A stretch of DNA of 64,000 nt from Hydrogenophilus sp. Its GTDB lineage: Bacteria; Pseudomonadota; Gammaproteobacteria; Burkholderiales; Thiobacillaceae. Every line of letters starts with the position of its first letter. The first letter of the stretch is position 1. The stretch is from positions 228,969 through 292,968 of the forward strand of contig DYFK01000001.1 of the NCBI GenBank assembly GCA_020725265.1, given 5' to 3'. Positions 1 to 64,000 of this stretch are shown one piece after another. Below the pieces are notes generated by a model. That model ran no database searches and had not been told where the DNA came from. It saw nothing but the letters and a program-made list of their open reading frames with translations. The position numbers were made by a program, and so were the translations under genes.

Positions 1-28
1 CCTAGCGCACTGCTTCACGCCAGTGAGT

Positions 29-57
29 TTGCCCAGGGCCGGGTTTTCATGGATAAT
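29..57 (+). promoter_or_regulatory. Predicted sigma-70 promoter of rpmE
   Basis: TTGCCC (29-34) and GATAAT (52-57) are separated by 17 bases and lie about 37 bases upstream of the rpmE start. The -10 matches consensus at 5 of 6 positions and the -35 at 4 of 6. Bases 1-28 hold nothing I can name. Confidence 0.5.
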
Positions 58-93
58 CGCGCGCTTTCCAGGTCAAGCCCCAGGTAACGCGAC

Positions 94-303
94 ATGAAAG
101 CCGGCACCCATCCCCAATACAACGAAATCTCCGTGACTTGCAGTTGCGGCAACACTTTCTCCACGCGCTCCACGCTGGGCAAGCCGCTGCACGTCGAAGT
201 GTGCTCCGCCTGCCACCCGTTCTACACCGGCAAGCAGAAGATCGTCGACACGGCGGGCCGTGTCGAGAAATTCCGCCAGAAGTACAACCTCGGCAAGAAG
301 TGA
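94..303 (+). CDS. rpmE: 50S ribosomal protein L31
   Basis: A 69-residue protein of the L31 family, part of the large ribosomal subunit. It is the zinc-binding (C+) form: C16, C18, C37 and C40 form the metal-binding set around the CSCGNTF and [10 protein letters not shown] motifs typical of RpmE. Length is normal for the family. No clear Shine-Dalgarno precedes the ATG. It has its own predicted promoter and is closed by a strong intrinsic terminator, so it appears monocistronic. Under zinc starvation such C+ forms are often replaced by a zinc-free paralogue; none is in this window. Confidence 0.96.
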
Positions 304-335
304 GCGCCGGCGGTATCTCCGCCTTGGCGGACCCC

Positions 336-365
336 AAAAAAGGCAGCCCGAGGCTGCCTTTTTTG
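336..365 (+). terminator. Intrinsic terminator after rpmE
   Basis: An A-rich run, the stem AGGCAGCC/GGCTGCCT with a short loop, and a run of T residues. The A tract on the left also makes it plausible as a bidirectional terminator. Confidence 0.85.
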
Positions 366-403
366 TTTGACTACCGCCAACCCGACGCCTCATCGTCTTC
401 CCC

Positions 404-1987
404 ATGAACCCCGTCGCCCCATCCAGATGGTTCTGGTTCGTCCTGCTGGTGGTCTTCTGGGCCTTTCACGGCCTGGTCGGCCGTGACGCCTGGCGCGCCG
501 AGGAAGCCCTGGCGCTGGCGCCGATCCTGGACTGGCTGTCCGGCGAGCGCTCCGTCTGGGCATCACCGGCGCCGTTGCATACGCTGATCGCAGGCTTGTT
601 CGCCGACAGCGGCCTGGCTGGTGACATGCAGGATGGCGCGCGCATCGCCAGCGGCGTTTTCACGCTGACCGCCTTGCTGTTCGTCGGACTGGCCGCGCGC
701 GCGTTGTTCGGGGCCGGCTTCGGACTGGTCGCCGCGCTGGCGCTGCTCGGTGGTTTCGGCCTGATGCTGCGCGCCCATGCGCTGCTGCCGGAAACCGCGC
801 TGCTGGCGGCCTGGGCAGCGCTGCTGTGGGGAGTGGCCGAGGCACGACAGCGTCCGAAGCGGGCCACCATCACGATCGCGCTGGCGATCACCGCCCTGAC
901 CCTGGGACTGCGCGGGCTGCCGGATTTTCTGGCGGCGACGCTGGTGGTGCTGACGCCACTGGCCTCGACCACCTGGCGCGCGCCCGGTTACCGGCTCGCG
1001 GCCCTGTCCGGAATCGGGTGGGCCATCGCGCTGATTGCCATCGCCCTGGCATGGCTGTTCATGAATGGACAACTGTCGGCCTGGTGGTCGCTGCACGGCA
1101 TCGCCCATTACCTGCCGCTACGCTCACCAGGTAGCGCCTATTCGGAACTGGTCTGGTTCGCCTGGCCCTTGTGGCCGTTGGCGTTGGCCGCGGTCTGGCA
1201 TGCGCATCGCCGCCTGACCCGGGAAACCGTGTTGCACCCCCCCCTGCTGGCCCTGGCCATCCTGCTGCTGGCGGCGCTGGCGCCAGCTTGGTCGCGCGAC
1301 GGCGCCCTGCTGCCGGCGCTGGCGCCGCTGGCCCTGCTCGCTGCTTACGCGGTGGATGTCCTCCGACGTGGCGCGTCACAGGCCTTCTACTGGTTCGGCG
1401 TGCTCTGTTTCCTGTTTTTCGCGCTGGCGTTCTGGGTCTATTTCGTGGCGCTCGAATGGGGCACGCCAGTCCGGCTGGCCACGCACATGGCGCGCCTGAC
1501 CCCGAACTATCAGACCGGCTCGGTCGGCGTCCCCGACATACTCCTGGCGGCCGGTGTCACACTGCTCTGGCTGATCGCCATTCCATTGTTTCCCCGCGCG
1601 AAGATCCGCCCGATCCTGGTCTGGGCCACCGGCATGGTCCTGGTCTGGACCCTGCTCGCCTCGCTGTTCCGCCCCTGGATCGAAGCCGGCTGGGGCTATC
1701 GGCCGATGATCGCCGACCTCGCCCGCCACCTGCCCGCCCATGCCTGCCTGGACGTCGATGTCGATCCGGCCATGGCGACCATGCTGCGCGTGCATTTGGA
1801 TGTCGAACGGCGCGCCAACTGCCCTTGGCGACTGATTCGCCACGACCGCAAGAGCGGCGCCGAGGAAGAGGCCACGACCGGCTGGCATGACGGCTCCGTG
1901 CTGCTTTGGCAGGGCTGGCGGCCGCGACAGAAATCACTGGGATACCGGCTCGAATACCGTGTGCCCGAGCCGGCGCGGATGCCGTGA
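404..1987 (+). CDS. ArnT/PMT-like membrane glycosyltransferase
   Basis: A 527-residue integral membrane protein with about ten to twelve hydrophobic segments. The N-terminus carries GRDAWRAEEA soon after the first membrane helix. This matches the acidic first periplasmic loop (GRDxxxxDE type) of GT-C glycosyltransferases of the ArnT/PMT family, which move sugars from polyprenyl-phosphate carriers onto lipid A or proteins on the periplasmic side. The acceptor cannot be told from sequence. The C-terminal soluble part (from about residue 430) is short. It lies 7 bases upstream of mobA on the same strand, but a shared function is not evident. Family assignment is an inference from topology and the loop motif. 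Confidence 0.7.
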   Translation: MNPVAPSRWFWFVLLVVFWAFHGLVGRDAWRAEEALALAPILDWLSGERSVWASPAPLHTLIAGLFADSGLAGDMQDGARIASGVFTLTALLFVGLAARALFGAGFGLVAALALLGGFGLMLRAHALLPETALLAAWAALLWGVAEARQRPKRATITIALAITALTLGLRGLPDFLAATLVVLTPLASTTWRAPGYRLAALSGIGWAIALIAIALAWLFMNGQLSAWWSLHGIAHYLPLRSPGSAYSELVWFAWPLWPLALAAVWHAHRRLTRETVLHPPLLALAILLLAALAPAWSRDGALLPALAPLALLAAYAVDVLRRGASQAFYWFGVLCFLFFALAFWVYFVALEWGTPVRLATHMARLTPNYQTGSVGVPDILLAAGVTLLWLIAIPLFPRAKIRPILVWATGMVLVWTLLASLFRPWIEAGWGYRPMIADLARHLPAHACLDVDVDPAMATMLRVHLDVERRANCPWRLIRHDRKSGAEEEATTGWHDGSVLLWQGWRPRQKSLGYRLEYRVPEPARMP

Positions 1988-1993
1988 TCGCGC

Positions 1994-2647
1994 ATGACGG
2001 CATCGATGACATCCTTCTCCGGACAACCGGTCAGCGCGGTCATCCTGGCTGGCGGCCAGGGCCGCAGGTTCGGTGGTGAAGACAAGGGCCTGGTCATGCT
2101 GGCCGGCCGCCCCCTGGTTCTCTGGGCCGCCCGTCGCCTGAGTTCGCAAGCCGCCGAGGTTCTGGTCAACGCCAACCGTAATCTGGCCCGTTATGGCGCG
2201 CTCGGCCACACCGTGGTGCCGGATTGCCTGCCCGGATTTCACGGCCCACTGGTCGGGCTGCTTTCGGCGGCGCGCACCGCCCAACAGGAATGGCTGCTGA
2301 CCGTGCCCTGCGACGTACCGTTCCTGCCGTTGACGCTGGTCGCGGGCATGCGCGCGCTGGCGGGCGCCAGCCAGGTTCCCCTGGTGCGCGCCGCCGACGA
2401 AACCGGCATCCATTACGCGATCATGCTGGCGCACCGCGACCTCATCCCCGATCTGGAGAGCTGGTTGCGCGAAGGCGGACGCCAGGTACGCGGCTGGCAG
2501 GAACGCCACCCGCTGGACACGCTCTATTGCGGTGGCGACGACCCCTACGCATTCCTGAACATCAACACGCCGGACGCCTTGCGCGCCGCCGAACGCCTGG
2601 CCTCGCGCTATGCCGACCCGATCGACCACCGAGGATCCCGACCATGA
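1994..2647 (+). CDS. mobA: Molybdenum cofactor guanylyltransferase MobA
   Basis: A 217-residue nucleotidyltransferase that adds GMP to molybdopterin, giving the MGD form of the cofactor used by nitrate reductases, formate dehydrogenases and DMSO-reductase-family enzymes. The signature [16 protein letters not shown] sits near residue 18 and binds GTP, followed by the expected PCDVPFLP metal/catalytic region and a C-terminal [10 protein letters not shown] segment. An alternative start at 2006 (MTSFSGQ) is equally plausible. The stop overlaps the yidD start in an ATGA, so the two are translationally coupled. Presence implies that this organism makes MGD enzymes. Confidence 0.93.
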
Positions 2648-2862
2648 ATCCGATGCAACATCTGCTGATCGGCCTGATCCGGATATATCAGATCGCGTTG
2701 TCGCCGTTCGTCGGCAACCAGTGCCGGTTCACGCCGACCTGCTCGCATTACGCGCGCGACGCCATCATGCGGCACGGCGCCATCAAGGGCAGCTGGCTGG
2801 CCATCCGGCGCATCGGCCGCTGCCACCCCTGGCATCCGGGCGGACACGATCCCGTGCCTTGA
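2644..2862 (+). CDS. yidD: Membrane protein insertion efficiency factor YidD
   Basis: A 72-residue protein with the YidD signature: an N-terminal amphipathic/hydrophobic segment ([15 protein letters not shown]), then [15 protein letters not shown] and a C-terminal [12 protein letters not shown]. YidD assists YidC/Sec-dependent insertion of inner-membrane proteins at the cytoplasmic face. In most bacteria it lies in rpmH-rnpA-yidD-yidC; here it is coupled to mobA by a 4-base ATGA overlap. The three cysteines and the HPWHPGG end are all present, so it looks intact. Confidence 0.93.
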
Positions 2863-2953
2863 GGACCTGGATCGCTTCGGGAACCTCACAGACACGATTC
2901 GCTCTGGTATTCTCATAAACCCTTACGCAGAAACGCTAACGGCCGTCCACCCC

Positions 2954-4084
2954 GTGTTTTCCTTCTTCCGCAAGGACAAACCCAACGATCTCCAGGCCTT
3001 CCTGAAGGAAAGCCGGGAGGAGCTCGCCCAGGGGCCGGCCTACGTCCAATCCCGTCACCCCGCGCGCGAGGCGGACTACGGCATCGAAGTCGTCGAGGCC
3101 GTCGGAGGACTGGCGCCGGAACTGGAAGAAGCGGCCGTTCTCTACGCCAATGGCAAGATCGGCGAGACCGCCGCCCTGCTCAACCGGTATCTGCTCGACC
3201 ATCCGGACGGTCGCGACCCCCAGCCTTGGTACATGCTGTTCGACCTGTACGAACTCAGCGACCAGATCGAACCCTTCGAGGACGCGGCGGTGGAATTCGC
3301 GGTCAAGTTCGAACGCTCGCCGCCAACCTGGACGCGCAAGGCCGCCAAGACACGCGCCAACAACCAGCCGGCGCCACTGCTCGGTTTCGGCGAAAAATAC
3401 AGCACCGCCGACCGGGCCCGGCAACCCCGTTTCTTCCAGGACGCCGAAAGAGCAGGCCATGTCCGGCTGGACGTCTCCAAGACCCAGTCGCCCGACGAAG
3501 CCGGCGCGCGCATGATGCTCGACGACATCCTGCGTCTCAACGACATGGGCAAACCCATCGAGCTGATCGGCGGCCCCGGCTTCGCGGTCCGGCTGAACGC
3601 GGCCCGCCAGGGCAATCGCCTGACCGAATCCGGCTGGCTGCTGTTTCTGGCGGTGCTGCAGATCCTCGGCAAGGAAGAGGATTTCGAAAACGCGGCGGTC
3701 GACTACGCGGTCACTTTCGAAGTCTCACCGCCTTCCTACACCCCGCCACGCCCGCTGCCGGAGCAGGGCGGCAATGGCGGCGCCAAGGCGCCGAGCGCGC
3801 CCGAGCGGGAATTCGCGCTGATCGGTGTGTTGGCGCCGGGCGCCGAAAAACAGCTGGTCGCGCTGCGTCAGTTCGCCGAGGGCAAGAAACAGATCGAAAT
3901 CGATCTCGGGCAGCTCGCGCGCATCGATTTCTCGGTGGTTGGCCTGCTGCTGGACACCCTGATCGAGCTCTCCCAGCGCGGTTGCAAGATCCTGTTCAAG
4001 GAAGGCAACGAGCTGGTCAACACCCTGCTGCAACTGGTTGGCGTCGATCAGTACGCGGCCATACTCGGCCGCACCCGGCTCTGA
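2954..4084 (+). CDS. STAS-domain protein of unknown role upstream of hslV
   Basis: A 376-residue soluble protein starting at GTG. Residues about 1-270 have no catalytic motif I recognise and contain two similar stretches (PPTWTRKAAK and PPSYTPPRPL follow parallel EDAAVEFAVKFE and ENAAVDYAVTFE segments), suggesting an internal duplication. The C-terminal 95 residues form a STAS fold (IEIDLGQLARIDFSVVGLLLDTL) with Ser at the position phosphorylated in anti-sigma antagonists. This suggests protein-protein signalling or scaffolding, not an enzyme. It lies 21 bases upstream of hslV and is probably co-transcribed. Confidence 0.65.
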   Translation: MFSFFRKDKPNDLQAFLKESREELAQGPAYVQSRHPAREADYGIEVVEAVGGLAPELEEAAVLYANGKIGETAALLNRYLLDHPDGRDPQPWYMLFDLYELSDQIEPFEDAAVEFAVKFERSPPTWTRKAAKTRANNQPAPLLGFGEKYSTADRARQPRFFQDAERAGHVRLDVSKTQSPDEAGARMMLDDILRLNDMGKPIELIGGPGFAVRLNAARQGNRLTESGWLLFLAVLQILGKEEDFENAAVDYAVTFEVSPPSYTPPRPLPEQGGNGGAKAPSAPEREFALIGVLAPGAEKQLVALRQFAEGKKQIEIDLGQLARIDFSVVGLLLDTLIELSQRGCKILFKEGNELVNTLLQLVGVDQYAAILGRTRL

Positions 4085-4105
4085 CCGGGCCGGAGAAACC
4101 CTTCC

Positions 4106-4645
4106 ATGGAACAGTTCCACGGCACCACCATCCTGTCCGTGCGTCGTGGCGCCAGCGTCGCCATGGGCGGGGACGGTCAGGTCACGCTCGGCAACATCGT
4201 CATCAAAGCCGGCGCCCGCAAGGTGCGCCGGCTTTATCAGGACCGCATCCTGGCCGGTTTCGCCGGCGGCACGGCGGACGCCTTCACACTGTTCGAACGC
4301 TTCGAGGCCAAGCTGGAAAAGCATCAGGGCCATCTGGTGCGGAGCGCGGTCGAGCTGGCCAAGGACTGGCGCACCGACCGCATGCTGCGCAGACTGGAAG
4401 CGATGCTGGCGGTCGCCGACCCAACCAGCACGCTGATCATCACCGGCGCCGGAGACGTGCTCGAACCCGAACAGGGCATCGCCGCGATCGGCAGTGGTGG
4501 CGCCTACGCGCAATCGGCGGCGCGCGCGCTGCTTGAACATACCGAGCTGACGCCGGAGGCGATCGTGCGCGAAGCGCTGGGCATCGCCGCCGACCTGTGC
4601 ATCTACACCAACCGCAACGTCACCCTGGAAACGCTCACGCCCTGA
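4106..4645 (+). CDS. hslV: ATP-dependent protease peptidase subunit HslV
   Basis: A 179-residue N-terminal threonine peptidase, normally the proteolytic core of HslUV. A six-residue propeptide precedes T7, the expected catalytic nucleophile at the start of TTILSVRRG. The conserved [31 protein letters not shown] and [14 protein letters not shown] segments are all present. The start has GGAGA nine bases upstream. Its unfoldase partner HslU usually follows directly; here the next gene is regA on the other strand, with an 11-base convergent overlap at the stop. Confidence 0.95.
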
Positions 4646-5171
4646 CCGGGCGCTTCGCCAGCTTTCTCTGCAAGGTGCGCCGGTGCATCCTGAGCGCGCG
4701 CGCGGTAGCGGAGAGATTGCCGTCGTGCTCGGCCAACACCTTCTGGATGTGCTCCCACTCCAGCCGATCAACCGACAATGGCGTTTCGGGCGGCTCGATG
4801 CCGGCATCTCCGGCCGCGCGCCCCAACGCGGCGAGGATGTCGTCGACCCCGGCCGGCTTTGGCAGGTAATGCACGGCGCCGAGCTTGATCGCCTCGACCG
4901 CCGTGGCGATGCTGGCGTAGCCAGTCAGCAACAGGATGCGCGCGTCCGGCAAACGATCCCGCAATGGTTCGATCAGTTGCAGCCCGGACTCGGCCCCCAG
5001 GCGCAGATCCAGCACCACCGCGTCGAATGTCTCCCGTTCGGCCAGCGACAGCGCGGTCGCCGCGTCTCCGGCGTGGCGCGCGACATGGCCGCGCCGGTCA
5101 AGCGAACGCGCCAGCGTCTCCGCGAAGACGGCATCATCATCGACCAACAGGATGCGCGAACCACCGCTCAT
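4635..5171 (-). CDS. regA: RegA/PrrA-type response regulator
   Basis: A 178-residue two-domain regulator. The receiver domain has the acidic pocket DDD at 11-13, phospho-acceptor D55 in VVLDLRLG and K105 in YLPKP. A short linker leads to a Fis-like helix-turn-helix ([20 protein letters not shown]) at the C-terminus, the arrangement of RegA/PrrA/ActR/RoxR. These proteins bind GCG-N-C/G-N-CGC half-sites and control respiration, carbon fixation and nitrogen genes according to redox state. It is coupled to the upstream kinase gene by an ATGA overlap. Two palindromes that fit this kind of site lie nearby (6436-6452 and 7421-7435). Confidence 0.88.
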
Positions 5172-6400
5172 CGCAAACCCGCCAGCGGCACCACGACGCG
5201 GCCAAGCAAGCCTCCGCCGGTTTCCTCCAGCAACAGCTCGCCGCCCATGCGCGCCAACGCGGCGCGCGCCAGATCAAGGCCGACGCCCCAGCCCTCGGGC
5301 TTGCCGGCGGCAAGCCCGCCGCCACGATCGGAAACCGAGACTTCCAGATAACCGCCACGCGCCTCGGCGGCCAGCGTGACATGTCCGGGCGAGGCCTGGG
5401 CGGCATTATTGAGCAGACTGGTCAGCACCGCCGCCAGGGTGGTGTCATCGCTGATCGCCGGCAGACCTTCGGCCAGATCCATCTCGATCCGGACGTTCGG
5501 CCACATCAGTCCCCAGTGTTCAACCAGCCGTCGTAGCCAGACCGCCGCGTCGAGCGCCGACCTCGACGTGGTCGGACGGGCGCGCGCGGCGCGACCGAGC
5601 TGGTCGAGCACGGCCTCCATGCGCGCGAGCTGGCCCGACATCAGCGCGAGCGGCCGTTCCAGCTCATCATCGCCAGCGTAATCCTGGCGCAGATCATCCA
5701 GGGTCAGGCGCAACGAGCCCATCGGGGTCGCCAGTTCATGGGCGGCGGTCGCCGCCTGCAAGCCAAGGGCAAACAGTTGCTCGTCGCGCAGACGCTGTTC
5801 GCGCGCGGCCGCCAGTTCGGCGTCGCGCCGCCGCAGGGATGCCGCCAGACGGCCGGCGAAGGCGGCGACCAGCACGGCGGTGAGCAGGAAATTCAACCAC
5901 ATCCCGGTCAGGTGGAGATCGACCGCCGCCTCGGCCGAGACCTGCATTTCCAGGGGCCGGTAGAAGCGCATCAGCAAGGTGTACAGAATGCCGACCCAGG
6001 CGGCCATCGCCCAGCCATGGCCGGTCGGCAGGGTCACCGCCGCCAGGATCAGCGGCACCAGCAGCAGGGAAATGAAGGGGTTGGCATAGCCTCCGGTCAG
6101 GAATACCAAGGCACCGATGCAGAGCGCGTCGACCGCCAGTTGCAGGGTGGCTTCGACCGCGCCGACACCCCGTCCCTCGCCGCTTTCGCGCAGACGCAGC
6201 CAGGCCGCGCCGTTGAGGGCCAGATGCAGGGCGATCACCAGCATCAACGGCGTCAACGGCAAGCGCGCGCCGAGCAGGCTGACCAGCAGCAGGACACCGG
6301 CCGCCTCGCCCAGGATGAGCACGGCGCGGATCGCCAGCAGCCGACGTTGGGCGGCCTCGGGCAGGGTTTCGCCGATGGCGAACGGGGCGATCGCGAACAT
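5168..6400 (-). CDS. regB: RegB/PrrB-type redox sensor histidine kinase
   Basis: A 410-residue sensor with about six N-terminal membrane helices. GGYANPF at 103-109 is the heptapeptide (GGxxNPF) tied to quinone binding in RegB. H221 in AAHELATP is the phospho-acceptor, followed by N, G1 and G2 ATP-binding boxes (SLLNNAAQAS, SDRGGGLA, GWGVGLDLARAA). The redox-active cytosolic cysteine described for RegB, a little downstream of the H-box, is not present: the aligned stretch reads GQLARMEAVL. The only cysteine seen lies in a membrane helix (about residue 94). It forms an operon with regA. A TAGAAT -10 candidate (6407-6412, minus strand) sits so close to the ATG that a leaderless mRNA is possible. 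Confidence 0.88.
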   Translation of the reverse strand: MFAIAPFAIGETLPEAAQRRLLAIRAVLILGEAAGVLLLVSLLGARLPLTPLMLVIALHLALNGAAWLRLRESGEGRGVGAVEATLQLAVDALCIGALVFLTGGYANPFISLLLVPLILAAVTLPTGHGWAMAAWVGILYTLLMRFYRPLEMQVSAEAAVDLHLTGMWLNFLLTAVLVAAFAGRLAASLRRRDAELAAAREQRLRDEQLFALGLQAATAAHELATPMGSLRLTLDDLRQDYAGDDELERPLALMSGQLARMEAVLDQLGRAARARPTTSRSALDAAVWLRRLVEHWGLMWPNVRIEMDLAEGLPAISDDTTLAAVLTSLLNNAAQASPGHVTLAAEARGGYLEVSVSDRGGGLAAGKPEGWGVGLDLARAALARMGGELLLEETGGGLLGRVVVPLAGLR

Positions 6401-6435
6401 GACGCGATTCTACCGGCGCGCGCGGGCACGCCCCC

Positions 6436-6452
6436 TGCGACAACATGTCGCA
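6436..6452. promoter_or_regulatory. RegA-box-like palindrome between regB and dlh-like gene
   Basis: TGCGACA-ACA-TGTCGCA is a perfect 7-bp inverted repeat with a 3-base spacer, 36 bases upstream of regB. It resembles the GCGNC-N5-GNCGC sites reported for RegA/PrrA/RegR. A second copy with the same inner arms lies at 7421-7435. Placement would allow control of regBA and of the rightward transcript. Confidence 0.6.
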
Positions 6453-6542
6453 TTTTCCGGAATCGTCGCCGGAACTACGATGGCGTCGCTTCCATACGTT
6501 CATACGCACGTATTTCCGGCCCGCCACGCGGGCCGTTTTTTT
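6453..6542 (+). ncRNA. Possible small RNA in the regB-dlh intergenic region
   Basis: The stretch after the palindrome holds a small stem-loop (ATACGT 6494-6499 / ACGTAT 6508-6513) followed at once by a textbook intrinsic terminator, 55 bases before the next gene. There is no ORF. A short transcript starting near the palindrome would be about 60-90 nt. Boundaries are guesses, and an attenuator for the downstream gene is an equal alternative. Confidence 0.35.
6517..6542 (+). terminator. Intrinsic terminator upstream of the dienelactone-hydrolase-like gene
   Basis: Perfect 8-bp stem CGGCCCGC/GCGGGCCG with a CAC loop and seven T residues. Its position before a gene, not after one, is unusual. 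Confidence 0.8.
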
Positions 6543-6597
6543 GTCATCGCCGGCGGACCATAATCCGATCTCCATGCCACTCGAAGAGGAGATCCCA

Positions 6598-7404
6598 ATG
6601 CGCCGTTCGATCCTGTTCCCGCTGCTGTTTCTGTTCACCCTGTTCGCCGCCCAGGGCGCGCGCGCCGAAGTCCGTGGCGAGGAAGTCCGGTATGAAGCCG
6701 ACGGCGTCGTCATGAAGGGCTATCTGGCCTGGGACGACAGCGTCGCCGGCAAGCGCCCGGGCGTGCTCGTCGTGCACGAGTGGTGGGGCCACAACGAATA
6801 CGCGCGCAAGCGCGCCCGCCTGCTCGCGGCCATGGGCTATACCGCGCTGGCGGTGGACATGTACGGCGACGGCAAGACCGCCGACCATCCCAAGGAAGCC
6901 GGCGCCTTCGCCAGCGCCGTGGCCAGGAACCTGCCGGTGGCGCGGGCCCGCTTCGAAGCGGCGCTGGCGACGTTGCGCGCGCATCCGAGCGTGGCCGCCG
7001 ACCAGACCGCCGCGCTCGGCTACTGCTTCGGCGGCGGCGTGGTCCTCAACATGGCGCGCATGGGCGTCAACGTGAAGGGCGTGGCCAGCTATCACGGCAG
7101 CCTGGCCAGCGCCGTGCCGGCCGACCAGGCCGCGCCGATTCAGGCCCGCGTCGCCGTGTTCACCGGCGCCGACGATCCCATGATCCCGGCCGCCCAGGTC
7201 GACGCCTTCCGCCAGGAAATGGACAAGGCTGGCGTCCGCTACAGCGTGGTCAGCTATCCCGGCGTCAAGCACAGCTTCACCAACCCGGACGCCGACGAGT
7301 TCGCGCGCAAGTTCGACATGCCGCTCGGCTACGACGCTTTCGCCGACCGCGATTCCTGGGCCGATACCGCCAAGTTCCTCGCCGAAATCTTCGCCAGTCG
7401 CTGA
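6598..7404 (+). CDS. Exported dienelactone-hydrolase-family protein
   Basis: A 268-residue alpha/beta hydrolase. The ATG at 6598 is chosen because GAAGAGGAG lies six bases upstream and it gives a clean signal peptide (MRRSILFPLLFLFTLFAAQG, cut near ARA-E). The mature part has the family features: HEWWG near the oxyanion region, GYCFGGG with a nucleophile Cys instead of Ser as in dienelactone hydrolases, FTGADDPMIP with the acid and PGVKHSFTNP with the His. The physiological substrate is unknown; many such genes are not in chlorocatechol pathways. Periplasmic location is inferred from the signal peptide. It stands between two RegA-box-like palindromes. Confidence 0.85.
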   Translation: MRRSILFPLLFLFTLFAAQGARAEVRGEEVRYEADGVVMKGYLAWDDSVAGKRPGVLVVHEWWGHNEYARKRARLLAAMGYTALAVDMYGDGKTADHPKEAGAFASAVARNLPVARARFEAALATLRAHPSVAADQTAALGYCFGGGVVLNMARMGVNVKGVASYHGSLASAVPADQAAPIQARVAVFTGADDPMIPAAQVDAFRQEMDKAGVRYSVVSYPGVKHSFTNPDADEFARKFDMPLGYDAFADRDSWADTAKFLAEIFASR

Positions 7405-7420
7405 CGCCGGCGCGCGCCCC

Positions 7421-7435
7421 GCGACAATATGTCGC
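7421..7435. promoter_or_regulatory. Second RegA-box-like palindrome, upstream of the copper receptor
   Basis: GCGACA-ATA-TGTCGC, perfect 6-bp arms identical to the inner arms of the site at 6436-6452 and differing only in the 3-base spacer. It lies 58 bases before the TonB-receptor ATG, a usual place for an activator site. Confidence 0.6.
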
Positions 7436-7493
7436 ATGGGCGCGGCGCCCGCGCTTGCCTAGCATCGGCGGGTTTCCAACCGGGATGCCCGCC

Positions 7494-9524
7494 ATGAACC
7501 TCAAGCCACTCGCACTCCTGCTCGCGTTGCCGCCCCTGACGGCGGCGGCCGAGCCACCCACCCTGGATTCCATCCTTGTCACCGCGTCGCGGCCGACGCT
7601 GGCGCCGCTCGACCTGAGCCGGACCGAGCCGATACCGGCGCGCGTCGATCTGGCCGACGCCCTGGCCACCCTGCCCGGCGCCGCCGTGGTCCGCAACGGC
7701 CCACTCACCGGGATCGCCCAGGTGCGCGGCCTGACCGGCGACCGCGTCGACATCCTGGTCGATGGCATGCGCATCACGCCCGCCTGTCCCAACCACATGG
7801 ACCCGCCCCTGCACTACGCCGGCGCCGCCGACACCGATGGTCTCCGGCTGATCGCCGGCACCACCCCGGTCTCCGCCGGGGGCGACAGCCTGGGCACCGC
7901 GATCCGGGTCGAAGCCCGGCGCCCCGAATTCAACGATGCCGCCGGCTGGCGTACCGGCGCCCGCCTAGGCGCCGGTTACAGCGGTGCCAACGATGGCTGG
8001 AATCTGGCGGCGGCCGCGACCCTGGCCAACGCCGACACCGCGCTTGGTTATGCCGGCGATCTGGCCCGCGCCGACGACCTGCGCTTTCCCGGTGGCCGGG
8101 TGCGCGCCAGTGGCTACGAACTGGAGCGCCACGTCTTCCGCTTCGCCCGTGCCACCGGCGCGGCCGGCCGTCTCGATGCCACGCTGGGCCGGCATCGCAC
8201 GCGCGACGCCGGAACGCCGGCGTTGCCGATGGACATGGTCGAGGACGATGCCGAGTGGTTCAACCTGGGCTGGCGTGGCCGTTTCGACGATACCCGCGTC
8301 GACGCGCGCGTCTACCGGCACGACATCGACCATCTGATGGACAACCACAGCCTGCGTCCGAACGCCGGCATGAAGATGAACGCGCCGGCCCAAAGCCGCG
8401 ACACCGGCGCCGCGCTGGCCTTCGACCGGCGGCTCGGCGATGGTCGCCTGCGCTATGGCGGCGAATGGCTGCGCAACGATTTCGACGCCTATCAATGGAA
8501 CGCCAGTACCGGCGCCTTCAACCAGGACATCCTGCGCGACGCGCGTCGCGAGCGCGCCGGTGCCTATGGCGAATGGGAAAGCAGCCTGGGAGCCTGGCTG
8601 GTCAACCTCGGCCTGCGCGCCGACCAGGTGCGCACCCGCGCCGGTCAGGTACGTTTCGGTCCGGCGCGCGCGCTCGCCACCAGCGCGGACGGCGTCGCCT
8701 TCAACAACGCCGACCGCGACCATCGTGATCTGAACTGGGACTGGAGCGTGCTCCTGCAATATCCCGCCAGCGCGCTGACCACTTACGAAATCGGTCTGGC
8801 GCGCAAGACCCGTTCGCCCAGTCGGCTGGAGCGCTACGAGTGGAGCCCGTTCAACGCCAGCGCCGGCCAGGCCGACAACAACCGCTATCTGGGCAACCGC
8901 GACCTCGATCCCGAAGTCGCGCACAGCCTGTCGGCCGGGATCGCCACCCGACTCGGCGACCACCGCCTGAAGGCGACCGCCTTCGTCCGCGCGGTCGACG
9001 ACTACATCGTCGGCGCGCCCTACGCGCACGCCAGCGGCAACGTGCTGCGCTACCAGAACCACGATGCCCGCTTCCACGGCATCGATGCCGAATGGCGCTA
9101 CGAAACCGGCGCCTGGCACGCCGCCGGCGTGCTCGGCCTGACGCGCGCGCGCGATCGCGACGCCGGCGACCTGCATCGCGTCGCGCCCGCGCGCCTGACC
9201 CTGGAAATCGGCCACCGGACCGAGGCATGGCAACACACCCTGCGCGCCCGCCTGGCGGCGCGCCAGGACAAGGTGGTCCGCTACGACCTGCCTGGCCTCA
9301 GCAACGAACCGGAAACGCCGGGCCATGGCGTGCTCGACTGGCATACCAGCTGGCAGCCGGGCAAGAACGCGCGCGTCGATTTCGGCATCGACAATCTGCT
9401 CGACAAGCTTTATTACGACCACCTCGGCGGCATCAACCGGGTCGCCGCCAGCGATGTCGCCGTCGGCGCCCGCCTGCCTGGCGCCGGTCGTTTCGCCTTT
9501 GTCCAACTGGAATGGAAACTGTGA
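7494..9524 (+). CDS. TonB-dependent copper receptor, OprC/NosA type
   Basis: A 676-residue outer-membrane receptor. A signal peptide (residues 1-19) is followed by a TonB-box-like DSILVTA (25-31), a plug domain and a 22-strand-type barrel ending in FVQLEWKL. The plug carries CPNHM (C98, M102), matching the CxxxM copper-binding motif of OprC, and the barrel has methionine clusters LPMDMVEDD and NAGMKMNAP that suit copper(I). OprC/NosA proteins take up copper, and NosA is linked to supplying nitrous oxide reductase. The neighbouring copper chaperone gene supports the call. An in-frame ATG at 7485 is possible; the weak GGGA before 7494 decides for the latter. Confidence 0.85.
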   Translation: MNLKPLALLLALPPLTAAAEPPTLDSILVTASRPTLAPLDLSRTEPIPARVDLADALATLPGAAVVRNGPLTGIAQVRGLTGDRVDILVDGMRITPACPNHMDPPLHYAGAADTDGLRLIAGTTPVSAGGDSLGTAIRVEARRPEFNDAAGWRTGARLGAGYSGANDGWNLAAAATLANADTALGYAGDLARADDLRFPGGRVRASGYELERHVFRFARATGAAGRLDATLGRHRTRDAGTPALPMDMVEDDAEWFNLGWRGRFDDTRVDARVYRHDIDHLMDNHSLRPNAGMKMNAPAQSRDTGAALAFDRRLGDGRLRYGGEWLRNDFDAYQWNASTGAFNQDILRDARRERAGAYGEWESSLGAWLVNLGLRADQVRTRAGQVRFGPARALATSADGVAFNNADRDHRDLNWDWSVLLQYPASALTTYEIGLARKTRSPSRLERYEWSPFNASAGQADNNRYLGNRDLDPEVAHSLSAGIATRLGDHRLKATAFVRAVDDYIVGAPYAHASGNVLRYQNHDARFHGIDAEWRYETGAWHAAGVLGLTRARDRDAGDLHRVAPARLTLEIGHRTEAWQHTLRARLAARQDKVVRYDLPGLSNEPETPGHGVLDWHTSWQPGKNARVDFGIDNLLDKLYYDHLGGINRVAASDVAVGARLPGAGRFAFVQLEWKL

Positions 9525-9535
9525 AGGAGTCCACC

Positions 9536-9985
9536 GTGAAATCCGCCCTCATCCTCGCCCTGATCGGCCTCGCCCTGGCCGCGCCCACCCATGCCGACAG
9601 CGTCAAGGTGGAGAACGCCTGGACCCGCGCGACCGCTCCCGGCCAACGCGTCGCCGGTGGCTTCATGGACCTGACCGCAGACGCCGACATGGCCCTGGTT
9701 GGCGGCGGCAGCGCGGTGTCCAACGAATTCGAGCTGCACACCATGAAGGTGGAGAACGGCGTCATGACCATGCGCCAGGTGCGTGAGATCGCGCTGCCCA
9801 AGGGCCAGACCATCCAGCTCAAGCCGGGCGGCCTGCACATCATGTTCATTGGCCTGAAGAAACAGCTCAAGGAAGGCGACGTGGCGCCGGTCGAGCTGAT
9901 CGTGCGTAGTGCCGACGGCCGGGAACAGACCCTGCGCGTCGACCTGCCAGTGCATCGGGGCAGCACGCCCACTCACCGACATTGA
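9536..9985 (+). CDS. PCu(A)C-family periplasmic copper chaperone
   Basis: A 149-residue exported protein. The GTG start is set by AAGGAG six bases upstream. A signal peptide ends near THA-DS. The mature domain holds the family's copper(I) motif: ELHTM, two further methionines in VMTMRQV, and GLHIM (the H(M)x10Mx21HxM pattern). PCu(A)C proteins deliver copper to the CuA or CuB centre of haem-copper oxidases, and in some species to nitrous oxide reductase. The C-terminus HRGSTPTHRH adds possible metal ligands. It lies 11 bases after the receptor and is presumably in the same operon. Confidence 0.92.
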   Translation: MKSALILALIGLALAAPTHADSVKVENAWTRATAPGQRVAGGFMDLTADADMALVGGGSAVSNEFELHTMKVENGVMTMRQVREIALPKGQTIQLKPGGLHIMFIGLKKQLKEGDVAPVELIVRSADGREQTLRVDLPVHRGSTPTHRH

Positions 9986-9999
9986 TCCGGCACGGACGC

Positions 10000-10027
10000 G
10001 AAAAAGCCGGCTTTAGCCGGCTTTTTC
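10000..10027. terminator. Bidirectional terminator between the PCu(A)C gene and phoU
   Basis: AAAAAGCCGGC-TTTA-GCCGGCTTTTT, a symmetrical stem flanked by A and T runs, in a convergent intergenic gap; it can serve both strands. Confidence 0.88.
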
Positions 10028-10048
10028 GTCGGACCGGGGGCGCGTCGG

Positions 10049-10750
10049 TTACTGCAATTCGCGCTCCAGTTCCTCGATGGTGGTATGGCGGACATCCTTG
10101 CCCTTGACCATGAACACCACGTATTCCGACATGTTCTTGGCGTGGTCGCCGATGCGCTCGATGGCCTTGACCACGAACAACAGGTCGATGAAGGTCGAGA
10201 TGGTGCGCGGGTCTTCCATCATGAACGTGATCAGATGGCGCGTGATCAGGTGGAATTCCTCGTCCACCTCGATGTCCTGTCGCGCGACGTCGCCGGCGCA
10301 GGAGGCATCCAGCCGGGCGAAGGCGTCGAGCGATTCGCGCAGCATCTTGGTGACCAGCCCGGCCATGTAACGAATCTCGTTGTAGCGCGGGGTCAGGATG
10401 CGGTCGCTCTCATAGACGTTGATCGCCAGGCGCGCGATCTTGGCCGCTTCGTCGCCGATGCGTTCGAGATCGGTGATGGTCTTGATGATGGTCAGGATCA
10501 TGCGCAGATCGATGGCCGCCGGCTGACGCAGCGCGATGATGTGGGTGCAGGCGCTGTCGGCGGCCACTTCCATCGCGTTGACCTTGTGGTCGTTGGCGAC
10601 CACCTCCTCGGCCAGCTTGGTATTGCCGGAAATCAGGGCCTCCACCGCCTTGTTGACCTGCTCCTCGACCAGCCCGCCCATTTCCAGCACGCGCGCGCGT
10701 ACCGCCTCCAGGTCGGCATCGAATTGTTTTAGTGTGTGTTCACCGGGCAT
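10049..10750 (-). CDS. phoU: Phosphate signalling protein PhoU
   Basis: A 233-residue all-helical cytoplasmic protein made of two PhoU repeats. The conserved acidic/metal motifs are visible in each half: ERIGDEAAKIARL (first) and ERIGDHAKNMSEYVVF (second). PhoU links the PstSCAB transporter to PhoR and keeps the Pho response off when phosphate is ample. Here it stands alone, away from pst genes, but about 4.6 kb from phoB-phoR in the same window. GGAG lies eight bases before the ATG, and TATAAT (minus strand, 10795-10800) is a good -10. Confidence 0.95.
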   Translation of the reverse strand: MPGEHTLKQFDADLEAVRARVLEMGGLVEEQVNKAVEALISGNTKLAEEVVANDHKVNAMEVAADSACTHIIALRQPAAIDLRMILTIIKTITDLERIGDEAAKIARLAINVYESDRILTPRYNEIRYMAGLVTKMLRESLDAFARLDASCAGDVARQDIEVDEEFHLITRHLITFMMEDPRTISTFIDLLFVVKAIERIGDHAKNMSEYVVFMVKGKDVRHTTIEELERELQ

Positions 10751-10794
10751 CGTCTCTTCTCCATCGATTGCCGCGCGGACGGCGGCGTGGACGG

Positions 10795-10800
10795 ATTATA
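10795..10800 (-). promoter_or_regulatory. Predicted -10 element of phoU
   Basis: Perfect TATAAT on the minus strand, 45 bases before the phoU ATG. No good -35 is present at 17 bases; an A-rich stretch lies there instead, so activation by a regulator (possibly PhoB) is plausible. Confidence 0.4.
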
Positions 10801-10822
10801 GGCAGCCGATATGCGCTTTTTA

Positions 10823-11266
10823 TTACATCTCGGTGACAAATGGCACGGCCAGACGGAGTCCGTCGACATTCAGGTTCATCACCCAATCGCGCCGACCGGT
10901 GACGCATACCGGCAGGGTGACGCGAGCCCGGAACACGCCATCCGGATCGGCGCGCAGGGTATACAGATTGAAACCCATGTCCATGCCTTCCATGGTGAAG
11001 CTGGCCTCGACCTTGCGCGCGTCGGCGGCTTTCACCCAGATGTCGAACGGCTGCAATGGCCGCGGTTGGCCGTCGATGCCGAGTTCGATGTCCGCCGCCT
11101 CCAGGCGCGCGCCGCAGCCCCGCGCCGTTGCCAGACACTCGACCACGGTCTCGGCGACCGGCGGCTGGCGACCATGCCAGACCACCACGGCAACGGCCGC
11201 CGCGATCGCCAATGGCAGCAGCGGCAACCACTTGGAACCCGCGCGCGGCGTCGTTTCCCGGTTCAT
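10823..11266 (-). CDS. Membrane-anchored protein with a Met-rich motif, function unknown
   Basis: A 147-residue protein with one N-terminal membrane anchor (about residues 14-30) and a periplasmic domain predicted to be beta-rich. It contains FTMEGMDMGFN, reminiscent of the methionine motifs of FixH/YtkA-like proteins, and a conserved-looking cysteine pair in VECLATARGCGA. A link to copper or oxidase assembly is only a guess from these residues and from the copper genes about 1 kb away. Its ATG overlaps the upstream nudix-thiE stop in an ATGA, so it ends the ubiK-nudix operon on the minus strand. Confidence 0.65.
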   Translation of the reverse strand: MNRETTPRAGSKWLPLLPLAIAAAVAVVVWHGRQPPVAETVVECLATARGCGARLEAADIELGIDGQPRPLQPFDIWVKAADARKVEASFTMEGMDMGFNLYTLRADPDGVFRARVTLPVCVTGRRDWVMNLNVDGLRLAVPFVTEM

Positions 11267-12195
11267 CGCCAGGCCTGGCTTTTCAACGCGACCCCGTGCG
11301 CGCCATGGCCACGGGCGGTATCCAGATCGGCCATGCCGAGCCCACCCAGGGCAAACACCGGCAGCGGGCAGTCGCGCAGCAGTTCGCGGAACCGGTCCCA
11401 GCCAAGCGTGGCGGCGCCGGGATGACTGGCGGTCGGCAGAACCGGGCTCAACACCACGAAATCGAGTTCCAGCGCCGCCGCCCGCGCCAGTTCCCCGGCA
11501 TCGTGACAGGACGCGGCCACCCATTCCAGTTCGGGCCGTCTGGTCAGCCCGGCCAGTTGCGCCGAGGTCAGCTGGACGCCGGCGCCCAGCCGCTCTGCCA
11601 GGTCGATGTCGCCGTTCAGCATGAGGATGGCGCCGGCCTCGCGGCAGAGATCGGCAACCCGTTCCGCCAGGGCGGTGAACGCCGGCGCCGGCATCGATTT
11701 CTCGCGCAACTGGACCAGGCCCAGTCCCTGTTCCAGACGCCTGCTCAGACGCTCCAGGAAAACCTCGACACCAAGTTTGTCGGCCTCCGAGATCGCGTAT
11801 TCGAGTGGCAGCCGCAACGCCTTCAGGATCGGCCCGTTGGCCGGCAGGATGGGATCGACCTCGGGTGCCCGGGCCTGCGTCCAGGCCAGCGTCTGGCCTT
11901 CATGCGGATGCGGGTCGCCACGCCAGTCGGTAACCCGGAAAAAGCGCAGCATGACCCTCGCGTGCGGGTAGACGAAGGCGCGATTCAGCCAGGGCCAGGC
12001 GCGCACCGCCTCGATGCCGAGCTCCTCGCGCAACTCCCGCTTCAGCGCCGCCATCGGCGACTCGCCCACCTCGATCTTGCCGCCAGGAAACTCCCACCAG
12101 CCGGCGTAGACCTTGTCCATCGGACGACTCGCCATCAGGAACATGCCGTCCGCCCGCTCGATGACGGCGACGGCGACTTCCACCACCGGATTCAT
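11263..12195 (-). CDS. MutT nudix hydrolase fused to a ThiE/TenI-like domain
   Basis: A 310-residue two-domain protein. Residues about 1-130 form a MutT-type nudix domain with an intact nudix box, [20 protein letters not shown] followed by ELGIEA, expected to hydrolyse 8-oxo-dGTP. Residues about 135-310 form a TIM-barrel domain like thiamine-phosphate synthase/TenI, with [21 protein letters not shown] and a phosphate-binding [11 protein letters not shown]. This fusion is known in beta- and gammaproteobacteria; the role of the second domain is not settled. The gene sits between ubiK and the membrane-anchored protein, overlapping both by ATGA. Confidence 0.85.
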
Positions 12196-12458
12196 CGGCC
12201 TGCGTCGTCGGCCGTGTCCACGCCCGCCGCGTCCGCCTCCAACCTGGCCAGGCGCGTTTCCAGCTCGCGCAGACGATCGCGGGTGCGCGCCAGCACCTCG
12301 GTCTGCACGTCGAATTCCTCGCGGGTGACCAGATCGAGTCGCGAAAGCCAGGCCGCCAGGGCGGCCTTGAGGTTCTTCTCGATGTCGCGGGCCGGGCTCA
12401 TGGCCAGGACTTCCGAGACCTTGCCGGCCATTTCGCGGGCGAGTTCCTGATTCAACAC
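12192..12458 (-). CDS. ubiK: UbiK (YqiC/BMFP) ubiquinone biosynthesis accessory factor
   Basis: An 88-residue coiled-coil protein. The GTG start (reading [10 protein letters not shown]) is set by GGAG eight bases upstream and by family alignment; longer upstream reading is spurious. The middle [19 protein letters not shown] and C-terminal heptads match the BMFP family, which helps the Ubi hydroxylase complex and associates with membranes. It lies upstream of and divergent from the TorF-glnK-amtB genes, an order frequent in betaproteobacteria. Confidence 0.9.
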
Positions 12459-12563
12459 GGTCGATTCTCCAATCCAGGCATGCAACCCGGGCAGTGTATC
12501 AAGGCGCGCCGACGGTCGCCGGAGCCAAGTCGGTGCGCGACCGGAAGTCATCGCACCAATCCA

Positions 12564-12582
12564 GTGCGCCAGGCCGGTGCAC
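12564..12582. promoter_or_regulatory. NtrC-like binding site upstream of the TorF-glnK-amtB promoter
   Basis: GTGCGCC-AGGCC-GGTGCAC, an inverted repeat with one mismatch in 7-bp arms, close to the NtrC pattern GCACC-N5-GGTGC. It lies about 50 bases upstream of the sigma-54 -24 element. A further GGTGCG...CGCACC pair occurs just upstream (about 12532-12557). Confidence 0.55.
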
Positions 12583-12630
12583 GCCCTGAAGAACAAGAAT
12601 AACCATTTGATTTATTTGATTTAATCAACA

Positions 12631-12646
12631 TGGCACAGGAAATGCT
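12631..12646 (+). promoter_or_regulatory. Sigma-54 promoter of TorF-glnK-amtB
   Basis: TGGCACAGGAAATGCT fits the TGGCAC-N5-TTGCW consensus with one mismatch (A for the first T), and the GG and GC dinucleotides are at the required spacing. It is 49 bases upstream of the TorF start. Confidence 0.75.
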
Positions 12647-12694
12647 GATAGCGGACGTGCACTTGCACCCACTCACTTTCTTATGGAGATTCCG

Positions 12695-13390
12695 ATGAAA
12701 AAGCTCGTTCAAGTCCTCGCGCTTTCCGGCCTGGTCGGCGTACCCGCCATCGCCCTGGCCGACAGTCCGCACAGCATCAGCGGCAACCTGGGCCTGGTCA
12801 GTGACTATGCCTTCCGGGGTGTCTCCCAGACCAATGAAGATCCGGCTGTCCAGGGGGGCTTCGACTACGCCCACGCGAGCGGCTTCTACCTCGGCACCTG
12901 GGCCTCGAACGTCGACGGCGGCCTGTATCCCGGCGCCAGCATGGAATGGGATTTCTACGGCGGCTACAGCGGCACCATTTCCGATGACCTCGGCTACAAC
13001 GTCGGCCTGCTCAAGTACTACTACCCGGGCAACGACATCGATGCCGATACCCTGGAAGCCTACGCCGGCGTGACCTGGAAATGGCTCAACGTGAAACTGT
13101 CCTACGCGCTGTCCGACAGCCTGTTCGGCGTCACCGACGCGGACGGCTCCACCTATCTTGAAACCAACCTGAACTTCGACCTGCCGGCCGGCTTCGCGCT
13201 GACCCTGCACTACGGCATGACCGACGTGCGCGGCAAGAATGCCGATGGCCTCGACTACGACGACTGGAAGATCGGCGTCAGCAAGGAAATTGGCGGCTTC
13301 AACGTTGGCCTGGCCTACGTCGACACCGACATCAAGGGCTGCAAGATCTGCGACGACCGCCTGGTTCTGAGCGTCGGCAAATCCTTCTGA
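12695..13390 (+). CDS. TorF-family outer-membrane porin-like protein
   Basis: A 231-residue beta-barrel protein. The ATG at 12695 is preferred to 12683 because GGAG precedes it by seven bases and a clean signal peptide results (cut near ALA-DS). The mature start, GNLGLVSDYAFRGVSQT, is the hallmark of the TIGR02001/TorF family of putative porins, and alternating aromatic strands continue to the terminal LVLSVGKSF, ending in Phe as outer-membrane proteins do. Neighbouring glnK-amtB and shared nitrogen-type promoter suggest a role in uptake of a nitrogen compound, but no substrate is proven. Confidence 0.85.
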   Translation: MKKLVQVLALSGLVGVPAIALADSPHSISGNLGLVSDYAFRGVSQTNEDPAVQGGFDYAHASGFYLGTWASNVDGGLYPGASMEWDFYGGYSGTISDDLGYNVGLLKYYYPGNDIDADTLEAYAGVTWKWLNVKLSYALSDSLFGVTDADGSTYLETNLNFDLPAGFALTLHYGMTDVRGKNADGLDYDDWKIGVSKEIGGFNVGLAYVDTDIKGCKICDDRLVLSVGKSF

Positions 13391-13393
13391 TGA

Positions 13394-13777
<384 letters not shown>

Positions 13778-13789
13778 GGAGGAACGAAC

Positions 13790-15205
13790 ATGAAACGCCT
13801 TATCGCAAGTCTGTTGATGTTCGGCGCGCTCGGCCTGTCCGGCGTGACGCTGGCCGAGGAGCCGATGCCGGTGGCGGAAGCCGTCGAGGCGGTGGAAGCG
13901 GTGGTCGAGGAAGCCGCGCCGATGGCGGCGGAAGCCGCGCCCGAGGAAGCGCCCGCCGCGGAACCGGTGCCCGACAAGGGCGACACCGCCTGGATGATGC
14001 TGTCGACGCTGCTGGTCGTGCTGATGATCGTGCCCGGCCTGGCGCTGTTCTACGGCGGCCTGGTACGCGCCAAGAACATGCTGTCGGTGCTCAGCCAGGT
14101 GTTCGCCATCTTCTGCATGATCTCCATCCTCTGGGTGATCTACGGCTATTCGCTGGCGTTCGGCGATGGTGGCGGGCTCAACTGGATGATCGGTGATCTT
14201 TCCAAGATGTTCCTGGCCGGCATCACGCCCGACAGCACCGCCGCCACCTTCACCGATGGCGTGGTCATCCCGGAACTGTCCTTCGTCGCCTTCCAGCTCA
14301 CTTTCGCGGCGATCACCACCGCCCTGATCGTCGGCGGCTTCGCGGAACGCATCAAGTTCAGCGCGTTGCTGGTGTTCTCGGCGCTGTGGTTCACCTTCTC
14401 CTACCTGCCGATGGCGCACATGGTCTGGGCGACCGGTGGCTTCCTGTTCGAGAAAGGCGACCTGGACTTCGCCGGCGGCACCGTCGTCCACATCAACGCC
14501 GGCATCGCCGCGCTGGTGGGTGCCCTGGTGATCGGCAAGCGTGTCGGTTACGGCCGCGATCCGATGCCGCCGCACAACCTGCCGATGACCATGATCGGTG
14601 CTTCCCTGCTGTGGGTGGGCTGGTTCGGCTTCAACGCCGGCTCCAACCTGGAAGCCACCGGCGGCGCGGCGCTGGCCCTGCTCAACACCATCGTCGCCAC
14701 CGCCGGCGCCGGCCTGGCCTGGATGTTCGCGGAATGGCTGCTCAAGGGTAAGCCGTCGATGCTCGGCGTCACTTCCGGCGCCATCGCCGGCTTGGTCGCG
14801 GTGACTCCGGCGGCCGGCCTGATCGGCCCGATGGGCGCGATCCTCCTGGGCGGCATCGCCGGCGTGGTCTGCCTGTGGGGCGTCACCAGCCTGAAGAAGT
14901 CGCTCGGCTACGACGAATCGCTGGACGTGTTCGGCATTCACGGCATCGGCGGCATCATCGGCGCCATCGGCACCGGCATCCTGGTGTCCCCGGCCCTGGG
15001 TGGCGTCGGCGTCGACGACTACAGCATGGGCGGTCAGGTCATGACCCAGACCCTGGGCGTGCTGGTCGCGGTGTTCTGGTCCGGCGTGGTCAGCTTCATC
15101 CTGTTCAAGCTGGTCGACATGACCATGGGCCTGCGCGTGCCGGAAGAACAGGAACGCGAGGGTCTCGACACCGCCACCCACGGCGAACGGGCCTACAACA
15201 ACTGA
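13790..15205 (+). CDS. amtB: Ammonium transporter AmtB
   Basis: A 471-residue Amt/Rh channel. The N-terminus has a signal peptide (to about residue 22) and an unusual 40-residue Glu/Ala/Pro-rich stretch before the first of eleven membrane helices. The channel hallmarks are present: GDTAWMM, YGGLVRAKN, the D and F of the outer vestibule, FAGGTVVHINAG with the first pore histidine, and DVFGIHGIGGIIG with the second. It moves ammonia/ammonium inward and is blocked by GlnK at the cytoplasmic side when nitrogen is plentiful. It ends the sigma-54-controlled operon before a strong terminator. Confidence 0.95.
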   Translation: MKRLIASLLMFGALGLSGVTLAEEPMPVAEAVEAVEAVVEEAAPMAAEAAPEEAPAAEPVPDKGDTAWMMLSTLLVVLMIVPGLALFYGGLVRAKNMLSVLSQVFAIFCMISILWVIYGYSLAFGDGGGLNWMIGDLSKMFLAGITPDSTAATFTDGVVIPELSFVAFQLTFAAITTALIVGGFAERIKFSALLVFSALWFTFSYLPMAHMVWATGGFLFEKGDLDFAGGTVVHINAGIAALVGALVIGKRVGYGRDPMPPHNLPMTMIGASLLWVGWFGFNAGSNLEATGGAALALLNTIVATAGAGLAWMFAEWLLKGKPSMLGVTSGAIAGLVAVTPAAGLIGPMGAILLGGIAGVVCLWGVTSLKKSLGYDESLDVFGIHGIGGIIGAIGTGILVSPALGGVGVDDYSMGGQVMTQTLGVLVAVFWSGVVSFILFKLVDMTMGLRVPEEQEREGLDTATHGERAYNN

Positions 15206-15243
15206 TCGTCCAACCCCATCCATCTCACCCACCAGTGAGTTCA

Positions 15244-15268
15244 GGGCGCCTCCGGGCGCCCTTTTTTT
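15244..15268 (+). terminator. Intrinsic terminator after amtB
   Basis: GGGCGCC-TCC-GGGCGCCC hairpin followed by seven T residues, 40 bases past the amtB stop. Confidence 0.88.
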
Positions 15269-15299
15269 CGCCCCCGTCCGGACGCCGGAACCGGCCACG

Positions 15300-15332
15300 C
15301 TGTCACGAAAGCTTCATCCAACCGTCATAACA
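15300..15332 (+). promoter_or_regulatory. Pho box upstream of phoB
   Basis: Three 11-base direct-repeat units, each a 7-base PhoB half-site plus an A-rich 4-base spacer: CTGTCAC-GAAA, GCTTCAT-CCAA, CCGTCAT-AACA. The pattern matches the classical Pho box (CTGTCAT repeats) and predicts autoregulation of phoB-phoR. Confidence 0.75.
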
Positions 15333-15363
15333 TGACCGCCGATCCCCTCATACGGAGGCAGAC

Positions 15364-16056
15364 ATGGCCGCCACCATCCTCGTCATCGAAGACGAACCCG
15401 GAATTCAGGAAGTCCTCAAATTCAATCTCGGCCAGCACGGTCACGATGTGCTGGTCGCCACCGACGCCGACGAAGCCAACCGGCTCCTGCAGGGCGCGCT
15501 GCCCGATCTGATCCTGCTCGACTGGATGCTGCCGGGCATGTCCGGCATCGATTTCGCGCGCCGGTTGCGCGCCGATCACCGGCTCAAGGACATCCCGATC
15601 ATCATGCTCACCGCGCGCTCCGAGGAACGCGACAAGATCCAGGGCCTGGAGACCGGCGCCGACGACTACATCACCAAGCCGTTCAGCCCGCGCGAACTGA
15701 TGGCCCGGATCAAGGCGGTGCTGCGCCGACGGGCACCGCAAATGACCGAGGATCTGGTCGAGATCGAGGGCCTCAGGCTGGATCCGGTCTCGCACCGGGT
15801 GCATGGCGACCAGACGCCGCTCGAACTCGGCCCGACCGAATTCCGGCTCTTGCATTTCCTGATGACCCATCCGGAACGGGTCTACTCGCGCTCGCAACTG
15901 CTCGACCAGGTCTGGGGCGATCATGTCTTCGTCGAGGAACGCACCGTCGACGTGCACATCCGCCGCCTGCGCTCGGCGCTGGAACCGAGTGGCCACGATC
16001 GCCTGATCCAGACCGTGCGCGGCTCCGGTTACCGGCTATCGGCACTGCCGGGCTGA
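15364..16056 (+). CDS. phoB: Phosphate regulon response regulator PhoB
   Basis: A 230-residue OmpR-family regulator. The receiver has acidic residues at 10-11, phospho-acceptor D53 in LLDWMLPG and K in [10 protein letters not shown]. The winged-helix domain (from about 130) contains [22 protein letters not shown], typical of PhoB, and [14 protein letters not shown]. It activates phosphate-scavenging genes when PhoR phosphorylates it. Directly upstream are a GGAGG ribosome site and the Pho box; phoR follows 61 bases downstream. Confidence 0.96.
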
Positions 16057-16117
16057 CCGCGCCGGTCGCCGCCGCTCGGCTAGAATCCGGCATTCCCCTC
16101 CCGGCCCTCGAACCCGC

Positions 16118-17449
16118 ATGCTGGAATTCTGGTGGCGTCCCTTGCTCGCGCTCGGCGCGATCGCGCTAGCCGCCCTGATCCTGTCCGTCGACCAGGCCCC
16201 TGGAACCGGTTGGGCCTGGTTCTCCGCCGGCCTGCTCGCCTACCTGGCCTACCATCTTTCGCGCCTGCGCAAGCTGACCGACTGGCTCGGTCGCGGCGAG
16301 GGCGACCCGCCGGAAGGCTCCGGACTCTGGGGCGAGACGTTCTACCGCCTCTACAAACTGCTGCGCGGCCGCCAGGTCGCTCAGCGCAAGGTCAGCGCCG
16401 ATCTGGAACGCATGCTCGAAGCCGCGCGCAACCTGCCGGACGGCGTGATCATGCTCGACGAGGACAATCGCATCCTCTGGTTCAACGATGCCGCCGCGCG
16501 TCTGCTCGGCTTCAACCCGGACCGCGACATCGGCCAGTTCCTGCCTTACCTGCTGCGCAATTCCCGTTTCGTCGACTGGCTGATGCATGACGGCCATGGC
16601 CAGGACATGAATATGGAAACGCCGGGAACGCCCCCCGGCAACCTGACCCTGAAGCTGGTGAAACTGCCGCGCGCGCAGAAGATGCTGCTGGCGCACGACA
16701 CCACCGAGCTGATCCGGGTCGAGGCGATGCGGCGCGACTTCATCGCCAACGTCTCGCATGAGCTGCGCACGCCGATCACCGTCATCGTCGGCTTCCTCGA
16801 AGCCTTTGACGACATGCCCGATCCGGACCCGGTCGAATTCCGCAAGCACATCCCGCTGATGCGCGAACAGTCCGACCGCATCCGCCGCCTGGTCGACGAC
16901 CTGCTGACGCTGGCGCGTCTGGAGAGCGAACCGGAGCCGCGCGAGGAAACCGTCGACATGGCCGCGCTGGCCCGGCGCCTGGCCGACGAAGCCGAGACCA
17001 TGAGCCAGGGGCGTCAGCGGGTGACGCTGCGCCTGGACAGTCACGCCCGTCTGATCGGCAACGGTCAGGAGTTGTACAGCGCGCTCGCCAATCTGGTCAC
17101 CAACGCGGTGCGCTACACCCCGGCCGATGGCCGCATCACGCTGCGTTGGGGGAATGGCGACAACGGCACCATGGTGTTCGCGGTCACCGACACCGGCGAG
17201 GGCATCGAAGCCCGGCACATCCCACGCCTGACCGAGCGCTTCTATCGGGTCGACCGCGGCCGTTCGCGCGCGACCGGCGGCACCGGCCTCGGCCTGGCCA
17301 TCGTCAAGCATGTACTGCAACGGCACCAGGCGCGCCTGCGCATCGACAGCACCGTCGGCAAGGGCAGCACGTTCACGGCCGTGTTTCCGGCCGAGCGGAT
17401 CGTTCCGGAGACAGACGTGGACGCAGCACCTCCGCCAGCCGCGCCCTGA
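16118..17449 (+). CDS. phoR: Phosphate regulon sensor kinase PhoR
   Basis: A 443-residue membrane-bound kinase. Two N-terminal hydrophobic segments (about 8-25 and 30-48) lack a large periplasmic loop, as in other PhoR proteins. A PAS domain (about 97-190) precedes H214 in NVSHELRTP, the phospho-acceptor, and the N, G1, F and G2 boxes (NLVTNAVRYTP, TDTGEGI, GGTGLGLAIVKH). It acts with PhoB, PhoU and the Pst transporter. The last 77 bases overlap the opposite-strand HIT gene. Confidence 0.95.
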   Translation: MLEFWWRPLLALGAIALAALILSVDQAPGTGWAWFSAGLLAYLAYHLSRLRKLTDWLGRGEGDPPEGSGLWGETFYRLYKLLRGRQVAQRKVSADLERMLEAARNLPDGVIMLDEDNRILWFNDAAARLLGFNPDRDIGQFLPYLLRNSRFVDWLMHDGHGQDMNMETPGTPPGNLTLKLVKLPRAQKMLLAHDTTELIRVEAMRRDFIANVSHELRTPITVIVGFLEAFDDMPDPDPVEFRKHIPLMREQSDRIRRLVDDLLTLARLESEPEPREETVDMAALARRLADEAETMSQGRQRVTLRLDSHARLIGNGQELYSALANLVTNAVRYTPADGRITLRWGNGDNGTMVFAVTDTGEGIEARHIPRLTERFYRVDRGRSRATGGTGLGLAIVKHVLQRHQARLRIDSTVGKGSTFTAVFPAERIVPETDVDAAPPPAAP

Positions 17450-17828
17450 GACTGGCCGGCGTCTTCGCGACGACATCGCGCCGGCGTGGCGCCCAGACCG
17501 CGTCGGGGAAGGCAGCGTCGTCGGCACGACGCGGAATCACATGCCAGTGCAGATGCGGCACGACGTTGCCCAGACTGGCGAGGTTGATCTTGTCCGGCGC
17601 CAGCACTTCCCGGACCGCCGCCTCGACCGCGAACACGACGCCCATCAGGCGCTGGCGCTCGGCCTCCGCCAGGTCGGTCATCTCCTTCGCGTGGGCGTTC
17701 AGGATCACCCGGCAGAAACCGGGATAGTCGGCATCATCGACCAGGATGACGCGGCAGAACGCGTCCGCCCAGAGCACGGTTTCCCCGGTTGGCGCGCACA
17801 GCGGACAGGAGCTCGCGGTAGTCGTCAC
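17373..17828 (-). CDS. HIT-family nucleotide-binding protein
   Basis: A 151-residue histidine-triad protein with PHLHWHVIPR (HLHWH at 92-96) as nucleotide-phosphate-binding motif. The N-terminal CPLC suggests the HIT subgroup related to diadenosine hydrolases or galT-like proteins. The C-terminal Arg-rich tail is low in complexity and is encoded antisense to the phoR end, a 77-base convergent overlap. It is 1 base from or overlapping the downstream end of the big oxidase gene, whose stop lies at 17828; the two are probably cotranscribed on the minus strand. Confidence 0.85.
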   Translation of the reverse strand: MTTTASSCPLCAPTGETVLWADAFCRVILVDDADYPGFCRVILNAHAKEMTDLAEAERQRLMGVVFAVEAAVREVLAPDKINLASLGNVVPHLHWHVIPRRADDAAFPDAVWAPRRRDVVAKTPASLRARLAEVLRPRLSPERSARPETRP

Positions 17829-20800
17829 TACAGCAACACCCGCTCGATGCCGCCGCCGTTGGCCTTGCCGACGAAATCGTCCAGCCAGCGTTCGCCCAGT
17901 TTCAGCTTCGCCAGTTCGATCACGATGTAATCGGCGTCGACCTTGCTGTCCTCGGCGTAGCGCTGGAGGCCCTGCAGGCAGGACGGGCAGGCGGTCAGCA
18001 CCTTGACGTCGGTGGCGCCTTCGACGCGCAGGCCGTTGGCGACGCGATCGATCTCCTCGGCCTTGCGGAAACGCACCTGGGTGGCGATGTCAGGCCGGCT
18101 GGCGGCGAAGGTGCCGGCCTCGCCGCAACAGCGCTCCGACAGGCGAACGTCCTGACCCATCAGCGTCTTCACGGTACCGAGCGGGTTGTGCCGCTTGATC
18201 GGCGTGTGGCAGGGATCGTGATACAGGTAGCGGGTGCCCGACACCTCGTCCAGGCGGACGCCCTTTTCCATCAGATACTCGTGGATGTCCATGATCCGGC
18301 AGCCGGGGAAGATGCGGTCGAACTGGTATTCCTCCAGTTGGTCCAGGCAGGTTCCGCACGAGACCAGCACGGTCTTGATGTCCAGATAGTTGAGGGTGTT
18401 GGCGACTCGGTGGAACAGCACCCGGTTCTGCATGGTGATGGCATCGCCCTTGACGCGGTCGCCGGTGGCGGTTTGCGGATAGCCGCAGCACAGGTAGGTG
18501 GGCGGCAGCACGGTCTGGGCGCCCAGTTCGTACAGCCAGGCCAGGGTGGCCAGGCCGACCTGGGAGAACAGGCGTTCCGAGCCGCATCCCGGGAAGTAAA
18601 AGACCGCGTCCGAATCCTCCGTCACCCTGGCCGGGTCGCGCAGCACCGGCACCACCTTGGGATCGTTCAGGTTGAGCATCTGACGCGCGGTCCTGGCCGG
18701 CAGGTCGCCGGGCAGGCGGCGATTGAAGAAGTGGATGACCTGGGTCCTGGCGTCCGGCTTGCCGACCGTCGCCGGCGGCTGGCGCATGGCCTCGCGCACC
18801 GGCGGCAGCGCCCGCATCACGCTGGCGCCCAGACGCTGGCCGAGATAGCCGAGCCGGATCGCGCCCTGGCGCAACAGGTGGATGGCGTCGGCGTCGGTGC
18901 TGTTCAGGAAGCCCATGGCCAGACGCGAGGCCGGCGCCTTCTTCTTCTTGCCAGCGGCGTTGAGGAAATTGCGCATGGCCACGCTGACGTCGCCGAAATC
19001 GATGTCGACCGGGCAGGGATTGACGCATTTGTGGCAGACCGTGCAGTGGTCGGCGACGTCGTCGAACTCGTCGAAATGCCTGAAACTGACCCCGCGCCGG
19101 GTCTGCTCCTCGTACAGGAAGGCCTCGATCAGCAGCGAGGTGGCGAGGATCTTGTTGCGCGGGCTGTACAGCAGGTTGGCGCGCGGCACGTGGGTGTTGC
19201 ACACCGGCTTGCACTTGCCGCAACGCAGACAATCCTTGATCGAGTCAGCGATGGCGCCGATCTCCGACTGCTCCATGATCAGCGACTCGGTCTCCAGCAG
19301 ACTGAACGACGGCGTGTAGGCATTGGCCAGATCGGCGCCCTTGAGCAGCTTGCCCTGGTTGAAGCGGCCGTCCGGATCGACACGGTTCTTGTAGGCGGCG
19401 AACGCCGACAGTGTCTCCTCGGCGAGGAACTCCAGCTTGGTGATGCCGATGCCGTGTTCGCCGGAAATGACCCCGCCCAGCGCCTCGGCCAGGCGCATGA
19501 TGCGCGCCACCGCGCGGTTGGCGGTGGCAAGCATGGCGTAGTCGTCGGAGTTGACCGGGATGTTGGTATGCACGTTGCCATCGCCGGCGTGCATGTGCAG
19601 GGCGACGAACACCCGGCTCTTGAGCACGCGCCGGTGGATCGCCTCGCATTCGGCCAGCACCGGCTCGTACTCGCGGCCGGTGAAGATGCGGCGCAGCTCG
19701 GCGCGCACCTCGCGTTTCCAGGACACTCTCAGCTCGTGGTCCTGTAGCGCGCGGAACACGCTCTTGCCGGCGGCCAGCGGCGCGTGTCCGCGCACATCGC
19801 ACAGGCTCGGCGGCAGCGGCGCGTCGAGATCGGCGAGATAGCCGCGCCAGCGTTCGCGCACCTCGACCAGCAGGGCCAGGGCGCGTTCGCGCCGGGCTTC
19901 GGTGAGCGCCGGGTCGGCGACGCCCTCCTCGTCCTCGATCAGGGGCAGCGGGCCGCGCAGGAAGGCTTCGAGCGCGTCGAGCAGGGCCAGCTTGTTGCCG
20001 ATCGAAAGCTCGATGTTGATGCGCTCGACGCCATCCGAGTAGTCGCCCAGACGGTCGAGCGGAATGACCACATCCTCATTCACCTTGAACGCGTTGGTGT
20101 GCTTGGCGATCGCGGCGGTGCGCGCCCGATCCAGCCAGAACTTGCGGCGGGCCTCCGGGCTGGCTGCGACGAAACCCTCGCCGCCGCGCGCGCGCGCCAG
20201 TTCGACGATGCGCGCGGCGGCGGCATCGACGGCGGCGGCGGCGTCGCTGGCAATGTCGGCGAGCAGGACCATGTTGGGCCGGCCGACCCGCTCCGCCTTG
20301 GTCGCGTAGCCGACCGCCTTGATGTAGCGCGCGTCCAGATGCTCCAGGCCGGCCAGCAGCACACCGGGGGAGTCGCCAGCGGCGTCCCACTCGCGACTGG
20401 CGACGGGCGACTTGCCATTCGCGAAACAGTCCGTGATCTCGACGATCGCCGGCACCGCGTCGGCGACCGGGCCAAAGAATTCCAGACAGATCGTGCGAAT
20501 TTCCGGCGGCATCCGGTGCAGCACGAAAGTGGCCTGGGTGATCAGACCGTCGCAGCCTTCCTTCTGGATGCCGGGCAGGCCACCGAGGAACTTGTCGGTG
20601 ACGTCCTTGCCAAGCCCGCGCTTGCGGAAGGCGGCCCCGGGCATCTCCAGGATTTCCGGCGCGCCCCTGGGGGTGCCATCGACATGGAAACGGCGCAGCT
20701 CGAAACGGACCAGTTCGACGTCGTGGATCTTCCCGAGGTTGTGGTCCAGGCGGGTCACCTCCAGCCAGTCGGCGTCGGGCGTGACCATTTTCCAGGACAC

Positions 20801-21859
20801 CAGGTTGTCGAGCGCGGTGCCCCACAGCACCGCCTTCTTGCCGCCCGCGTTCATGGCCACGTTGCCGCCGATGCAGGAGGCGTCGGCGCTGGTCGGATCG
20901 ACCGCGAAGGCCAGCCCGCGTGCTTCGGCGGCTTCCATCACGCGCCGGGTGACGACGCCGGCGCCACAAACGACCACCGGCGTCGGTTCGGCATGACCGG
21001 GCAGCACGCGCGGCTCGATCGCCGACATGTGGTCCAGCTTCTCGGTGTTGATCACCGCCGACAGCCGGGTCAGCGGCACCGCGCCACCGGTGTAGCCGGT
21101 GCCGCCGCCACGCGGGATCACGGTCAGACCGAGTTCGACGCAACCGGCGACCAGGCCGGGGATTTCGTCCTCGTGATCGGGGTGGAGCACGACGAACGGG
21201 TATTCGACCCGCCAGTCGGTGGCGTCGGTAACGTGGGACACGCGGGCAAGACCATCGAAGGCGATGTTGTCGCGCCGGGTATGGCGCCCGAGCCGGCGCA
21301 GCAGCGCCTCGCGCAGACGCCGGGTTTCGCCGAAACCGGCCTCGAACCGATCGACCGCGTCCGTCGCCAGGCGCAGCAGCTGACCGACCCGCTCGTTGCA
21401 CTCGCTAGCGGAGTACGCCGGATTCGTAAGCGCTGAAGCGCTAACGACTCCGCTGCACTCGCTGGAGGAGTACGCCGGATTCGTAAGCGCTGAAGCGCTA
21501 ACGACTCCGCTGCACTCGCTGGAGGAGTACGCCGGATTCGTAAGCGCTGAAGCGCTAACGACTCCGCTGCCCTGGCGGCGTTTCTCGATCTCGTTTAGGC
21601 GATGGCGCAGCGCCAGGATCAGCAGGCCCCGGCGGTCGGCGTTGGCGAGCAGGTCGTCTTCCAGATAGGGGTTGCGGGTAACCACCCAGATGTCGCCAAG
21701 CACCTCGAACAGCATGCGCGCCGAGCGCCCGGTCTTGCGTTCGCCGCGCAACTCCTCGACCAGGCGCCAACCCTCCGCGCCGAGCAGACGCAGGACGATC
21801 TCGCGGTCGGACAGAGAGGTGTAGTTGTAGGGGATTTCCCGAATGCGCTCGGCGGACAT
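17828..21859 (-). CDS. DUF3683-FAD oxidase-Fe-S-CCG fusion (lactate/glycolate-type dehydrogenase)
   Basis: A 1343-residue protein combining what are separate subunits elsewhere. Order: DUF3683 N-terminus (about 1-160); FAD-binding type 4 domain with [19 protein letters not shown]-oxidase C-terminal domain with [15 protein letters not shown] and [13 protein letters not shown]; two 4Fe-4S motifs ([11 protein letters not shown] and [12 protein letters not shown]); and two CCG domains (PGCGSER with CCGYP, and CGTCLDQ with [10 protein letters not shown]) as in GlcF/LldE/HdrD. It probably oxidises a D-2-hydroxyacid such as D-lactate or glycolate and passes electrons to quinone, at the membrane. Residues 98-154 are three 19-residue repeats coming from inserted REP-like DNA. 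No signal peptide is seen. Confidence 0.85.
21398..21568. repeat. Three tandem 57-bp REP-like repeats inside the FAD oxidase gene
   Basis: The 57-base unit repeats three times with very few changes. Each unit holds an imperfect palindrome (first copy 21420-21451): GGATTCGTAAGCGCT, loop GA, AGCGCTAACGACTCC, 13 of 15 arm positions pairing. Because 57 is divisible by three, the host frame is kept and each unit adds [19 protein letters not shown] to the protein. The opposite strand is also open in this stretch. Confidence 0.9.
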
Positions 21860-22029
21860 GGAACAGACTCGCGGACGAAGGGTGGAATTCTACCGGTCAC
21901 GACCCCACCCGCTCAAATTCAACCTTTTCGATCAAGGGGATATGGCGATGTCGCGGCGCAACATGCGGGCGCTTCGGATCGTCGCGCGGCGGGCGTAGAA
22001 TGCGGGGGTTTTCCGCTCCGACCGCCTCC

Positions 22030-22431
22030 ATGATCGCTCTGCTCATCGTCGCCCACGGCAATCTGGGCGACAGTCTCATCCAGTGCGCCTCGCATGTGCT
22101 CGGCAAACGCCCGGAAGCCCTGGAAAACCTTGACCTTTCCGCCTGCAAGGATCCCGCCGAGATGCTCGAACGCGCGCGCGCGCGCCTGGCCAGCCTGAAC
22201 CAGGATGAAGGCGTGCTGATCCTGACCGACGTCTACGGCGCCACACCCTGCAACACGGTCTGCAAGATCCTGGAATCCAGCCACATCGAGGCGATTTCCG
22301 GCGTCAACCTGCCGATGTTGCTGAAAGCCCTCACCTACCGCGACCAAGGCATGGCCACGTTGCTGGAAAAGGCGGTATCCGGCGGTCAGGCCGGCATCTT
22401 CAACATCCATTCCGAACCGCGACATGGCTGA
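22030..22431 (+). CDS. PTS EIIA component, mannose family
   Basis: A 133-residue EIIA-Man-type domain. H9 in LLIVAHGNLGDS is the phospho-acceptor, and DVYGATPCNTVCKIL is the conserved second motif. There are no EIIB, C or D genes nearby, so it most likely acts as a regulatory end point for phosphate from HPr, not in sugar import. The ATG at 22030 starts directly at the family's first strand; the longer reading from 22000 adds unconserved residues. The stop overlaps the HPr start by 8 bases. Confidence 0.92.
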   Translation: MIALLIVAHGNLGDSLIQCASHVLGKRPEALENLDLSACKDPAEMLERARARLASLNQDEGVLILTDVYGATPCNTVCKILESSHIEAISGVNLPMLLKALTYRDQGMATLLEKAVSGGQAGIFNIHSEPRHG

Positions 22432-22693
22432 ACGCGAACTCGAAATCGTCAACAAGCTGGGCCTCCACGCCCGCGCCTCCGCCAAGCTCACCCAGACCGC
22501 TTCGAAATTCCAGTCCGAGGTCTGGCTGTCGCGCAACGGCCGCCGGGTCAACGGCAAGAGCATCATGGGCGTGATGATGCTGGCCGCCGCGCGCGGCAGC
22601 CGCATCCTGGTGGAAACCCGCGGCCCCGACGAGGAGGAAGCCATGGCCAGCCTGGCCGCGCTGATCGAGGACAAGTTCGGGGAGGGCGAGTGA
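22424..22693 (+). CDS. ptsH: Phosphocarrier protein HPr
   Basis: An 89-residue HPr. H15 in LGLHARAS accepts phosphate from Enzyme I, and S46 in NGKSIMGVMML is the site used by HPr kinase/phosphorylase in species that have it. It passes phosphate to the EIIA protein encoded just upstream. Overlaps with both neighbours (8 bases upstream, 4 downstream) show tight coupling. Confidence 0.95.
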   Translation: MAERELEIVNKLGLHARASAKLTQTASKFQSEVWLSRNGRRVNGKSIMGVMMLAAARGSRILVETRGPDEEEAMASLAALIEDKFGEGE

Positions 22694-24414
22694 CCTTTTC
22701 CCTGCACGGCATCGGCGTTTCCGGCGGCTACGCGATCGGTCGCGCCCAGCTCTATTCCCATGCCCGTCTGGAAGCGCCGCACTACGTGCTGCGCCCCGAG
22801 CACGTCGACGCCGAGGTGGCGCGCTTCGCCGAGGCGGTCGAGACGGTGCGCGCCGAATTGCTCGCCCTGCAGACCCACATCCCCGGCGGCGCGCCGCCGG
22901 AGTTGTCGGCGTTCATCGAGGTGCATGCGCTGATCCTGTCCGACTCCATGCTTTCGGAAGCGCCCAAGCGCCGCATCCGCGAGCAGCGCTGCAACGCCGA
23001 ATGGGCGCTGGCCCAGCAGACCGAGGCGTTGATCGCGCAGTTCGAGTCGATCGACGACGAATATCTGCGCGAACGCCGGCACGATGTCCGTCAGGTCGCC
23101 GACAAGGTGCTCAAGGCGCTGATGGGCCACCCCGGCAACGCGCCACTGCGCACCGCCGACGAGGGCGACAGCATCCTGGTCGCGCACGACCTGTCGCCGT
23201 CCGACATGGTGCTGTTCAAGCGCCACACCTTCGCCGGCTTCATCACCGACCTGGGCGGCGCCACCTCGCACACCGCCATTCTGGCGCGCAGCCTCGGCCT
23301 GCCCTCGGTGATGGCGCTGCACAACGCGCGCACCCTGATCCAGGAGGGCGACTGGCTGATCGTCGACGGCGTCGCCGGCATCGTCCTGGTCGACCCCGAT
23401 CCGGCCATCCTCGACGAGTACCGGCTGCTTCGCAACCAGTGGCAACTGGAACAGAAGAAGCTGCGTCGACTGAAAACCAGCCCGTCGGTCACGCTCGACG
23501 GTATCGCCATCGACCTCAACGCCAACATCGACCTGCCCACCGATGTCGGTCCGGCTCTGAACGAGAACGTCGCCGGCATCGGCCTGTTCCGCAGCGAATT
23601 CCTGTTCCTCAACCGTGACGACCTGCCCGGCGAGGAAGAACAGTTCGAAGCCTATCGGGGCGTGGTCGAGGGCATGGGCGGCCGGCCGGTGGTGATCCGC
23701 ACGCTCGACGTCGGCGCCGACAAATCGGTGCGCTGGATGGCCGACACCAGCGTCAACCCGGCCCTCGGCCTGCGCGCGATCCGGCTGTGCCTGGCCGAGC
23801 CGCAAATCTTCCTGAGCCAGATCCGCGCGCTCTACCGCGCCAGCCATTACGGGCCGATCCGCATTCTGTTGCCGATGCTGGCCAGCCTGGCCGAGCTCGA
23901 TCAGGCCCTGACCCTGATCGGCGCCGCGCGCGGCAGCCTGCGCGCGCAGGAAATCCCGTTCGACGAACACACCCCCATCGGCGGCATGATCGAAGTGCCG
24001 GCCGCCGCGCTGGCGGCCGAATGGTTCGCGCGCAAGCTCGACTTCCTGTCGCTCGGCACCAACGACCTGATCCAGTACACGCTGGCGATCGACCGCACCG
24101 ACGATACCGTCGCCCATCTCTACGATCCGCTGCACCCGGCCGTGCTCGGCCTGATCGACCACACCCTGTCGATCGGCCGCAAACTCGACAAGCCGGTTTC
24201 GATCTGCGGCGAGATGGCCGGCGACCCGCGCCTGACCCGGCTGCTGCTGGGCATGGGCCTGACCAGTTTCTCCATGCATCCGGCGCACGTTCTCGCGGTC
24301 AAGCAGCAGGTCATGCGCAGCCATGTCGGCGGACTGGCACCGCAAGCCCGGCGCCTGCTAAGGGCCGGGCGGCCGGAGCGCATCCAGGAGCTGTTGGAGA
24401 AGCTGAATGCCTGA
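22690..24414 (+). CDS. ptsI: PTS Enzyme I
   Basis: A 574-residue phosphoenolpyruvate-protein phosphotransferase beginning at GTG, overlapping ptsH by four bases. The N-terminal domain carries H194 in GGATSHTAILARSLGLPSVM, which is phosphorylated from PEP. The C-terminal PEP-binding barrel has GIGLFRSEFLF, GADKSVRWM, a metal site in MIEVPAAA, SLGTNDLIQYTLAIDR and the active-site Cys region PVSICGEMAGDP. Together with HPr and EIIA-Man it forms the permease-free cascade that in betaproteobacteria appears to sense carbon or PEP status. Confidence 0.95.
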   Translation: MTFSLHGIGVSGGYAIGRAQLYSHARLEAPHYVLRPEHVDAEVARFAEAVETVRAELLALQTHIPGGAPPELSAFIEVHALILSDSMLSEAPKRRIREQRCNAEWALAQQTEALIAQFESIDDEYLRERRHDVRQVADKVLKALMGHPGNAPLRTADEGDSILVAHDLSPSDMVLFKRHTFAGFITDLGGATSHTAILARSLGLPSVMALHNARTLIQEGDWLIVDGVAGIVLVDPDPAILDEYRLLRNQWQLEQKKLRRLKTSPSVTLDGIAIDLNANIDLPTDVGPALNENVAGIGLFRSEFLFLNRDDLPGEEEQFEAYRGVVEGMGGRPVVIRTLDVGADKSVRWMADTSVNPALGLRAIRLCLAEPQIFLSQIRALYRASHYGPIRILLPMLASLAELDQALTLIGAARGSLRAQEIPFDEHTPIGGMIEVPAAALAAEWFARKLDFLSLGTNDLIQYTLAIDRTDDTVAHLYDPLHPAVLGLIDHTLSIGRKLDKPVSICGEMAGDPRLTRLLLGMGLTSFSMHPAHVLAVKQQVMRSHVGGLAPQARRLLRAGRPERIQELLEKLNA

Positions 24415-24445
24415 GATCAATTTTTCGGCACTCCGGACTTGGCAA

Positions 24446-24470
24446 GGGATATGTCTTTGGACATAGTCCC
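24446..24470 (+). other. Hairpin just upstream of the GGDEF gene
   Basis: GGGATATGTC-TTTG-GACATAGTCCC folds into a stem with one bulged base, ending seven bases before the ATG at 24477. It has no T tract and could cover the ribosome site of the downstream gene. No Shine-Dalgarno is otherwise obvious there. Confidence 0.35.
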
Positions 24471-24476
24471 AGCGCG

Positions 24477-25787
24477 ATGACCGAATCCACCCCCCAATCC
24501 CCGTTTTCCCAGGCGCCCGGGCGGGGCGATGAAAAGCTCGTCTACCTGTGGCCGGCCGAAGCCGCCGACATGGCCGACATCGTCAGCCATATCCAGGTCT
24601 ACGGCTACCGGGCGATGGCGTTCGAGGATCCGCGCGGCCTGCTCGCGGCCACCATGGAAACCCCGCCGAACGCAATCCTGGTCGATCACGCCGCCTTGCG
24701 TGAACTGCCCGAATCGCTGAAATCCCTGCGCGCCGAACTGGCGCGCCGTCATCCGCTCGCCTGCCTGTCCGACCAGGGCGACATCCGCACCCGCCTGGAC
24801 GCGGTCCGGCTCGGCTGCCGCGCCTATTTCACCCGTCCGCTCGACACCGCCACCCTGCTCGACGCGCTCGACCGCCTGACCGCGCAGCCTCAAGCCGAGA
24901 CCGGACGGGTACTGATCGTCGAGGATTCACCGGCATTGGCCGCCTTCTATGCCGCCCATCTGGGCGATGCCGGCTTCACCTGCCAGTTCGTCACCGACCC
25001 GCTCAATACCCTGAAAGCGCTGGCCGACAACCCACCCGACCTGATCCTGCTGGACATGAACATGCCCGGGGCCAGCGGCCAGGAGATCGCCAAGGTCATC
25101 CGTCAGCAGGATGCCTACCTGTCGATCCCGATCGTCTTCCTGTCGGCCGAGACCGACATGAACCGGCAGCGCGAGGCGATGAGCCTGGGCGGCGACGAGT
25201 TCCTGCAGAAGCCGATCGAGCCCGCGCATCTGATCTCGGCGGTGAAAAGCCGGGTCACCCGCTATCGCGCCCTGCGCGCGCTGATGGTGCGCGACAGCCT
25301 GACCGGCCTGCTCAACCACACCACCTTCAAGGAGCGCCTGCGCGCCGAGGTCGCGCGCGCGCGCCGGCAGAACCGGCCACTGTCGGTGGCCCTGGTCGAC
25401 ATCGACCATTTCAAGCAGGTCAACGACCAATACGGCCACCCGGTCGGCGACCGGGTCATCAAGAACCTGTCCCGCCTGCTGCGCCAGCGCCTGCGTGGTG
25501 GCGACCTGATCGGTCGCTATGGTGGCGAAGAATTCGCGCTGGCCCTGCCCGATACCCCGAGCGCGGCCGCGCTCGGGGTGCTCGACGACATCCGCGAGAG
25601 CTTCGCCGCCATCGTCCAGCATGCCGGCGGCACCGTCTTCAGCAAGACCTTCTCCGCCGGCCTGGCCCAGATGCCCGGCTTCGACGACGCCGAAAAACTG
25701 ATCGAGGCGGCCGACCAGGCGCTTTATGCCGCCAAGCACGGCGGCCGCAACCGGGTGGAACTGGCGCCACCGCCAGCCGGGTCATAA
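24477..25787 (+). CDS. REC-REC-GGDEF diguanylate cyclase (PleD-like)
   Basis: A 436-residue protein. Residues about 20-130 look like a degenerate receiver. Residues about 142-262 are a full receiver with ED, phospho-acceptor Asp in LILLDMNMPG and K in FLQKPIEP. A short helix leads to a GGDEF domain with DSLTGLLNH, DIDHFKQVND and RYGGEEF, an active-site version (GGEEF), so it should make cyclic di-GMP upon dimerisation. No RxxD inhibitory site is evident just before GGEEF (the stretch is RLRGGDLIG). It lies next to stress and chemotaxis signalling genes. The stop overlaps the SpoIIE gene by 6 bases. Confidence 0.9.
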   Translation: MTESTPQSPFSQAPGRGDEKLVYLWPAEAADMADIVSHIQVYGYRAMAFEDPRGLLAATMETPPNAILVDHAALRELPESLKSLRAELARRHPLACLSDQGDIRTRLDAVRLGCRAYFTRPLDTATLLDALDRLTAQPQAETGRVLIVEDSPALAAFYAAHLGDAGFTCQFVTDPLNTLKALADNPPDLILLDMNMPGASGQEIAKVIRQQDAYLSIPIVFLSAETDMNRQREAMSLGGDEFLQKPIEPAHLISAVKSRVTRYRALRALMVRDSLTGLLNHTTFKERLRAEVARARRQNRPLSVALVDIDHFKQVNDQYGHPVGDRVIKNLSRLLRQRLRGGDLIGRYGGEEFALALPDTPSAAALGVLDDIRESFAAIVQHAGGTVFSKTFSAGLAQMPGFDDAEKLIEAADQALYAAKHGGRNRVELAPPPAGS

Positions 25788-27104
25788 CGGGTAGCGCGCC
25801 CGCACCTTGTTGCCCACATCCGGGTAAACCAGCTCCCGGCACAGATTGCGCACCAGCAGAATCCCGCGTCCGTGCGGGCGTGTGCCGGAGCCCGCGAGCT
25901 TGCGCAGGAAGCCGGCATGGTCGAAACCGGGACCGCTGTCGTCAACGCCGATGTCGAGCACCGCCCGTCCCTCGACGCTGTGCAGCAGGAAACGAAGGTC
26001 GATGCGCCCGCTGGCCAGCGCCGCCAGACGTTCGGCGCGCTCGCCGAGATAGCGCTCGAATCCTCCCTCCTGTGCCTTGAGACCGGAATCGAGGCCGAGC
26101 AGGCCATGATCGAGCGCGTTGTTGAACAACTCGGAAACGATCAGGAACAGCGCGCCCTGATGCGGCTTCAACGCCTCGATCTGGGCCATGAACCCCAATA
26201 CCGCAGGCACCACGTCGACATAGCGCAGTTCACGGGCGTGATAACTGAGCTCCATGCGCCACTCGGCGACCTCACCGGCATGCGCCGGCGCCGGCGCCAC
26301 CACGCGTAGCGCGCGCCGGCGTTCGAGCGGGATCGAAACCATCATGCAGGAAATGTCGTCACGCGCCGGCTGCCCGGCCAGGTGACCGGCCACCGCCGCG
26401 CGCAGGCCGTCGAATCGGTCGTCCCCCCCGCGGCCGGAAGTCAGTTCGGCGATGACCCCCTCCAGGCCGAACCAGCCACCGGCCGGATTTTCGGCCTCGA
26501 TCAGACCATCCGAACACAGCACCAGATCGCCCGGCTCGGTGAACACGATAGTCTCGGTCTGCCCGGAAAACAGCTTGTCCGGCAGAATGCCGAGCGGCGG
26601 ATGTCGGGATGCCCAGCGCATCGCCAACCGGCCGTCGCGGTCGACCAACAACGCGTCGGGGTTGCCACCGTTCCAGATCTCGATGGTCTGGTTGTGGACG
26701 TCGACCGAGGCCAGCGTCGCCGCCACGAAACGGTCGACCGGCAGCAACGACTTGAGCTTGCGGTTGAGTTCCTCGGCGATGGAAGCGAGCGGAAACCCCT
26801 TGGCGGTCATGCTGTAGAACGCCTGGGTCAGCGGCATCGCCGTCAGCGCCGCCGCCAGGCCATGGCCGGCCGCATCCGCCAGCATGACGTTGAGCACCTC
26901 GCCGGGCGCCCGCGCGGCGCACAGCAGATCGCCACTGAAGGTTTCCGCCGGCAGGTTGAAATGCCGCAACATGGGGTCGCGCAACCCCTCGGCGTCGGTC
27001 AGGCGCGCCATCACGTGCGCGCCCAGCCGGTTCTGCTCTTCGGCCTGCGCCCGCCAGGCCGCCAGTTCGGCCTCGCCGGCGCCGCCGGCCGGCGTTTCCG
27101 TCAT
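25782..27104 (-). CDS. SpoIIE-type PP2C phosphatase fused to a HATPase_c kinase domain
   Basis: A 440-residue switch protein. Residues about 40-265 form an RsbU/SpoIIE phosphatase with metal-binding motifs ETFSGDLLC, LADAAGHGLAAAL, LCSDGLIEAEN and RDDISCMMV. Residues about 280-440 form an RsbW-like ATP-binding domain with SELFNNALDHGLLG (N box), VDDSGPGFDH (G1) and PHGRGILLVRNL (G2). Such a pair can phosphorylate and dephosphorylate a STAS antagonist, which is encoded 6 bases upstream. The output (a sigma factor, a cyclase or a chemotaxis function) is not identifiable here. Confidence 0.88.
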   Translation of the reverse strand: MTETPAGGAGEAELAAWRAQAEEQNRLGAHVMARLTDAEGLRDPMLRHFNLPAETFSGDLLCAARAPGEVLNVMLADAAGHGLAAALTAMPLTQAFYSMTAKGFPLASIAEELNRKLKSLLPVDRFVAATLASVDVHNQTIEIWNGGNPDALLVDRDGRLAMRWASRHPPLGILPDKLFSGQTETIVFTEPGDLVLCSDGLIEAENPAGGWFGLEGVIAELTSGRGGDDRFDGLRAAVAGHLAGQPARDDISCMMVSIPLERRRALRVVAPAPAHAGEVAEWRMELSYHARELRYVDVVPAVLGFMAQIEALKPHQGALFLIVSELFNNALDHGLLGLDSGLKAQEGGFERYLGERAERLAALASGRIDLRFLLHSVEGRAVLDIGVDDSGPGFDHAGFLRKLAGSGTRPHGRGILLVRNLCRELVYPDVGNKVRARYPL

Positions 27105-27109
27105 CGCGG

Positions 27110-27418
27110 TTACGACCGGATCGCGAACAGCTTGCCGAAGTTGGCGATGTCCATGACCTGCTTGACCGTTCCCTTCAGGCCGGCCAGCACCACGTTATGA
27201 CCCGCCGCCTCCGCCTTCTCGCGCAGCAGCAGCAGCATGCCCAGCGCGGAACTGTCGAGGTAATCGACATCATTGAAATCGAGCTCGATTTCGCGCACGC
27301 CGTCGGTCTCCAGCGCCTCTTCGTAGGCGGCGCGGAAATCGCGGTGCGAGTGGAAATCGAAACGTCCCTTCAGCTTGAGAACGGCCTTGCCGCCGTCGAT
27401 TTCGCTGGCGATCTGCAT
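27110..27418 (-). CDS. STAS-domain anti-sigma factor antagonist-like protein
   Basis: A 102-residue SpoIIAA/RsbV-like STAS protein. FNDVDYLDSSALGMLLLLREKA includes the serine(s) expected to be phosphorylated by the partner kinase. The ATG at 27418 gives the standard length; the longer open frame upstream has no conserved content. It is the likely substrate of the phosphatase/kinase fusion encoded directly after it. A 63-base inverted repeat separates it from cheB. Confidence 0.9.
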   Translation of the reverse strand: MQIASEIDGGKAVLKLKGRFDFHSHRDFRAAYEEALETDGVREIELDFNDVDYLDSSALGMLLLLREKAEAAGHNVVLAGLKGTVKQVMDIANFGKLFAIRS

Positions 27419-27476
27419 GATGCGACTCCGGGTCTGGATGATTGCCCGCCTTATCGGCCACGCAGGGATTCTCTTT

Positions 27477-27539
27477 AACCCAGATTGTCCATCAGGGCGC
27501 GCGTAGGCCCGAAGCGCCGCCTGATGGAAAATCTGGGTT
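27477..27539. repeat. 63-bp inverted repeat between cheB and the STAS gene
   Basis: The ends AACCCAGATT and AATCTGGGTT pair perfectly, then CCATCAGG pairs with CCTGATGG, with a GC-rich centre. In the minus direction it lies 22 bases past the cheB stop. The size and dyad symmetry suggest a dispersed palindromic element (REP/MITE-like) that may also act as a terminator or mRNA 3' stabiliser. Confidence 0.7.
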
Positions 27540-27561
27540 TGACGAAAATCCCGCTCTTCGC

Positions 27562-28614
27562 TCATCCCCGCCGGCCGAGCCGGTCGAGGATGCGGCCGGC
27601 GATTTCGGGCAACGGGCTGACCTCGGTGGCGGCGCCGAGTTCGATGGCGGCCTTGGGCATGCCGAAAACGACGCAACTGGCTTCATCCTGGGCGATGGTG
27701 TAGGCGCCGGCCTGGCGCATGGCGAGCATGCCCTGGGCGCCGTCCTTGCCCATGCCCGTCATGATCACGCCGAGCGCGTTGCCGCCAACCGATTCGGCGG
27801 CGCTGTGGAACAGCACGTCGACCGAGGGCCGGTGCCGATTGACCGGCTCCGCCTTGGACAGTTCGGTGAAATACTGGGCGCCGTTCTTGCGCACCAGCAG
27901 ATGCGAGTGACCGGGCGCGACATAGGCGTGGCCGGGCAGGATGCGTTCGTTGTGCGCGGCCTCCTTGACCGTCATCGCCGACAGGCCGTTGAGACGCTGC
28001 GCGAACGAGTGGGTGAACGACTCCGGCATGTGCTGGGTGATCAGCAGCGGCGGCGAGCTTGCCGGCATGCGCGAGAGCAGTTCCTTGAGCGCCTCGGTGC
28101 CGCCGGTCGACGAGCCGACGAACACCAGCCGGTCGCAACCGCCCTGGAACTGGCCGGGCAGCGGCCGCGGCGCCGTCGCCGCCGGCTCGCGCGGAGCATG
28201 CCGGCGCACGCGCGCGCGCGCGGCGGCGCGCAGTTTCTCGCCGATTTCGTAGGCCTGTTCGGACAGCGCCTCGCGCGCGCCGATGCGCGGTTTGTTGATG
28301 AAGTCGACGGCGCCCAGTTCGAGCGCCTTGAGCGTGACCTCGCTGCCGCGGGCGGTGCTGGCCGAGACCATGACCACCGGCATCGGTCGCAGGCGCATCA
28401 GTTTCTCCAGGAACTCCAGGCCGTTCATGCGCGGCATCTCGACATCCAGCGTCAGCACGTCCGGGTCGAGCTGCTTGATGAGTTCGCGGGCGAGGATCGG
28501 GTCGGGCGCCTGACCGACCACTTCCAGGTCGGTGTTGCTTTCGATGATTTCCTTGAGCACGCCGCGCACCACGGCGGAATCGTCGATGACGAGAACCTTG
28601 ATCTTGTTGGACAT
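27562..28614 (-). CDS. cheB: Chemotaxis methylesterase/glutamine deamidase CheB
   Basis: A 350-residue CheB. The receiver has DD at 11-12, phospho-acceptor D57 in [10 protein letters not shown] and K in INKPR. The esterase domain (from about 160) has the catalytic Ser in GSSTGG (168-172), H195 in TQHMPESF and Asp in GMGKDGAQG. It removes methyl groups from receptors and so sets adaptation together with CheR. It is the last che gene of the minus-strand operon. Confidence 0.96.
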
Positions 28615-28623
28615 TGGACGGAA

Positions 28624-29244
28624 TCAGGAAAACAGTTCCACGTCGCCGGAAATAGGCGTGGTGTTGAGACGGTGGCCATAGTCGCGCTCGCGCCGGATGA
28701 TGGTGTCGTTGTGCACGGATTTCAGCTTGCGCACCATGACCCGGCCGTCGCGCGGGAAGTAATAGACCTTGCGCGGGTATTCGCCGAGCAGGTCGTCGGC
28801 GGCGACGCGGATGCGTTCGGTGGCCAGGTAGTCGAGCACGAACTGGCTGTTCAGTTCACCGATCTGCACGGTGGTGAAACCGCGCAGCACGGCGGCGCCG
28901 CCGAACACCTTGGCCTCCAGGCGGTTGCGGCTGGCGCCCAGCTTGACCAGCTGGTTGATCAGCACTTCCATGGCGTAGCCGCCGTAGCGGGCCGAGCTCG
29001 AAAGCGGGTCGAGGCGGTCGCCGCCGCCTTCCGGCAGCATGAAATGGTTCATGCCGCCGATGCCGGTGCGCGGATCGCGGATGCAGGCGGCGACACAGGA
29101 ACCGAGCACGGTCACCAGCAACATGTCGCGGCCGGTGACGTAATACTCGCCGGGCAGGATCTTGGCCGCGTGGATGTTGAAGTTGCGGTCGAAATAATGG
29201 TTGGGCGCGAGGATTTCCTCGATGCCGCTGGTACTCACCGGCAC
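28624..29244 (-). CDS. cheD: Chemoreceptor glutamine deamidase CheD
   Basis: A 206-residue CheD. C50 in [14 protein letters not shown] is the nucleophile and H67 in GGMNHFMLP the partner, with KVFGGAAV and later strands conserved. It deamidates receptor glutamines and can interact with CheC-type phosphatases; no cheC or cheZ is in this cluster. It is spaced 4 bases from cheR and 9 from cheB. Confidence 0.95.
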
Positions 29245-29248
29245 GCCC

Positions 29249-30094
29249 TCATGCCCCCGACCTGGCGTGCTCGTAAACGGTCTGGCCGCGCAGCTTGAAC
29301 AGATCGGTGGCGTGATAGAGCGCCTCGGAGTGGCCGACGAACAGCAGGCCGTCCGGTTTCAACAGCGGCTTCATCTTCTTCAGGATCGCGTACTGGGTGG
29401 GTTTGTCGAAATAAATCATGACGTTGCGACAGAAAATCGCGTCCAGCGGCTGACGGATCGACCAGACCGGATCGAGCAGGTTGAGCCGGAAGAAATCCAC
29501 CATCGTCTGCAATTCCGGCTTGACCTTGACCATGCCGGTATTGTCGCCCACCCCTCTCAGGAAGAACTGACGCTGGCGCGCCTCGCTCAGCTTGGCGACG
29601 CGTTCGAGCGGATAGGCGCCCTCGCGGCCCTTGCGCAGGACGTTGGTGTCGAGATCGGAGGCCAGCACCTTGACCGGCGCGTTGAAGCCGCCCAGCGCCT
29701 CGACCGCGGTCATCGCGATCGAATAGGGTTCCTCGCCGGTGCTGGAGGCGGAACTCCAGATGGTGATCGGCCGTTCACGCCGGGTTTTCAGGAAATCGTG
29801 CAGGATGTGGAAATGGTGGGCTTCGCGGAAGAAGTCGGTGAGGTTGGTGGTCAGCGAATTGACGAAAGCCTCCCATTCGGCGGCGTCGCCGGAACGGATC
29901 AGGGCCAGATAGTCCTGGAAGCTGCGTCGCCCGGTCGCGCGCAGGCGCCGGGCAAGCCGGCTGTAGACCATGTCCTCCTTGGCATCCGACAGCGAGATGC
30001 CGGCATGCTCATGGATCATCTTGCGGATTTCCTCGAAGTCGCGCCGCGAAAACGCGAATTCCCGTTGCGGCGTGGCGCTGTCTGTCATGTTCAT
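29249..30094 (-). CDS. cheR: Chemotaxis methyltransferase CheR
   Basis: A 281-residue SAM-dependent methyltransferase acting on receptor glutamates. N-terminal helical domain about 15-80; SAM-binding motif [16 protein letters not shown] (in place of the more usual [13 protein letters not shown]), [15 protein letters not shown] and [19 protein letters not shown] near the end is typical. Alternative start at the second Met (MTDSATP) is possible. It works against CheB in adaptation. Confidence 0.96.
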
Positions 30095-30140
30095 CCTTGC
30101 TGTCCGTGTTGCCCGCGCCCGGTCTCGGCGTCGGGCGCTT

Positions 30141-32990
30141 TCAGAATTCTTCCCACTCGTCGTCGTCGCCCGAGGGGGTCGGCGCCAGCCGGCGCATGGC
30201 CCGCACCGGCGCCGGCACGCTCGAACGCGGCGGTGGCGGTGGCGGCGCCAACACTTGCTCGACGCCGCCGGCGGTGCGGAACACCGCGACCGCCTCGACC
30301 AGCGCGGCGGCCTGATCCTGCAACGATTCGGCGGCGGCGGCGGCCTGTTCCACCAGCGCCGCGTTCTGCTGCGTGGTCTCGTCCATCTGCGCGATCGCTC
30401 GGTTCACCTGTTCGATCCCCTGGCTCTGTTCCGTGCTCGCCGCGCTGATCTCCGACATGATCTCCGTGACCCGGCGCACCGACTCCACCACTTCTTCCAT
30501 CGTCCCGCCCGCCTGTTCCACCAGCCGGTAGCCCTGGTCCACTCGTTCCACACTGTCCGAGATCAGTCCCTTGATCTCCTTCGCCGCCGCCGCCGAGCGC
30601 TGCGCAAGACTCCTCACTTCGCCCGCCACCACCGCGAAGCCCCGACCCTGTTCCCCCGCGCGCGCCGCTTCCACCGCCGCGTTCAGCGCCAGAATGTTGG
30701 TCTGGAACGCTATCCCGTCGATCACGCCGATGATGTCGGCGATCTTCCTCGAGGCCGCCGCGATCGCGCCCATCGTGTGCACCACTTCTCCCACCACTTC
30801 TCCACCTCGCGTCGCCACTTCGCTCGCGCCTTTCGCCAGTTGGTTCGCCTGCCGCGCGTTCTCGGCGTTCTGACGCACCGTGCTGGTGAATTCGTCCATG
30901 CTGCTCGCCGTCTCTTCCAGACTCGAGGCCTGGCTTTCCGTGCGCCTCGACAGGTCCGCGTTGCCGCTCGCGATCTCCCGCGCCGCCGTCGTGATCGCTT
31001 CCGTCGCTTCGTGAATCCTCGACACAATCTCCGCAAGACGTTCCCCCGTCGCGTTCGTGTCGTCTCGCAATTGCCCAAACAATCCCGCGTATTCCCCGTC
31101 AATCCGCCTCGTCAGATCTCCCGCCGCCAGCGATTTCAATACCCGCGCAACATCGTGCATGCTGCGCTCGCTGGTCTCCATCAGGCGGTTGATGCCGTCG
31201 GCCAGTTGCAGGAAGAAGCCATCCTTGCCGGTGGTGTCGAGACGATGGCCGAAGTCACCGGCGGCGGCGGCCTCGACCAGACCGGCGATGGCCTGCTCGA
31301 CACCGACCTCGGCGGTGCGGTCCAGCCACTGGGTGACGCTGCCGGTGTAATTGCCGGCGGCATCGTGGACCGGACTGGTGGACAGCCGCAGCTCGTGATC
31401 GGCCAACCGGGTTTCGAACACCCGGGTGTCCCGGAAACGCTCGCGATAGGCGGCGCGCAGCGACTCGTCCTCGAACAGCTCGGACAACCGGCCGCCGGTC
31501 ATGCGCGTGCTGGCGAAACCGGGCAGGCGACGCGCCAGGCCGGGCGTCAGCCGGTCGAACAGGCGCCGCGCCGCCGGGTTCATGTAGATCAACGCGTGGC
31601 CGGCGTCGGACAGCGTCACCGGCGCGGTGATGCTGTCCAGCGCGATGCGGATGCGCAGGTTTTCGCTGGCGATCCGGCGCGCCTCGGCGACGTCGAAGCC
31701 GAGCTTGACCTGCATCGCCGCCAGGCTGGCCAGCACGCGGCCGATCTCGTCGCCGCGGTCGATCTCGATGGCGTTGTCGTAACGACCGCCGGCGATCTGG
31801 TCGAAATACCGGATCGTGCTGTCGAGCGGCCGCGCGATCGAACGGATCAGCAGCCAGGTCAGCACGCCGGCGGCCAGCAGGGCGAGCACGAACAGGGCCA
31901 GGATGCCGTCGCGCAATTGGTCGTGCGCCTCCTCGACGCGCGCGCGCGCGGTGTTGGCGTAGGCGTCGAGCGCTTCCAGCAGGGCGTCGGTTTCCCGGTT
32001 GAGCTGGACATAGCGGGGGTCGATGACATCGACCAGGAGATCGCCGATGTCGTTGAACATGCGTGCCTGCAAGGCCGCCTTGCCCGGCAGGATGCCTTCC
32101 AGGCCGAACGCCACGCGCGCGGCCTGGAAACGCTCCATCGCCGCGCCGACCTCGGCGGCGGCGGCGAGCGTCGGGTCCAGACGCGTTTCCGACAGGGCCT
32201 GCCAGGCCGCGTTGATGCGCTCGACGTTGGCCGTGATCGCATCCAGATGGATTTCCAGGGGATGCTCGTGCAGCGCCGCCAGCGGCGAAGCCGGATCATG
32301 CTGCATGCCGAGCAGCAGGTGACCGCGGTTGTCGGCGAGCAGATAACGGATTTCGTTGGCCAGCCGGGCCGGCACCAGTGCCTCCTGACGCACCCGCTCG
32401 ACCATCCCGCCGGCCTGGTCCATGCCGTACATGCCGAGCAGGCCGGTGACCGCCAGCAGCGCGACCATGCACAGGAAGGCCGCGCGCAACCGGATACGCA
32501 GGCTGAGATCGCGGACCCCGTCGACCAGACCGCGCCAGCCCCTGCGCGATACCCGGCCCTCGCGCAGGGTGGCGTCGCCCCGGCCCTCGCGCATGGCGCG
32601 ATAGAGCGTCTCGGCCTGATCGATCTCGGCCCGCTCCGGCCGGGCGCGGATGGACAGATAGCCGGTGATCTCGCCATCCTTGCGGATCGGCGAAACATAG
32701 GCGCGCACCCAGTAATGGTCACCGTCCTTGCGCCGGTTCTTGACCATGCCGCACCAGGTCCGGCCACGCTTGACGGTTTCCCAGAGATCCTGGAACGCCG
32801 CCGCCGGCATGTCCGGATGGCGCAGGAGGTTGTGCGGCGCGCCCAGCAATTCGGCCTCGGCATAACCGCTGGCTTCGACGAAATCGGGATTGCAGAAGGT
32901 GATGCGGCCTTCGAGATCGGTGGCGGAGACGATCTGGATGCCCTCGCGCAGGGAATATTCGTTACCGGTCACGGGAAGGTTCTGGCGCAT
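30141..32990 (-). CDS. Methyl-accepting chemotaxis protein with N-terminal PAS (Aer-like) domain
   Basis: A 949-residue receptor. The start at 32990 ([17 protein letters not shown]) is chosen because AGGAG lies nine bases upstream and it matches Aer-type N-termini; 33020 is a weaker option that would overlap the upstream gene. Order: PAS (about 10-115, with [16 protein letters not shown]), membrane helix (about 150), a sensor region, second helix (about 365), HAMP, a second PAS-like domain (about 430-570), and the methylation/signalling domain (about 610-900). The PAS may bind FAD or haem and sense redox or energy state. Residues about 610-893 are encoded by DNA identical to the next receptor. 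Confidence 0.88.
30310..31162. repeat. 853-bp exact direct repeat, copy 1 (in first mcp gene)
   Basis: Identical base for base to 33530-34382, read line by line. It covers the receptor signalling domain. Mismatch begins at once on both sides. Codon choice inside the block (GGG, GGA, AGG, ATT) differs from the GGC/CGC/ATC habit of neighbouring genes. Confidence 0.95.
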
Positions 32991-33009
32991 GCGGGCGTGC
33001 TCCTGTCGA

Positions 33010-35718
33010 TCAGCGGCCATGCCGCCGCTTCATGGTGACGATGTGCTGGACGGTGCGGTTGGAAAGGTCGAAGAAATCTCCGACCAGCAGCGCGTTGGCG
33101 CCGTCGCGGTCGCCGCGCTGGGCGAGCCGGAGGATGTTGCCGGCGCAGGCATGGAATTCGGCGTGAACGCTCCGCAGTTCCGCGTATTCCGGCTCGCCCT
33201 GCAACGCCCGACCGGGGCCGTACAGCCAGCGACCGAGCTCGCATGCGTTGTCGCGGGCGACTTCCTCGGCGTCGAGCCGACGTTCATCGCCGCCCGAAAT
33301 CGCCGAGCGCAGCCGCTGTTTCCAGGCCTGATGGGCGGTGATGACGCGCTCGAAGTCGACCGCGTCGATCGGCGCGGCATCCACCACCGACGGCAGGGCC
33401 GGCGCCGGCCGCGCCAGTACCGGCACCGGAACCGGACGGCCGCCGGGCAGCGCCGGCCGACGCGGCGGCGGCGCCATGCGCGCCGGTTGGTCGAGATGAA
33501 AACTCGCCACCGCGCGCGCCAGCGTGGTCGCCTGATCCTGCAACGATTCGGCGGCGGCGGCGGCCTGTTCCACCAGCGCCGCGTTCTGCTGCGTGGTCTC
33601 GTCCATCTGCGCGATCGCTCGGTTCACCTGTTCGATCCCCTGGCTCTGTTCCGTGCTCGCCGCGCTGATCTCCGACATGATCTCCGTGACCCGGCGCACC
33701 GACTCCACCACTTCTTCCATCGTCCCGCCCGCCTGTTCCACCAGCCGGTAGCCCTGGTCCACTCGTTCCACACTGTCCGAGATCAGTCCCTTGATCTCCT
33801 TCGCCGCCGCCGCCGAGCGCTGCGCAAGACTCCTCACTTCGCCCGCCACCACCGCGAAGCCCCGACCCTGTTCCCCCGCGCGCGCCGCTTCCACCGCCGC
33901 GTTCAGCGCCAGAATGTTGGTCTGGAACGCTATCCCGTCGATCACGCCGATGATGTCGGCGATCTTCCTCGAGGCCGCCGCGATCGCGCCCATCGTGTGC
34001 ACCACTTCTCCCACCACTTCTCCACCTCGCGTCGCCACTTCGCTCGCGCCTTTCGCCAGTTGGTTCGCCTGCCGCGCGTTCTCGGCGTTCTGACGCACCG
34101 TGCTGGTGAATTCGTCCATGCTGCTCGCCGTCTCTTCCAGACTCGAGGCCTGGCTTTCCGTGCGCCTCGACAGGTCCGCGTTGCCGCTCGCGATCTCCCG
34201 CGCCGCCGTCGTGATCGCTTCCGTCGCTTCGTGAATCCTCGACACAATCTCCGCAAGACGTTCCCCCGTCGCGTTCGTGTCGTCTCGCAATTGCCCAAAC
34301 AATCCCGCGTATTCCCCGTCAATCCGCCTCGTCAGATCTCCCGCCGCCAGCGATTTCAATACCCGCGCAACATCGTGCATGCCGTGTTCGGCGGTATCGA
34401 GCAGCTGATTGATGCCGCCGGCCAGGTGCAGGAAGAAGCCACTTTTTCCGGCCATCTCGATGCGCCGGGACAGGTCGCCGCCGGCGGCGGCGTGGACCAG
34501 GCCGGCGATCTCGGCCTCGACTTCGGCCTCATCGGTGCGGTCGTCCCATTCGACGACGCTGCCGTGCCGCTGACCAGCCTCGTTGACGACCGGATTGACG
34601 ACCACATCAAGGGTGCGGCCAGCAATCGACAACGTGCCCCGGTGGGTATTTTCCGGGTTGTCCGGCAACGCCGCCCGGCTCGCCGGCGTGGCCCGGAATT
34701 CGTCGAGATTCGCGCCGACCAGGCGACTTGCGTCAAAACCGGGCAGCACGTTCCGGAGATCGGGCTCGGCGGCGTGGAACATGGCTTCCGCCGCCCGGTT
34801 GGCGTAGACCAGCCGGCCTTCCGGATCGACCATGGTCACGCTCGCCGAGGCGTTGTCGAGCGCGATCTTCACGCGCATGGTCTCGTCGGCCAGGCGTCTG
34901 GCGGTTTCCACGTCATTGGCCAGGCGCGTCTGCATGTCGCGCAACGCGGCCAACACACGCCCCAGCTCGTCGGCGCGCTCGATCTCGATCGGGGTCCGGT
35001 AGTGGCCCTGGGCGATGCGCTCGAACACGCCGATCGCCTGATTGAGCGGGCGCATGATCGCGCGCAGCAGGGTACCGCCCATCAGCAGCGCGTACAGGAT
35101 GCCCAGGGTCATGCCGGCGATGCCGAGGCCGAGTACCCAGTCGTAACGGACCACGGCGGCCTGATAGCGGGCGGCGGCGTCGGCCAGGGTCAGTTCCAGC
35201 AGTTGGTCGGCCTTGGCGCGCGCCGCCTGATAATGCGGGCCGATCCGGTCGGTCAGCAGGCCGCTGGCATCCTCGTAACGGCCGGCCAGCAACGCGGCGC
35301 GCGCCGGCTCCAGTCCCTCCTCGACGTAGCGCGCGCGCGCGGCGGCGTATTCCCCGGCCACGCGCTGGATTTCAGGCGGGTGGTCGGCCGCCTGGAAGCG
35401 CTTCCAGAGCGCGTCGATCTCGTCGCGGTTGCGGATGATCGCCTCGGTATGCTCGGTGATGGCATGCGCATGCCGGTCGGCGCCCGGACCGGCCGGGTCG
35501 TGTTGCAATGCCAGCGCGACCTCCAGGCGGTTCTCGTTCATGCGCGCCAGGATGCGGTGGATCAGATCGGCCCCGGTCAGGCTTTCCTCGTGGATGCGCT
35601 TGAGGTCGTGGTTGCCCAGGCTCATGCCGGCGAAGCCCATGACCGCGCCGACGATGATCAGCAGGCAGAGGAATCCGAGCGTAATGACGATGCGGGTCTT
35701 GATCGAGAGTGTGCTCAT
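33010..35718 (-). CDS. Methyl-accepting chemotaxis protein with C-terminal CZB zinc-binding domain
   Basis: A 902-residue receptor. An N-terminal membrane helix (about 10-32), a four-helix-bundle type periplasmic sensor (about 35-190), a second helix (about 195-215), HAMP, a PAS-like domain (about 280-400), the signalling domain (about 440-740), a proline-rich linker, and a CZB domain (about 785-890). The CZB has the His/Cys zinc ligands in [22 protein letters not shown] and [13 protein letters not shown] domains regulate receptors in response to zinc or hypochlorite. It shares 853 identical bases with the next gene and overlaps cheW by ATGA. Confidence 0.9.
33530..34382. repeat. 853-bp exact direct repeat, copy 2 (in second mcp gene)
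   Basis: Partner of the block at 30310-31162, at a constant offset of 3220 bases and in the same orientation. Recombination between the copies would delete 3.2 kb and leave one hybrid receptor gene. Confidence 0.95.
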
Positions 35719-36218
35719 TGGCTTGTCCCGTTGGTGGTCTCGGTGGCGTCGTCGACCAGGGCCATGTCCTGGCTGGTCATGAGCCGTTCGATGTCGACCA
35801 GGATGATCATGCGTTCGTCCACCGTGCCCAGGCCAAGCAGATGCCGGGTATCGAGCACCGAGCCGAACTCCGGCGCCGGGTGGATGGCCTCGGCGCCGAG
35901 CCGGATGACGTCGGATACCGTGTCGACGACGATGCCGATCACGCGCCGGCCGATGTTGAGGATGATGACCACGGTGAACGCGTCATAGGTCGGTTCGCCC
36001 AGGTTGAAGCGAATGCGCAGATCGACGATGGGCACGATGATGCCGCGCAGGTTGATGACGCCCTTGATGAAGGGCGGCGCGTTGGCGATGCGGGTGACCG
36101 CGTCATAGCCGCGGATCTCCTGGACCTTGAGGATGTCGATGCCGTATTCCTCATCGGCCAGGGTGAAGGTGAGATATTCGCCGGCGGCGGCGGATCCGGG
36201 GGTTTCGCTGGCTTCCAT
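35715..36218 (-). CDS. cheW: Chemotaxis coupling protein CheW
   Basis: A 167-residue SH3-like adaptor linking receptors to CheA. Typical motifs: [38 protein letters not shown] and [11 protein letters not shown]. It lies 13 bases after cheA and overlaps the first receptor gene by 4 bases, so stoichiometric translation is expected. Confidence 0.96.
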
Positions 36219-36231
36219 GCGTTTCTTCCGT

Positions 36232-38538
36232 TCAGGCCGCCTCGCGACGCCGGCCGCTGGCCAGGCCGAGGCGGACGATGGCGGGGACGTCCAGGATCAG
36301 GGCGACACGGCCGTCGCCCAGGATGGTGGCGCCGGACATGCCCGGCACCTTGCGGTAATTCGATTCCAGGCTCTTGATCACGACCTGATGCTGGCCGAGC
36401 AGGGCGTCAACCAGCAACGCCGCCTTGCCCTCGTCGGTCTCGACCACGACAACGATGCCCGGGCCGGGCGCGGCCTCCGGCACCCCCATCACCTCGGCGA
36501 GCGCCACCAGCGGCAGATATTCGTCGCGCACGCGTACCACCCGGCTGTCGCCGCCGAGCGTGCGCAGGGCGTCCGCCGGCACCTGCAGGGATTCGACCAC
36601 GGCGTTGATCGGCACGATGTAGGTCTCGCCGGCGACGTCCACCGACATGCCGTCGAGAATGGCCAGGGTCAGCGGCAGCCGGATGACGGTGCGGGTGCCG
36701 TGACCGGGTGAGGATTCCAGTTCGACGCGGCCGCCCAGTCCTTCGATGTTGCGCCGGACCACGTCCATGCCGACGCCGCGCCCGGACAGGTCGGTGACCT
36801 GCTCGGCGGTGGAAAAGCCAGGCGCGAAGATGAGTTGCCAGACCTCGTGGTCGGACATCCCGTCGTGCGCCGGCAGCTCGCGTTCGCGCGCCTTGGCCAG
36901 GATGCGCGCGCGGTCGAGGCCGGCGCCATCGTCGATCACCTCGACGACGATGTTGCCGCCCTGGTGCGAAGCCCGCAGCGTCAGCGTGCCGCGCGGCGGC
37001 TTGCCGGTCGCGATCCGGGCCTCCGGCGTCTCGATGCCGTGGTCCAGACTGTTGCGGACCAGATGGGTGAGCGGGTCGGCGATCTTTTCGATCAGGCTCT
37101 TGTCCAGCTCGGTGCTTTCGCCGACGGTGCGGAATTCGACCTGCTTGCCGAGCTTGCCGGCGAGGTCGCGGACCACGCGCGGGAAGCGCGAGAACACCAT
37201 GCCGATCGGCAGCATGCGGATCGACATCACCGCCTCCTGCAGGTCGCGGCTGTTGCGCGCGAGCTGGTCGACCCCGAGCAGCAGGCGTTCGGCCAGGCCG
37301 GGATCGAGGCGGCCGGCGGCTTCAGCGAGCATGGCCTGGGTGATGACCAGTTCTCCGACCAGATTGACCAGCTGGTCGACCTTGTCGACCGACACCCGGA
37401 TGCTGGTATCGCTGTTGGCGGCGGTGGCGGTCTTGTCGGTCTCGCGCCGGCCGGTGCGCGCCACTTCCACGCTCGGATTGTCGATCAGCCGCCGGCCGGA
37501 TGACGGTTCCGGCCAGGCGGCGGCGCACGCGACTTCGGCACCGGGGGCTTCGTCGAACAGCCCGCAACCGCCGGGTGCGTCAACGAACAGACCATAACCA
37601 AGCCCTTCGATGGCGGCCGGACTCTCGGCCGGACTGACATCACGGCGGGGCAGGTGCTCGGGCTTGCCGGGCGCGTCCTCGAACAGCCCGAAGCGGCCAT
37701 CCGGATCGGCCTCGCAAATGGGCACCTCGATCGCCGGCTCGGTATCCGCCGTCGGTAAATCGACGAAAAATCCGTATCCCGGGTCCGCGTCCGGGATGGC
37801 CGCCTCGCCGACCGGGGCCGCGGCCTGGGTCGGCTCGACATCCTGGAAGAAGCCGTAGGCCTCCTCCTCGGCGCCGGGCTCGGCCAGATGGATCTCGTCC
37901 GGCGCCAGGTAGAACGCCAGGGCCTCGCGAATCTCGTCGTCGGTCAGCGTGCAGGTGAGCATGGCCGCCAGACGCGGGTTGTCGGCATCCGGCCGGTGTT
38001 CGACGTTGACCGCGGCGACGTCCTCCAGCGCCGCCATCAGGTTTGTAACCACCGCCGGCTTGCCGGCGATGGCCGGCGGCAGCACGCATTCGAGCATGAT
38101 CTGACGCAAGGCCGGCGCCACCGCCGCCGGCTCGACGCCGGCTTCCTCGCCATCGCTCGCGAGCCCCTGAAGCCGGGCGCGCACGTCATCGATGCTGGCC
38201 TGGTCGGCCGCCGGTCCACCCTGGTGGTGGGCCAACTGGGCGCGCAGCACGTCGCCGGCCGCCAGGAAGGCATCGATCATCTCCGGCCGCAAGACGATTT
38301 CCTGCTTGCGCAGGCGATCGAGCAGGGTTTCCAGGACGTGGGTCACCTCGGTCATGTCGGTGAAGCCGAAGGTGCCGCTGCCGCCCTTGATCGAGTGCGC
38401 GGCACGGAAGATCGCGTTGAGCTGTTCCGGGGACGGGTTGGCCACGTCCAGATCGAGCAACAGGGTTTCCATGCTCGCCAGATGTTCCGAGGTTTCCTCG
38501 AAGAACACCTGGTGGAACTGGCTCATGTCGATGGCCAT
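36232..38538 (-). CDS. cheA: Chemotaxis histidine kinase CheA
   Basis: A 768-residue kinase. HPt domain with H48 in [14 protein letters not shown]; a central region (about 100-380) without clear P2 features; dimerisation (about 390-450); ATP-binding with [24 protein letters not shown] and [13 protein letters not shown]; and a CheW-like end. Residues 227-333 contain five copies of a (Y/G)GxF-acidic-P motif ([50 protein letters not shown]), perhaps docking sites for CheY or another partner. It heads the che operon just after cheY. Confidence 0.95.
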
Positions 38539-38608
38539 GGCATCCTTCCCATCGCGTCGGCCCGGCCCGGCGACTGGCCGGCGGCATGCCCGGAAACCGG
38601 CGCGGGCA

Positions 38609-38974
38609 TCAGCCGATGACTTTCTTGACCACTTCCAGCAGTTTCTGCGGATCGAACGGCTTCACCAGCCAGCCGGTGGCGCCGGCGGCCTTGCCGGCGG
38701 CCTTCATGGCGTCCGAGGATTCGGTGGTCAGCATCAGGATCGGGATGGCCCGGTACTGGGGCAGACCACGCAGGGTCTGGATCAGGGTCAGTCCAACCAT
38801 TTTCGGCATGTTCTGGTCGGTCAGGACCAGGTCGGCGTTCCGGCCTTTCGCCCTGGCGAGACCGTCCTCGCCATCAATGGCTTCCACCACTTCATACCCG
38901 GCGCTCTTCAGCGTGAACGCCACCATCTGGCGGATGGAGGCGGAATCGTCCACGGTCAGAACCACTTTGGCCAT
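38609..38974 (-). CDS. cheY: Chemotaxis response regulator CheY
   Basis: A 121-residue single receiver: VDDSASIRQM with acidic pair, phospho-acceptor Asp in LVLTDQNMPKM, TTES switch Thr and WLVKPFDPQKL. It carries the signal from CheA to the flagellar motor. Start at 38974; the longer open frame upstream is not conserved. First gene of the minus-strand che operon. Between it and grxD (38975-39158) are a terminator and a possible -10 TAATAT near 39036-39041. Confidence 0.95.
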   Translation of the reverse strand: MAKVVLTVDDSASIRQMVAFTLKSAGYEVVEAIDGEDGLARAKGRNADLVLTDQNMPKMVGLTLIQTLRGLPQYRAIPILMLTTESSDAMKAAGKAAGATGWLVKPFDPQKLLEVVKKVIG

Positions 38975-39104
38975 CTTGTTTGGTCTCCAGTTAGCGCGCC
39001 GCGCGGTCTGACCCGCTCTGGCGACGAGACGGAAGCATATTAGAGCCGCCCCCAATAGGAAACATGCGTCGCCTCGGCCGGGCGGGCGCGCCACCCGACC
39101 GGCG

Positions 39105-39129
39105 AAAAAAAGCCGGCTCGCGCCGGCTG
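39105..39129 (-). terminator. Intrinsic terminator after grxD
   Basis: On the minus strand, CAGCCGGC-GCGA-GCCGGCT followed by seven T residues, 30 bases past the grxD stop. Confidence 0.85.
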
Positions 39130-39158
39130 AAAAGGCTGAAAGAACCCGGTAACGTCGG

Positions 39159-39467
39159 TCAGCTCGCGAGCATCTTCTGCAATTCTCCGCTCTGGAACAG
39201 ATCGCGCATGATGTCGGAGCCGCCCACGAATTCGCCCTTGATGTAGAGCTGCGGAATGGTCGGCCAGTTGGCGAAAATCTTGATGCCCTCGCGGATTTCC
39301 GGCTCTGCCAGCACGTTGACCGCGAGAAAGTCGGTGACGCCGCAAGCGCGCAGGATGTTGGCGGCATTGGCGGAAAAGCCGCATTGCGGAAATTGCGGCG
39401 TGCCCTTCATGTACAGCACGACCCGGTTCTGGGTCACTTGCTGGCGGATGGCGTCCTGGATGTCCAT
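39159..39467 (-). CDS. grxD: Monothiol glutaredoxin Grx4/GrxD
   Basis: A 102-residue monothiol glutaredoxin with the CGFS active site (C29 in FPQCGFSANAANIL). With glutathione such proteins bind a bridging 2Fe-2S cluster and pass it on to target proteins. KGTPQFPQ, WPTIPQLYIKGEFVGGSDIM are family-typical. Length is normal and it appears monocistronic with its own terminator. Confidence 0.96.
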   Translation of the reverse strand: MDIQDAIRQQVTQNRVVLYMKGTPQFPQCGFSANAANILRACGVTDFLAVNVLAEPEIREGIKIFANWPTIPQLYIKGEFVGGSDIMRDLFQSGELQKMLAS

Positions 39468-39526
39468 CGGAAAGCCCTTTTAGTTGACGAAAATTGTCGG
39501 GAATTATACGGGCGGCCGTGATCGCG

Positions 39527-39892
39527 TCAACCATTCCGTCGGTGGCGCCATGCCCGCCAGGCCAGACCGTAAGCGATCAGGTTGACCAGCACCACCAGAA
39601 CCCCGAGCGCCTGCTGGATCGACGGGGTCAGCGCTTCCGGATACAGCACCGGCAGCAGATAGCGTTCGACGAAGCCGCCCGCGTAGGTTTCGCCGCCGGC
39701 TTCGGCGCGCAACCGGTTTTCCAGCGGCGTCAGCGGGCAGATGGCGCCACTGAATTCGACGTAGGCGCCCCAAACCACTGCGGGCGCGTGCGCCCAGACG
39801 AGAACCGGCCAGCGCGGCAACAGAAAACCGCCAGCCATCACGAAGACGACGAAGGACAGGTGGATCAGGACCACGAGATCAGCCAGGCTCAT
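39527..39892 (-). CDS. DUF2784 membrane protein
   Basis: A 121-residue protein with about three to four membrane helices. LADLVVLIHLSFVVFVMAGG at the start, the middle FSGAICPLTPLENRLR and GGFVERYLLPVLYPE are the conserved DUF2784 features. Function is unknown. The start at 39892 is preferred because the family begins here; 12 further upstream codons are unconserved. Confidence 0.85.
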   Translation of the reverse strand: MSLADLVVLIHLSFVVFVMAGGFLLPRWPVLVWAHAPAVVWGAYVEFSGAICPLTPLENRLRAEAGGETYAGGFVERYLLPVLYPEALTPSIQQALGVLVVLVNLIAYGLAWRAWRHRRNG

Positions 39893-39927
39893 GCGGCGAT
39901 TGTGGGGCTCGGCCCACCGTCCTGGCA

Positions 39928-39958
39928 TTGACGGAATAGATTACCCCATTCGGACAAT
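39928..39958 (+). promoter_or_regulatory. Possible ahpC promoter
   Basis: TTGACG (39928-39933) and GACAAT (39953-39958) with a long 19-base spacer, about 90 bases before the ahpC ATG. Long spacers need an activator; an OxyR site cannot be pinned down here by eye. Confidence 0.3.
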
Positions 39959-40048
39959 TCAATTGGATCAATTAACCCCATCCACGTAGAGTCCATGGCG
40001 TCGCATGACTTCCAACCCCCTGAAGCAACCAACCAAGGAGATCGACCG

Positions 40049-40615
40049 ATGCAATCCCTGATCAACACCCAGGTTCAGCCGTTCAAGGCCCAGGCTTTCC
40101 ACAATGGCAAGTTCGTCGAAGTCACCGAGAAGGACCTGCATGGCAAGTGGTCCGTCCTGATCTTCATGCCGGCCGCCTTCACCTTCAACTGCCCGACCGA
40201 GATCGAGGATGCCGCCGACAACTACGCCGAGTTCGAGAAGGCTGGCGCCGAGGTGTACATCGTCACCACCGACACCCACTTCTCCCACAAGGTGTGGCAC
40301 GAAACCTCCGCCGCCGTCGGCAAGGCCAGGTTCCCCCTGGTCGGAGACCCCACCCACGCCCTGACCAACGCCTTCGGCGTGCACATTCCGGAAGAAGGCC
40401 TGGCCCTGCGCGGCACCTTCATCATCAACCCGGAAGGCTTGATCAAGACCCTGGAAATCCATGACAACGCCATCGCCCGCGACGTCAAGGAAACCCTGCG
40501 CAAGCTGAAGGCCGCCCAGTACGTCGCCGCCCACCCGAACGAGGTCTGCCCGGCCAAGTGGAAGGAAGGCGACGCCACCCTGACCCCGTCGCTGGACCTG
40601 GTCGGCAAGATCTAA
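40049..40615 (+). CDS. ahpC: Alkyl hydroperoxide reductase subunit C (peroxiredoxin)
   Basis: A 188-residue typical 2-Cys peroxiredoxin. Peroxidatic C48 lies in FTFNCPTE (Asn where Val is common) and the resolving C167 in NEVCPAKW. It reduces hydrogen peroxide, organic peroxides and peroxynitrite in the cytoplasm and is recycled by AhpF, encoded next. The ATG at 40049 has AAGGAG eight bases upstream; the longer frame from 39995 is not coding. Confidence 0.96.
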   Translation: MQSLINTQVQPFKAQAFHNGKFVEVTEKDLHGKWSVLIFMPAAFTFNCPTEIEDAADNYAEFEKAGAEVYIVTTDTHFSHKVWHETSAAVGKARFPLVGDPTHALTNAFGVHIPEEGLALRGTFIINPEGLIKTLEIHDNAIARDVKETLRKLKAAQYVAAHPNEVCPAKWKEGDATLTPSLDLVGKI

Positions 40616-40624
40616 GCCGCCCCC

Positions 40625-40650
40625 GACATCCCCGCGCAGGCGGGGATGTC
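40625..40650 (+). other. Stable hairpin between ahpC and ahpF
   Basis: GACATCCCCGC-GCAG-GCGGGGATGTC, an 11-bp perfect stem without a T run, 10 bases after the ahpC stop. It resembles dispersed palindromes of beta/gammaproteobacteria and may stabilise the ahpC message or lessen read-through into ahpF. Confidence 0.7.
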
Positions 40651-40732
40651 GCCCCTCCCACCCCCAGAACGCAACACCAAGCCGTCGCCCCGGCGAAGCC
40701 TTCGTATTGCCCTCTGAAACAGGAGAACCACC

Positions 40733-42298
40733 ATGCTGGACGCCAACATCAAGGCCCAACTCAAGGCCTACATGGAAAAACTCGTGGCCCCCATCGAACT
40801 GGTGGCTTCCCTGGACGACAGCCCGAAATCCGCCGAGATGCGCGGCCTGCTGGAGGACATCGCCAGCGTCTCCGACAAGATCGCCCTGCTGGAGAACGGC
40901 ATCGATGGCCGCAAGCCCTCCTTCACCGTGGGCAAGGTGGGCGAGCCGGCACGCATCAGCTTCGCCGGTCTGCCCATGGGCCATGAATTCACCTCGCTGA
41001 TCCTCGCCCTGCTGCAGGCCAGCGGCTACGCGCCCAAGATCGGCGACGAGCAGATCGAACGGATCAAGTCGCTGACCGGCGAATTCCGCTTCGAGACCTA
41101 CATCTCGCTGTCCTGCCACAACTGCCCCGACGTGGTACAGGCGCTGAACGCGATGGCCGCGCTGAATCCGCGCATCCGCCACGTGATGATCGACGGCGCG
41201 CTCAACCAGGCCGAGGTCGAGGCCCGCCAGATCATGGCCGTGCCCAGCGTCTGGCTGAACGGTGAGCCGTTCGACGACGGCCGCATGACCCTGGACGAAA
41301 TCCTCGCCAAGGTCGACACCGGCGCCGCCGACCGCGAAGCGGCCAAGCTGGCCGAGAAGGCGCCGTTCGACGTGCTGGTGGTCGGCGGCGGCCCGGCCGG
41401 CGCGGCGGCGGCGGTGTACGCGGCGCGCAAGGGCATCCGCACCGGCGTGCTGGCCGAGCGATTCGGCGGCCAGGTCATGGACACCCTCGCCATCGAGAAC
41501 CTCATTTCCGTGCCCCACACCGACGGCCCCAAGCTTGGCCGCGCGCTGGAAGAGCACGTCAAGGAATACGAGGTCGACATCATGAATCTCCAGAAGGCCG
41601 AGGCGCTGATTCCGGGCGAGGCGGGCGGCTACCATGAAATCCGCCTGGCCAACGGCGCGGTGCTGAAATCGAAAGCGGTGATCCTGGCCACCGGCGCGCG
41701 CTGGCGCGAGCTGAACGTGCCCGGCGAGCAGGAATATCGCGGCAAGGGCGTGGCCTACTGCCCGCACTGCGACGGTCCGCTGTTCAAGGGCAAGCACGTC
41801 GCGGTGGTCGGAGGCGGCAACTCCGGCGTCGAAGCGGCCATCGACCTGGCCGGCATCGTCGGCCACGTCACCCTGCTGGAGTTCGGCGACGCCCTGCGCG
41901 CCGACGCCGTGCTGCAAAGCAAGCTGTACAGCCTGGCCAACGTCACCGTCATCAAGAGCGCCCAGACCACCGAGGTCACCGGCGCCGGCGGCAAGGTCAA
42001 CGGCCTGAGCTACACCGACCGCCTGACCGGCCAGAGCCAGCACATCGCGCTCGAAGGCGTGTTCGTGCAGATCGGCCTGCTGCCCAACACCGACTGGCTG
42101 AAAGGCGTGGTCAACCTGTCGCGCTTCGGCGAGATCGAGATCGACGTCAAGGGTCAGACCAACGTGCCGGGCGTATTCGGCGCCGGCGACTGCACCACGG
42201 TGCCGTACAAGCAGATCATCATCGCCATGAGCGAAGGCGCCAAAGCCAGCCTGGCCGCGTTCGACCACTTGATCCGCAGCTCGGCGCCGGCGGTCTGA
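40733..42298 (+). CDS. ahpF: Alkyl hydroperoxide reductase subunit F
   Basis: A 521-residue flavoprotein disulfide reductase. N-terminal double thioredoxin-like domain with C128/C131 (SLSCHNCPD), FAD-binding [17 protein letters not shown] (about 218), the TrxB-type redox centre YCPHCDGP (about 343), NADH-binding [15 protein letters not shown] and a final [14 protein letters not shown]. It passes electrons from NADH through its N-terminal disulfide to AhpC. It is separated from ahpC by 117 bases that include a hairpin. Confidence 0.96.
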
Positions 42299-42310
42299 GT
42301 CCTCGGCCCC

Positions 42311-42347
42311 ACGCGAACGCCCGCCGGATGGCGGGCGTTCGCGTTTT
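42311..42347 (+). terminator. Terminator after ahpF
   Basis: A perfect 15-bp stem (arms 42311-42325 and 42330-42344, loop GGAT) ending in TTTT. The rest of the gap to 42534 holds nothing I recognise. Confidence 0.8.
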
Positions 42348-42534
42348 CGCTACCGCACCGCTCAATCCGAGGGAATCGGCCCTCAACAACCCATTCTGGC
42401 GACAACGAAAGCTTGTCCGATGATGAAATGGACATTGCTTGGCAATGAACCCCGTCACCAATAGCCAAGGAAAGCAGGCTACCTGCCGGACCGTGTACAT
42501 TGGTTGATCCCAAGGCTCCATCATCACGCCCGCC

Positions 42535-43710
42535 ATGAACTCTTCACCGTCCCCCACCTTCCACCCCCGCTTCCAATACACCCACGCCATGCTGCGTGAC
42601 TTCGGCCTGATCGAGGCGGCGCGGGCGGTGATTACCGTGTTGCCCCTGCCGCCCGACCAGGAATTGCGCTTGCGCCAGGCGGCGCGGCAGCGGGCGACGC
42701 GCAATTCCACCCGCATCGAGGGCAATACGCTGAACTCCGAGGAAGTGGGGCGGGCGGTGATGGCGGTGGGCAAGAGCCAGACCGAGATGCAGCAGGAGGT
42801 GCGCGACTACTGACGGGCGCTGGAGTGGATCGAGGAACAGCTTGAGGCCCGACGCCCGCCGTCCGAGGAATTCATCCGCGAGTTGCACGCCATCGTCCTG
42901 GTGCGCGGCACCGGGCGGCGGGGGATGCGCAGCGATTACCGGGTGGAGGAGTGCCCGGTGGTGGATTCCGCCACCCGTCGCATCGACTACGCACCGCCCA
43001 TGCCCAAGGAGGTGCCGGTCTTGATGCGGGAACTCGTCGCCTGGTGGCGCGGCACGGAGGCGGCGGTGCTGCCGGGGCCGGTGCGGGCGGGGTTGCTGGC
43101 GCATCGCTTTGTCAGCATCCATCCCTTCAGTGACGGTAATGGCCGCACAGCTCGCGCCCTGGCGACCACCGAGCTCTGGCGCAGCGGGTACGACATGCGC
43201 GGCTTCCTCTCGCTTGAAGAGCACTACACGGCGGATTTGGGCGCGTATTACGACAACCTGCAAATGGGCTTGCCAGTGAACTACTACGATGGTCGGCATG
43301 ACCCGGACCACAGCCAGTGGCTGTGCTATTTTCTGGCGACCATGGCCCAGGCGGCGGAATCTCCACGGCGTCAGGCCATCGCGTTGTATGAGCCGGAACG
43401 CCGCCCCTCGCCCCCTTGGGAAAAGCTGCGACGGGTACAGCAGCAATTGCTGACCCGGCTCCTGATGCGCGGCATCGAGGAAGGCTGCTCAGCCATGACT
43501 TTCAGCCCGACGGACATGGTGGAGTGGTATGGCATATCCGCCACCACGGCGCGGGAATGGTTGACCAAGTGGCGGGAAGAAGCCTTCGTGGTTCCCGTCA
43601 AGGCGGACGCGCAACGAATCCGTGCCTACAACCTGTCGGAATACTGGATGGGATTGCTGGGTAACGTGCTGGTCAATGCAAGCAATAACGCTAGCAATAG
43701 CGCAAGCTGA
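42535..43710 (+). pseudogene. Fic-family protein gene interrupted by an in-frame TGA
   Basis: One frame runs from the ATG at 42535 to the TGA at 43708 except for a TGA at 42811-42813 (codon 93, between VRDY and RALEWIEEQ). The first part has the inhibitory-helix motif STRIEGN of class II Fic proteins. The second part has the catalytic HPFSDGNGRTAR loop and a C-terminal winged-helix-like domain. Fic enzymes transfer AMP from ATP to target hydroxyls. The single substitution (from CGA or TGG) suggests recent inactivation or a sequencing error. A TTG at 42883 could restart the catalytic half. Bases from about 43670 to 43860 are less GC-rich than the surroundings, consistent with acquired DNA. Confidence 0.8.
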
Positions 43711-43814
43711 TTAGTGTTGTCAGGGCGGATTTCTTCGCGAATGACACTATATCTGGCGTTGAGGCGCCTGAATAACACAACCACGCGGCCAGCATTAACG
43801 ACAATTTGGCGGGT

Positions 43815-45163
<1,349 letters not shown>

Positions 45164-45167
<4 letters not shown>

Positions 45168-46627
45168 GGTTCGGCTCCGGGGGCGGGTAGCTGGGCAGCG
45201 GGCAGGCGGACGCGGAACTCGGCGCCGCCGCCGGGCCGGTTTTCGACGCCGACGCAGCCACCGTGTTCCTCGACGATCTCGTGGACGATGAACAGGCCCA
45301 GGCCGCTGCCGTGGCCGACCGCCTTGGTGGTGAAAAAGGGGTCGAAAACGCGCTCGATCCGTTCCGGCGGGATGCCCGGCCCGCTGTCGGCGACGATCAG
45401 GTCGACCGCGGGGCGTTCCGGCCGGCATTGCCCGGGACGCGTCGGCGCTGCGCTGGCGGCCTCGGCGCGGATGACCAGCTCGCCGGCGTCGCCGATGGCA
45501 TCGAAGGCGTTGACCACCAGATTGAGCACGACCTGTTGCAGACGCGGCCGGTCGGCCAGCACGGTCAGGTGGTCGGCGATGTCGACGCGCACCTCGGTGC
45601 CGGCCGGACGCCGCGATTTCAGGAAGCGCAGGGTCTCGTCGACCAGATCGGCCAGCCGGACCGGCGCCGGTTTGAATTCGCGGTCGCCGGCGTAATCGAG
45701 CAGCGCGCGCACGATGCCGCGCGCGCGCAGGGTTTCGGCGTCGATGTCCTCGACCAGTTGCCGGTGAAAGTCCGTGACCGGGGAAACGCCGGTGGCGGCG
45801 AAGGCCGGGTCCTCCCTGAGGATCTGGGCCGACGATGAGATGTTGGAAAGCGGGTTGTTCAGTTCATGGGCGACGCCGGACAGCAGGGTGCCGAGCGAGG
45901 CCAGCTTTTCCGCGCGCACCAGGGTGTGCTGGCGCCGCTCCAGCTCATCGAGCACGTGGTTGAAGGCCGCCGCCAGCGACACCAGCTCCCGCTCCGGGCT
46001 GTCCAGCGCCAGCCGCGCGAGCTGACCGTCGGCGACAGCTTCCATGCGCGTCTCCATCGCCTTGAGCGGCGCGGCGATCCGGCGCGCCAGCGCGAACCCG
46101 GTCAGCGCCAGCAGGATCGCGACCACGCCCAGCGAGGCCAGCAGCGCGCGTCGATGCCCTGCCAGGGCGGCGTTGAGCGATTCGCGTTCGAGCGCGGACA
46201 GGCGCTCGCCGACCGTGACCAGACGATTGCCGAGCACGCGCACCGCCTCGGCCCGCGATTCCTCGTCCGGTTGCCCGACATGCGCCGCCATCGCGTCGAG
46301 ATAGCGGCCAAGGTCCGCGCGCAAGCCGGCGGCAGCGCCGGCGCCGGCCAGGCTGTCGAGGGCATTGGCGTCGCGCGCCAGCAGCTCGCGGGCGCGGGCG
46401 GCGTAGCGGGCGTGGTCTTCCAGGTCGCGCGCCTGGCGGTACAGCAGATGGTTTTTCTCGAACCGGCGCATCTCCAGGGTCGCGTCGACCAATTCGGCGA
46501 CCTTGCTGCCCTCGCGCGCCTTGTCGGCGATCCGGTCGAGCTCGATCAGCGCCACCGCCGACAAGCCGACGATGAGCAGGGCCAGCGCGAGGTAGACGAG
46601 AACGATCTTGGCTTGCAGGGAATGCAT
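45164..46627 (-). CDS. Sensor histidine kinase of an NtrC-type pair
   Basis: A 487-residue membrane kinase. Membrane helices at about 7-29 and 162-181 enclose a helical periplasmic sensor of about 130 residues with conserved-looking FEKNHLLYRQ, a style seen in kinases with a four-helix CHASE3-like or HBM sensor. HAMP follows, then H254 in GVAHELNNPLSNI and the ATP-binding boxes NLVVNAFDAIGD, DSGPGI and GSGLGLFIVHEI. The ligand is unknown. Position next to SulP suggests that it senses an anion or a carbon/sulfur signal, which is inference only. Confidence 0.92.
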
Positions 46628-46649
46628 CGGATGGAGTGTAACAGGGGTG

Positions 46650-46662
46650 TTGCATCATGCAA
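46650..46662. promoter_or_regulatory. Candidate upstream activator site (TTGCAT-C-ATGCAA)
   Basis: A perfect 6-bp inverted repeat with one central base, extended by AGGG/CCCT on its flanks, 66 bases upstream of the sigma-54 promoter and 22 bases before the kinase ATG. Probable binding site for the neighbouring NtrC-type regulator. Confidence 0.55.
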
Positions 46663-46698
46663 TACCCTGGCCCAGAGCATTTTTGACGGTTTGTTTAT

Positions 46699-46711
46699 TA
46701 ACAATGACTTG
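46699..46711 (+). promoter_or_regulatory. IHF-like site
   Basis: TAACAATGACTTG fits WATCARNNNNTTR with one mismatch and lies between the upstream palindrome and the sigma-54 promoter, where IHF usually bends DNA. Confidence 0.4.
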
Positions 46712-46727
46712 GGAGAAACATCCGGCC

Positions 46728-46743
46728 TGGCACGGTTGCTGCT
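46728..46743 (+). promoter_or_regulatory. Sigma-54 promoter of the usp-sulP genes
   Basis: TGGCACGGTTGCTGCT matches TGGCACG-N4-TTGCW with one mismatch (C for T) and correct GG-GC spacing. It reads toward sulP. Confidence 0.7.
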
Positions 46744-46776
46744 ATAGGCAACAATCCTTTATTTCCGGTGCTGGTC

Positions 46777-46977
46777 ATGCCCGACTCGTCGCAACGAACT
46801 CCACCACGAACCGTTCAACGCACCCTGCTCGCCGAACGTCTGCGCAGCGCCCGCTGGCTGGGCTGGGAAAGCCCGGATCACGCGGCCGGGACGATGGCCC
46901 AGGCGACGCCGGTCCGGTCGTGGTCGTGGTCCTGGATCTGGTCCTGGCGTCCGCGCCGAGCCCGCGTCGCCGGATGA
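46777..46977 (+). CDS. Doubtful small ORF upstream of the usp-like gene
   Basis: A 66-residue frame (MPDSSQRTPPRTVQRTLLAE at the start) with an odd WSWSWIWSW run and an Arg-rich end. It overlaps the next gene by ATGA, which hints at translational coupling. I recognise no family. The Trp/Ser run comes from a simple GTCGTG/GTCCTG repeat, so it may be chance reading. If it is not real, 46628-46973 is a 346-base leader holding the regulatory sites listed. Confidence 0.3.
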   Translation: MPDSSQRTPPRTVQRTLLAERLRSARWLGWESPDHAAGTMAQATPVRSWSWSWIWSWRPRRARVAG

Positions 46978-47345
46978 AACGCCGCGTGGTCGTGGCCTTG
47001 CGGCCGGTTTCTCCGGTCGAACGCCTGCTGGCGGTGGGCGCGGCGCTGTGCCGGCGTCTGGACGCCGAGCTCGAAGTCCTGATCGATCCCGCCGGCATGG
47101 ATGAGCCAGCGGTCGAAACCCGGCTGGCCGGACTCGAACGCGATGGCCTGACCTGCCACCTGACGCCGGCCGCCGACCTGAGTGCGCGCGTGGTGGTCGA
47201 ACACGCGCGTCGCCACGAATGCGTGACCACCGTCGTGGTCGGCAATCCGGCTGCCTGGTCGGCCGATGGCGGCGACCCCTGGGCCCGGCTCGAATGCCCG
47301 CTGGTGGCGGCATCCGACCACCCCGACTTCCCTGAAAAAAAGTAG
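46974..47345 (+). CDS. Universal-stress-protein-like protein
   Basis: A 123-residue protein with a USP-type alternation: RRVVVALRPVSPVERLLAVG (first strand and helix), AELEVLIDPA, ARVVVEHARRHECVTTVVVG and a final PLVAASDHPDFPEKK. The canonical ATP-binding G2xG9xGS motif is not evident, so it is a divergent, perhaps non-nucleotide-binding form. Eight bases before sulP; probably an accessory or regulatory partner of the transporter. Confidence 0.6.
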   Translation: MKRRVVVALRPVSPVERLLAVGAALCRRLDAELEVLIDPAGMDEPAVETRLAGLERDGLTCHLTPAADLSARVVVEHARRHECVTTVVVGNPAAWSADGGDPWARLECPLVAASDHPDFPEKK

Positions 47346-47352
47346 TGTCCCA

Positions 47353-49077
47353 ATGAACAAGTTCGCGCGTTTCCTTCCGTTCCTGCGCTGGTTTCCGATG
47401 TCCGGCGACAGCGTCAAGGCCGACTTCATGGCCGGCATCACCGTCGCCCTGGTGCTGATCCCGCAATCCATGGCCTACGCGCAACTGGCCGGCCTGCCCG
47501 CCTATTACGGCCTGTACGCGGCCTTCCTGCCGGTCGCGGTGGCCGCCCTGTGGGGTTCCTCGCACCAGCTCGGCACCGGCCCGGTGGCGGTGGTCTCGCT
47601 GCTGACGGCATCCAGCCTGGCGACGCTGGCGGCGCCCGGCTCGGAAACCTTCGTCGCGCTGGCGATCCTGCTCGCGCTCCTGGTCGGCGTCATCCAGTTG
47701 CTGCTGGGCGTGTTCAAGCTGGGCGTCATCGTCAATTTCCTGTCGCATCCGGTCATCGTCGGCTTCACCAATGCCGCCGCCATCATCATCGCGCTGTCGC
47801 AGGTGTCCAAGCTGTTCGGCGTGCCGATGGGACGCAGCGAGCATTTCATCGACGACATCCTCGGCGTCCTCGGCCTGATCGGGGATACCCATCCACCCAC
47901 CCTGGTCATGGGCGCGCTCGCCATCGCGATCATGTCGGGCCTGCGTCGCTATCGCCCGCGCTGGCCCGGCGTGCTGGTCGCGGTGCTGGTGACCACCGTG
48001 GCGTCCTGGCTGCTCGACTTCGAGCGTGGTCTCGGCGGCGCCGTGGTCGGCGCCATTCCCCAGGGCCTGCCGGCGCCAAGCCTGCCGACCTGGGAGTCCG
48101 CCAATCTCGGCATGCTGCTGCCGACGGCCCTGGTGATCTCGCTGGTCGGATTCATGGAGGCGATTTCCATCGCCAAGGCGATCGCGGCCAAGACCCGCCA
48201 GCGGCTGGACCCCAATCAGGAGCTGATCGGGCAGGGCCTGTCCAACCTGGTCGGCGCGATGACCCAGGCATTCCCGGTATCCGGTTCGTTTTCGCGCTCG
48301 GCGGTGAACATGAACGCCGGCGCCCGCACCGGCCTGAGCTCGGTGTTCACCGCGCTGTTCGTGATGCTGACGCTGCTGTTCCTGACGCCGTTGCTGTACC
48401 ACCTGCCGCAGGCGGTGCTGGCCGCGATCATCATCATGGCGGTCATGGGTCTGGTGAATTTCGCCGCGATCCGCCACGCCTGGCAGGCCAACCGCCACGA
48501 TGGCGCCGCCTCCGTGGTCACCTTCGTCGCCACGCTGGCGTTCGCGCCGCACCTGGACAACGGCATCCTGGTCGGCGCCGGACTGGCGCTGCTGCTGTTC
48601 CTGCTGCGCACCATGAAGCCGCGGGTCGCCCGGCTCGGACGCTACAAGGACGGCACCCTGCGCGACGTACGCGTGAACCCGGATCTGCCGACCAGCGAAC
48701 ACGTGGTGGCGATGCGCTTCGACGGCCAGCTTTATTTCGCCAACGTCGCCTATTTCGAGGACACCGTGCTGGAAGCCCTGGCCGACCAGCCGAAGGCCCG
48801 TTTCATGCTCATCGTCGGCGACGGCATCAACCAGCTCGACGCCTCCGGCGAGGAGGTCGTCCACCATCTGGTCGAGCGCCTGCGCGGCAACGGCGTCGAG
48901 CTGGTGTTCTCGGGGCTCAAGAAACAGGTGCTGGACGTCATGCGCGCCACCCACCTGTTCGAACTGATCGGCCAGGACAACATCTTCGCCACCGAGGATC
49001 AGGCCCTGGCCGCGATCTACGAACGCCTGGGCGAGGCCGCCGACGACGACCTGTTCTGCCGGGTGAAGCCGGCATGA
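47353..49077 (+). CDS. SulP-family anion transporter with STAS domain
   Basis: A 574-residue SLC26/SulP protein. About fourteen membrane segments (residues 25-415) include the family signature PQSMAYAQLAGLPAYYGLYA at about 38-57 and SVSGSF-like AFPVSGSFSRSAVN. A cytoplasmic STAS domain (about 440-560) follows. Members import sulfate, bicarbonate or dicarboxylates, usually with protons or sodium. The substrate cannot be read here. Its location next to an Ehr-like proton- or sodium-pumping complex makes bicarbonate worth testing. Confidence 0.92.
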   Translation: MNKFARFLPFLRWFPMSGDSVKADFMAGITVALVLIPQSMAYAQLAGLPAYYGLYAAFLPVAVAALWGSSHQLGTGPVAVVSLLTASSLATLAAPGSETFVALAILLALLVGVIQLLLGVFKLGVIVNFLSHPVIVGFTNAAAIIIALSQVSKLFGVPMGRSEHFIDDILGVLGLIGDTHPPTLVMGALAIAIMSGLRRYRPRWPGVLVAVLVTTVASWLLDFERGLGGAVVGAIPQGLPAPSLPTWESANLGMLLPTALVISLVGFMEAISIAKAIAAKTRQRLDPNQELIGQGLSNLVGAMTQAFPVSGSFSRSAVNMNAGARTGLSSVFTALFVMLTLLFLTPLLYHLPQAVLAAIIIMAVMGLVNFAAIRHAWQANRHDGAASVVTFVATLAFAPHLDNGILVGAGLALLLFLLRTMKPRVARLGRYKDGTLRDVRVNPDLPTSEHVVAMRFDGQLYFANVAYFEDTVLEALADQPKARFMLIVGDGINQLDASGEEVVHHLVERLRGNGVELVFSGLKKQVLDVMRATHLFELIGQDNIFATEDQALAAIYERLGEAADDDLFCRVKPA

Positions 49078-49097
49078 GGACGACGTTCCCGACGTTT

Positions 49098-49295
49098 CTA
49101 TTCGTCGCCGCGCCGGGCGGCGGCGGTCAGCCAGTCCGGCGGTTCGTGGCCATCGGCGTTGTCGATGATGTACTGGCGGATCAACCGGCGCACCACCTGC
49201 GAGGGCGTCAGATCCTTGCGCGCGCAGATTTCCTCGAACAACTGCTTCTTCCTGGGATCGATGAGCACGGTCAGGCGGGCGGTACGGTTTTCCAT
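49098..49295 (-). CDS. Ribbon-helix-helix transcriptional regulator
   Basis: A 65-residue protein: a short strand ARLTVLIDPRKKQLFEEICA followed by two helices (TPSQVVRRLIRQYII), the MetJ/Arc/CopG fold. It has no toxin partner beside it. It faces the hyf-like operon, with a perfect palindrome in the shared promoter region, so it is the likely repressor of itself and of that operon. Convergent with sulP. Confidence 0.8.
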   Translation of the reverse strand: MENRTARLTVLIDPRKKQLFEEICARKDLTPSQVVRRLIRQYIIDNADGHEPPDWLTAAARRGDE

Positions 49296-49322
49296 GACGG
49301 GACACGCGTGGCAGTGATTTTG

Positions 49323-49341
49323 ATGTTAATGATATTAACAT
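49323..49341. promoter_or_regulatory. Palindromic operator candidate for the RHH regulator
   Basis: ATGTTAAT-GAT-ATTAACAT: perfect 8-bp arms, AT-rich in a GC-rich genome. It lies 28 bases before the RHH gene and ends where the hyf-side -35 begins. Confidence 0.65.
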
Positions 49342-49369
49342 TGTGTTCCACATGGGTGATTTCTAGAAT
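49341..49369 (+). promoter_or_regulatory. Predicted promoter of the hyf-like operon
   Basis: TTGTGT (49341-49346) and TAGAAT (49364-49369), 17-base spacing, directly beside the palindrome so that a bound repressor would block it. Confidence 0.45.
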
Positions 49370-49389
49370 CGCATGCAATCCATTCGGTG

Positions 49390-51450
49390 ATGGCCATCGT
49401 GTTTCCCTCTGGGTTTCCCACAGTGTTTCCCCCTGATTCCACGCCCGTCGAATTCGCCTGGGCGGGCGTGCTGTTCTGGCTGGCGCTCGCCGCCGCCGCG
49501 CCGTTCCTGCGCCGCGCGCGCGGCCTGTTGGCGTTGGCGCCGGCCCTGTGCGCGCTCGGCGCGCTGGCGATGGCCGCGATCGGCCTGGCCGGACTGCTGG
49601 CGCCGGCCTCGGCCATCGTGCTGCCGTTCGGCCTGCCCGACCTGCCCTTCCATCTGCGCCTGGACGCGCTGTCCGGTCTCTTCCTGCTGTTGCTGGGCGC
49701 GGCCGGCTTCGGCGTCAGCCTATACGCCACCGGCTATTTCCGGCACATGGAAACCGGCGCGCTGGCGATGGTGATGCTCTGGTATCCGTTGTTCCTGGCC
49801 GGCATGGCCATGGTCATCCTGGCCGACGATGCCTATGCCTTCATGGTCGCCTGGGAGGTGATGGCGCTGGCCTCCTATTTCCTGGTGACCACCGACCACG
49901 CCATTCCCGACATCCGCCGTGCCGGTTTTCTCTATCTGCTGATCGCGCATATCGGCGCGGTCGCCCTGCTGCTGGCGTTCGGCGTGCTTCAGGGCGGCGC
50001 CGTCGGCGAGATGGAGGCGTACACCTTCGCCGCCATGCGCGACGCCGAGCAGGCGCCGTTCTGGGCTTCGGTCGCGTTCCTGCTGGCGTTGTTCGGGTTC
50101 GGCGCCAAGGCCGGCCTGGTGCCCATGCACGTGTGGCTGCCGGAAGCGCATCCGGCGGCGCCATCGCCGGTGTCGGCGCTGATGTCCGGGGTGATGCTGA
50201 AGACCGCCATCTACGGCCTGCTGCGCGTCAGCTTCGACCTGCTCAACGTCCAGCCCGGCTGGTGGGGCACGCTGGCGCTGGCGCTGGGACTGGTCACCGC
50301 CCTTTACGGCGTCATCTTCGCCGCCGTGCAGTCGGACATGAAACGGTTGCTGGCGTGGTCGTCGATCGAGAACATCGGCATCATCGTCGCCGGCTTCGGC
50401 CTGACCCTGATCTTTCATGCCGACGGCAAGGGCGCGCTGGCGGCGCTGACCCTGACCGCGCTGCTCTACCACGCGCTCAACCACGCCTTCTTCAAGGGCC
50501 TGCTGTTCGCCGGCGCCGGCGCGGTCCTGCACGCCACCGGCGAACGGCGCATGGGCTTTCTCGGCGGCATGATCCGGTTCATGCCATGGACCGCCTGGCT
50601 GACCCTGATCGGCGCGCTCGCCATCGCCGGCCTGCCGCCGCTCAACGGTTTCGTCTCCGAATGGCTGTTGTTGCAGGCCTTCCTGCTGACGCCAGGCCTG
50701 AGCCAGCCCTACCTGAACATGGTCATCCCGGTCGCCGCCGCCGCCGTGGCCCTGGCCGCCGCGCTGGCCGCCTACGTGATGGTCAAGTTCTTCGGCGTCG
50801 TCTTCCTCGGCCAGCCGCGCGCGCCGATCCCCGGGCAACTCCACGAGGCCGGCTGGCCGGAACGGCTGGGCATGCTCTGGTTGGCCGCCGGCTGCGTGCT
50901 GCTGGGTCTGTTTCCGCCCCAGGTCATCGCGCTGCTGGCGCCGGTGACGCGGTTGCTGACCAACCAGACCCTGGTCAACGACGCCGGCGGCGCGGCCGGC
51001 TGGTTGCTGCTGGCGCCGGTTTCCTCGGAGCGCGCCAGTTACGCGCCGCTGATCTTCCTGCTGGTGGTTCTGGTCGTGCTGCTGCTGGTGTTCGTCTGGG
51101 TACGACGTGTCCATCACGGCCGGGCTCGCCGGGCCGATCCCTGGGACTGCGGCTTCCCGGAACAGGACGCGCGCATGCAGGACAGCGCCGAGGGTTTCGG
51201 TCAGCCGATCCGTCAGATCTTCGACGGCTTCATGCGCGTGGAGCGGGAAACCCCGGACCCGTTCGACCCACATCCGCAATACCGGGGCGACAGTCGCGAC
51301 AAGCTCTGGCTGCTGCTGTATCAGCCGATCGCCGATCTCGCCGCCCGGCTTTCCGCGCTGGTCGGCCGGCTCCAGCATGGCCGTATCCAGTGGTACCTGA
51401 TCTACAGCTTCGTCACCCTGATCTTCCTGCTCGTCTTCGTGACACGGTGA
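49390..51450 (+). CDS. Hyf/Ehr-type antiporter-like subunit (HyfB/NuoL-like)
   Basis: A 686-residue membrane protein with about sixteen helices of the proton-conducting membrane transporter family. FMVAWEVMALASYFLV and GFGAKAGLVPMHVWLPEAHP contain the conserved glutamate and lysine of the ion channel; NHAFFKGLLFAGAGAV holds the second half-channel lysine. The C-terminal soluble piece (from about residue 570, DPWDCGF) is as in HyfB. It is the first gene of a six-gene operon. GTG at 49387 directly precedes the ATG chosen. Confidence 0.9.
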   Translation: MAIVFPSGFPTVFPPDSTPVEFAWAGVLFWLALAAAAPFLRRARGLLALAPALCALGALAMAAIGLAGLLAPASAIVLPFGLPDLPFHLRLDALSGLFLLLLGAAGFGVSLYATGYFRHMETGALAMVMLWYPLFLAGMAMVILADDAYAFMVAWEVMALASYFLVTTDHAIPDIRRAGFLYLLIAHIGAVALLLAFGVLQGGAVGEMEAYTFAAMRDAEQAPFWASVAFLLALFGFGAKAGLVPMHVWLPEAHPAAPSPVSALMSGVMLKTAIYGLLRVSFDLLNVQPGWWGTLALALGLVTALYGVIFAAVQSDMKRLLAWSSIENIGIIVAGFGLTLIFHADGKGALAALTLTALLYHALNHAFFKGLLFAGAGAVLHATGERRMGFLGGMIRFMPWTAWLTLIGALAIAGLPPLNGFVSEWLLLQAFLLTPGLSQPYLNMVIPVAAAAVALAAALAAYVMVKFFGVVFLGQPRAPIPGQLHEAGWPERLGMLWLAAGCVLLGLFPPQVIALLAPVTRLLTNQTLVNDAGGAAGWLLLAPVSSERASYAPLIFLLVVLVVLLLVFVWVRRVHHGRARRADPWDCGFPEQDARMQDSAEGFGQPIRQIFDGFMRVERETPDPFDPHPQYRGDSRDKLWLLLYQPIADLAARLSALVGRLQHGRIQWYLIYSFVTLIFLLVFVTR

Positions 51451-51454
51451 ACCC

Positions 51455-52399
51455 ATGACCACCGGCATCCTTCTGCAAATCACCCAGACCCTGCTGGCCA
51501 TCCTGCTGGCGCCGCTGCTGATGGGCTGGGTCAACCAGTGCCGCGCCTGGTTGCAGGGCCGCGCCGCGCCGCCGATCACCCAGCCTTACCGGGTACTGCG
51601 CAAGCTGTTCCACAAGGACGCGGTGATCGCCCACGACGCCAGCCCGCTGTTCCGCTTCGCGCCCTACATGATCTTCGCCTGCATGGCGCTGGCCGCCGGC
51701 ATCGTGCCGACCCTGGCCAACGATCTGCCATTCTCGCCGGCCGCCGACGTCATCGCGCTGGTCGGCATCTTCGCGCTGGCGCGAGTGTTCCTGGCGCTGG
51801 CGGCGATGGATATCGGCACTTCGTTCGGCAGCCTCGGCGCGCGCCGGGAAATGCTGGTGTCGTTCCTGGCCGAGCCGGCCCTGCTGATGGTGTTCTTCAC
51901 CGCCAGCCTGATCTCGCGCTCGACCGAGCTGCCGGTGATCGTCGAGGCCCTCGCGCACAAGGAATTCGTGATCTACCCGAGCCTGGCCTTCGCGGCGGTG
52001 GCGTTCTGGATGGTGTCGACGGCGGAAAACGCGCGCATTCCCATCGACAACCCGACCACCCACCTGGAGCTGACCATGATCCACGAGGCCATGATCCTGG
52101 AATATTCCGCCCGCCATCTGGCCCTGATCGAGTGGGCGGTGGCGCTCAAGCTGTTCACCTATTCCGCGCTCGGCATCGCCCTGTTCGTGCCCTGGGGCAT
52201 CGCCCCGGCCGGCGACCTGGCGGCCTTGCCGCTGGCGCTGCTGGCGCTGGTCGCGAAGATGGCCGTCGGCGGCGCCGGCCTGTCCCTGCTGGAGGCTGTT
52301 TCCGCCAAGGTCCGCCTGTTCCGCGCGCCGGAGTTCCTGGGCACCGCCTTCCTGCTGGCGGTGCTGGGCATGCTCACCCATTTCCTGCTGGAGGTCTGA
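51455..52399 (+). CDS. HyfC/NuoH-like membrane subunit
   Basis: A 314-residue protein with eight membrane helices, related to NuoH/HycD. Loop residues near the quinone/catalytic module are present: YRVLRKLFHKDAVIAHDASP and ENARIPIDNPTTHLELTMIHE, with the conserved glutamates. It anchors the soluble catalytic-type module (large and small subunits) to the membrane arm. Four bases separate it from the first subunit gene. Confidence 0.9.
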   Translation: MTTGILLQITQTLLAILLAPLLMGWVNQCRAWLQGRAAPPITQPYRVLRKLFHKDAVIAHDASPLFRFAPYMIFACMALAAGIVPTLANDLPFSPAADVIALVGIFALARVFLALAAMDIGTSFGSLGARREMLVSFLAEPALLMVFFTASLISRSTELPVIVEALAHKEFVIYPSLAFAAVAFWMVSTAENARIPIDNPTTHLELTMIHEAMILEYSARHLALIEWAVALKLFTYSALGIALFVPWGIAPAGDLAALPLALLALVAKMAVGGAGLSLLEAVSAKVRLFRAPEFLGTAFLLAVLGMLTHFLLEV

Positions 52400-52400
52400 G

Positions 52401-53078
52401 ATGACGGAGATGGATACGGCCCTGACCTACCCCCTGCAAGTGGTCAACCTGCTGGCGGCGCTGCTGCTGCTGATCTCGTTCGCGATGCTCTCGCAGCGCC
52501 GCGTCGTCGGCCTGATCACGCTGTTCGCCTGGCAGGGCGCGGCGCTGGCGCTGTCGACGGCGATCGTGGCCTGGTCGACCGGCCAGCACCATCTGTACTA
52601 CTCGGCGGCGCTGACGCTGGCGCTCAAGGTCATCGCCATGCCCTGGTTCTTCTACCGGCTGGTGCGCAGGCTGGACGTCGACCGCGACGTCGAGCCGATG
52701 ATCAACATCCCGACCACCATGCTGATCGGCATCGCGCTGGTGATCTTCGCGTTCAACCTGGCGACGCCGATCTCGCAGATGGCCGGCACGGTCACCCGCG
52801 CGACCCTGGGCATCGCCATGGCCAGCGTGCTGCTGGCCTTCCTGATGATGATCACGCGCGCCAAGGCGATCCCTCAGGTGATCGGCTTCCTGGCCATGGA
52901 AAACGGCCTGTTCTTCGCCGCCACCAGCGCCACCTACGGCATGCCGCTGGTGGTCGAGCTGGGCGTGGCGCTGGACGTCATGGTCGCCGTGTTCGTGCTC
53001 GGCATCTTCTTTTTCCAGATCCGCGAGACCTTCGATTCGCTGGACCTGAAACACATGGAAAAACTGAAGGAAAAATGA
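52401..53078 (+). CDS. HyfE/NuoK-like membrane subunit
   Basis: A 225-residue protein with about six to seven helices. LALKVIAMPWFFYRL and FLAMENGLFFAATS carry the lysine and glutamate expected in the NuoK/HyfE ion path. It follows hyfC-like directly (1-base gap). A 174-base gap with a direct repeat separates it from the next subunit gene. Confidence 0.88.
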   Translation: MTEMDTALTYPLQVVNLLAALLLLISFAMLSQRRVVGLITLFAWQGAALALSTAIVAWSTGQHHLYYSAALTLALKVIAMPWFFYRLVRRLDVDRDVEPMINIPTTMLIGIALVIFAFNLATPISQMAGTVTRATLGIAMASVLLAFLMMITRAKAIPQVIGFLAMENGLFFAATSATYGMPLVVELGVALDVMVAVFVLGIFFFQIRETFDSLDLKHMEKLKEK

Positions 53079-53117
53079 TTCCCGATCGCCATCCACACCA
53101 TTATTCGTCGCCGATCG

Positions 53118-53252
53118 CGTTTCCCCCCGGGGGGAAGTCAGTTCCTTCGGATCGGCCGGGCGGAACTGAGATGAAACAGCCCCCTTGCTCGCCAAGCTCG
53201 TTTCCCCCCAAGGGGGAAGTCAGTTCCTTCGGATCGGCCGGGCGGAACTGAC
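53118..53252. repeat. 53-bp direct repeat (two copies) between hyfE-like and hyfF-like genes
   Basis: Copy 1 at 53118-53170 and copy 2 at 53199-53252 differ only in the centre of a C-run/G-run hairpin and at the last bases. Each copy has CCCCCC/GGGGG pairing and a second dyad CAGTTCC...GGAACTG. The second copy ends at the start of the next gene and may supply or mask its ribosome site. Confidence 0.8.
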
Positions 53253-54716
53253 ATGGAACTCTACTGGGTACTCGGAATTCCGCTGGCCGGCGGTCTGTTC
53301 CTGGCGCTGTGGGGAAGCCGCGAGCACGCGCCGGAGATCAACGCCCTGTTCAGTCTGCTGACGCTGATCGCGGCCGGCCTGCTGACCGCGCGCATCGTCG
53401 AGGAAGGCCCGATCATGGTCGCCGACGGCTGGTTCTTCATCGATTCCTTCAACGTCTTCCTGGTCGCGCTGACCGCCTTCGTGGCCTTCACCACGGCGCT
53501 GTTCTCGCGCCCGTACATGCGCATCGAGCGCGAGCACGGCCGCCTGACCGCGACGCGTCTGCGGCTGTATCACAGCAGTTACCAGATCTTCATCGCCGCC
53601 ATGTTGCTGGCGTTGACCACCAACAACATGGGCATCCTGTGGGTGTCGATGGAAGGCGCCACCCTGGCGACCGTGCTGCTGGTCTCGCTGTACCGCACGC
53701 CGGCCTCGCTGGAAGCGGCCTGGAAATACTTCATCCTGTGCGGCGTCGGCATCGCTCAGGCGCTGTTCGGCACCATCCTGCTCTACTTCGCGGCCGAGAA
53801 GATCCTCGGTTCCGGCGGCACCGCGCTGCTGTGGACGCACCTGAACGGCGTCAAGGAACAGCTCGAACCGACCGTGCTGCAACTGGCCTTCGTGTTCCTG
53901 CTGGTCGGCTATGGCACCAAGGTCGGCCTGGCGCCGCTGCACAACTGGCTGCCGGATGCCCACGCCGAGGGTCCGACGCCGATTTCCGCCGTGCTCTCCG
54001 GACTGTTGCTCAACGTCGCCCTGTACGCCGTGATGCGCTCCAAGGTGCTGGTGGATGGCGCGCTCGGCACCGGCGATGGCAACGGCATGGCCGGCAACCT
54101 GATGATGGGCTTCGGCCTGCTGTCGGTGGTGGTGGCGGCCTTCCTGATCAAGCGCCAGACCGACGTCAAGCGCATGTTCGCGTACTCCTCCATCGAGCAC
54201 ATGGGCCTGGTCACCTTCGCCTTCGGCATGGGTGGCGCGGTCGCCAGCTTCGCCGGCCTGCTGCACATGACCATGCATTCCCTGACCAAGTCCGCCATCT
54301 TCTTCGCGGTCGGCCACGCCACCCAGAGCGCCGGCACCCAGGCCATGGACGGCATCCGTGGCCTGATCAGGACCAACCCGACCATCGGCTGGGGGCTGAT
54401 GCTGGGCACCATCGCCATCCTCGGCGTGCCGCCGTTCGGCGTGTTCGCCAGCGAGTTCCTGATCATCACCACGGCGATGCACCAGCACCCCTGGGCGACG
54501 CCTTTCCTGCTGATCGCGCTGGGCGTCGCCTTCGCCTCGATCTTCGGCAAGGTCCAGCCGATGGTGTTCGGCGAGACCACCCTGCCCCGGCTGCCATACC
54601 AGCCGGCCCTGATGCCGGTATTCATCCATCTCGGCCTGGTGCTGATGCTGGGGCTGTTCGTGCCGCCCTATCTGGCGGACTGGTACCGCCAGGCCGCCGC
54701 CTTGCTGGGGGGTTGA
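53253..54716 (+). CDS. HyfF/NuoN-like antiporter-type membrane subunit
   Basis: A 487-residue protein with about fourteen helices, the second antiporter-like subunit. Channel residues are in WVSMEGATLATVLLV, VGYGTKVGLAPLHNWLPDAHAE and HSLTKSAIFFAVGH. GVPPFGVFASEFLI is family-typical. With the HyfB-like protein it gives the complex two putative ion pumps. Its ATG overlaps the end of the 53-bp repeat. Confidence 0.9.
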   Translation: MELYWVLGIPLAGGLFLALWGSREHAPEINALFSLLTLIAAGLLTARIVEEGPIMVADGWFFIDSFNVFLVALTAFVAFTTALFSRPYMRIEREHGRLTATRLRLYHSSYQIFIAAMLLALTTNNMGILWVSMEGATLATVLLVSLYRTPASLEAAWKYFILCGVGIAQALFGTILLYFAAEKILGSGGTALLWTHLNGVKEQLEPTVLQLAFVFLLVGYGTKVGLAPLHNWLPDAHAEGPTPISAVLSGLLLNVALYAVMRSKVLVDGALGTGDGNGMAGNLMMGFGLLSVVVAAFLIKRQTDVKRMFAYSSIEHMGLVTFAFGMGGAVASFAGLLHMTMHSLTKSAIFFAVGHATQSAGTQAMDGIRGLIRTNPTIGWGLMLGTIAILGVPPFGVFASEFLIITTAMHQHPWATPFLLIALGVAFASIFGKVQPMVFGETTLPRLPYQPALMPVFIHLGLVLMLGLFVPPYLADWYRQAAALLGG

Positions 54717-54717
54717 C

Positions 54718-56280
54718 ATGCCGAACCAGACATCCGCTTCCACCGAGGCCATCCGGCGTCGACGCCTGAGCGCCGAAGCGCTGCCCGAATTCGCCCGCGA
54801 GGTGAAGGATGCGGGTGGCCAGTTGATCGCGCTGTGGGGGTCGGACGACCGCCATCTGGACGCGGGCTTCGCCGTGCACGCTGCTTTCCTGACCGGCGCC
54901 GGGCTGGTCTGGGTCGACGCCGCGCTGGCCGCCGACGATCCCGTCCATCCCGACCTGGCGGCGATTTTTCCGCAGGCCGGGCGCATGCAGCGCGCCACCT
55001 TCGATCTTCTGGGAATCCGCGCGGCGGGCGCGGTGGATACCCGGAAATGGCTGCGCCACAACGCCTGGTCGGAAAACCACTACCCGTTGCGCAAGGATTT
55101 TGTTTGGCAAGTCGCGGGGGCAGAGGCGTCACCACTTGCCACTCACCACTCGCCACTCCCTCAGGTAGACGGCTACCCCTTCATCCGGGTGGAAGGCGAC
55201 GGCGTCCATGAAATTCCGGTCGGCCCCATCCATGCCGGCACCATCGAACCGGGCCATTTCCGTTTCTCGATCATTGGCGACCGCATCCTCAAGCTGGAGG
55301 AGCGCCTGGGCTACACCCATCAGGGCGTGGAAAAGCGCTTCGAAGGGCTCGACCCCGACCAGGGCGCCCGGCTCGCCGGCCGGGTTTCCGGCGACAGCCA
55401 TTCCGCCTTCACCTGGGCCTACTGCATGGCCGTGGAAACCGCCACGGCGACGCCGGTGCCGGAGCGCGCCCTCTGGCTGCGCGCGCTGTTCCTGGAAATC
55501 GAGCGCGTTGCCAACCATCTCGGCGACCTCGGCTATCTCGGCAACGATGTCGCCCTGGCCTTCGGCTTCATGCAGTTCTGGCGCCTCAAGGAAGACTGGC
55601 TGCGCCTGTGCGCGCGGCTATTCGGCCACCGCTACCTGTTCGACCGGATCGTGCCCGGCGGCGTCGCCGTCGATCTCGATGCCGCCGGTGGCGCGGAACT
55701 GGCCGTGCTGGCCGAGCGCATGGCCGGAGAGGTCCGGGAACTGAAGGCCATTTACGACGAACACGCCGGCTTGCAGGATCGCTTCGCCAACACCGGCATC
55801 GTCAGGCCGGAACTGGCCGCGCGCCTGGGTCTGACCGGCCTGGCCGGACGCGCCAGCGCCCAGGCCTGGGACGCGCGCGCGCAGTTCCCGATCCGCCCCT
55901 ACGACCAGCTCGACGTCAACATGGCCACCGCCCGGCGCGGCGACGTGCTGGCGCGCGCGGAGGTCCGTTTCGCCGAGATTTTCGAATCCCTGCGCCTGAT
56001 CCGCGACATCCTGGCGCGGCTGCCCGACGGGCCGATCCGGGTAAAACTGGCGCCGACCAGCGGGCCAGCGGAAGGGCTCGGCTGGGTGGAAGGCTGGCGC
56101 GGCGAAGTGCTGGTCGCGCTACGCCTGAACGCCGACGGCAGACTCGACCGCGCGCATCCGCACGACCCATCCTGGCGCGCCTGGCCGTTACTGGAGGTGG
56201 GCGTGCTCGGCAACATCGTTCCCGATTTCCCGCTCATCAACAAATCCTTCAACCTGAGCTACAGCGGACAGGATCTCTGA
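54718..56280 (+). CDS. HyfG/NuoCD-like large subunit without [NiFe] cysteines (Ehr type)
   Basis: A 520-residue fusion of a NuoC-like part (about 1-130) and a NuoD/hydrogenase-large-subunit part. Residues 152-210 (FIRVEGDGVHEIPVGPIHAG, GYTHQGVEKRFEG) are clearly of this family. The first metal-ligand pair, normally C-x-x-C, reads S224-G-D-S227 in RVSGDSHSAF, and the C-terminus (NKSFNLSYSGQDL) has no cysteine. So no [NiFe] site can form, as in Ehr complexes. Residues 138-148 (SPLATHHSPLP) come from a short CACTC-type DNA repeat inserted in frame. Its substrate is unknown; a quinone-like or redox-free role is possible. Confidence 0.85.
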   Translation: MPNQTSASTEAIRRRRLSAEALPEFAREVKDAGGQLIALWGSDDRHLDAGFAVHAAFLTGAGLVWVDAALAADDPVHPDLAAIFPQAGRMQRATFDLLGIRAAGAVDTRKWLRHNAWSENHYPLRKDFVWQVAGAEASPLATHHSPLPQVDGYPFIRVEGDGVHEIPVGPIHAGTIEPGHFRFSIIGDRILKLEERLGYTHQGVEKRFEGLDPDQGARLAGRVSGDSHSAFTWAYCMAVETATATPVPERALWLRALFLEIERVANHLGDLGYLGNDVALAFGFMQFWRLKEDWLRLCARLFGHRYLFDRIVPGGVAVDLDAAGGAELAVLAERMAGEVRELKAIYDEHAGLQDRFANTGIVRPELAARLGLTGLAGRASAQAWDARAQFPIRPYDQLDVNMATARRGDVLARAEVRFAEIFESLRLIRDILARLPDGPIRVKLAPTSGPAEGLGWVEGWRGEVLVALRLNADGRLDRAHPHDPSWRAWPLLEVGVLGNIVPDFPLINKSFNLSYSGQDL

Positions 56281-56332
56281 GCCCCCACTCTCCACTCTCC
56301 ACTCTCCACTCCCTACTCCCTACCACGCCCCC

Positions 56333-56866
56333 ATGGCCACCCACCTCCTCCTCCGGAAAATCCTCAAGACCGGCATCGTTTCCGAGCCGGCGCCCGCCGC
56401 CGATCCCGACCAGCGCGTCCGGGAACAGGCGCTGCACGCGGAAATCCTCAAGGTGTTCGGCCAGGCGGTCGCGATCCGTCATGTCGACGCCGGTTCCTGC
56501 AATGGCTGCGAGCTGGAAATCCATGCCCTCAACGGCCCCCACTACAACATCGAGGGCCTGGGCGTGAAGTTCGCGGCCAGCCCCCGGCATGTCGACGTGC
56601 TGCTGGTGACCGGGCCGGTGTCCCGTCACCTGGAGACGGCGCTGAAACGCACTTACGAGGCGACACCGGAACCGAAATGGGTGGTGGCGATGGGCGATTG
56701 CGGATGTGGTCGTGGCGAGATCGGCGGCCTGTTCGGCCCCGGCTACGCCACCGTCGGCAGGGTCGCCGAGGTGATTCCGGTGGATGTCGAGGTGCCCGGT
56801 TGCCCGCCCACGCCCACCGCGCTGTTGCAGGGCATTCTGGCGGCGGTCGGCGGCGTCGGGAAATAA
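56333..56866 (+). CDS. HyfI/NuoB-like small subunit with one 4Fe-4S cluster
   Basis: A 177-residue protein related to NuoB/HycG. C56 and C59 (AGSCNGCELEI), C123/C125 (GDCGCGRG) and C157 (VPGCPPTP) supply the ligands of the N2-type proximal cluster, so an electron path exists although the large subunit lacks nickel. RHVDVLLVTGP and LLQGILAAVGG are family-typical. It is the last gene of the operon; no HyfA, HyfD or HyfH homologue is present. The leader (56281-56332) has three ACTCTCC heptamers. Confidence 0.9.
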   Translation: MATHLLLRKILKTGIVSEPAPAADPDQRVREQALHAEILKVFGQAVAIRHVDAGSCNGCELEIHALNGPHYNIEGLGVKFAASPRHVDVLLVTGPVSRHLETALKRTYEATPEPKWVVAMGDCGCGRGEIGGLFGPGYATVGRVAEVIPVDVEVPGCPPTPTALLQGILAAVGGVGK

Positions 56867-56881
56867 CCCCGGGATAGAAAG

Positions 56882-56908
56882 GAAACGGCCGCGTGGGCGG
56901 CCGTTTCG
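56882..56908. terminator. Hairpin between the hyf-like operon and dksA
   Basis: GAAACGGCCGC with GCGGCCGTTTC as arms and a short loop, in a convergent gap. T runs are short on both sides, so efficiency is uncertain. Confidence 0.6.
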
Positions 56909-56944
56909 TCACGCGCGGCGGGATCGCCGCGATCATGCGCCGGA

Positions 56945-57685
56945 TCAGTCGGCGTACAGCTTTTCCATGCGTTCGTGTTTTTCCTGGGCCTCGATCGACA
57001 GTTCCGCGGTCGGCCGCGCCAGCAGGCGGGGCAGGCCGATCGGCTCGCCGGTTTCCAGGCAGTAGCCGTATTCGCCTTCCTCGATGCGCGCCAGCGAAGC
57101 GTTGATCTTCTTGAGCAGCTTGCGCTCACGATCGCGCACGCGCTGTTCAAGCAGGTTCTCTTCCTCGACCGTGGCGCGGTCGTTGGGGTCGGCGAAGACC
57201 TCGTTCTCCTTCAGGTGCTCGCCGGTTTCGCGGGCGTTTTCCAGGATTTCGTCGCGCATCGCGATCAGCTTGGCCTTGAAATAGGCGAGCTGGGCATCGT
57301 TCATGTAGTCGGCTTCGGCCATCGCCAGCAATTCGCTATCGGTGCTGGGCATGCCGGTGAATTTCTTGCCAGTGGTCTTGGCGGCGGCCTTGGCCGGGGC
57401 GGGAGCTTGCGTCTTGGCTTGCGGTTTCATGGTCTTGGTGGTGGGTTGATCGGTTGCCTTCCGGGCTGTCGCCGTCTGGGGCGCGGTGGATTTCGCGGAC
57501 TTTTCGGCGGGCTTCGTGGGTTTCGGCGTGGTTTTCAAGGAGGGCTTCGCCGCGGTCTTGGCCGGAGCGGTCGGCTTGGCCGGCGGACTCGTCTCCTTGG
57601 CGGCCTTGCCGGTTCCGGTCCGGGTCGGTTTGCCCGGGTCTTTCGTCGCGCTCTTGCTCACTGATTTCGAGCTTGCTGTTGCCAC
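56945..57685 (-). CDS. dksA: DksA-family RNA polymerase-binding protein with long basic N-terminal extension
   Basis: A 246-residue protein. The GTG at 57685 is chosen because GGAGG precedes it by eight bases. Residues about 1-105 are a Lys/Ala/Pro/Thr-rich extension resembling histone-H1-like tails. Residues about 115-246 are DksA: coiled coil with DPNDRATVEEE at the tip (the Asp pair that enters the polymerase secondary channel) and a zinc-finger region where only one of four cysteines remains (EYGYCLETGEPIG, then ELSIEAQ). It is thus a zinc-independent form. With ppGpp it reprograms rRNA and stress promoters. Confidence 0.9.
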   Translation of the reverse strand: MATASSKSVSKSATKDPGKPTRTGTGKAAKETSPPAKPTAPAKTAAKPSLKTTPKPTKPAEKSAKSTAPQTATARKATDQPTTKTMKPQAKTQAPAPAKAAAKTTGKKFTGMPSTDSELLAMAEADYMNDAQLAYFKAKLIAMRDEILENARETGEHLKENEVFADPNDRATVEEENLLEQRVRDRERKLLKKINASLARIEEGEYGYCLETGEPIGLPRLLARPTAELSIEAQEKHERMEKLYAD

Positions 57686-57744
57686 GATCGATTCCTCCGT
57701 CGTTGACGCCGCACGCAAAAAATTAGCGGCGGATTATGCCACGT

Positions 57745-58821
57745 TCAGCCCAGGTAAATACCCAGAGGGTCATTCGGGTCGATTCCGTCCATGAACGGCT
57801 TGCGGCGTTCGCTGTGGGTGACCTGATACATGCAGCCCATCCAGTTGCCGATCACAGCTTCGGCGGTATCGTGCCAGGTGTTGTCCAGATGCGGCGCGAC
57901 TAGGGTCTCCGGGAACTCCGGCGCAGGTTCGCCACGCCCGGCCGCGGCCAGCAGACGGTCGCGCCATTCCAGCAGGATGGCCTGTTCGCGCGGGCGCAAG
58001 TAATTGTCCGGAAACGGCGGGAAAGTCGGCAGCCGGCCCTGGGCGTGCAGCAGCGCGTCGCGCTTGTATTCCTTGAGCAGGGAAATGGTGTCGTACTCCG
58101 GGTGGCCCTGGAAGAACACCATGCGCAGGCCGTCGTGGCTGGTCGCGAGATGCACGCCGACCTCCTCGCTTTCGACCAGCACGCGCAGGCCGGCGGCCTC
58201 GAACTGGGCGCGCGAGACGTCGTTCCAGCGCGAATGCGGCACATCGAAGCGGGTATTGACGTCGGCCACCAGCGGATGCCGGCTGTCCAGTACCCGGTGC
58301 GAATACACGCCCCAGCGCTTGACCGGCTGACGGACGCGCGGCTGGCCGTGGCGGAAGTGCATGACCGCGTGCGTGGCCAGGCAGGACAACAGCGTGGTGG
58401 TGACGTTCTCCCAGGCCCATTCGATGACTTCGCCGAGCGGCTCCCAGAACGGCTCCTTCGACAGATCCTCGCCGGTGACGTTGGCGCCGGTGATGATCAG
58501 GGCATCGAGCCCGTCCTCGCGAATCCGCGCGAACGGTTCGTAATAGCGATCGATGTGCGCGCGCGCCTTGTCGCCGCGCGGCAGCGCGTCAAGCGTGAAC
58601 GGGTGCACGTAGAACTGGGCGATCGGGTTGCTTTCGCCAACCAGCCGGAAAAACTGGCGCTCGGTCGCCTCCAGGGCGGCGTCCGGCATCATGTTCAGCA
58701 GGCCGATATGGAGTTCGCGGATGTCCTGGCGCGCCGCGCGCTCTTCCGGCAGCACGATGGTGGTGCCGGCCGCCTTCAGGCGTTGCAGGGTGGGCAGGTC
58801 GTTGTGGGCGACGATGGGCAT
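57745..58821 (-). CDS. metA: Homoserine O-acyltransferase, MetA family
   Basis: A 358-residue MetA/MetAS protein for the first step of methionine synthesis from homoserine. C147 in LLSCLATHAVMHF is the acyl-accepting nucleophile, and the His/Glu of FQGHPEYDTISL complete the site. LHIGLLNMMPDAALEATERQF is the N-terminal signature. Succinyl versus acetyl preference cannot be settled by eye. It is 59 bases upstream of dksA on the same strand. No SAM riboswitch was found in its leader. Confidence 0.93.
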   Translation of the reverse strand: MPIVAHNDLPTLQRLKAAGTTIVLPEERAARQDIRELHIGLLNMMPDAALEATERQFFRLVGESNPIAQFYVHPFTLDALPRGDKARAHIDRYYEPFARIREDGLDALIITGANVTGEDLSKEPFWEPLGEVIEWAWENVTTTLLSCLATHAVMHFRHGQPRVRQPVKRWGVYSHRVLDSRHPLVADVNTRFDVPHSRWNDVSRAQFEAAGLRVLVESEEVGVHLATSHDGLRMVFFQGHPEYDTISLLKEYKRDALLHAQGRLPTFPPFPDNYLRPREQAILLEWRDRLLAAAGRGEPAPEFPETLVAPHLDNTWHDTAEAVIGNWMGCMYQVTHSERRKPFMDGIDPNDPLGIYLG

Positions 58822-58993
58822 GAAACTCTCCGGATGGGCGGATTCGTCAAGGCGGCAATGCTACCGGCATGCCGGCGCGACGCCCATCCGCCGGCGCGTC
58901 ACCGGTACGGACCGCAGCCGACGAAAGGTAGGGATTGCACGACGAACGGTGTCGCGTTACCGTGCGCGCTCCACATCCCTAATGGAGTTCCCG

Positions 58994-59542
58994 ATGCGCG
59001 CGCCCTCCCGCTCCTTGCTGTTCCTCGGTGCCATGCTGGCTTCCGGCGCCGCCCTCGCCCAGCAACCGCCCGGCTGGCAGATCGGCTGGGGGGTCGCGGC
59101 GGTGCCGCTGAGTCCCTGGGCCAGCGCGCTGATCGCGGTGCTGCTGGCCATCGCCGCCTATGCGTTCATGAAGCGTCGCGCGCGCGACGGCTTCATGGTC
59201 CTGCTCGGTGGCGCGCTCGCGGCCGGTCTGCTGGTCGACGCCGGCCAACTGGCCCGCGCGGTCGGTTACGACTTCACCATCGAAAGCAGTTCGGGCACGC
59301 AGTTCGTCAGTTGCGGGCTGCTCCAACCCGGTGCCGCCGGCTTGGCGAACGCGCATGCGCAGGAAGTGCTCGGACCGGTGGTGGGCACCGACGTGACCAC
59401 CACCATCAACGCGGTGACGCCGGTCAACTGGGGTGGGATGACACCGCCGCCGCTGACCGGTGACGGCGTCTGCGTGCCGGGCCTGAAGCTGTCGCCGGGT
59501 CAGAGCTGTGTGTTGCCCTGTGATAGCGGCCAGGAAGTCTGA
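58994..59542 (+). CDS. Exported protein with an internal PEP-CTERM-like (midcut-by-XrtH-like) segment
   Basis: A 182-residue protein with TGGAG six bases before the ATG. A signal peptide ends near ALA-QQ. Residues about 35-65 read AVPLSPWASALIAVLLAIAA and then YAFMKRRAR: a VPLxPW motif, a hydrophobic helix and a basic stop, as in exosortase sorting signals, but placed in the middle. The remaining 115 residues, after a second hydrophobic stretch, hold four cysteines near the end (VSCGLL, GVCVPGL, SCVLPCDSG). This layout resembles the midcut-by-XrtH family. No exosortase gene is in the window. Confidence 0.5.
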   Translation: MRAPSRSLLFLGAMLASGAALAQQPPGWQIGWGVAAVPLSPWASALIAVLLAIAAYAFMKRRARDGFMVLLGGALAAGLLVDAGQLARAVGYDFTIESSSGTQFVSCGLLQPGAAGLANAHAQEVLGPVVGTDVTTTINAVTPVNWGGMTPPPLTGDGVCVPGLKLSPGQSCVLPCDSGQEV

Positions 59543-59558
59543 CCTTCCATCACCCTCG

Positions 59559-59587
59559 AATGCCGGCGCTAGCCGGCATTTTCATTT
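59559..59587 (+). terminator. Intrinsic terminator after the exported-protein gene
   Basis: AATGCCGGC-GCTA-GCCGGCATT stem followed by TTCATTT. Its right end reaches the stop region of the convergent ATPase gene and may serve both. Confidence 0.75.
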
Positions 59588-60430
59588 CTGGCGGGCGATG
59601 GCGGCTTCGATCAGCGCCAGGAAATCCGCCTCGCCGCGTACCCGCGCCACTTCCTCCGAAGTCACGGTATAACCGTGCGGGCCAGCGATCGCCTGGTAGC
59701 GCGGCACGCGCGAATGGAACAGGCGCGGGAAGATCCAGCGGGTGAAATCGTCCGGTTCGATCTGGGCGACGAATTCGACGCCCTTCTCGGCCATGTAGAC
59801 CGGCAGATGCTCGGCCAGGAAGGCGGGCCGGTAGTAGAGCGGCTTGGGATCGCTCTGCGCGCGCCGGATCAGGGTGTCTTCCTCGTCGCGGGTGGTCACC
59901 TGGATGTACAGGATCAGCGTGTGCTCGGCGAGCAGGTCGATGACGCCATCGTCGTCCAGTTCGCACAGGCTGCCACCGACGTCGTTGACGAAGTGGTGGT
60001 AGCCGTAGATTTCCCGGGCCTTGCGGATGAACTCCGGAACATCCTTCATGGCCGCGATCTCGGCCTCCCGGTACAACGCCTGGCGACGGCTGAATTCGGC
60101 CAGTGCCAAGCCGTCGAAATCCGGGTTGCCGAGCTTGCCGACGAAGGACATGACCGGCCCCAGATCCTGGATCTTGATGTTGTTGCGGATGTCGATCCAG
60201 TCGTTGCGCAACAGCTCGCGCAGGAACGGCACGCGCATCGCCTGCTGCTTGATCAGATCGAGGATCGGTTCGTCCAGATAGCGGGTGCCGATGCGGTAAT
60301 CGCCGGAATAATGGAACCAGTCATGCCGGCGCAGCAGGCTGGAGATGTAGGTCTTGCCGACGCCGGACATGCCCAGCAGGGTGATGCGCTTGGTCGGCCA
60401 GGCGCGAAACGATTCGGGCGTGAATTTCAT
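59582..60430 (-). CDS. P-loop ATPase/kinase-like protein of unknown function
   Basis: A 282-residue soluble protein with a Walker A GMSGVGKT at 20-27, directly followed by a shikimate-kinase-like turn. HYSGDYRIGTRYLDEPI, FVNDVGGSLCELDDDGV and a C-terminal helical part are distinctive, but I cannot assign a reaction. It is complete and has no signal or membrane segment. Divergent from hemP, with the Fur box in the shared upstream region. Confidence 0.7.
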   Translation of the reverse strand: MKFTPESFRAWPTKRITLLGMSGVGKTYISSLLRRHDWFHYSGDYRIGTRYLDEPILDLIKQQAMRVPFLRELLRNDWIDIRNNIKIQDLGPVMSFVGKLGNPDFDGLALAEFSRRQALYREAEIAAMKDVPEFIRKAREIYGYHHFVNDVGGSLCELDDDGVIDLLAEHTLILYIQVTTRDEEDTLIRRAQSDPKPLYYRPAFLAEHLPVYMAEKGVEFVAQIEPDDFTRWIFPRLFHSRVPRYQAIAGPHGYTVTSEEVARVRGEADFLALIEAAIARQK

Positions 60431-60533
60431 CGGCGCGATCCGCGTGTGGTCTGTGAAGGGACAGCGAGTTTACCCGCCCGCGCGCCACTCGTCGGCACCC
60501 GGACATTCGCATCCATGCATCACTGCTTGCATT

Positions 60534-60548
60534 TGAGAATTGTTCTCA
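60534..60548. promoter_or_regulatory. Fur box upstream of hemP
   Basis: TGAGAA-TTG-TTCTCA, perfect arms, the 7-1-7 type core of Fur boxes in betaproteobacteria, 15 bases before the hemP ATG. It predicts iron repression of the whole hemP-tonB-exbB unit. Confidence 0.75.
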
Positions 60549-60562
60549 GTAGTATCGCGCCC

Positions 60563-60739
60563 ATGAATCCGATCCCGTGCCCCACCCGACCCCAGGAATC
60601 CAGCCCGACCGCGCCGCGACCGGTGGCGATCGACGCCAGGTCGTTGTTCGGGCGGCAGCCGGTGGTGATGATCGAGCATGCCGGCGAGCGCTACCTGTTG
60701 CGCGTGACCCGCAACGGCAAGCTGATCCTGACCAAGTGA
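60563..60739 (+). CDS. hemP: Hemin uptake protein HemP (first copy)
   Basis: A 58-residue protein with a disordered Pro-rich start and the family core LFGRQPVVMIEHAGERYLLR followed by VTRNGKLILTK. HemP proteins are needed for haem/siderophore gene expression in some betaproteobacteria and plant-associated bacteria, possibly as a regulator; the mechanism is unsettled. First gene after the Fur box. A paralogue lies at 62452-62637. Confidence 0.9.
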   Translation: MNPIPCPTRPQESSPTAPRPVAIDARSLFGRQPVVMIEHAGERYLLRVTRNGKLILTK

Positions 60740-60854
60740 TCCGGACCCGGTAATACCCGCCGCCTCGCGCGGCAGCGCCAGCCAGGGGGCCTCTCCGCCC
60801 CGGTAGCCAGCCAGAGAACCCGTTTTCCCAGGCCCTTACCGCGAGGAGATATCC

Positions 60855-61112
60855 ATGCGCGCAAACGTTGTACCCGCCTATCCGCCGGCCGCCGGCGTGT
60901 CCGGTCAGCCGTCGCCCGCCTCGATGACCCTGGCGGTCGGCGGCATGGACCATCTGCTGCGCTATCTGCTGACCGGCTGCGCGCATTCCAGTCACGTCGC
61001 CGCCCGGTTGTTCTCGACCCTGTCCGAACACCGCGATCTCGACGCCGAAACCCGCGACCTGTGCGACCACCTGTGCCAGGCGCTGGAATCCGGCGCGCTG
61101 GCGAGGAACTGA
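60855..61112 (+). CDS. Small hypothetical protein in the hemP-tonB unit
   Basis: An 85-residue protein with GAGGAG seven bases before its ATG, so translation is well supported. The N-terminal 30 residues are Pro/Ala-rich; the rest is helical (GGMDHLLRYLLTGCAHSSHVAA, then LSEHRDLDAETRDLCDHLCQ) with three cysteines and several histidines that could bind iron or haem. No family recognised. It ends two bases before the DUF2325 gene. Confidence 0.7.
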   Translation: MRANVVPAYPPAAGVSGQPSPASMTLAVGGMDHLLRYLLTGCAHSSHVAARLFSTLSEHRDLDAETRDLCDHLCQALESGALARN

Positions 61113-61114
61113 GC

Positions 61115-62455
61115 ATGTGCGCGTCCACGCCTCCCTCCGGCCTGCTCGGCCGCCTGATCCGCGCCTCGATCGCCGGCGCCGATCCGATGTCGGCCGTCGA
61201 AACCACCACCGGCCCCGTCGAGACCACGCCGGTCGCCGACCCCAAGCCCGCCGGCCCACGCCGACGGCGCAAGCTCTGGGAGCTGGAAGAGAAATATCAC
61301 TGCCCGGTGGTGGGCACCTGCCTGAGCATCGAGGAAATCAAGAAGATCGCGCGCAAGAACGGCTTCGCCGGCCACGCCTTCGACGAATACCGGTTGCACG
61401 TCGAGGCGGTCTCGGTGTCCTGCGCGCGCAATCCCGCCTCCGAAGCCATGCAGCGCCTGCTCGACCGCAAGTTCAACCTCGCCATCACCCGCTTCGAGCG
61501 CGCCCGCGCCGACGCCGAGGTGCTGGCGCTCTGGCGGGAGAGCCTGGAACGCGGCGAGGTGGCCGGCCCGATGTGGGCGACCCTGTCGCACAAGGCCGCC
61601 AGCCCCGCCACCCGTCACAAGGTCTATGCCGACGTGCACATGCTGTCGCACCAGGTCGGCGCCGGCCAGGCCGCCGACCTGCGCCGCCGTGAATGGCTGG
61701 AGCGCGAACGCGGGCAACTGCTCGCGGATGTCGCCGGGTTGCGCGAGGGCCAGCGCCGTCAGGCCGAATCGCTGCGCGAACTGGAACTGGCCCATACCGC
61801 CGCGCTGGAACAGAACGCGCATCTGGCGCCGCTGCTTCAACGCGTGCGCGAACTCGAATCCGGCCAGGCCATGGTCGCCATCGGCCAGCGCCTGATGCTG
61901 GCCGAGGTCCAGGCCGGCCGCGCGCGCGAACTGGAAAACCGCGTGCGCGCGCTGGAAGAACGGGTCGCCGTGCTGCGCGCCGACAAGGCCCGGCTTGCCC
62001 GGGAGCTGGAGGAAGTCAGCGGCGAACGCGACGCGCTCGAACGGCTGTGTCTGGTCGAAGCACCCGTGGCCGATTGCGTGGGCGATTGTTCGGCCTGCGC
62101 CGAGCCGCTGCGGGGCCGCTGCGTGCTCTGTGTCGGCGGTCGCGCGCCGTTGTTGCCCCAGTACCGCCAGCTCGCCGAGCGGCTAGGCGTGCGTCTGCTG
62201 CATCACGACGGCGGCCGCGAGGAAGCGTTGTCGCGCCTGCCCGACCTGCTCGCCGCCTCCGACGCGGTGATCTGTCCGACCGACTGCGTCGGCCATCTCG
62301 CCTATTACCAGCTCAAGAAACATTGCAAACAGACCGGCAAGCCGTGCCTGCTGCCCAAGAGCTCGGGCGTGGCCAGTTTCGCCGCCGCCCTGACCCGGCT
62401 GGCCGAAGGTCAGGCCGACCTTGCCGAAATCATTCCGGAAAGTCCCGGCAAATGA
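61115..62455 (+). CDS. DUF2325 protein with central coiled coil
   Basis: A 446-residue protein. Residues about 50-170 form a conserved helical part (KYHCPVVGTCLSIEEIKKIA), about 180-330 a long coiled coil, and about 345-440 the DUF2325 domain (VLCVGGRAPLLPQYRQLAE, DAVICPTDCVGHLAYYQLKK). Cysteine pairs at VADCVGDCSACAEPLRGRC may bind metal. Function is unknown; co-occurrence with hemP/tonB points to iron or haem homeostasis. Its stop overlaps the second hemP by ATGA. Confidence 0.8.
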   Translation: MCASTPPSGLLGRLIRASIAGADPMSAVETTTGPVETTPVADPKPAGPRRRRKLWELEEKYHCPVVGTCLSIEEIKKIARKNGFAGHAFDEYRLHVEAVSVSCARNPASEAMQRLLDRKFNLAITRFERARADAEVLALWRESLERGEVAGPMWATLSHKAASPATRHKVYADVHMLSHQVGAGQAADLRRREWLERERGQLLADVAGLREGQRRQAESLRELELAHTAALEQNAHLAPLLQRVRELESGQAMVAIGQRLMLAEVQAGRARELENRVRALEERVAVLRADKARLARELEEVSGERDALERLCLVEAPVADCVGDCSACAEPLRGRCVLCVGGRAPLLPQYRQLAERLGVRLLHHDGGREEALSRLPDLLAASDAVICPTDCVGHLAYYQLKKHCKQTGKPCLLPKSSGVASFAAALTRLAEGQADLAEIIPESPGK

Positions 62456-62637
62456 CCGACCCCTCCCGCGCCAGCCCCGAGACGAAGACCGCGCCGGCAA
62501 CCCCGGCCGTCGCGTCCATGCCAGCCCTGGCCAGCGAAACCCTGTTCGCCGGCCGCAAGGAAGTGGTGATCCGCCACGATGGCCATGACTATCGGTTGCG
62601 CATCACCCGCCAGAACAAACTGATTCTCACCAAATGA
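62452..62637 (+). CDS. hemP: Hemin uptake protein HemP (second copy)
   Basis: A 61-residue paralogue of the first HemP: LFAGRKEVVIRHDGHDYRLR followed by ITRQNKLILTK. The core is conserved while the N-terminal tail differs completely. Coupled by ATGA overlaps to DUF2325 upstream and tonB downstream, so it is translated with the energy-transducing genes. Confidence 0.9.
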   Translation: MTDPSRASPETKTAPATPAVASMPALASETLFAGRKEVVIRHDGHDYRLRITRQNKLILTK

Positions 62638-63323
62638 TCCCGTACGCCGAATCACGCGCCGATTGGCGCGGCATCGCCGTGGTCGTCGCCATCCACGGCC
62701 TGATCCTGTTCGCCCTGTTGAGCATGGAGCCGGTGGCCAGGGCGATCGGCCTCCAGCAACCGCTGATGGCCAGCCTGATCTCACCGCCGGCGCCGGAACC
62801 CGAGGAAAAGCCGAAACCGCTGCCGCCCAAGCCGCGCGTGGAACCGCCACCGAAGCCGTTGCCGCCGCCACCCATCCTGAGCGCGCCGGAAGAAGCGCCG
62901 GCGCCGGTGGTGGTGGCGCCACCGCCGCCGGAACCGGCGCCGGTGCCGGTGGTGCTGCCGCCACCGACGCCCGCCCCGGAAAAACCGGTGACCGCCGCCG
63001 CGCCCCCGGCACCGCCGGCGGCACCGCGCCCGGAGCCGGTGCAACCGCCACGCTTCGATGCCGACTACCTGGACAACCCGGCGCCCGCCTACCCGGCGCT
63101 GTCCCGGCGCATGGGCGAGCAGGGCCGGGTGCTGCTGCGCGTCTACGTGCTTGCCGACGGCAATGCCGGCCAGGTCGAAATCCGCGAGTCGAGCGGTTAC
63201 GAACGACTCGATCGCGCCGCCCGCGACACCGTCGCCCGCTGGCGATTCGTCCCCGCCCGCCAGGGCGACAAGGCGGTCGCCGGCTGGGTTCTGGTTCCCG
63301 TTTCATTCAGTCTGAGGAGTTGA
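62634..63323 (+). CDS. tonB: Energy transducer TonB
   Basis: A 229-residue TonB. N-terminal membrane anchor (about 12-34), a Pro/Glu/Lys-rich periplasm-spanning stretch (about 48-135), and a C-terminal TonB domain with PAPAYPALSRRMGEQGRVLLRV (split here: PAPAYPALSRRM and GEQGRVLLRVYV), SSGYERLDRAARDTVARWRF. It passes proton-motive energy from ExbB/ExbD to receptors such as the copper receptor of this window. Confidence 0.95.
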   Translation: MIPYAESRADWRGIAVVVAIHGLILFALLSMEPVARAIGLQQPLMASLISPPAPEPEEKPKPLPPKPRVEPPPKPLPPPPILSAPEEAPAPVVVAPPPPEPAPVPVVLPPPTPAPEKPVTAAAPPAPPAAPRPEPVQPPRFDADYLDNPAPAYPALSRRMGEQGRVLLRVYVLADGNAGQVEIRESSGYERLDRAARDTVARWRFVPARQGDKAVAGWVLVPVSFSLRS

Positions 63324-63328
63324 TTCAC

Positions 63329-64000
63329 ATGGAAGCGCAACAAACCCTGGGCTTCGCCCACTTCATCGCGCAGGCCGACGGCGTCGCGCATTTCCTGCTG
63401 GCGGTGCTGCTGGTGATGTCGGTGGCGACCTGGTACCTGATCGTCACCAAGGCGATTTCCAACTGGAAGATGCGCAAGCGCGCGCGCGACTTCCTGCGCC
63501 AGTTCTGGGACGCGCCGGACATGCCGGCGGTGGCCGGTTACCTGCGTCAGCACGGCGTCGGCGATCCGTTCTCGCATCTGACCCACCACGGCCTGCGCGC
63601 CGCCGAGCAGTACGCCAACAAGCATGGCAACCGTCTGATCGAAGCCGGCAGCGCCGATGAATTCCTGACCCGGGCGCTACGCCGGGCCATGGAGCAGGAC
63701 ACCGCGCGTCTGGAATACGGCCACACCGTGCTGGCCTCGGTGGCCTCCAGCGCGCCCTTCGTCGGTCTGTTCGGCACGGTCTGGGGCATCTATCACGCGC
63801 TGCTGGCGATCGGCCTGTCCGGACAGGGCACGCTCGACAAGGTCGCCGGCCCGGTCGGCGAGGCGCTGATCATGACCGCGATCGGCCTGGCCGTCGCGAT
63901 TCCCGCCGTGCTCGCCTACAACGCCTTCTCGCGCGCCAACCGGCTGGTGTTGTCCGAACTGGACGGCTTCGCCCACGATCTGTTCGCGTTCATGTCCACC
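63329..64000 (+). CDS. exbB: ExbB/MotA-TolQ-family proton channel protein (partial)
   Basis: The gene starts at 63329 with TGAGGAG upstream and runs past the window end; 224 codons are visible. Three membrane helices are seen: LLAVLLVMSVATWYLI near 24-40, SSAPFVGLFGTVWGIYHALL and VGEALIMTAIGLAVAIPAVL. The Pro/Gly-rich motif FVGLFGTVWGI is the hallmark of the ExbB/TolQ pentamer. With ExbD (expected next) it drives TonB. Confidence 0.94.
   Translation, partial: MEAQQTLGFAHFIAQADGVAHFLLAVLLVMSVATWYLIVTKAISNWKMRKRARDFLRQFWDAPDMPAVAGYLRQHGVGDPFSHLTHHGLRAAEQYANKHGNRLIEAGSADEFLTRALRRAMEQDTARLEYGHTVLASVASSAPFVGLFGTVWGIYHALLAIGLSGQGTLDKVAGPVGEALIMTAIGLAVAIPAVLAYNAFSRANRLVLSELDGFAHDLFAFMST

Follow-up and report, generated by a model that had tools for sequence, protein, structure and literature searches.

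Organization of the Gene Cluster

The window, i.e., the whole stretch of 64,000 nucleotides that was analyzed, contains between positions 46974 and 56866 the open reading frames of a Usp-like gene, a gene for a SulP permease with STAS domain and six genes for subunits of an Ehr-type complex (Table 1). The six subunits are of the HyfB, HyfC, HyfE, HyfF, HyfG and HyfI types. Reading frames and domain matches agree with the original prediction, in which a six-gene complex of antiporter-like, NuoH-, NuoK- and NuoB-like proteins and a large subunit had been described. The start of the NtrC-type regulator was set at 45167 (the longest frame begins at 45428), and position 49423 is a possible alternative start of the HyfB-like gene. 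The HyfE-like protein reached 92.6 bits with the HyfE model (cut-off 136), and the Pfam search gave no match for it.

Table 1. Positions of the genes and the candidate promoter at the Ehr-type locus.
Feature	Position	Strand	Basis
NtrC-type response regulator with sigma-54 activator domain	43815..45167	-	PF00072, PF00158, PF02954
Histidine kinase with HAMP, divergent from usp-sulP	45164..46627	-	HisKA, HATPase_c, HAMP
Candidate sigma-54 (-24/-12) promoter TGGCACGGTTGCTGCT	46728..46743	+	Pattern match, conserved in relatives
Usp-like small protein, 123 aa	46974..47345	+	Open frame; relatives align
SulP anion permease with STAS, 574 aa	47353..49077	+	PF00916, PF01740; TIGR00815
HyfB-like antiporter-type subunit	49387..51450	+	PF00361; NF005086 above cut-off
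HyfC/NuoH-like subunit	51455..52399	+	PF00146
HyfE-like (NuoK-type) subunit	52401..53078	+	NF008556 below cut-off; same position in relatives
HyfF-like antiporter-type subunit	53253..54716	+	PF00361; NF005045 above cut-off
NuoC+NuoD-type large subunit, HyfG/EhrL-like, without nickel cysteines	54718..56280	+	PF00329, PF00346; motif counts, trees, fold
NuoB-type small subunit (HyfI-like)	56333..56866	+	PF01058; N2-type cysteines

Subunits of the NADH module are absent from the Ehr operon according to open frames and domain search, and the cluster has no gene for an electron-input subunit. A counterpart of HyfD is likewise absent from the open frames of the operon. A separate nuo operon lies on contig C25 of the same genome. 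With the neighborhood probes, no carbonic anhydrase (CA) or cbb gene was detected within 6 kb of the window operon.

Subunits of the Complex

In the alignment of the large subunit with HycE (E = 9.5e-58), the RVCGIC motif of HycE is replaced by RVSGDS. At the C-terminus, NLSYSGQ stands where HycE has DPCYSCT, with S514 and G517 in the places of the two C-terminal nickel cysteines. Both the SGDS in place of CxxC and the lack of a C-terminal cysteine had been predicted correctly. All four nickel cysteines are thus substituted, and the substitutes are near-invariant in 82 large subunits (80 loci, one of them with two copies, and the window): S224 was found in 81/82, D226 in 82/82, S514 in 81/82, Y515 in 82/82 and G517 in 82/82. 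Judged from these residues, the established mode of binding a NiFe centre is not possible in the large subunit.

The predicted fold of the large subunit has a TM score of 0.87 to HycE (30% identity), and the best solved relative in both sequence and fold comparison is formate hydrogenlyase. The first model had a pLDDT of 71 and the second of 84, with residues 155–191 and 516–520 below 50, and therefore no claim is made about the geometry of the pocket. Trees place the window large subunit apart from the six active-motif hydrogenase rows sampled; a position among active hydrogenases is what the original prediction had named as speaking against it. The ligands of the quinone head in Thermus NuoD, which we take to be His38 and Tyr87, correspond to I176 and G225 of the window protein in the HycE alignment.

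The ion-path residues E145, K229, K260, K358 and E413 are retained in the HyfB-like subunit, E134, K223, K346 and E401 in the HyfF-like subunit, and acidic residues in the HyfC/NuoH-like subunit. The small subunit, which matches MbhJ (E = 2.4e-35) and HycG (E = 2.3e-32), has kept the N2-type Fe-S cysteines C56, C59, C123 and C157. Ferredoxin-type genes had been reported as missing, and E. coli HyfA/HyfH probes found none in the window stretch and matched only 1 of 203 loci, window included, at E ≤ 1e-3. This single match (L011) lies on the opposite strand beyond hyfI. In a control with four true hydrogenase loci, the HyfH probe detected 4/4 and the HyfA probe 0/4.

The complex is of an already known kind, the Ehr type: its group 4 homology, the loss of the nickel cysteines and the presence of antiporter-like and NuoH-like subunits agree with the earlier assignment. 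Ehr complexes are described for comammox Nitrospira, ammonia-oxidizing archaea, Geobacter and Riflemargulisbacteria in the excerpts available (PMC10284858, PMC10432482, PMC7894505, PMC6349859). By these descriptions they are likewise membrane complexes resembling group 4 hydrogenases and complex I without the nickel motif, whereas the window complex differs in its six subunits, the lack of a ferredoxin type and the adjoining sulP. Hydrogenase-like clusters of Acidithiobacillus thiooxidans have the motifs SGD[TS][TS][AV][GA]Y and NLSYSGHDL, which are the same as in the window family, a likeness by motif only; in the parts of that report available to us, their function is left open by the authors and, unlike in the window family, no permease or CA link is named (PMC6002666). 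The B, C, E, F, G and I subunits of E. coli formate hydrogenlyase and hydrogenase-4 are homologous to those of the window complex, which in contrast to them lacks the nickel cysteines, HyfA/HyfH and HyfD. From complex I it differs by the lack of the NuoD quinone-head ligands and of the NADH module.

The SulP Permease and the Usp-Like Protein

The window permease matched PF00916 (E = 2.2e-109), the STAS domain (E = 6.6e-17) and TIGR00815 (447 bits, cut-off 380), and with 144 bits fell far short of the cut-off of 880 for the NCBIfam BicA equivalog. Among solved structures its nearest is the plant SULTR4;1 (E = 3.3e-105), whereas 6ki1, presumably BicA, reached only 3.2e-30. The SulP of the carboxysome operon in the same genome is 59–72% identical to it in two aligned segments. 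This operon, on the same contig as the window, encodes SulP, SbtA and SbtB, with SulP beside SbtA. The genome also contains RuBisCO and gave no DabA match at E ≤ 1e-40.

The Usp-like protein aligns with 10 relatives; the label of a stress-like protein comes from its appearance, as no Pfam model matched at E ≤ 1.

Putative Regulation

The candidate promoter was identified with the -24/-12 pattern which we assume to be the sigma-54 consensus. It is the sole match in the window with at most one mismatch. In 18 relatives, the best sigma-54-type sites of the corresponding gap agree in 10 to 12 of 12 positions. With up to two mismatches, 5 matches were found in the window vs. 12.4 in shuffled sequences; the weak matches are thus uninformative, and the claim concerns the one-mismatch site and its conservation. 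The scan for sigma-70 promoters and terminators revealed nothing exceeding shuffles. Many relatives have a homologue of the NtrC-type regulator upstream of the operon. The sigma-54-type site, together with the divergently transcribed NtrC-type pair, is a new observation of the present analysis.

Linkage to Permease and Carbon Genes in Relatives

In the even draw from the order, an anion permease (SulP, TauE or DASS) was located within 6 kb of 19 of the 58 loci with full flanks, SulP itself at 18/58, and no permease was near 39/58. The pairing of sulP and Ehr, whose absence elsewhere would have spoken against the original prediction, is therefore present in other genomes, though to a limited extent. 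The SulP probe had been trimmed of a fused cobalamin adenosyltransferase part before these counts; small genes past hyfI at first taken for SulP were an artefact of this fusion partner domain. Genes for gamma-CA, CsoSCA-like proteins or cbb were found at 10/58 loci, all of which are also permease-linked. In the phylum draw (loci from 40 of the 54 hits that exceed 380 bits and do not belong to the order) a permease was near 1/26 full-flank loci, leaving 25/26 with none. The neighbors of unlinked loci appeared housekeeping-like by eye (metG, ubiA, ubiD, recG, purine genes).

Some relatives have gamma-CA, CsoSCA-like, cbb or DabA genes in the cluster, and some have TauE or DASS in addition to SulP or in its place. 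A reading of TauE as SbtA, suggested by its length, was contradicted by Pfam. In sets A (L007–L086) and B (L100–L179, L248, L249) pooled, sulP and the gamma-CA gene overlap by 4 bp in 7/10 adjacent pairs, and the gamma-CA gene is 3–22 bp upstream of hyfB in 5/14; the sets share genomes (e.g., L021 and L101, whose contigs have the same length of 108,034), so their counts are not additive. The nearest proteins to the gamma-CA are known gamma-CAs. In L007, DabA and DabB (Pfam) follow the Ehr complex, and L086 has a homologous pair.

Many linked loci come from Thiobacillus and Sulfuricella; laboratory strains of Thiobacillus thioparus and T. denitrificans also have the locus. The arrangement varies: SulP is downstream of the operon in L117, SulP and DASS are both on the other strand in L123, and in L178, a linked row, the other strand encodes a SulP of 28% identity at a distance of 4.6 kb.

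The number of SulP genes in 26 genomes ranged from none to about six, with four in the window genome, as approximate values from a table read by eye in which some genes are split into two pieces. The probability of 18/58 SulP-linked loci by chance is about 1e-18 if a SulP within 6 kb is given a chance of 1.6% per locus, and about 6e-14 if it is given 3%. Since the loci are related, label changes were also counted on a tree of 16 linked rows, 57 unlinked rows and two E. coli rows. Linkage changed six times, five of these changes being forced by supported branches, and a chance neighborhood of SulP and Ehr was rejected on both grounds. Loci without full flanks, or with a large subunit identical to that of a kept best-hit-set locus, were omitted, and the tree therefore lacks some of the 19 linked order-draw loci.

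RuBisCO was found in 56/80 genomes with the complex vs. 54/220 without it, and in 37/63 vs. 56/335 in the phylum draw, both comparisons uncorrected for kinship; a strong match is missing in 24/80 complex-bearing genomes. Among permease-linked genomes 17/18 have RuBisCO, compared to 21/37 of the unlinked ones. Co-occurrence of DabA with the complex was dismissed (odds ratio 1.0, uncorrected for kinship).

Possible Function of the Locus

A role of the module in carbon uptake is somewhat probable. We tentatively propose, at slightly less than even confidence, that this autotroph takes up inorganic carbon with a regulated module encoded at the locus and consisting of SulP and a nickel-free ion pump; redox-driven pumping as the coupling is a possibility of lower standing. 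SulP would bring HCO3- into the cell, and the Ehr complex would drive H+ or Na+ across the membrane with electrons passed to the small-subunit cluster from quinol or a soluble carrier. The ion gradient and pH balance may then power or stabilize the build-up of HCO3- for RuBisCO and carboxysomes. That the nickel-free pump, SulP/TauE/DASS and gamma-CA form one machine, a further type of energized inorganic-carbon uptake that couples respiration directly to CO2/HCO3- capture, with the NiFe pocket now a new conserved Ser/Asp site, is an unlikely extension.

The joint bicarbonate system of the original prediction is partly supported. For it, the gamma-CA, CsoSCA-like and cbb neighbors, the co-occurrence with RuBisCO and the related SulP in the host's own carboxysome locus are favorable; the loci without permease in both draws, the lack of a CA or cbb gene near the window operon and the plant sulfate carrier as nearest solved SulP speak against it.

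DAB/DAC (DabA and DabB) also has a complex-I-type membrane subunit in a carbon-uptake setting, according to the available part of PMC13144422. The window complex differs from it in its six Hyf-type subunits and in a host without DabA at the threshold given above. In the text available, Acidithiobacillus ferrooxidans has a can-sulP cluster (PMC6458275), and of two SulP of Thiomicrospira pelophila the one from the carboxysome locus rescued E. coli without carbonic anhydrase whereas the second did not (PMC12628692). In the can-sulP cluster and at the carboxysome locus, SulP is thus found with genes for carbonic anhydrase or the carboxysome, as in some of the relatives and in the host's own carboxysome operon; the window SulP, in contrast to those described there, pairs with an Ehr complex.

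Alternatively, the Ehr complex could be a redox-linked ion pump of general use that does not depend functionally on the permease or serve it; the proximity of the two would be due to a common part in autotrophic growth or a shared regulator. The many permease-free loci and the occurrence in genomes without RuBisCO fit this explanation, but the tight spacing of gamma-CA and permease genes, the repeated gain or loss of linkage and the single conserved promoter-type site ahead of the pair make it rather doubtful. The chief rival to the bicarbonate reading is a sulfur-oxyanion module, in which SulP, elsewhere TauE or DASS, carries sulfate or sulfite in sulfur oxidizers and Ehr supplies the gradient. 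SulP, TauE and DASS families each contain sulfur-anion carriers, SULTR4;1 is the nearest solved SulP, and Thiobacillus and Sulfuricella contribute many of the linked loci. However, CA or cbb genes accompany 10/19 linked loci (with a probe set free of sulfur-oxidation genes) and the host's related SulP stands by SbtA within the carboxysome operon. We consider this module improbable.

A formate link is proposed for the Ehr of Geobacter and Riflemargulisbacteria in the available excerpts of the reports cited above. The relationship to formate hydrogenlyase would suit such a complex here, but no formate dehydrogenase gene was recognized beside the operon in the window; a formate-linked complex is very unlikely. 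An active NiFe hydrogenase, despite the HycE-like fold, is contradicted by the nickel-cysteine sequence as well as by the trees and is exceedingly improbable.

The proposed carbon-uptake module would give a definite function that can be tested, a part in CO2 uptake, to one widespread family of the Ehr-type complexes, whose role is unknown or unproven in the literature as far as the available texts cover it. Should this prove right, relatives of hydrogenases would have to be added to NDH-1MS and DAB among the complex-I-type machines of CO2-concentrating systems, which would bear on carbon fixation in sulfur- and iron-oxidizing communities.

Gene cluster and putative promoter

The genome that holds the window is 3.3 Mb in size and 96.65% complete. 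The intergenic medians among the six hyf-type genes in relatives were -4, 1, 1, 6 and 10 bp (144 to 155 pairs), and these short gaps indicate an operon-like arrangement. The hyfE-hyfF gap of the window is 174 bp, compared to a median of 1 bp in relatives (150 pairs). Between the end of sulP and the longest hyfB frame 309 bp were found, whereas the median in relatives was 94 bp (39 adjacent pairs).

Features of the window and of related loci
Locus	Position	Strand	Feature
Window	42535-43710		Two same-frame open frames split by a stop; by eye one Fic-type protein
Window	46728-46743		-24/-12-type site, one mismatch, with the divergent NtrC-type pair on one side and usp-sulP on the other
Window	46974-56866	+	Small Usp-like gene, SulP+STAS permease, HyfB, C, E, F, G and I-type genes
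Window	53079-53252		hyfE-hyfF gap, 174 bp
L007	2115-4244		Linked SulP, ~707 aa (also in kin)
L007	12136-21502		DabA and DabB-like gene directly after the Ehr operon
L086	12360-21505		DabA and DabB-like gene directly after the Ehr operon
L017	12389-13444		CsoSCA-like protein, 350 aa (homologues after hyfI elsewhere)
L097 (own genome, contig C22)	6718-9147		809 aa, fused SulP, STAS and cobalamin adenosyltransferase domains (Pfam)

The -24/-12-type site was the only match that near to the consensus in 64 kb, and two-mismatch matches were rarer in the window than in shuffles. In the 18 relatives scanned, where a kinase of the window-type cluster and the next gene diverge, every gap (18/18) had a site matching 10 to 12 of 12 positions, while 0 to 5% of the shuffled gaps scored as well. 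One of these relatives, L083, has only a distant kinase and no SulP.

Large subunit and nickel site

The top solved relative of the large subunit by sequence was HycE of the E. coli formate hydrogenlyase (E=9.5e-58), which was also nearest by predicted fold (TM 0.87). In the alignment with HycE, RVCGIC is changed to RVSGDS and DPCYSCT to NLSYSGQ, in agreement with the original observation of SGDS in place of CxxC and a cysteine-free C-terminus. This C-terminus roughly coincides with the maturation cleavage place of HycE. Among 82 large subunits, D226, Y515 and G517 were invariant and S224 and S514 were found in 81. Such near-invariance indicates, at the level of sequence, that the nickel site is replaced by another fixed residue set and is not decaying. 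At the places of the quinone ligands of complex I, the same alignment shows I176 and G225, the ligands being missing.

The large subunit was checked against active hydrogenases and stood apart from them in both trees calculated. In the 142-row tree, for which the tool gave a long-branch warning, one branch with support 89 split off the six active-motif rows, and another with support 98 set apart L239 and 131 members of the window's family. In the 75-row tree, two E. coli hydrogenases were cut off (100/100). A second nickel-free type was observed at four loci (L240-L243), with RVSG[IV]D in two large subunits, and EASFGL...AG close to the C-terminus in three; here a hyfB-like gene follows hyfI and does not precede hyfC.

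In the literature, the motif pair of the window's family is already printed for Acidithiobacillus clusters, with the function left open (PMC6002666), and the role of Ehr complexes without nickel motif is described as unknown or unproven (PMC10284858, PMC10432482, PMC6349859, PMC7894505).

Other subunits

C56, C59 and C157 of the small subunit were kept in 74 of 74 rows. Of 143 rows, 133 showed the whole pattern CNGCE, GxC, GCPP; the eight listed of the ten exceptions still have the cysteines (CNACE or CNGCD). Charged residues of the HyfB-, HyfF- and HyfC-like subunits, which form ion paths in complex I, were kept in >95% of 113, 118 and 114 rows, respectively (window and E. coli included). Going by these sequences, the Ehr complex is maintained by selection, can bind one Fe-S cluster and should be capable of ion movement. 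As first seen in the window, ferredoxin-type genes are absent: no electron-input subunit was found beside the complex with E. coli HyfA and HyfH probes, which matched a single locus among 203 (L011), at a place not within the operon.

Distribution and neighbors

The family was present in 80 of 300 genomes of the even order draw (limit ~400 bits); six further genomes had only 210-311-bit matches, including active hydrogenases and other nickel-less types. In the phylum draw it was present in 63 of 398 (limit 380 bits, plus one fragment). Relatives at 53-58% identity lie on plasmid or megaplasmid records of Cupriavidus, Variovorax and Burkholderia. Plasmid 3 of Variovorax sp. PBL-E5 (L290) carries a complete Ehr operon along with another, diverged pair of large and small subunits; a universal stress protein gene lies just upstream.

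Neighbors up to 6 kb from either end of the operon were counted at loci with full flanks (≥4 kb upstream of hyfB and ≥3 kb downstream of hyfI). Of 82 loci in the order draw, 58 had full flanks and 19 of these a permease (SulP 18, TauE 3, DASS 3). Ten, all with a permease, had gamma-CA (7), CsoSCA-like (4) or cbbQ and cbbO (1 locus). The best-hit set had full flanks at 47 of 80 loci; 33 of these had a permease or DabA (DabA 2), and 19, all with a permease, had carbonic anhydrase or cbb genes (gamma-CA 13, CsoSCA-like 8, cbbO 8, cbbQ 5). The sulP-Ehr pairing recurs in the order draw; in the phylum draw, 26 of 40 loci had full flanks and one SulP (L282) was found at these.

Of 10 adjacent SulP/gamma-CA pairs, 7 had a 4-bp overlap, and in 5 of 14 cases gamma-CA lay 3-22 bp 5' of hyfB. 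TauE, DabA, RuBisCO large subunit, CsoSCA_cat (E=1.1e-6) and CitMHS/DASS neighbors are backed by Pfam or NCBIfam, whereas the names CbbS, Q, O and R are assignments by eye. For the gamma-CA, Pfam gives hexapeptide models only, and the nearest solved proteins are gamma-CAs (E=1.3e-31). The L017 protein matches part of the CsoSCA catalytic domain, apparently without shell-protein regions, and is possibly a free carbonic anhydrase. At L007 and L086, more antiporter-type genes flank the DabA/DabB-like pair on both sides. Two SulP subfamilies (34-35% identity to each other) occur at Ehr loci; in many linked SulPs the membrane domain contains a charged insertion of ~130 aa that is absent from the window SulP.

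Carbon fixation

In the order draw, genomes that carry the complex had a strong RuBisCO match in 56 of 80 cases, and the other genomes in 54 of 220 (odds ratio 7.2, kinship uncorrected; 19 genomes with weak, RuBisCO-like matches scored negative). The phylum draw gave 37/63 and 56/335 (odds ratio 7.1, kinship uncorrected); 31 of these 63 genomes are one family, and RuBisCO occurred in 15 of the other 32. RuBisCO was found in 17/18 permease-linked compared to 21/37 unlinked genomes (p=0.005, kinship uncorrected). DabA was not associated with the complex in the order draw (17/80 with, 46/220 without).

Two genes for the RuBisCO large subunit are present in the own genome, judged by eye to be of forms I and II; one is interrupted by a contig end. 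On the same contig, 63-73 kb downstream of the Ehr operon, lies a carboxysome operon with CsoS2, CsoSCA, BMC proteins, a SulP, SbtA and the PII-type SbtB. The window SulP and this SulP align in two segments, with 59% and 72% identity. For another SulP of the genome, whose gene is divergent from a gamma-CA gene, the values are 68% and 58%. Free-standing relatives of the cobalamin adenosyltransferase domain of the fused SulP occur after hyfI at L110, L111, L114, L115, L118, L122, L128 and L136.

A carboxysome-locus SulP of Thiomicrospira pelophila is reported to have restored E. coli without carbonic anhydrases, and another SulP did not (PMC12628692). No link of an Ehr-type complex with SulP, carbonic anhydrase or the uptake of carbon was found in the portion of open-access full-text literature covered.

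Two main alternatives were considered. The cluster could be a sulfur-anion module, which stays alive because the nearest solved SulP is the plant SULTR4;1. The complex could also be a general redox pump, functionally separate from the permease. In the best reading, SulP would import HCO3-, and the Ehr complex would drive or balance this import by movement of H+ or Na+; here we infer the ion, its direction, the electron donor and the contact between the parts.
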